From a virus, in the IMG/VR virus record IMGVR_UViG_3300045922_000924, positions 1 through 20,728 of that record: DNA of 20,728 nt; one strand, written 5' to 3'. The first letter of the stretch is position 1; each line of letters begins with the position of its first letter. Positions 1 to 20,728 of this stretch are shown here, piece after piece. The notes below the pieces were generated by a model. The model was given only the letters and a program-made list of their open reading frames with translations. It was not told the origin of the DNA and did no database searches. The position numbers and the translations under genes are program-made.

Positions 1-1030
1 TAATAAACCCAGTCATTATATCGCCGAGGCGATTTACTTTATCGTCTGTTAATTCTTCTATTGCTGCCTGAACATTGGTTGACGCTGTAGTTAAATATGG
101 AACAAAACTAACTTCTGTTGCAACGTGCGTGTGTGATATAGCAGCTACACCAGCTGTTGCTATTGAACGATTCACCCATTGATTTGTAATTGTGTCATAT
201 GATAACAAATCATAATTACTAACTCCTGTAGTTGCAACGTCTGTTAAGTCATTTAAACTAATTGGTGCTGTTGCGATAGCAGTGTCAACATATTGTTTTG
301 TTGCAGCATGTAATGGTAATGTTGGATTTCCACTTAGTGTTAAAGTTCCCGTCATTGTATCACCAGCTTTTGCAACTTTGTTAAAGTCTAATTCTTCTAT
401 TGCTAATTGTGTTGTTACTGCAACAATATTACCTGCTGGCGTGAATGGTGTTTGAGAAGCGTTTTTGTTATCTACGTATTGTTTTGTCGCTCCATCAGAA
501 GGTGCTAAGGGAGTTGCTAAATTAATAATTCTGTTATTGCCAACATCAAAATTTCCTGTCATAGGAACAGAACCGTCAGCCAACAAGTAACCGGCAGCAA
601 CACTTGTCCATATTGTACCATTCCAAATCAAAACGTTTCCTGTGTTTGTATTATACCAAAGATGCCCGATGTTCGGTAGTGTGGGAGATGTTGGTGATAC
701 AGTTATTTGGACTGCATCCCAACTACTACCATTATAAACTTTCATTGTATTGTTTGTTAAATCATACCACAATTGTCCTGACGTTGGGAAAACAGGAGGA
801 ATTGTTGCTGCAAAATTTTCAAGTAAGAATACTTGGTTTTCAGCAAGAATTTCGCCGTAGTTTGGAACTCTTTTGCCAGGTAACCTTAAAGAGGTATGTG
901 CTGCGGTGTTTACAGGTAAGGGGTTGTGTGGATTTTGTGGTCCATCAATAGTGGACGGTTTGATTACAAAAGGTGTCTTTGGACTTGTTAAATCAAATGT
1001 ACCTGTAAAATCAATAATATAATCCGACAT
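1..1030 (-). CDS. Tail fibre-like protein (3' end outside window)
   Basis: The frame from the ATG at 1028-1030 stays open for 343 codons to the left window edge, so the C-terminus is missing. The start MSDYIIDFTGTFDL and the following NTAAHTSLRLPGKRVPNYGE and AENQVFLLENFAA segments match the N-termini of the next two genes. Two GxLWY modules follow (GQLWYDLTNNTMKVYNGSSW and GHLWYNTNTGNVLIWNGTIW), then repeats of the type GDTMTGTLTLSG...AATKQYVD, common in phage fibre and adhesin shafts. An AAGGG Shine-Dalgarno lies ahead of the ATG, 31 bases after the stop of the upstream paralog. I infer a virion surface protein, probably distal tail or fibre, transcribed with the next two genes. Whether it ends in a collar domain like its paralogs cannot be seen. 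Confidence 0.8.
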   Translation of the reverse strand, partial: MSDYIIDFTGTFDLTSPKTPFVIKPSTIDGPQNPHNPLPVNTAAHTSLRLPGKRVPNYGEILAENQVFLLENFAATIPPVFPTSGQLWYDLTNNTMKVYNGSSWDAVQITVSPTSPTLPNIGHLWYNTNTGNVLIWNGTIWTSVAAGYLLADGSVPMTGNFDVGNNRIINLATPLAPSDGATKQYVDNKNASQTPFTPAGNIVAVTTQLAIEELDFNKVAKAGDTMTGTLTLSGNPTLPLHAATKQYVDTAIATAPISLNDLTDVATTGVSNYDLLSYDTITNQWVNRSIATAGVAAISHTHVATEVSFVPYLTTASTNVQAAIEELTDDKVNRLGDIMTGFI

Positions 1031-1061
1031 CGCTTTTTCCCTTGTTTATATAATATTTATT

Positions 1062-2816
1062 TTAGATTTTAATAATTTTATTCGTTACAATGTACGGCTG
1101 CATGATATTCATAGCAACATTACCACCTGTTGTTCCAGTATTTGATGGAACAATATTACCAGTTCCCAAAGCACCAGCACCCGTATTTAAAGCACCAAAA
1201 GAGTGATTATGTGCTAATAGTTCGTTTATGTTTTGAGCATGAGACGATTCTCCACCAATCGTACCAAACGCTCTAGTACCACTTGGTGTGTATGTAACTC
1301 TGAATGTACCTGAACCAGTGGTTGTCAAATTGATTGGATTTTGATTTTGTGCATTTGCTAACGAAGAAGCAAGTTGTATTTCTGTTGCTGAAATACGAAT
1401 AATCCAGTATGTTGTGGAATCAACCAACGGTGCTGGTGATGTGCCAGAAATAACATTAAAGACAACTGGCATGCCTGTAATCCATTTGTCAACATTAGAA
1501 GGAACTGTTATTCTTTCGTTTGTTATGTTAACAGCTGTGTCTGTGAAATTATCAAATTGACCAGCAGCGCTGCCTGCTCCAATGAAAGTTCTTTGTCCGG
1601 CGTTTGGTAAGCCCAACGTTTTATTTGCTGTCCAGTCAGCAGCAGCAGAAACGCCTCTTCCACCAGAAACGGGCGCGAGTTCTTGCGATAGATTCCATAA
1701 CAAGTTATATAAGTTTTGATATAACGCTCCTGCAAACGTTGCTCCAGAACCTGTATTGCCAATCGTGTTTCCGTTTAATAGTAACCAGCCAGCTGGTGCT
1801 GTTGTGCCTAAATAATCAAGTATTGCACCGGTCGGAAAAACTGTAACAGAAGCAGTTGCAGCGTCAACATATGCTTTTGTGGCTGCATCTTGGTTGTTTA
1901 CTGGATCAACGACATTAATAATGTTGTTGTTTCCCATATTAAGGACACCGCTCATTGTGTCGCCAGATTTGCTTACTTTTGTAGTATCGCCACTGTCAAC
2001 ATATGCTTTTGTGGCTGCATCTTGGTTGTTTACCGGATCAACGACATTAATAATGTAGTTGTTTCCCATGTCAAGAACACCGCTCATCGTGTCGCCAGTT
2101 ATATTAACATATCTTTGATCAAATTTATTTTGATTAACAATTTCCCAAACTGTTCCATCGTAGACACGAAGAACGTTTACTGGAGCACCAGAAACGTCAA
2201 ACCAGAGATCTCCCACAGTTGGATTTTCGGGTTGCGATGAAGAAGTAAAAATGTTTGTATTTGCTCTCCACTCCGTTCCTGTCCATACAAGCAAACGAGA
2301 AACAGGCGATGCATTTGGAGGTGTTGTTGATGTTCCTGAAATACGTTTAAGCCACGATGAGGGTACTTGACGATATAAAGAATCATACCTATATAAGGTG
2401 TTTGGTTGTATTCCTGGAAGAGATGGTGTTGAGCTTGTATACCAATAGTCACCATCTGATGGTGTTAATGGTGGTGTGTTACTACCTACTGTATTGCCGT
2501 GCACATTAATTGTTATGTCTTCCCATATTTGTCCAGTAAAATTCCAACGCCACCATGCTGTGCCTGGTTGTAAAATATAAAGTTGTTGTTCGTACCAAAG
2601 CTGTCCTTCTATTGGAAAAGGTGGTGGTGTTGCACCTGCCCAATGTTCAGTTAAGCGGAGCTGATTTTCATTGACAGCTTCTCCCCATTCAAGTGTGCTT
2701 CGACCATAAATTCTTAACGAAGAATTTGCTGTATTTCCTCCGGGACCATTAAAATCGCCAGTGTTTACTATAAATGTTGGCTTAAGTGGATCCGAAAAAT
2801 TAATTGTATATGACAT
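1062..2816 (-). CDS. Tail fibre protein with C-terminal collar domain (paralog B)
   Basis: This 584-aa protein is a probable virion fibre or receptor-contact protein. The N-terminal ~80 residues (YTINFSDPLKP, NSSLRIYGRSTLEWGEAVNE) are shared with both flanking paralogs and probably attach it to the particle. Next come GQLWY, GDYWY and GDLWF modules, then two near-identical 44-residue repeats (GDTMSGVL-MGNN-IINVVDP ... AATKAYVD). The C-terminal third is a phage collar domain: APAGWLLLNGNTIG, then LGLPNAGQRTFIGAG, and the end HAQNINELLAHNHSF ... NIMQPYIVTNKIIKI. A beta-rich insert (WITGMPVVFNVISG ... YWIIRISATEIQLASS) splits the collar. A TGGAGTG ribosome site precedes the ATG, and only 11 bases separate it from paralog C, so the genes are co-transcribed. 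Confidence 0.88.
   Translation of the reverse strand: MSYTINFSDPLKPTFIVNTGDFNGPGGNTANSSLRIYGRSTLEWGEAVNENQLRLTEHWAGATPPPFPIEGQLWYEQQLYILQPGTAWWRWNFTGQIWEDITINVHGNTVGSNTPPLTPSDGDYWYTSSTPSLPGIQPNTLYRYDSLYRQVPSSWLKRISGTSTTPPNASPVSRLLVWTGTEWRANTNIFTSSSQPENPTVGDLWFDVSGAPVNVLRVYDGTVWEIVNQNKFDQRYVNITGDTMSGVLDMGNNYIINVVDPVNNQDAATKAYVDSGDTTKVSKSGDTMSGVLNMGNNNIINVVDPVNNQDAATKAYVDAATASVTVFPTGAILDYLGTTAPAGWLLLNGNTIGNTGSGATFAGALYQNLYNLLWNLSQELAPVSGGRGVSAAADWTANKTLGLPNAGQRTFIGAGSAAGQFDNFTDTAVNITNERITVPSNVDKWITGMPVVFNVISGTSPAPLVDSTTYWIIRISATEIQLASSLANAQNQNPINLTTTGSGTFRVTYTPSGTRAFGTIGGESSHAQNINELLAHNHSFGALNTGAGALGTGNIVPSNTGTTGGNVAMNIMQPYIVTNKIIKI
1863..1966 (-). repeat. In-frame fibre repeat, unit 1
   Basis: This 104-base block inside tail fibre gene B recurs 132 bases away with only a few substitutions. 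It encodes the shaft repeat running from GDTMSGVLNMGNNN to AATKAYVD. The 132-base spacing equals 44 codons, so gain or loss of a unit would keep the reading frame. Confidence 0.85.
1995..2098 (-). repeat. In-frame fibre repeat, unit 2
   Basis: Second copy of the 104-base shaft repeat in tail fibre gene B, encoding GDTMSGVLDMGNNY to AATKAYVD. It differs from unit 1 by a handful of single-base changes, which points to recent duplication or ongoing gene conversion. Confidence 0.85.
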
Positions 2817-2827
2817 TTATCACTCCA

Positions 2828-4495
2828 TTAAAACTTTATTATTTTATTTAAAACAATATACGGCTGCATATTATTCATAGCAACGTTGTTGCCTACAATT
2901 GATGTAGTCGTTGTACTGATGTTTACGAAACGTGGTTCTTGTGGGAAATTTTTTGGGTTCAATGTTGCAACTTGTGGCAAAGTTTGAAAAATACCAGGAA
3001 ACGTGTGTGCATGTTTCAAAATTTCGTTTATGTTTTGGGCATGAGACGATTCTCCGCCCCGTCCACCCAATAATCTTGAATCTGTTTGATATGTAATGGT
3101 TGCTGTACCTGTACCAGTTATGGTTTGTGCTATATTGTTTTGAGCATTTTCTAGTGACGTTGCAAATCTAATTTGATTGTTATTTACACGAATAATCCAC
3201 CATGACCCATTCGTCAAACCACTAAAACCACTAACGTTTGATACAATAACAGGCATGCCAGTAATCCACGTATCAGTATTTGATACTACACTAACAGCGT
3301 TGCCGATTGCAGGTTGCGAAACCAAATTTTCAACAAACGTTGCAGGTCCCACACCAACTCCAACACGACCTCTTGCGTCCGGAAGATTAAATGTTGTTGA
3401 TCCATCACCACTTCCGTACGTTACACCTATTACAGCAAACAAGTCGGCATATGTTGTGCGTGACACAGCTTGTCCATCACAAATCAACCATCCTGCGGGT
3501 GCAACCGAACCACCATAATCTACAATCATTCCTACGGGAAAAATAGTATTATTCAAAGTATTAATCAGATTATCAACATATTGTTTTGTTGCTGCTTCGT
3601 TTGGTCCAGCAGGAGGACCAGATAATGTTAAAGAGCCGGTTAATACACCACCCGTTAAGTTTAATTTTAATGCGTCTTGGTTATCAACATATTCTTTAGA
3701 TGCTGCTGCTGTTGCAGATGGCGTCGGTGGTAATCCAAGCACTTGACTACCTCCTGACATGGTTAGATTGCCTGTCATTGTATCGCCAGTTATATTAACA
3801 TACACACTATCTACCAATGGTGTAATATCAGTTGTTGTTACCGGTGATGTTCCTGTAACGTTTCCTGTGTTGTTGGTTGTGATTTTTACAAATTGATTAG
3901 TTACTGGTATACCAACATTTGGTGTTAATGATTTCCAAGAAGCTTCTGCTTCATTGTATATTAAAAAGTCGTTACGTGGATTGTCAGAAAGTCCTGGTGT
4001 TGTTGTTTCAACTCTGTAATTTCGCTCTAACCAAGCAAACGTTGTTTGTTTGTATTGTGAGTCATACCGATATAAAGTTGATGTTAATATATTATAAACA
4101 TAGGATCCGATTGGTGCGGAAGGAGGTAAAGGACCATTAATTACTTCTACGTTTGCACTAATTTCATCCCATGAATTTGTTGTAAAATTATATCTATAAA
4201 ACGATGTAGCCGGCGCTGAAGGTGCTGGAAATAAAATTACTGATGAATTCCTCCAGTAAATTTCTTCTTTTACCCAACTTTGTCCGTTGATTGGGTTAAT
4301 TGGTGGAGTTGCACTTGCCCAGTTTTCAGCTAATCTGAGCAGGTTTTCGTTGACCGCTTCACCCCACTCTTGAGCATTTCGTCCATATAGTCTTAAAGAA
4401 GAATTTACACTTATCCCACCAGGCCCATTGAACGAATAGTCCGAAATGCTAAAACTTGGCTTTGTTAGATCTGAAAAGTCGATCTGATATGCCAT
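2828..4495 (-). CDS. Tail fibre protein with C-terminal collar domain (paralog C)
   Basis: This 555-aa paralog of gene B is the first gene of the fibre operon. It begins AYQIDFSDLTKPSF and carries the shared NSSLRLYGRNAQEWGEAVNE and GQSW elements. Shaft-type repeats follow (GDTMTGNLTMSG, AASKEYVDNQ, GSLTLSG, AATKQYVDN). Its collar domain is the most canonical in the window: APAGWLICDGQAVSRTTYAD, then FNLPDARGRVGVGVGP, and the end HAQNINEILKHAHTF ... NNMQPYIVLNKIIKF. The same beta-rich insert seen in gene B (DTWITGMPVIVSNVSG ... SWWIIRVNNNQIRFATS) sits at the same point inside the collar. A GGGAGA ribosome site and a late promoter motif lie just upstream. The role as a tail fibre or receptor-facing protein is inferred from the collar and shaft families. 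Confidence 0.9.
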   Translation of the reverse strand: MAYQIDFSDLTKPSFSISDYSFNGPGGISVNSSLRLYGRNAQEWGEAVNENLLRLAENWASATPPINPINGQSWVKEEIYWRNSSVILFPAPSAPATSFYRYNFTTNSWDEISANVEVINGPLPPSAPIGSYVYNILTSTLYRYDSQYKQTTFAWLERNYRVETTTPGLSDNPRNDFLIYNEAEASWKSLTPNVGIPVTNQFVKITTNNTGNVTGTSPVTTTDITPLVDSVYVNITGDTMTGNLTMSGGSQVLGLPPTPSATAAASKEYVDNQDALKLNLTGGVLTGSLTLSGPPAGPNEAATKQYVDNLINTLNNTIFPVGMIVDYGGSVAPAGWLICDGQAVSRTTYADLFAVIGVTYGSGDGSTTFNLPDARGRVGVGVGPATFVENLVSQPAIGNAVSVVSNTDTWITGMPVIVSNVSGFSGLTNGSWWIIRVNNNQIRFATSLENAQNNIAQTITGTGTATITYQTDSRLLGGRGGESSHAQNINEILKHAHTFPGIFQTLPQVATLNPKNFPQEPRFVNISTTTTSIVGNNVAMNNMQPYIVLNKIIKF

Positions 4496-4525
4496 AAAGT
4501 TCTCCCATATAAATAATATCTTATT

Positions 4526-4533
4526 TATTTATA
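4526..4533 (-). promoter_or_regulatory. T4-type late promoter for the tail fibre operon
   Basis: The minus strand reads TATAAATA, the T4 late promoter consensus, about 31 bases before the ATG of tail fibre gene C, with a GGGAGA ribosome site between. A late promoter fits virion genes. In DNA this AT-rich the 8-mer alone occurs by chance several times per 20 kb, so the call rests on position. The plus strand also carries TATAAATA at 4508-4515 as part of a 10-bp inverted repeat, without a gene downstream. Confidence 0.7.
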
Positions 4534-4594
4534 TAGAAAAATTGAAGAAAAACTAATGTTCTTTAGACAGGTGGTAGTTCAGGTTTGTGGTAGT

Positions 4595-5308
4595 TTATAT
4601 GTTTAGTTCTGATACTATTCTCCGTATTTTCTCGACAATTTTAGGATTGTTTTTTCGTTTTTCTATCCAATAGTCTGGTCTAATAAACGTTTCTAGTAAA
4701 ATTTTTTGTTCTTCGGTGGCTTCTCTTTTGTATTTTTCTTTAAACTTTTTACTTTCTAGTAATAGCCAAGGCGATAGTTGCCTTGTTCTTAACATATGTA
4801 AGATTTCATTTATTGAAATAGCAGAAAATATATCAGATATATCAACATCCAACGCAGACGCCTTTGCAACTAAACTGTCAATAGAAATTTTTACTTTTTT
4901 AAGTGGTGATAATTGATTATCTAAAAATTCAATATACAGACTATAGACCTCATCAGTTTTCCACAATGATGGTGGTAAATCTTTTTCTTTCATTAGCCAT
5001 AGAAACTTTTCTACGTCGGGCAACTTTACTGATTTTACAAATTTAGCAAACTCAATAAAAGTTCTGTAGTATTTGGAGTGAGCAAAACTTTCTGGTCTTT
5101 TTACAATTCTGTTATATGTTTTCATCCACATTACATAATAATTCAGTGCTGCTTGACCTATTGGCGTTTGCAGTTCTTCAGCACGAATCATATCTTTGCA
5201 CTTGTGTTGAAGAAACATATTTTCTCTAACAAAAAGCTTAGAGCAATATTTGCATTGATATCTCGGAGGTGTATAAGAAGATGTTTTTGCCACAAAAGTC
5301 ATTAGCAT
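4595..5308 (-). CDS. Unknown protein with N-terminal zinc finger
   Basis: This 237-aa protein has an N-terminal C-x2-C-x12-H-x-C zinc finger (C19, C22, H35, C37 in YQCKYCSKLF...FLQHKC), followed by a mostly helical body rich in aromatic and charged residues (ALNYYVMWMKTYNRIVKR, FIEFAKFVKSVKLPDVEKF, RQLSPWLLLESKKFKEKY). I recall similar proteins of unknown function in T4-like aquatic phages but cannot verify this. A finger plus helical body next to clamp-loader genes suggests a DNA- or RNA-binding role in replication or transcription, which is inference. Two starts are possible (ATG at 5308 or 5302); neither has a clear ribosome site. About 100 bases separate it from gp62, so it may have its own promoter. 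Confidence 0.8.
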   Translation of the reverse strand: MLMTFVAKTSSYTPPRYQCKYCSKLFVRENMFLQHKCKDMIRAEELQTPIGQAALNYYVMWMKTYNRIVKRPESFAHSKYYRTFIEFAKFVKSVKLPDVEKFLWLMKEKDLPPSLWKTDEVYSLYIEFLDNQLSPLKKVKISIDSLVAKASALDVDISDIFSAISINEILHMLRTRQLSPWLLLESKKFKEKYKREATEEQKILLETFIRPDYWIEKRKNNPKIVEKIRRIVSELNI

Positions 5309-5409
5309 AGATTAAAACATTTTTTGGTGTGTTGGAGTTATTCTTTTAAATATTTCAGACGTTTTTGTTTGTTCATCAATGCGACTTAGTTGTTTTTATA
5401 AAACTTCTT

Positions 5410-5970
5410 TCAGTCTTCAAAAGCATCTCCAAACTTCCCTTTACTTGTTTTGTGTATGTTGTTTGCTTGTCCTTCGTCTTTACTATTGTTTTTTCTAACA
5501 TTTTTTACTCCCCATTCTTTACTTATTTTGTTAATATCTTCTTCTTGTTTTCCTAACTCTTCAGCACAATAAACAACATCGTCATACGACATCAAAGCCA
5601 ACGCTTCCGTCCCTTGTTTTTTGGAATAATTGTAATATTGACAAATTACATCGAGCGATACAGGTTTACTATTCACCGTTTTTGTTGGTAATTTGTTCCA
5701 ATAATATTTTTGTGATCGCCCACTACAAGCAATTGTTAATAAATCAAACAACAATTTTTTGTGTTGGTTTCCTAAGTTAAAGATACATTGATTAACAATT
5801 TCATTCAACAAATAAATTTGTTGTTTATTTGTTGTTCCTGAAAGCCAACGTTGAACAACAAACGGAATAAACTCTTTTACTTCTTGTTCTGAAAGAGTTT
5901 CATAATAAGTTATATTTTTTTTACTTATTTCGCCCAGCAACTTAAATAAGTCTAATCTTCTTTCTGCCAT
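5410..5970 (-). CDS. 62: Sliding clamp loader small subunit (gp62-like)
   Basis: This 186-aa protein is close to T4 gp62 in length (187 aa) and sits in the gp44 transcription unit. In T4, one gp62 joins four gp44 subunits to load the gp45 sliding clamp onto primer-template DNA. The central GRSQKYYWNK resembles the basic/aromatic motif of gp62 proteins. The first ~110 residues are helical; the C-terminal ~50 residues are charged and low in complexity (KNNSKDEGQANNIHKTSKGK), longer than I would expect in compact relatives. Its ATG lies 19 bases inside the end of the preceding zinc-ribbon gene and has no obvious Shine-Dalgarno, so it is probably translated by coupling. gp62 is poorly conserved in sequence, so the call depends partly on gene order. 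Confidence 0.75.
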   Translation of the reverse strand: MAERRLDLFKLLGEISKKNITYYETLSEQEVKEFIPFVVQRWLSGTTNKQQIYLLNEIVNQCIFNLGNQHKKLLFDLLTIACSGRSQKYYWNKLPTKTVNSKPVSLDVICQYYNYSKKQGTEALALMSYDDVVYCAEELGKQEEDINKISKEWGVKNVRKNNSKDEGQANNIHKTSKGKFGDAFED

Positions 5971-6296
5971 TTTGTTAGCGCAAATTTTTTATTACAAAAC
6001 TTACATTCAATGTGATCACCTTTATGAACTAAATGTTCATAAGGATGAACACAATCTCGAACCATTTTATTTCTTAGAGTTGCAATTTCGTCTACTAAAG
6101 GAATTTTTTTAGTTTCCAATTCAAGAATTTTGTCTTGAATTGGTTTTAGTTCGGCAATTGCTTTTACGAGATTGTCCATCATCCTATGAAATGACATCTT
6201 TTCACTTCGCGTTGCATAGTTTGAAATTGCCTCCAAATCCATTCGTATTTTTTGTTCTTCAATTGTTTCGTTTGGTTGTTTTCTTTTCTTAGGCAT
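5952..6296 (-). CDS. Small zinc-ribbon-like protein between gp44 and gp62
   Basis: This 114-aa protein of unknown function begins MPKKRKQPNETIEEQ. I chose the ATG at 6296 because it overlaps the gp44 stop by 8 bases and has GGGGA upstream, while a longer frame would run deep into gp44. Residues 10-75 look like a helical, probably coiled-coil segment (KAIAELKPIQDKILELETKK). The C-terminus has a metal-site pattern: C82, H84 or H88, then C98-x2-C101 (HIECKFCNKKF). It overlaps gp62 by 19 bases, so gp44, this gene and gp62 are translationally coupled in a row. In T4 itself gp44 and gp62 are neighbours without such a gene between them. A clamp-loader accessory or nucleic-acid-binding role is possible but unproven. 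Confidence 0.75.
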   Translation of the reverse strand: MPKKRKQPNETIEEQKIRMDLEAISNYATRSEKMSFHRMMDNLVKAIAELKPIQDKILELETKKIPLVDEIATLRNKMVRDCVHPYEHLVHKGDHIECKFCNKKFALTKWQKED

Positions 6297-7227
6297 TAAC
6301 GTTCCCCAGTTGAATAAACATTGATGCGGCATTAATTTCCGGATCCGCAACAATTGAGTGTTTATATAAATGTTCTGCTATAATTACGATGCCTTGTTCC
6401 CAAGATTCTTTATTTGAAAACTTAGGACAAGCATTCAAATTTTCATACATAAAACGATACAAATCAATCCATTCTTCTCCTGTAATACTTGCACAAATTG
6501 TTTTTCTTATTTCTATCCAATCATTACGATTTAACATTTCCAAAAGGTTGAATTTCCAATCACCTCCAGCAATATTTTCATCGTTGGGCGATTGCAGTTT
6601 TTCGCCAATTGAATATTGTTGCAAACTATTAACAATTTTTCTTACATCAGGATATCCAGCTGCAACAAACTTTTCAAGAACTTTTTTGGAAAATTTAATT
6701 TTTTGGTCAACAAGAATTTCAGCACAATAGAGTGTTATGTCTTGTTTGTCCATTGCTTTAAATGTAAATTTTTGACATCTAGATTTGATTGGTTCTATAA
6801 TTTTATAATCATAATTACAAGTTAAAATAAAACTTGTAGTGTTAGCATATTGTTCCATCAAGTTTCTTAAAATTCCTTGAGCGTTTCCTGTTAAGTAATC
6901 GGCCTCATCGAGAAAAACAACTTTAAAAGAACCCATAGCATATGTCGAAACAAAATTTTTAATTTTTTCTCGAATTGTATCTACGGAATTTTCATCAGAA
7001 GCATTAAGAAAAAGAACATCGTTTTCGTCAACGCCAGTTTCTTTAATGAGAATTTTTGCTAAAGTAGTTTTTCCTGTTCCGGCAGTTCCAGCAAAAAGTA
7101 AGTGGGGAAGCTGACGATTGTTAATCATTTCCCTAATTGCTGCTTCTTGGTGTTTGTCTTGAAAAATAAAGTTTTCAACTGTAGAGGGTCTATATTGCTC
7201 AACCCACAACTTGTGTCGTTTTTCCAT
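6289..7227 (-). CDS. 44: Sliding clamp loader ATPase subunit (gp44)
   Basis: This 312-aa AAA+ ATPase matches T4 gp44 (319 aa), the motor subunit that opens the gp45 sliding clamp and places it on DNA. Visible motifs are the N-terminal LWVEQYRPSTVENFI shared with RFC small subunits, Walker A GTAGTGKTT at residues 47-55, Walker B VVFLDEAD at 103-110 and the SRC motif at 149-151 (KSRCQKFTF) carrying the trans-acting arginine finger. A helical C-terminal collar follows. A GGAG ribosome site precedes the ATG, and a good sigma70-like promoter lies 30-58 bases upstream, consistent with early expression by host polymerase. The following zinc-ribbon gene overlaps its end. Motifs, length and neighbour gp62 make this assignment firm. 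Confidence 0.95.
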   Translation of the reverse strand: MEKRHKLWVEQYRPSTVENFIFQDKHQEAAIREMINNRQLPHLLFAGTAGTGKTTLAKILIKETGVDENDVLFLNASDENSVDTIREKIKNFVSTYAMGSFKVVFLDEADYLTGNAQGILRNLMEQYANTTSFILTCNYDYKIIEPIKSRCQKFTFKAMDKQDITLYCAEILVDQKIKFSKKVLEKFVAAGYPDVRKIVNSLQQYSIGEKLQSPNDENIAGGDWKFNLLEMLNRNDWIEIRKTICASITGEEWIDLYRFMYENLNACPKFSNKESWEQGIVIIAEHLYKHSIVADPEINAASMFIQLGNVNA

Positions 7228-7256
7228 GCGATCTCCAAATATATTAGTATAAGTTT

Positions 7257-7285
7257 ATTATACCTGTGGTGACAGTATAAATCAA
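7257..7285 (-). promoter_or_regulatory. Sigma70-like promoter for the gp44 unit
   Basis: The minus strand has TTGATT (7280-7285), a 17-base spacer and a perfect TATAAT (7257-7262), directly after the stop codon of the upstream membrane protein gene and about 30 bases before the gp44 ATG. The -10 hexamer also begins a short inverted repeat (GTATAA-N5-TTATAC). This looks like an early promoter used by host RNA polymerase. Confidence 0.7.
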
Positions 7286-7286
7286 C

Positions 7287-8546
7287 TTACAAATAATCGG
7301 AGACGTATATGTGAAGACCCTTTTTCCTTAAAAAAGTTTCGATTGTTGTCAACAAGTTTCTTTCTTCGCCTGATAAGTTACCGTTTTTTTGTTTTAATTC
7401 TCTATAATAATCGAGAATGGTTTGTAGGTCATTTTTTTCGATGTTTAGCGTAGAAAGAATTCGCGATCGTTCGTTCTTTGGTGTTTTTGTTTGGTTCTTT
7501 GTTTCTTGCGAAACAGCTTGTTGTTTATCTACTTGTGGTTCTACTTGTGGTTCTACTTGTGGTTCTACTTGTGGTTCTACTTGTGGTTCTACTTGTGGTT
7601 CAGACTTTTTCGAAAATTCAAAATCGAGAGGTTCCAATTCTTTTGTAGTTCTCTTTTCCATTTCAAACTTTTCAGCTGGTACTTCTGAAATTTCTGGTTT
7701 TTTACTTATTGCTTCTGAAGGTTCAGAATTTAGTGGTTTTAAGTTTTCGACAGATATATTTGCGTGCTTAACATTGTTATCTTTTTGATTAAACAAAAGC
7801 TCTGGCTTTTTGTTTCTTTGTTCCAAAGCAATGTTCAGAGCAAGCGTTAACGAAACAGCCAATGGATCAAAAGCAAAAATAATTAATAAAATTAAATATT
7901 TTGTTGCATCGTCTGTACTTAAATTAAGAGACTTTGCAATGTAAATAATTGGACCTACATGTGCTTCTTTTTCAATTTGTTTTTGTTTTAGTTGAAGAAT
8001 TTCATTATCCAATTCACCAATTCGTAGTGTTATTTGCTTTTGTTCTTCTTTGTATTGTGATACTAAACTTTCACGACTTCTGCGTGTTTCTCTTAAGGCA
8101 CGGACAGCATTAACATCAATCTTGTCACCATTTTGAAGAGTGTTTATGGTTGGACCGCTAGCAAGCAAATCATCAATTTGTTTTTTCCGTTCCAAAGCTC
8201 TTACTTTTTCTTCTTCATATAATGTTAATTGAGAGGCGATTTGTTGAAGAGGCAACACATCTTGTTGATATCCTGAACTTAAAAAACCAAAAATACCTGT
8301 AGATGTAATTAACATTAAAACAAGAATGCAGACGAACAAATACGACTTTAACAATAAATTTGTTTGTTTCCAATAACGATATAGGTATGATGCTGCAACA
8401 AGTTTCCCAGCTTCAAGAGCACCGCCCATAATTACAACAGACCAAAAAACACCGGCAAACGTATTTGCTAAACCAAAAACACTAAAGAATGCTGCTGAAC
8501 CGGCAATAGCAAACGCCGAGAGTCCTAATATTAAAATAAAAATCAT
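7287..8546 (-). CDS. Phage membrane protein with coiled coil and PQVE repeat
   Basis: This 419-aa protein has three hydrophobic helices near the N-terminus (about residues 2-24, 30-52 and 68-90), a long charged coiled-coil stretch (about 105-195, LERKKQIDDLL ... QITLRIGELDNEILQLKQKQ), a fourth helix at about 217-240 (YLILLIIFAFDPLAVSLTLA) and a ~180-residue soluble tail. The tail has six EPQV repeats and ends in a basic/helical segment. The motif GGALEAGKLVAASYLYRYW between helices 2 and 3 is one I recall from membrane proteins of T4-like aquatic phages, function unknown. The layout suggests an inner-membrane protein with a periplasmic or cytoplasmic coiled-coil loop, but topology and role are inference. 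A weak GAAGAGA precedes the ATG, 16 bases after the GroES-like gene. Confidence 0.85.
   Translation of the reverse strand: MIFILILGLSAFAIAGSAAFFSVFGLANTFAGVFWSVVIMGGALEAGKLVAASYLYRYWKQTNLLLKSYLFVCILVLMLITSTGIFGFLSSGYQQDVLPLQQIASQLTLYEEEKVRALERKKQIDDLLASGPTINTLQNGDKIDVNAVRALRETRRSRESLVSQYKEEQKQITLRIGELDNEILQLKQKQIEKEAHVGPIIYIAKSLNLSTDDATKYLILLIIFAFDPLAVSLTLALNIALEQRNKKPELLFNQKDNNVKHANISVENLKPLNSEPSEAISKKPEISEVPAEKFEMEKRTTKELEPLDFEFSKKSEPQVEPQVEPQVEPQVEPQVEPQVDKQQAVSQETKNQTKTPKNERSRILSTLNIEKNDLQTILDYYRELKQKNGNLSGEERNLLTTIETFLRKKGLHIYVSDYL
7531..7602 (-). repeat. Six 12-base tandem repeats encoding EPQV
   Basis: Six consecutive 12-base units (plus strand acttgtggttct, the last ending in a instead of t) encode (EPQV)6 in the tail of the membrane protein. 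The first five are identical. Slippage would add or remove four residues without a frameshift, so length variation between relatives is expected. Confidence 0.95.
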
Positions 8547-8562
8547 TTATTTTCTCTTCAAA

Positions 8563-8868
8563 TTATTCTGGAAGTTTATATCCCAAAACTTGATTTTGAT
8601 CGGTGCGCCAGAAGGTTTGGCCGTCAAATCTTGATCCTTTTGTCCAACGAAGAGGTGCTATCAATACTTCACAACCCTCTTGTTTGAGAACTTCATCGCA
8701 TTCAGGGCCGGCAGAAATTACTTTAGCCCACCTTGCTTCTTTTGCGCTGCTGTCGTAATGTCCAGGAAGTATGAATCCTGAAGAAGTTTTGGAGATGAAT
8801 TGTCCTTTACTATCAATATCATCAACAAATTGAAATATAATATGGTTTCTAATTGCACGCAATTTCAT
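8563..8868 (-). CDS. GroES-like co-chaperonin (gp31-type)
   Basis: This 101-aa protein has the size and layout of a GroES-fold co-chaperonin, which caps the GroEL chamber during folding; T4 supplies gp31 for its major capsid protein. Visible features are the first beta strand MKLRAIRNHIIFQFV, a mobile-loop-like region at about 16-36 (DDIDSKGQF...SSGFILPG) equivalent to the GroES loop that contacts GroEL, a WAKVISAGPE strand matching the GroES EVLAVGxG segment, and a C-terminal ...NQVLGYKLPE matching the end strand. A GCEVLIAPLRW segment corresponds to the GroES VGDxVIF region. An AAGGAAA ribosome site precedes the ATG. Sequence identity to GroES is low, so the family call is good but the functional claim is inferred. 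Confidence 0.8.
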   Translation of the reverse strand: MKLRAIRNHIIFQFVDDIDSKGQFISKTSSGFILPGHYDSSAKEARWAKVISAGPECDEVLKQEGCEVLIAPLRWTKGSRFDGQTFWRTDQNQVLGYKLPE

Positions 8869-8869
8869 A

Positions 8870-9154
8870 TTAATTTTCCTTATGTTTTTTGGGTTTTGTT
8901 GGTTTTTCTTCGACGGTTGGTTCGCTTACAGTATCATTAGTTTCCAACACTGTTGGTTCTACAGACACATCGGGAAGTTCAACCATAATTTTTTCAGGGT
9001 TAATCTTTTTTAATCTTCTTTGAAATTTTTTATCGATAAAATTTTCTCTTGTTTTAACTTCTGTTTCAGGGGGCTTTTTTGCGATTTGTTGTTTGATACG
9101 CAAAAGATCAAAATCAATTAATTCGCCCCTTGCTGTTCTAACTTTATTAGGCAT
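8870..9154 (-). CDS. Small basic protein of unknown function
   Basis: This 94-aa protein has a compact N-terminus (KVRTARGELIDFDLLRIKQQ), a basic helix (FIDKKFQRRLKKINPEK) and a low-complexity tail alternating Glu/Pro/Thr with a lysine-rich end (KPTKPKKHKEN). I recall proteins starting with a similar RTARGE-DFDLL-IKQQIA segment in T4-like aquatic phages, without known function. A strong TATAGGAGA ribosome site precedes the ATG, and only one base separates its stop from the GroES-like start, so the two are co-translated. The tail is probably disordered. No enzymatic motif is visible. Confidence 0.8.
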   Translation of the reverse strand: MPNKVRTARGELIDFDLLRIKQQIAKKPPETEVKTRENFIDKKFQRRLKKINPEKIMVELPDVSVEPTVLETNDTVSEPTVEEKPTKPKKHKEN

Positions 9155-9244
9155 TATTTTTCTCCTATACTCATTTTTGTTAGAGTATTATTTAGTTAAT
9201 TGCTGGACGTCTAAAGAACATTGGATTTTCTTCCGACAAATGTA

Positions 9245-9796
9245 TTATTTAATAAAATCATTTATGTCAAAATTGTATGCATAGCTATCAACATCGTGCA
9301 GGCCAATTACATATAACACATATGAAGAAACTGATGAACCACGACCTACACCCCAGACAATATTTTTTTCTATTAAAGTATTTATTATAAAAATAATCGT
9401 TTGTAACACTGGAAACAAATGTTTTTTGTGGTATAACACAAGTTCTTTTGCTAATCTGGTTTCACGACCAAGAGTTTCTTCGCTTGATAAATTTTCAATA
9501 ATTTTGGTGTGTTTTGTTGCAACATACTCAATTACATTAATATTTTTATATTCTTCTGGTATTATCCATTGTTTTTTTGGGATTTCACAACTATTTTTTA
9601 CTAAAAGTTGTTTTTTGTTATCAACATTTTTGTTGTAACGAAGCGTTTCTTCATTGTGATAGTTAACATATTTAATATCATATAATGATATTAAACTATC
9701 AATTTCTGATGGATCAAATGATGATATTCCATCAAACCACAACGTTCTGTCCGCTAATTTTGTATTAAGTGAATGAACTTTTGTATGGTTTTCCAT
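9245..9796 (-). CDS. DNA polymerase III alpha-like fragment protein
   Basis: This ~183-aa protein ends with GVGRGSSVSSYVLYVIGLHDVDSYAYNFDINDFIK, closely following the GxGRGSAAGSLVAYxLGITxIDPLxYxLxFERFL motif of bacterial replicative polymerase (DnaE/PolC) palms. It stops just before the place where the catalytic PDxDxD aspartates would come, so it cannot be a polymerase by itself. The upstream half has a polymerase-like PEEYKN segment and a helical LAKELVLYHKKHLFPVLQTI region. I chose ATG 9796 because the longer ORF (from 9850) overlaps the upstream gene by 86 rather than 32 bases; ribosome signals do not settle it. I recall similar short DnaE-like proteins in T4-like aquatic phages. A regulatory or DNA-binding role is possible; none is shown. 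Confidence 0.75.
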   Translation of the reverse strand: MENHTKVHSLNTKLADRTLWFDGISSFDPSEIDSLISLYDIKYVNYHNEETLRYNKNVDNKKQLLVKNSCEIPKKQWIIPEEYKNINVIEYVATKHTKIIENLSSEETLGRETRLAKELVLYHKKHLFPVLQTIIFIINTLIEKNIVWGVGRGSSVSSYVLYVIGLHDVDSYAYNFDINDFIK

Positions 9797-10118
9797 CTGT
9801 TGTATCCACAGCAGGTGTTTTTGCAGGTATTCCTGAATCTGGAGACCCAAACAAAGGATTAATAGTAGACGGACTTGGTTGTGGTGGAACAGGAAGATTT
9901 GATGGTGGAAGAGGGAAATTGTTCGGTTCCATCATACTTCTCTGTACTGGTCTTGGCTGTTGCGGTAATGTATTCTGTGTTTCGGTTATGCTATCAATTT
10001 TTTCACGAATACGTTTCCATTGTGTGGGGGAAGGTGTCCAGTTTTCATCCTGCATTTCTTCAACGCCCTCTAACCACATCTTGAAATCTTTAATTGTTAT
10101 TTGTTTATCGTTTGCCAT
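9765..10118 (-). CDS. Unknown protein with proline-rich tail
   Basis: This 117-aa protein has a charged, aromatic N-terminal half (DKQITIKDFKMWLEGVEEMQ, then WTPSPTQWKRIREKID) that looks folded and helical, and a proline-rich C-terminal half (PLPPSNLPVPPQPSPSTI) that is probably disordered. The N-terminal pattern is one I recall from conserved unknown proteins of T4-like aquatic phages. A CAGGAAC ribosome site lies ahead of the ATG. Its end overlaps the DnaE-like gene and its start lies 2 bases from the preceding gene, so it belongs to the same transcription unit. Tryptophan-containing helices plus a flexible tail suggest a protein-interaction role, which is inference. Confidence 0.8.
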   Translation of the reverse strand: MANDKQITIKDFKMWLEGVEEMQDENWTPSPTQWKRIREKIDSITETQNTLPQQPRPVQRSMMEPNNFPLPPSNLPVPPQPSPSTINPLFGSPDSGIPAKTPAVDTTDGKPYKSSFT

Positions 10119-10120
10119 TT

Positions 10121-10612
10121 TTATGTTCCTGTAATGTCACTAACAATCATATTTCTTAAATACTTATTATAACTATCAGACGGGGATATGTTTACCCACG
10201 AGTCACTAGATATTGGATGACATAACATTTGAAATTTATTTAAAGAAGGGGAAATGTGTTTATATTCTGGAAAATAATTTGTTACGGAAATTGGTGCTCC
10301 AGCATGGGAACCTTTTTTTGGTCCATATATAAAAGCTGTGAATTCCATTCCTAAAATTTCTTTTATTTCAGCAACATCAAGTTGAGATGTTTCTTTATCA
10401 TAAATTAAAATATTCCAATGTGAAGGAACAACAAAACGATAACCAAGAATTTCTATTTCAATTCCTGGACATATTGTTTCTTCAATCACTGAAAGAGGTG
10501 ATAAAGTAAAGTCCATCATAGTAAAATCAAGAACCCAAATGTGGGTCGTTACTATTGGAGTATTTACGCTATCAATTATGATTGGTTGTGAGTTTTCGTC
10601 AAAAATTAACAT
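10121..10612 (-). CDS. Conserved-looking phage protein of unknown function
   Basis: This 163-aa protein is predominantly beta: THIWVLDFTMMDFTLSPLSV, then IEIEILGYRFVVPSHWNILIY and TAFIYGPKKG, ending with LNKFQMLCHPISSDSWVNISPSD and NKYLRNM. The VPSHWNILIYDKETSQLD and HP...WVNISP segments are ones I recall from unnamed proteins of T4-like aquatic phages. No catalytic motif, signal peptide or membrane segment is visible. No clear Shine-Dalgarno precedes the ATG. It is followed two bases later by the proline-rich-tail gene and preceded by uvsW with a 29-base gap. Its place beside recombination genes could mean a DNA-metabolism role but does not prove one. Confidence 0.8.
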   Translation of the reverse strand: MLIFDENSQPIIIDSVNTPIVTTHIWVLDFTMMDFTLSPLSVIEETICPGIEIEILGYRFVVPSHWNILIYDKETSQLDVAEIKEILGMEFTAFIYGPKKGSHAGAPISVTNYFPEYKHISPSLNKFQMLCHPISSDSWVNISPSDSYNKYLRNMIVSDITGT

Positions 10613-10641
10613 ATTGTAGTTATTTTAAATAATAATGTATT

Positions 10642-12168
10642 TTATACAATTTCTTTTAATTGTTCAACGTATTTTATTTTGTGTTTTTTATACGGATAAT
10701 TTGCTTCTTTATAATATTTTATTCGTTCTGTAGTATGTCGTTTACTATACTTCATATCGCTACTAACATCTATAATATTGACAAAATCTTTATCTTCCGC
10801 TTTTCTTAAACCTCTTCCTACCGCTTGAATTACTCGGATAAATGATTTGCCAACATCAATCAATATTAAATTAAAAATACGACGAATGTTTAATCCTGTT
10901 CCTGCAATATGAACAGTTGCAATAACAACAAGATTATCATTGTCTTTAAATAAATCATACACATACTGACGCTGTTTTGTATCTTTTACGTCTTGACCGT
11001 TAATAAAAACCGAATTATTGATATATTTTGCTAGTTTTCTTCCAAAAGAAATACTATCAACAAGACACAATGTATTTCCTTTTTTGTTATCTCTCTTTTC
11101 CTCAATCATATTTGCTATCCAACGAATTCGTTTATCTTGTTTTTGCAAATATGATTTTTCAGCGGAAAAATCAGGAAAATATTGTTCTTTAAACTCTTCA
11201 TAAGAAATTGGATCACCAACACATTCATCTAAAAATTGTCGATAATCTTTTTCGAGATTTTCTTCGAGCTGTAAGATATCGATTTGAAGGTTAGCAAGAA
11301 CACCTTGATTAATTAAGTGATCTGCATTTACAGAATAACGTACAGGACCTACAGCAACTTTTACAGCAAGTTCATCCGTTTTTTCTTTTGGCATCGTTCC
11401 TGTGAAACCAAACCTTAAAGGAATATTAGCAGCGTGGTTTGTTAATATTTGACCAAGAACGTTCCCTTTCAACCCGTGACACTCGTCAACAATTACCATT
11501 TGAAAGTGTGCCACAAGACTTGGATTATTTTTTAATGCTTGCCAAGTTGATACAACATGTTTATGTTCTATTGTTTTGTATGCTCCACTATATTCGCCTG
11601 TGTCAAGTTTGCAATTGATATATTCATTTTTTGTTTGTTTAATTAAGTCTTGGTTTGGTACGATTGTAAGCGAACGGATATTATATTTGTCGTATGCTTT
11701 TACGAGAGCAGAAGTCATTAATGTTTTACCGCTTCCTGTAGAAGCAACAACAACACCGTGACCTGCTTCAATTAAGCTATTGACAGCATCCACTTGGTGC
11801 GGTTTAAGAATGATTGGTTGCTGTGTATCTAAATGTAAAATGTCTGAAAAAATATTTTCATTAATTTTTTCAGGCAAAGGAACCTCTGTCTTTCTGTTAT
11901 CTTCAAGACGAATTTTATATCCAAGTTTTGATATTTTTGGTAAAATTTCTTCTGCAAGATACAGATAAGTTTTTCCCGAATTTGAATTTTTTGCTGTACG
12001 TTGAAAAAAACGTATTTTTCCATCCCAACGTCCAAGCTTAAATTTTGGGTTAAAAAAATAATTGGGAGCATACAGTCCATACATATCATAAAACATTTCA
12101 ATATGTTCAGATTTAAGACCGATCACTGCCATAAACACTTCATCTAAAATCCTTACAGTTACTTTCAT
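10642..12168 (-). CDS. uvsW: UvsW RNA-DNA and DNA helicase
   Basis: This 508-aa superfamily 2 helicase matches T4 UvsW (about 500 aa), which drives branch migration, unwinds R-loops and helps switch T4 from origin- to recombination-dependent replication. The N-terminal UvsW domain is recognisable (YFFNPKFKLGRWDGKIRFF, residues 37-55; T4 has FNPRFRYGNWDGRIRL). Helicase motifs run in order: Q/motif I region LKPHQVDAV and Walker A STGSGKT at 143-149, motif II VDECH at 227-231, motif III GFTGT at 254-258, and motif VI QAVGRGLRK at 448-456. All catalytic residues are present. It starts 3 bases after uvsY, as a recombination cassette. The ribosome site is weak, which suggests coupling to uvsY translation. 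Confidence 0.95.
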   Translation of the reverse strand: MKVTVRILDEVFMAVIGLKSEHIEMFYDMYGLYAPNYFFNPKFKLGRWDGKIRFFQRTAKNSNSGKTYLYLAEEILPKISKLGYKIRLEDNRKTEVPLPEKINENIFSDILHLDTQQPIILKPHQVDAVNSLIEAGHGVVVASTGSGKTLMTSALVKAYDKYNIRSLTIVPNQDLIKQTKNEYINCKLDTGEYSGAYKTIEHKHVVSTWQALKNNPSLVAHFQMVIVDECHGLKGNVLGQILTNHAANIPLRFGFTGTMPKEKTDELAVKVAVGPVRYSVNADHLINQGVLANLQIDILQLEENLEKDYRQFLDECVGDPISYEEFKEQYFPDFSAEKSYLQKQDKRIRWIANMIEEKRDNKKGNTLCLVDSISFGRKLAKYINNSVFINGQDVKDTKQRQYVYDLFKDNDNLVVIATVHIAGTGLNIRRIFNLILIDVGKSFIRVIQAVGRGLRKAEDKDFVNIIDVSSDMKYSKRHTTERIKYYKEANYPYKKHKIKYVEQLKEIV

Positions 12169-12171
12169 GTT

Positions 12172-12630
12172 TTAAATTACTCGATCTTGTATGTTATTAA
12201 CAAAATGTTCAGTCATATTTCTTAATGTATATCCTCTTGTTTGAAAACAATCACACACACTTCTATATAAGTTTACTACATGTTCTATTTCAATTACGAG
12301 TTCGTGAATTGCAAGGTATGAAGGTTCCGAATCAATATAACTATCTCTTAATCTATCACCAAGATCAAAACTATAGTTTTCTTTATATTTTCGTGCTAAC
12401 GTGCTGCGAATTTTATCTTCTTGCATTTTAGCAAACTTTAACAAAGTTTCGAGCTCAATTCTTTTTTGTTCATAGTAGAAAGGCCAAGCAACTTGTTCTC
12501 TGTCAATTTGTTGAAGTGTTTTGCCCTGAAATGTTAAGATTGCTTCTACTTCTTTAATTGAAGCACGATATTCATCCAATGTTAATAATAACTTCTCAGG
12601 ATTTTTGAAAAGATTGGCTGGCGAATCCAT
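12172..12630 (-). CDS. uvsY: UvsY recombination mediator
   Basis: This 152-aa protein resembles T4 UvsY (137 aa), the mediator that loads UvsX recombinase onto gp32-coated single-stranded DNA. It is almost wholly helical, with an aromatic/charged core (WPFYYEQKRIELETLLKFAK, IRSTLARKYKEN), an acidic middle, and the C-terminal LYRSVCDCFQTRGYTLRNMTE, matching the end of T4 UvsY (SRGFAIKHIQDM). I chose ATG 12630; the only longer form needs a TTG at 12669 and would overlap the upstream gene by 32 bases. No strong ribosome site is visible. The adjacent uvsW supports the call. UvsX itself is not in this window. Confidence 0.82.
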   Translation of the reverse strand: MDSPANLFKNPEKLLLTLDEYRASIKEVEAILTFQGKTLQQIDREQVAWPFYYEQKRIELETLLKFAKMQEDKIRSTLARKYKENYSFDLGDRLRDSYIDSEPSYLAIHELVIEIEHVVNLYRSVCDCFQTRGYTLRNMTEHFVNNIQDRVI

Positions 12631-12637
12631 AAGATTT

Positions 12638-13267
12638 TTATTGTTTAGTTTTGGTTTGTGTTGTTTCAAATAATGCTAACATTCGTAGTTGTTCAGGAGT
12701 TAGTTGTTCTCCCGTAAAAGTTGGTGTAAATATTTTAACTGAATTTGTCTCGGATGGTTTCTCTTCAATTAAATTCGCAAGTTGTGTTGTGATGTTGTTT
12801 ATATTATCTGTTGTATCCGTATTTGTTGTTTCTTGTTGAGACGGTTTAAGATATATGGTTGGTATACTCGTTTGAGTCTTTTGTTGGTTTTTTAGTCTTT
12901 CTGTTAAGTAAGCAAAAATAATTTCTTTTGGTGCAAAGCATAATGTTACTGGTATTACAATTTTAATTAGTCGTTGCACACTTACTATATCTTCATTATC
13001 TTCTGTGGGAGCAAGTTCTTGAAGAAAGTCTGGAACGTTATCGACGTCATGTGTTACCAGTGCGCTAATTAATAAAATTCCTTCCCTTAAGTCAACTGTA
13101 TACCATTCTGTTTTTTCAGATTGTGTGTTAAGGAATTCGGCTAGTATCGGAAAGAGATGTTCTTGTAGTACGTGTTTTATAACAGACGTTTGTCTATCGT
13201 ACTCGTGGTCTCTTAACAGAATCATTTCAACTAATAATTTTGTTTTGTCAAGTTGTTCTTTTTTCAT
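12638..13267 (-). CDS. Unknown protein upstream of uvsY
   Basis: This 209-aa protein has a helical N-terminal ~135 residues (LDKTKLLVEMILLRDHEYDR, VIKHVLQEHLFPILAEFL, IKIVIPVTLCFAPKEIIFAYLTERL), then a Thr/Asn/Gln-rich linker (ETTNTDTTDNINNITTQ) and a short ordered end (TGEQLTPEQLRMLALFETTQ). I do not recognise a family. Its ATG sits at the very edge of the RuvC-nuclease element: the AAGGA ribosome site ahead of it lies inside sequence that is duplicated at the right end of the window, so the element may have brought it. uvsY follows after 7 bases, so this gene is the promoter-proximal member of the uvsY-uvsW unit. Confidence 0.78.
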   Translation of the reverse strand: MKKEQLDKTKLLVEMILLRDHEYDRQTSVIKHVLQEHLFPILAEFLNTQSEKTEWYTVDLREGILLISALVTHDVDNVPDFLQELAPTEDNEDIVSVQRLIKIVIPVTLCFAPKEIIFAYLTERLKNQQKTQTSIPTIYLKPSQQETTNTDTTDNINNITTQLANLIEEKPSETNSVKIFTPTFTGEQLTPEQLRMLALFETTQTKTKQ

Positions 13268-13480
13268 ATAAAATAAATTTTCCTTATAAATTCATATAAG
13301 TAATACAAATCTATAGAACACCAACCAAACTAGCTGGTGACTGGAAAATTCTGAAAACCGACTCATCTGGAACCGGAACCCGATATTTCAATTTCGAGTT
13401 TTTGACCCAAGAATGTAGCTCTTTCCAAGTCTCTACCAAAGGTATCTTGGTTTCCTTCCATAGGTCCTCTAGATACGATA
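13267..13480 (-). repeat. Duplicated 3' end of RuvC nuclease element, copy 1
   Basis: This 214-base segment matches 20515-20728 with nine substitutions by my alignment (about 96% identity) and no gap. It covers the last ~56 codons of the nuclease gene, its stop and 44 bases of downstream non-coding DNA. The match ends abruptly next to the start codon of the following gene. The right copy runs off the window, so the true repeat is longer. Confidence 0.92.
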
Positions 13481-14018
13481 CTGCTGGTAGTTTTGGATAG
13501 AACTGTTTGTTCTTGAGTATCACAAGCCGGTAGCCTCGTTGTGCAATCTCAGTACTTGCGGCTATCGGGTCTGGTAATTCGGGATGCAGAATGTTTCCTA
13601 TGGTTGAGGAATATGCTGCATTGATTTCATATAACTTAAAGTATTTGGCTAGAATTGATATTAAAGTTGTTTTCTTCCATTGATTTTGTGTTAAGCGGTT
13701 GAAGTTCTTACCTATCCTTTTATCGCCTTGTTTAAATTTTAGCTTTTCAATGAACAGTTTATCAACCCGCAAATGTTGTAACCACTTACCTATTGCATGC
13801 CCAATTTCTCTTGTTTCATGTTCAAGTTTTGAAGCACTGGCATTTTTCCCAGTCAGTGATTTCAACGAGAACAGCTCAGTTTCAATCAACTCTGTTCCAT
13901 TAAAAACCGAGACGCCGATGTAGTTTGGATTCATATCAATGCCTGCATATCTATTCTTGATTGGCTTTGGAATCTTTCTGATTAAGAAATTTATATTGGT
14001 TATAATGTATTTATACAA
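13311..14018 (-). CDS. TnpB/Cas12-type RuvC nuclease, 5'-truncated
   Basis: This 235-aa product is a RuvC-fold nuclease domain of the TnpB/OrfB kind. RuvC-I is YAGIDMNPNYIGVSV (catalytic Asp), RuvC-II is KLFIEKLKFKQG (Glu) and RuvC-III is LPDPIAASTEIAQRG (Asp), so the D-E-D triad is intact. The C-x2-C zinc ribbon usual between RuvC-II and -III is missing; AYSSTIGN sits there instead. The upstream DNA-recognition domain of TnpB is absent: the frame opens only ~10 codons before the listed TTG, and no in-frame ATG precedes the RuvC-I Asp. It may be a decayed gene or a RuvC-only form, perhaps resolvase-like. Its 3' end is duplicated at the right edge of the window. Confidence 0.7.
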   Translation of the reverse strand: MYKYIITNINFLIRKIPKPIKNRYAGIDMNPNYIGVSVFNGTELIETELFSLKSLTGKNASASKLEHETREIGHAIGKWLQHLRVDKLFIEKLKFKQGDKRIGKNFNRLTQNQWKKTTLISILAKYFKLYEINAAYSSTIGNILHPELPDPIAASTEIAQRGYRLVILKNKQFYPKLPAVSYLEDLWKETKIPLVETWKELHSWVKNSKLKYRVPVPDESVFRIFQSPASLVGVL

Positions 14019-14080
14019 TTTCAGTTTTGCTTCTAATAATAGTATTTACTAAACTACCGCTTGTATTAACAACTTTTGAA

Positions 14081-14164
14081 TTAATAAAGCAAAGTTATAA
14101 CTTTACGATACTCAAAAACATTTGAATAGTCAAGCGTTTTGGTGTTAGCATTCGAACTTGTCAT
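14081..14164 (-). other. 27-codon ORF, possible N-terminal remnant of the nuclease gene
   Basis: An ATG-started frame encodes 27 residues including NTKTLDYSNVFEYRKVITLL and ends in TAA. It lies between prs and the truncated RuvC gene, in the same direction, and about 60 bases before that gene's open frame. It could be the surviving start of the nuclease gene separated by a deletion, or chance. The rest of 14019-14192 shows no gene; it contains a plus-strand AAACTACCGCTTG half-site at 14051-14063. Confidence 0.2.
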
Positions 14165-14192
14165 TTCCAGTAACAGCAATTCGCAGATTTTT

Positions 14193-15155
14193 TTAGTCTA
14201 AGATTAAACTAATAGACTGTTTATGATCAATTCGTGTAATTGTCTCAGCGAGCAGCCCAGATATTGATATTTGTTCAATCTTTGGATTATTTTTCATACT
14301 ATCAGGTAATTTAACACTATCAGTTATAAACAACATTTTTAGTTTTGAGTTTAAAATGTTTTCGTTTGCTTTTCCCGATAATACACCATGTGTAACATAT
14401 GCAACTACTTGCTTAGCACCCTTTTCTATCAAGGCATCAGCAGCTTTACCAAGCGTTCCAGCAGTATCGACCATATCGTCTATAATAATACAAGTTTTGT
14501 TTTCAACATCACCAATAATGTTCATTACTTCAGAAACGTTTGCGTTTGGTCTTCTTTTATCAACAATTGCCAAATCAATATTATCCAGATGTTTGGCAAC
14601 TGACCTGGCTCTTGCTACACCCCCAACGTCTGGGGAAATAATAATTGGATTTTCAGATATCCAGTTTTTATAAATCGATGCAACAAATAAATGTGTTGCT
14701 GAAATATTATCGACAGGGATTTTATAAAACCCTTGAATTTGTGTAGCGTGTAAATCGACAGTAATCAAGTGATCAATACCAGAATACTGCAAAATATCAG
14801 CAACAACTCTTGCTGATATTGGGACCCGTGAATAACCTGGTCTTCTATCTTGTCTCGAATAACCTAAATATGGAATTACAGCAACGACTCTTTTTACACT
14901 AGAACGCTTGAGAGCATCAGCAAGGAGTGCCGTTTCCATTAACGAATCGTTACAAGGCGGCGAAATGCTGGAAACAATAAAAGCTCTTTGGCCTCTTACG
15001 TTTTGTTGAATTTCAATTCGTGTTTCGCCATCACTAAATTTTTCATTAATAAATTTACCTACATAAGTTTGGGTTCGCTCAATTTCTGTTTTAAGATGTT
15101 TACAAATTCCATCTTTTATAGATGAAGAAACGTTTCCAAAAAATAAAACGCTCAT
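14193..15155 (-). CDS. prs: Ribose-phosphate pyrophosphokinase (PRPP synthetase)
   Basis: This 320-aa enzyme is a full-length class I PRPP synthetase (E. coli 315 aa). It makes PRPP from ribose 5-phosphate and ATP, the precursor for purine, pyrimidine, NAD, His and Trp synthesis. Signature segments are FSDGE at 40-44, YSRQDRR in the flexible loop (99-105), VDLHATQIQGF at 133-143 with the metal/ATP-site His, and the PRPP-binding loop CIIIDDMVDTAGTL at 222-235. No truncation is evident. A perfect consensus sigma70 promoter and an AAAGGAA ribosome site precede it, consistent with early expression in the cytoplasm. As a phage auxiliary metabolic gene it probably raises nucleotide or NAD supply; no nicotinamide phosphoribosyltransferase partner lies in this window. 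Confidence 0.96.
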   Translation of the reverse strand: MSVLFFGNVSSSIKDGICKHLKTEIERTQTYVGKFINEKFSDGETRIEIQQNVRGQRAFIVSSISPPCNDSLMETALLADALKRSSVKRVVAVIPYLGYSRQDRRPGYSRVPISARVVADILQYSGIDHLITVDLHATQIQGFYKIPVDNISATHLFVASIYKNWISENPIIISPDVGGVARARSVAKHLDNIDLAIVDKRRPNANVSEVMNIIGDVENKTCIIIDDMVDTAGTLGKAADALIEKGAKQVVAYVTHGVLSGKANENILNSKLKMLFITDSVKLPDSMKNNPKIEQISISGLLAETITRIDHKQSISLILD

Positions 15156-15184
15156 GGTTATAATTCCTTTATTTTCTTAATTAG

Positions 15185-15213
15185 ATTATAAATACAGTAA
15201 CAATAAATGTCAA
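15185..15213 (-). promoter_or_regulatory. Consensus sigma70 promoter for prs
   Basis: The minus strand carries a perfect -35 TTGACA (15208-15213), a 17-base spacer and a perfect -10 TATAAT (15185-15190), about 30 bases upstream of the prs ATG. Full agreement with consensus points to strong host-polymerase (early) transcription. The -10 overlaps the plus-strand late promoter of the neighbouring gene. Confidence 0.88.
15187..15194 (+). promoter_or_regulatory. T4-type late promoter for the 84-aa gene
   Basis: TATAAATA on the plus strand lies 32 bases before the ATG at 15226, with a strong AAGGAG ribosome site between. Spacing and intergenic position match a T4-like late promoter read by gp55/gp33-modified polymerase. 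Four of its bases are shared with the prs -10 hexamer on the other strand. Confidence 0.75.
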
Positions 15214-15225
15214 GGAGATTTTATT

Positions 15226-15480
15226 ATGAATTTACAACAACTACGCGAGCTTGCAGGTATTAAAAGAAATGAAGATGAAATTCTTTTGGATGAAGCAATT
15301 GAAATTCCAGAAAATATTACTTTAGAAGAAGTTAATAAAATGTTTGATGCTGCAAAAAAAGCTCTTGGTCTAGCCAATAAGTTACGTGACCCGGATGAAA
15401 AGAAAAAGCATATGAGCCAAGTAATGAGCGGACTCAATAAAATTAGAGCTGCGGTTCAAAAATTATCTAAACAACAATAA
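15226..15480 (+). CDS. Small helical late protein of unknown function
   Basis: This 84-aa protein is the only plus-strand gene I can support. It is fully helical and charged: MNLQQLRELAGIKRNEDEIL, an acidic stretch (DEAIEIPENITLEEVNKMF), then a basic C-terminal helix (MSQVMSGLNKIRAAVQKLSK). It has a strong AAGGAG ribosome site and a late promoter, so it is probably a virion or assembly component. The size and charge pattern recall small prohead core proteins, but no motif proves it. It faces the VWA gene, and the two 3' ends are about 70 bases apart with a palindrome between. Confidence 0.82.
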   Translation: MNLQQLRELAGIKRNEDEILLDEAIEIPENITLEEVNKMFDAAKKALGLANKLRDPDEKKKHMSQVMSGLNKIRAAVQKLSKQQ

Positions 15481-15511
15481 CTTTTTTATTAATTGTTCAA
15501 CATTACGCACT

Positions 15512-15537
15512 TGAACTACCGCTTAAGCGGTAGTTCA
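15512..15537. repeat. 26-bp perfect palindrome between convergent genes
   Basis: Half-site TGAACTACCGCTT is followed directly by its exact reverse complement AAGCGGTAGTTCA. A third arm (gcggtagttca, 15543-15553) overlaps the stop codon of the VWA gene, and a GTTCAA at 15495-15500 can also pair with the left arm. It lies between the 3' ends of two convergent genes and could act as a bidirectional terminator, but there is no U-tract on either side. A protein-binding site or mobile-element end is an alternative. Confidence 0.85.
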
Positions 15538-15550
15538 GTTATGCGGTAGT

Positions 15551-16807
15551 TCATTCAAATTTCACTGTAGTGCCATGTGGCGCAACAACATTAGTCTTAT
15601 AAGCGAGCCAAAGAGTGGGAGCATAGTCAGGATCCCCCCATGTACTGCACTCCATGTCAGTGAAACAAACTAATTGCTTGGGCACAATTTCTTCCCCTTT
15701 CAGAAATTCCCAGATGCAATTGAAGTCTGTTCCTCCATCACCTTTAATTTCATAATCGTAAATTTCATGGACATTTTCCTCGGTGAACGTCTGGCGGTTG
15801 TAGACTTGAGTGTCAAAAGATGCAACGTTAATTTTAAACGAAGCGTGCTGTTGCATAATGCCAACTACTTCTGACATGAATACCTTCATTTCGTCGGGTC
15901 CAATGGACCCAGACGCGTCCAAGAATATATCAGCTTCTACTGTAGGTTCGCGTTGCATTGAAGGAAGAACTGCATCACACAACCAACCACGACGATTCGG
16001 GCGCATATAGGTGAAATCATTCTTAATTTGAGATTCAATTTGTTGAACCAAGAGTTCTTTCCAGTTCATCTTGGGTTCTGTCAAATCCTTGATCAAGCGA
16101 CGGACACCAAGGGGAACATTGCCAACGCCATGAGCCTGGACCGAAGACATTATCGCATCACGAAGTTCGTCCCTGATCTCCGACAGTTCTTTCTCAGACA
16201 GACGTGGTTTTCCATTTGGATCTTCACCATCTCCCTCAGTGTCATTGCCAGCATCAGATTCCAGGTGCTCATCAAGCACTTGAGATAACAGACTGTCGAT
16301 AGAAATTTTCTCTGCATCTTCCATGAGCTTCTCGTAGATCTCTTCCGCAGACATGTCTTTGAATTGCGGATCAAAGAGGCAAGGAAATGTGGTGATTCTC
16401 TCGCCGATCTTGAATTCAATCAGATCTCGGTTGACTGCATAGTCAGCAGCAATATTCCAAAGTTGGGCATTGCGACCACCGCAACGTCCGCTTTTGCCCA
16501 CATGTTCATAGACAGCATGAAGAATTTCATGTCCTATTAAGAAAATCACTTCTCGAGGTTTGAGCATGTTGACAAATTTAGAATTGTACCAAAGTGTCCG
16601 CCCATCGGTTGCGGCAGTGGGACACCAGTCAACATCACTCACCAGCCTTAAGCGAGATGCAATATTGCCCCAGAACGGAGTGTGCATAAGCATCGCAATT
16701 CGCGCTACTATGATTGCTTGTTCTGCTTGGCTTTTCTCGGCAGCAGTAGGTTCGCCTTTGATTTTTTCCAGCAACGTTGGATCATTGATTTTGGATTTAG
16801 ACGTCAT
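15551..16807 (-). CDS. HExxH metallopeptidase-like / VWA domain protein
   Basis: This 418-aa protein has the two-part layout of the DUF2201 family. The N-terminal metallopeptidase-like domain shows HEILH at 93-97, followed by LWNIAADYAVNRDL (117-129) as expected for the third zinc ligand region. An acidic linker (about 165-205, ESDAGNDTEGDGEDPNG) leads to a C-terminal VWA domain with a MIDAS DASGS at 297-301, GGTD at 358-361 and CFTDM at 381-385. In cells such proteins work with MoxR-type AAA+ ATPases, and one is encoded just upstream. Metal-dependent peptidase activity is plausible but unproven. An AAGGAAAA ribosome site lies within the 58-aa gene, whose end overlaps this start by 11 bases. 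G+C is higher than in the replication genes. Confidence 0.88.
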   Translation of the reverse strand: MTSKSKINDPTLLEKIKGEPTAAEKSQAEQAIIVARIAMLMHTPFWGNIASRLRLVSDVDWCPTAATDGRTLWYNSKFVNMLKPREVIFLIGHEILHAVYEHVGKSGRCGGRNAQLWNIAADYAVNRDLIEFKIGERITTFPCLFDPQFKDMSAEEIYEKLMEDAEKISIDSLLSQVLDEHLESDAGNDTEGDGEDPNGKPRLSEKELSEIRDELRDAIMSSVQAHGVGNVPLGVRRLIKDLTEPKMNWKELLVQQIESQIKNDFTYMRPNRRGWLCDAVLPSMQREPTVEADIFLDASGSIGPDEMKVFMSEVVGIMQQHASFKINVASFDTQVYNRQTFTEENVHEIYDYEIKGDGGTDFNCIWEFLKGEEIVPKQLVCFTDMECSTWGDPDYAPTLWLAYKTNVVAPHGTTVKFE

Positions 16808-16973
16808 CTGTGGTTTTCCTTGAATGGTCGTACTTTAGTAGGTAGTAGACTTTAACTTGTTCCAGCATTTCTTTCAACACCAAATCATTCTCTGCTTGCA
16901 TTCTGATCGAGTGCCAAAGCTGACTCTCTTTCATGGAATTGCGTAGCTTAGATATAGTATTTGGGTCTACCAT
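16797..16973 (-). CDS. 58-aa protein linking MoxR and VWA genes
   Basis: This short gene encodes 58 residues from MVDPNTISKLRNSMKESQLW to a charged end (KYDHSRKTTDDV). It fills the gap exactly: its ATG comes 3 bases after the MoxR stop, and its TAA lies 11 bases inside the VWA gene, which indicates translational coupling along the operon. The product is helical and amphipathic with no recognised motif. Its position suggests a small partner or adaptor of the ATPase/VWA pair; this is inference. The codon frame continues the higher G+C style of its neighbours, which supports it as a real gene. Confidence 0.72.
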   Translation of the reverse strand: MVDPNTISKLRNSMKESQLWHSIRMQAENDLVLKEMLEQVKVYYLLKYDHSRKTTDDV

Positions 16974-16976
16974 TTC

Positions 16977-18068
16977 TTAAACTTGAGTGGCCTTAAGGAT
17001 CAATGAACCAAAGCGTTCATGGAACTCCTTAAAGTTGGTCAGTTTAGAAGGCGTGAACGGAAGGTGATACTGTTGCAACATGACGCGAATTGCCATCACC
17101 ATCACTTCAGTCGTCAAACAATCCATAAAGAACCGTAGCACATTGTCTGCCTTGTTGTACCAGTTTTTATCCTTTTCGTCGTGTGCTGCCTTGAGTTCAT
17201 AAGCACAGGAAATTGCCAAAGAATACATCGCAGAGATTTCTTTGGTTTTCAACTCTTTGACTTTTCCTCCCAGCACATCCTTCGGATTTGGAAGGTTCGA
17301 TGAATTCTTACGGTGAGCTAGGAACTTCAATGCCATCCCCTCACCGACGGTGCCTGCAATCAAATCCGCAATCACAGATTCGTCGAGTTGCGGGTCTTTT
17401 AGGAATTCTGAAACGAATTCCCATGAACGAGGAGTAGCAAAGGATCTGCTAGAGCTTTTTGGATCGAAATCAAATAGACTGTTCTTGCTAAACTCGATAA
17501 AGCTCACTACGTCTGGGTGGATTTGATTATCCATTGCCCAGCGTGACCAAGAATCTGCGTCAACTCGCAACTCAACGTGAACAAACCGATTGGCTAGTGG
17601 AGCAGGTTGACGATAAGTCACGCCCCTATCTGAGTCTCGGTTACCTGCAGCGAAAATTACACAATTCTCAGGGAGCTTGTATGTCCCAACTCCTCGATCA
17701 AGGACTAGTTGATATGCCGCAGCTTGTACAGAAGGCGCAGCTGAGTTCATTTCGTCGAGGAAAAGGAACACCACAGGGTACTTGGACGCTTCCTCTTCCG
17801 TAGGAAGATCGACCGGAGGAGCCCATTCCATCTTATTGGATTCTTTGTTATAGTATGGAATACCTCGGAGGTCGGTCTGTTCACATTGCGAAAGACGCAC
17901 ATCATAAAACCTACCGCCCATCTCAGCGCAAAGTTGCGCTACCATGGAACTCTTACCTACACCCATCGGACCCCAGATGAATACTGGTCGCTTAATACGA
18001 GCACACGAACGCAACACTTTCATAAGTTGTTGACCAGTCACAGTACGGGTCGTTGAAATTTCAGCCAT
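16977..18068 (-). CDS. MoxR-type AAA+ ATPase
   Basis: This 363-aa protein is a MoxR/RavA-like AAA+ ATPase. From the chosen start (MAEISTTRTV), Walker A is GPMGVGKS at 33-40, Walker B is VVFLFLDEMN at 99-108, the sensor-1 region is FAAGNRDSDRG at 139-149 and the arginine region is PLANRF at 157-162. A helical lid follows (SFATPRSWEFVSEFL). I chose ATG 18068 over the longer frame from 18128 because a strong AAGGAGA lies just before it and the promoter -10 lies at the longer start. MoxR ATPases usually act as chaperone-like remodelers with VWA proteins, and a VWA/metallopeptidase gene follows in this operon. The substrate is unknown. Confidence 0.9.
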   Translation of the reverse strand: MAEISTTRTVTGQQLMKVLRSCARIKRPVFIWGPMGVGKSSMVAQLCAEMGGRFYDVRLSQCEQTDLRGIPYYNKESNKMEWAPPVDLPTEEEASKYPVVFLFLDEMNSAAPSVQAAAYQLVLDRGVGTYKLPENCVIFAAGNRDSDRGVTYRQPAPLANRFVHVELRVDADSWSRWAMDNQIHPDVVSFIEFSKNSLFDFDPKSSSRSFATPRSWEFVSEFLKDPQLDESVIADLIAGTVGEGMALKFLAHRKNSSNLPNPKDVLGGKVKELKTKEISAMYSLAISCAYELKAAHDEKDKNWYNKADNVLRFFMDCLTTEVMVMAIRVMLQQYHLPFTPSKLTNFKEFHERFGSLILKATQV

Positions 18069-18126
18069 TCTGGTTTCTCCTTGATTAAATGAGAGGGTTT
18101 GGTGTTGGTTATCACCGTTATCGAGC

Positions 18127-18154
18127 ATTGTACAGAAATTTAGGTAAAAGTCAA
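18127..18154 (-). promoter_or_regulatory. Sigma70-like promoter for the MoxR operon
   Basis: The minus strand has TTGACT (18149-18154), a 16-base spacer and TACAAT (18127-18132), about 60 bases before the chosen ATG. Hexamers match consensus at 5/6 each. It would start the MoxR/58-aa/VWA unit independently of the genes to its right, behind a weak terminator. Confidence 0.68.
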
Positions 18155-18186
18155 CTAATTTTTTATTTCACTGATTTGAAAAGAAT

Positions 18187-18213
18187 TTTTTTTAACAAAA
18201 ACACCGACTCGGT
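18187..18213 (-). terminator. Weak intrinsic terminator after the 124-aa gene
   Basis: On the minus strand a short hairpin (ACCG-AGT-CGGT, extendable by wobble pairs) is followed by GTTTTTGTT and an A-run. It lies between the 124-aa gene and the MoxR promoter. The stem is short, so efficiency is uncertain. The remainder of 18129-18277 shows no gene. Confidence 0.4.
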
Positions 18214-18277
18214 ACAGACTAACGGCAAGAGCTTGTTTGTCCCAGTTATCAAAGCAGCCCTCTTAGACCGACGAAAT

Positions 18278-18652
18278 TCAATCGTCGAAAAAATGTGCCA
18301 ACATCAAATGTGGATTTTTGATCCAGTCTTGTAAGCCTTCGTTTGCTTTTGAATCGTACACTTTTTTAAATAGAAAGCTGAATAATTGATCGGGACTATA
18401 CTTGGTGAGATCAAACGGGAGGTGCATTCCTAAATCAATGCCTTTCTTTTGAGCTTCAATCTGAAGGTTCTTCAAGCCGACTTTTTGTGACTGTGTAATT
18501 CTGTTATGCATGCAGAAAACTGAAGCAATGGACAATGCCATGTGTCTATGCATGAATAGACCTCTCCAATAGCACATTTCGTCGCCAAAAAGAACTGGTT
18601 TAGGACTTAGTAAGCTAAAGGTCATTTCCATTTCAAATGGTTGCATAGTCAT
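18278..18652 (-). CDS. Unknown protein paired with nucleotidyltransferase
   Basis: This 124-aa protein has no family I recognise. The N-terminus is beta-like (MQPFEMEMTFSLLSPKPVLF), the middle is rich in Met, His and Cys (YWRGLFMHRHMALSIASVFC), and the end is helical with an acidic tail (DWIKNPHLMLAHFFDD). Its ATG lies 20 bases inside the end of the nucleotidyltransferase gene with an AGAGGA ribosome site, so the two are co-translated. Such pairing would fit an enzyme and partner, or a toxin-antitoxin-like pair, but nothing here proves either. Confidence 0.72.
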   Translation of the reverse strand: MTMQPFEMEMTFSLLSPKPVLFGDEMCYWRGLFMHRHMALSIASVFCMHNRITQSQKVGLKNLQIEAQKKGIDLGMHLPFDLTKYSPDQLFSFLFKKVYDSKANEGLQDWIKNPHLMLAHFFDD

Positions 18653-19241
18653 CTATTCCTCTAAAGTCTACATTGACAGAACCAGATACAAGCAGTGCCT
18701 TTAGTTCAGGGCAAGGTACATACCCCATTGTCATGTACTTGATTGTTCTCGAAACCAAAGAAGGTGCAACTTTTAAAACCCTAAGAGTTTTGGTGTTTAT
18801 ATCTTCTAAGGTGTGCTCTCCAAAAAGAAATTGCTTCCCGTCAGTCAAGACCTTACATACTTCAAAATCAAATGTATCAAGCACTTTCTGAGGGCTGTCG
18901 AAGAATTCTTTTTGTATCAGCTGAACGATATGTTTAGAATTATTGTTGAGAATGGTAATAGCGTTTGGTGAAACGTGAAGAATATCCCACGTTTCAAGAG
19001 TTTTAACTTCAAATTCAATTAAAGGCCAGCTACCGATGCTTGTTTCACGGTTTTTCTGGTGGGTCATTTTTTCTCTTAATCTATCAAACGATTCTTGATC
19101 TTTGAACCAAACATCAATGTCTGAATCCCCGACAGGAAGCCCTTGATACCATTTCAGTGCTGCTCCACCCGCAATCCAAGGACCTCGCTCCATGTCTGGA
19201 GCAATTAACTCAACAATCTCTCGATCGTCTGCATGAATCAT
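18633..19241 (-). CDS. Nucleotidyltransferase-fold protein
   Basis: This 202-aa protein has the minimal nucleotidyltransferase motif: WIAGGAALKWYQGLPVGDSD, with GG at 25-26 followed by D41-x-D43 in DSDIDVWF. These residues hold the metal ions and nucleotide in the Pol-beta-like superfamily. A possible third acidic residue lies in LIEFEVKT (75-79). The C-terminal half is helical (TLRVLKVAPSLVSRTIKYM). The superfamily includes CCA-adding enzymes, antibiotic adenylyltransferases and toxins such as MenT and AbiEii, so the substrate cannot be named. A GAGG ribosome site precedes the ATG. It overlaps the 124-aa gene and has moderately higher G+C than the left half of the window. Confidence 0.82.
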   Translation of the reverse strand: MIHADDREIVELIAPDMERGPWIAGGAALKWYQGLPVGDSDIDVWFKDQESFDRLREKMTHQKNRETSIGSWPLIEFEVKTLETWDILHVSPNAITILNNNSKHIVQLIQKEFFDSPQKVLDTFDFEVCKVLTDGKQFLFGEHTLEDINTKTLRVLKVAPSLVSRTIKYMTMGYVPCPELKALLVSGSVNVDFRGIDDYATI

Positions 19242-19363
19242 TTTAACCTCATGAAAGTTCTAAACTACCATTAAAGGACTATCGATTGCATTTCCAATTC
19301 CCTGTTGTTTCTTGATAAAATGAGAATTGATTTTTCTTTCCACTGATCGCTAAAACTAACGCT

Positions 19364-19597
19364 TTAAATGTCTCTTTGGGAGGTAATGTTTGAAGTGTTG
19401 ACACCACGTTCAAACATTGAGAACAGTTTCTCAAATTCTAGATTATAGATCTCTTTCAATCCAATTAGCGCATTGGCGACTTTATCGTTTGTCCAATCGC
19501 GATCTAACACTCCTTCAGAAATTGAACCCAGGTGATCCACAAGACCCCAACAGGTCATGAGTTGTTGTTCAAATTCAAACCGATCAAATTTTTGCAT
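19364..19597 (-). CDS. Small unknown protein
   Basis: This 77-aa helical protein (MQKFDRFEFEQQLMTCWGLV, later ANALIGLKEIYNLEFEKLF) has a strong AAGGAAA ribosome site before its ATG. I recall short proteins of this kind (starting F-R-EFEQQ-M-CW) from other aquatic phages, without function. It stands alone between two gaps, about 120 bases before the nucleotidyltransferase gene, and a candidate promoter inside a 12-bp inverted repeat lies 70 bases upstream. No motif suggests an enzymatic role. Confidence 0.75.
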   Translation of the reverse strand: MQKFDRFEFEQQLMTCWGLVDHLGSISEGVLDRDWTNDKVANALIGLKEIYNLEFEKLFSMFERGVNTSNITSQRDI

Positions 19598-19650
19598 CGT
19601 CTGTTTCCTTTCCCAAAGTTAAATTTTTTGCGCTCTGTGGACAAACAAAT

Positions 19651-19687
19651 TCTCCCCAGTTGAAAAATTATACTCCAACTGGGGAGA
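19651..19687. repeat. 12-bp inverted repeat around a TATAAT; operator or terminator
   Basis: Arms TCTCCCCAGTTG (19651-19662) and CAACTGGGGAGA (19676-19687) pair perfectly around a 13-base centre. On the minus strand the centre holds TATAAT (19667-19672), with TTGCAA at 19691-19696 as a possible -35 (18-base spacer), so the site may be an operator-covered promoter for the 77-aa gene. Alternatively it terminates the hsp20/50-aa transcript; the bases after it (ATTTGTTTG) form only a weak U-tract. Confidence 0.8.
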
Positions 19688-19704
19688 CAATTGCAACGAT
19701 TTAA

Positions 19705-19857
19705 TCAAAGATTAAAATACCTTCTGCTTTGGGCAAGAAAATACTTTTTTTCTCTTTCTTCCAAATCAAAATTATTTTGTGATTGAGAAAGATACATTTC
19801 CAAATCGCTGCGATACTTTAGACGATCTTGAAACCAAGAAATAATTTTGGAAAACAT
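19705..19857 (-). CDS. 50-aa protein downstream of hsp20
   Basis: This short gene encodes 50 residues from MFSKIISWFQDRLKYRSDLE to LAQSRRYFNL. The pattern (an N-terminal hydrophobic-basic helix, then YLSQS...DLEEREKKYF) resembles the small DUF3563-type proteins, which have no known role. A perfect AAGGAG lies 7 bases before the ATG, immediately after the hsp20 stop, so the gene is in the same transcript. The ribosome site and tight spacing make it very likely real. Confidence 0.78.
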   Translation of the reverse strand: MFSKIISWFQDRLKYRSDLEMYLSQSQNNFDLEEREKKYFLAQSRRYFNL

Positions 19858-19869
19858 ATTTAATCTCCT

Positions 19870-20325
19870 TTATTCGATTGTTAGTTTTCTAATTGTTTCC
19901 TGCGGTTCGTTGCGTTTGATGTTGATGTGAAGTAAACCATCCTCGAGTTTAGCGGATGTAATTTCATCACCATCACTTAACTGCCACTTACGGACGAATT
20001 GACGTGAAGCAATACCCTTTACAAGATATTTTTCGTCCGTTTTTGTTTCCTTTTTTGCAGCGATTGTAAGAACGTTTGTTGAATTTACTTCAATAGTAAT
20101 TTCTTCTTTCTTAAAACCAGCGACAGCAAGAGAAATTACATAACCATCTTCAGTTTTAATAATATCGTATGGTGGATAGTTTACTGAACGGATTCCAACA
20201 GGGAACGTTTTATCGAGCGTTTCAAACGCTCTTTCAGCATCTAACCACATTGAATTAATATCAGAAATCCACTTGTCAATGTCTGTTACTGTGTTTTTGA
20301 AAAGGGTTGGAAAGTATTTTGTCAT
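19870..20325 (-). CDS. hsp20: Small heat shock protein (Hsp20/alpha-crystallin)
   Basis: This 151-aa protein is a complete small heat shock protein, an ATP-independent holdase. The alpha-crystallin domain spans about 50-140: YPPYDIIKTEDGYVISLAVA, then VAGFKKEEITIEV and FVRKWQLSDGDEITSAKLED, ending in the characteristic GLLHINIKR. A C-terminal IRKLTI may act as the I-x-I type oligomer contact. The N-terminus (about 45 residues) is aromatic and variable, as usual. AAAGGAG precedes the ATG. The leader contains a 10-bp hairpin. Hsp20 genes occur in T4-like cyanophages, where they may protect phage or host proteins; the role here is inferred. Confidence 0.95.
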   Translation of the reverse strand: MTKYFPTLFKNTVTDIDKWISDINSMWLDAERAFETLDKTFPVGIRSVNYPPYDIIKTEDGYVISLAVAGFKKEEITIEVNSTNVLTIAAKKETKTDEKYLVKGIASRQFVRKWQLSDGDEITSAKLEDGLLHINIKRNEPQETIRKLTIE

Positions 20326-20364
20326 AATAATATTCTCCTTTGAGCAATATTGTTTTTATAACTT

Positions 20365-20396
20365 CTATAACATCTCCACCACGGCTGATGTTATAG
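20365..20396 (-). promoter_or_regulatory. Hairpin in the hsp20 leader
   Basis: CTATAACATC and GATGTTATAG form a perfect 10-bp stem around a 12-base centre, 40-71 bases before the hsp20 ATG. The ribosome site AAAGGAG is not in this stem but in the loop between two AATATT segments nearer the start. Possible roles are an operator, an RNA-stability element or a temperature-responsive leader; no U-tract supports termination. Confidence 0.6.
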
Positions 20397-20413
20397 TTTC
20401 TCAATAATTTGTT

Positions 20414-20533
20414 TTAGTGCTCTTTGAGCCACTCCAACAAATTATCTTGAATACTTTTACCTACACTAAACTCTTCTGTATTTATAATTGCAACACGTTT
20501 CCATTTATTTACATTATAAAATAAATTTTCCAT
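20414..20533 (-). CDS. 39-aa ORF starting in element sequence; possible gene remnant
   Basis: This frame encodes 39 residues, including WKRVAIINTEEFSVGKSIQD and the end NLLEWLKEH. The last ~30 look like a real protein C-terminus. The first six codons, including the ATG, lie inside the duplicated tail of the RuvC nuclease element; in the left copy the same position reads AAGG, so the ATG arose from one base change. No Shine-Dalgarno precedes it. Either the element truncated a longer gene and left its 3' end, or a short chimeric gene is expressed. No family is recognised. Confidence 0.4.
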   Translation of the reverse strand: MENLFYNVNKWKRVAIINTEEFSVGKSIQDNLLEWLKEH

Positions 20534-20728
20534 ATAAATTCATATAAGTAATACAAATCTATAGAACACCAACCAAACTAGCTGGCGACTGGAAAATTCT
20601 GAAAACCGACTCATCTGGAACCGGAACCCGATATTTCAATTTCGAGTTTTTGACCCAAGAATGTAGTTCTTTCCAGTTATTGACCAAAGGTATCTCGGTT
20701 TCCTTCCATAGGTCCTCTAGATACGATA
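20515..20728 (-). repeat. Duplicated 3' end of RuvC nuclease element, copy 2
   Basis: Second copy of the 214-base segment at 13267-13480, same orientation, with nine substitutions clustered partly at one site (five of the nine within seven bases). It continues past the right window edge. Homology stops about 44 bases after the nuclease stop codon, at the same point as in copy 1, which defines one element end. Confidence 0.92.
20559..20728 (-). CDS. RuvC nuclease (TnpB/Cas12-type), C-terminal end, copy 2
   Basis: The last 56 codons of a second nuclease gene are present, ending YRVPVPDESVFRIFQSPASL-VGVL like copy 1; the 5' part lies beyond the window. Compared with copy 1, the visible protein differs at three positions (E for K, then NN for ET) while two other base changes are silent. 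The frame is intact to the edge. This copy may be full length and could be the source of the truncated left copy, which cannot be judged here. Confidence 0.72.
   Translation of the reverse strand, partial: SYLEDLWKETEIPLVNNWKELHSWVKNSKLKYRVPVPDESVFRIFQSPASLVGVL

Follow-up and report, generated by a model that had tools for sequence, protein, structure and literature searches.

In eukaryotic midasin (Rea1/Mdn1), which works on ribosome precursors, AAA modules and the MIDAS domain share a single chain; it is not known to contain a zincin domain. In pairs of the RavA-ViaA and NorQ-NorD type, as in the pair described here, the MoxR ATPase and its VWA partner are separate proteins, and we know of no DUF2201 metallopeptidase-like domain in the VWA partners of that type. 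The clients of these pairs are known. In phages, the pairing of a MoxR-type ATPase with a vWA protein whose N-terminal part is a metallopeptidase domain was described in 2021 in the large T4-like phages of jumbo group 2.2, and a role in virion assembly was proposed (Iyer et al., 2021; PMC7824862). The stretch of DNA analyzed here, 20,728 nucleotides of the viral record IMGVR_UViG_3300045922_000924 (hereafter the window), carries a pair that fits this definition, having paired genes, a T4-like gene set (gp44, gp62, UvsW, and UvsY-like genes) and a relative with a 244-kb contig. It differs from the published jumbo-phage pair in the presence of a 58-aa gene between the two genes and in their translational coupling, and the evidence from promoters and gene context speaks for early use and not for virion assembly. 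The pair itself is known; what is new here is the verdict on the 58-aa gene, the terminator and promoter layout, the early/middle signals, and the GC3 of the trio.

Analysis of the ORFs in the window revealed three real genes on the minus strand, encoding a metallopeptidase-like/VWA protein (DUF2201 protein) of 418 aa (15551..16807), the 58-aa protein (16797..16973) and an AAA+ ATPase of 363 aa (16977..18068). The genes are tightly spaced, with a gap of 3 nt between the ATPase and 58-aa genes and an overlap of 11 nt between the 58-aa and VWA genes; the first-pass annotation of this DNA had called the three genes coupled. A sigma70-like promoter, TTGACT-16-TACAAT, lies ahead of the three genes on the same strand (18127..18154), and a similar site is kept in relatives. 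The longest ORF would place the ATPase start at 18128, a position that was rejected, as its ATG falls inside the -10 hexamer of this promoter. The start was corrected to 18068, because the ATG there is preceded by a ribosome site (AAGGAG) and the resulting length of 363 aa matches the 361–363 aa of the relatives.

The ATPase matched phrog_1297 at 7.7e-101 in the PHROGs profile search and the Pfam AAA model (PF00004) at 28.7 bits, above the cut-off of 21.2. It contains Walker A (GPMGVGKSS), Walker B (VVFLFLDE) and AAGNRD motifs together with arginine-finger and sensor-2 arginines, and residues G36, K39, S40, D105, E106, N143, R161, and R214 are invariant. The MoxR-type model AAA_3 (PF07726) scored below its curated cut-off (20.3 bits vs. 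27), as did AAA_5 (21.7 bits vs. 22); AAA_3 was matched at E <= 0.001 by 26 of 29 relatives. The nearest solved sequences were the AAA modules of midasin (E 1e-18 with the single sequence, 1e-23 with a profile), with which the phage pair also shares the logic of AAA plus MIDAS. Because the AAA_3 score is under the cut-off, the protein is best worded, at the level of sequence, as belonging to the MoxR/midasin clade and not as a core MoxR. The earlier proposal, in which a metallopeptidase-like/VWA protein partners a MoxR-type ATPase, is supported by domains, motifs and pairing.

The DUF2201 protein combines in one chain an N-terminal putative metallopeptidase domain (PF13203, 120 bits vs. a cut-off of 23.2, 1.9e-34) and a C-terminal VWA-like domain (PF09967, 64.5 bits vs. 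26.4, 1.3e-17), both above curated cut-offs, and matched phrog_1314 at 1.9e-99. The active-site motifs had been described as intact, and this was borne out in an alignment of 26 relatives, where H93, E94, H97 (the HEILH motif, residues 93–97), H102, and D122 are invariant, as are the MIDAS residues D297/S299/S301 (DASGS), T360, and D384. All of 16 diverse phage DUF2201 sequences kept the MIDAS and the His/His/His/Asp set, and 15 kept the catalytic Glu, which is Gln in Atu_ph07. In the rV5 record this Glu is Gly, but it is Glu in the sister phage ECTP4. Proteolysis may not be general among DUF2201 proteins, since the catalytic Glu is replaced in Atu_ph07 and in the rV5 record. The AlphaFold model (mean pLDDT 77) places HEILH on a helix (84–103) and D122 on another (114–131). 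In a profile search, the putative metallopeptidase region weakly matched structures of MJ1213 (E 0.003), which we take to be a minigluzincin, and a PDB fold search with the VWA model returned essentially VWA domains alone. Many phage records label the homologs of this protein (phrog_1314) as 'HNH endonuclease', an identity that was rejected, as Pfam finds no HNH domain; the label is an apparent mis-annotation that has been propagated.

Among 50,697 phage records, homologs of the VWA protein occurred in 798 and those of the ATPase protein in 852, and the numbers for the two families were almost alike in each host genus. The carriers include N4 (gp24/gp25), rV5-like phages, RaK2, GAP32, AR9, phage G, Atu_ph07, and the PA5oct group. 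N4 gp24/gp25 and the gp24-like/gp25-like proteins of RaK2 belong to the same two families, in the same order, and keep the HExxH and MIDAS motifs, although identity to the window proteins is low (27% for the N4 ATPase, 34% for the RaK2 VWA protein); a literature search found no published work on the function of N4 gp24/gp25. Distances between ATPases and between VWA proteins were strongly correlated over 27 non-redundant viral contigs with both genes (Mantel r = 0.94), a value reached in 0 of 2000 permutations, and by this measure the two genes are paired and co-evolve. A phage version of such a pair is nothing unusual, given its presence in hundreds of phage records and its earlier publication (PMC7824862).

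The 58-aa ORF is, on comparative grounds, a real gene, because it has homologs and because it differs from the 98%-identical 244-kb contig by two synonymous codon changes and one non-synonymous change. Searches with the protein recovered its own phage (98%) and 12 distant homologs in viral contigs, which form a small family of T4-like phages; no match was found by tblastn in isolate phage genomes, and none in Pfam. In a genome scan, two contigs encoded a relative, and the inspected one (L126) resembles T4-like phage sequence. The relatives are 84–105 aa long, and the window copy lacks their first ∼30 residues; its predicted structure consists of two helices (4–27 and 31–56, mean pLDDT 83), for which the best fold match was only a 74-aa uncharacterised phage protein (E 0.13). 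Retrieval of the flanking DNA revealed ATPase or VWA genes near none of the 12 distant homologs. Instead, 11 of the 12 sit in a T4-like replication cluster between UvsW and gp62, in the order UvsW, a 166-aa protein, the small gene, a gp62-like clamp-loader subunit and a C2H2-like protein, sometimes with one gene extra. The window itself encodes UvsW (10642–12168), a 163-aa relative of the 166-aa protein (10121–10612), gp62 (5410–5970) and the C2H2-like protein (4595–5308), and the sole copy of the 58-aa gene in the 244-kb relative is the one between the ATPase and VWA genes. Because 11 of the 12 relatives lie between UvsW and gp62, the gene order identifies the 58-aa gene as a relocated member of the replication cluster that is foreign to the ATPase-VWA pair, and it is probably a passenger.

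The first-pass annotation had regarded the 58-aa protein as an unexplained third component and had set the co-occurrence of all three genes in other phages as a check, with absence of the small gene from other MoxR-VWA loci counting against the idea. The pair recurs and the 58-aa gene does not: it was absent from all of the ∼60 ATPase-VWA intervals examined in other phages, and a search of these intervals for a small hidden ORF of this kind gave none that was homologous. A three-component module was rejected on this absence and on the location of the relatives in the replication cluster. Other genes occupy the interval elsewhere. In a sister group (L004, L009, L019, and L020) it holds a different gene of 97–120 aa (motif ...FGPGCERD...PRWAWYYD...), with no PHROG match for the two members tested, and in the PA5oct group four genes lie between the ATPase and VWA genes. 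Since the contents vary in this way, the interval is a site that gains and loses genes. The locus also differs from the ternary MoxR-vWA conflict systems (VMAP, iSTAND, FtsH, beta-propeller): the bpMoxR score was 20.6 bits vs. 27, and there is no conserved third component as in those systems, because the 58-aa gene has no Pfam match and is missing from the other loci.

The usual ATPase-VWA interval of the relatives is 84–119 bp long and consists of an intrinsic terminator followed by a near-consensus sigma70 promoter. Such a terminator was found in 20 of 23 short intervals, compared to 0.08 expected from shuffles, but not in the interval of the window; the N4 interval is 167 bp long with no evident terminator. 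The coupled operon of the window is, by comparison with these layouts, a derived exception among its relatives, and its VWA gene probably relies on translational coupling and on the promoter upstream. The claim that the operon has its own sigma70-like promoter was upheld only in part: taken alone, the TTGACT-16-TACAAT site of the window is within chance (three such sites found vs. 6.5 expected from shuffles), but the same kind of site, with a sigma70 score of at least 10/12, precedes the ATPase gene in 90% of non-redundant loci. The corresponding values were 81% upstream of the VWA gene and 12% upstream of other genes (n = 188 controls). The rV5 record has an annotated sigma70 promoter before the ATPase. 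In the AR9 record, an early promoter is marked ahead of the operon that holds the ATPase and VWA genes, and 41 of the 43 virion proteins of that phage are classed as late (PMC5312081). The T4 late motif TATAAATA was not found before the ATPase or VWA gene in the relatives, and it was rare in the controls too (5/188).

In N4-like phages the pair stands among early/middle genes, and its neighbors in various phages include RNAP2, dCTP/dCMP deaminase, thymidylate synthase, RIIA/B, DNA polymerase, exonuclease, and QueE. On the downstream side of the operon the window encodes a ribose-phosphate pyrophosphokinase (PRPP synthetase, 14193–15155), and on the upstream side an Hsp20 chaperone (19870–20325). 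Because of the sigma70 sites, the AR9 early promoter and this gene context, early/middle expression is favored over virion assembly. Virion-type genes also occur at the loci of relatives: in 20 of 39 the virion structural protein phrog_13349 is encoded about 3–5 kb upstream of the pair, and in 10 of 39 a tail-fiber-like gene lies about 4 kb downstream. Elsewhere in the window, a 165-aa protein resembling the recombination mediator UvsY (12172–12669; phrog_231, 1.5e-6) is encoded beside UvsW, and among the T4-like replication genes stands an ORF of 201 aa (9245–9850) that carries part of the NTPase domain of bacterial DNA polymerase III alpha (PF07733, 33.6 bits vs. 23.9).

The high G+C content reported for the operon was confirmed as a high GC3. 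Among the 164 genes of the 244-kb contig (mean GC3 0.25, sd 0.05), the ATPase ranked first (0.45) and the VWA gene third (0.41), and the 58-aa gene had a GC3 of 0.49 in the window. IS605-type or TnpB-like elements account for several of the other top-ranking genes. The proposal that the operon was acquired as a module gains support, because the GC3 outliers and the correlation between ATPase and VWA distances, unmatched in any permutation, both speak for joint acquisition of the ATPase/58-aa/VWA trio; strong codon bias may instead account for the high GC3. Across a dispersed TnpB-like element, the window brings together two segments that in the 244-kb contig are far from each other and inverted. 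The copy at the junction (13264–14046) is without its N-terminal half, and the window ends inside another copy (20516–20728). The closeness of the replication genes to the operon in the window is either a product of recombination or an assembly join, and since the two segments are far apart in the relative, the step in G+C along the window may partly reflect such a rearrangement or join.

About five copies of the TnpB-like element, some of them partial, were found in the 244-kb relative (450–1168, 64529–65782, 86891–87140, 119853–121106, and 169798–170514). The full protein, 417 aa, is ∼36% identical to the ISCaje4 TnpB of Campylobacter phage CP220, and at full length it had no match among the models of Pfam, PHROG and NCBIfam. 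The same contig carries further IS605 OrfB/TnpB-like genes (36248–37561, 40818–42083, 48470–49711, and 50149–51417), and the two tested have OrfB_IS605 and Cas12f1-like TNB domains. These genes have a high GC3, like the ATPase-VWA operon.

The reading that we consider probable, with some reserve, is that the pair is an ATP-driven remodeling machine made early or in the middle of infection, beside which the 58-aa gene has been relocated. From the evidence above we infer timing, client and activity in this phage as follows. The pair would be expressed from host-type promoters; the VWA domain would grip an acidic residue of a client protein through its MIDAS metal, the ATPase ring would remodel or unfold this client, and the zincin-like domain would clip it or bind metal. 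As the client, the virion is less likely than a complex, of the host or the phage, that serves takeover, transcription, replication or nucleotide metabolism. In the window phage, the small gene from the replication cluster has taken the place of the terminator and promoter, giving one translationally coupled operon. Running counter to an early role, sigma70-like sites may serve later too, and some relatives have phrog_13349 or the tail-fiber-like gene near the pair. Such virion-type neighbors agree with the published proposal for group 2.2 jumbo phages (PMC7824862), in which the pair could act as a chaperone-peptidase that folds and trims virion proteins, by analogy with Acidianus two-tailed virus (ATV). 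Pointing the same way, a fold search weakly matched the VWA protein ORF892 of ATV (E 3e-4), and one ATPase peptide of a distantly related ATPase-metallopeptidase pair was found in a virion preparation of a Staphylococcus jumbo phage (PMC10638138). We nevertheless regard virion assembly as unlikely, given that in relatives both genes have promoters of the host type, that AR9 has an early promoter and that the pair lies among early/middle genes in N4-like phages; set beside the ATV-type tail-assembly chaperone, the promoter and context signals tend to point to early use.

The early-type expression signals upstream of the pair genes would also suit a counter-defense or host-takeover protease that extracts and cleaves a host defense or regulatory protein, as would the HExxH motif, intact in 15 of 16 diverse sequences, and the high-GC3, likely acquired unit. 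This appears less likely again than virion assembly, since a pair kept across unrelated phages and hosts is unlikely to have a single narrow host target. A role in defense or counter-defense had been suggested for the locus, and the PADLOC defense models gave no evidence of one: the VWA and 58-aa proteins had no match, and the ATPase had two weak generic hits (E 0.01 and 0.041). A defense system was rejected on the same result. For bacterial MoxR-VWA pairs, two papers (PMC9976466, PMC13036017) give insertion of a metal or cofactor as an established role, and the phage ring and VWA protein might likewise open an enzyme, such as a metalloenzyme of nucleotide metabolism, with the zincin-like domain holding the metal, as in NorQD/CoxDE. 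Nucleotide-metabolism genes adjoin the pair, and the two homologs without the catalytic Glu keep the other conserved His and Asp residues, but an unsystematic look revealed no specific metalloenzyme consistently beside the pair, and we consider this role improbable. Least probable of the readings is that the 58-aa protein, as a truncated relative of the small protein encoded next to UvsW and the clamp loader, is an adaptor, captured between the ATPase and VWA genes, that would tether the remodeling machine to the phage replisome.

The apparent three-gene module is the wrong unit to study. If the adaptor reading were true, the entire MoxR-DUF2201 family of phages would have the replisome or clamp loader as its client. 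The ATPase-VWA pair is widely shared among large lytic phages, N4 and jumbo phages included, and the evidence presented here moves the testable hypothesis for its function from virion assembly to an early role.
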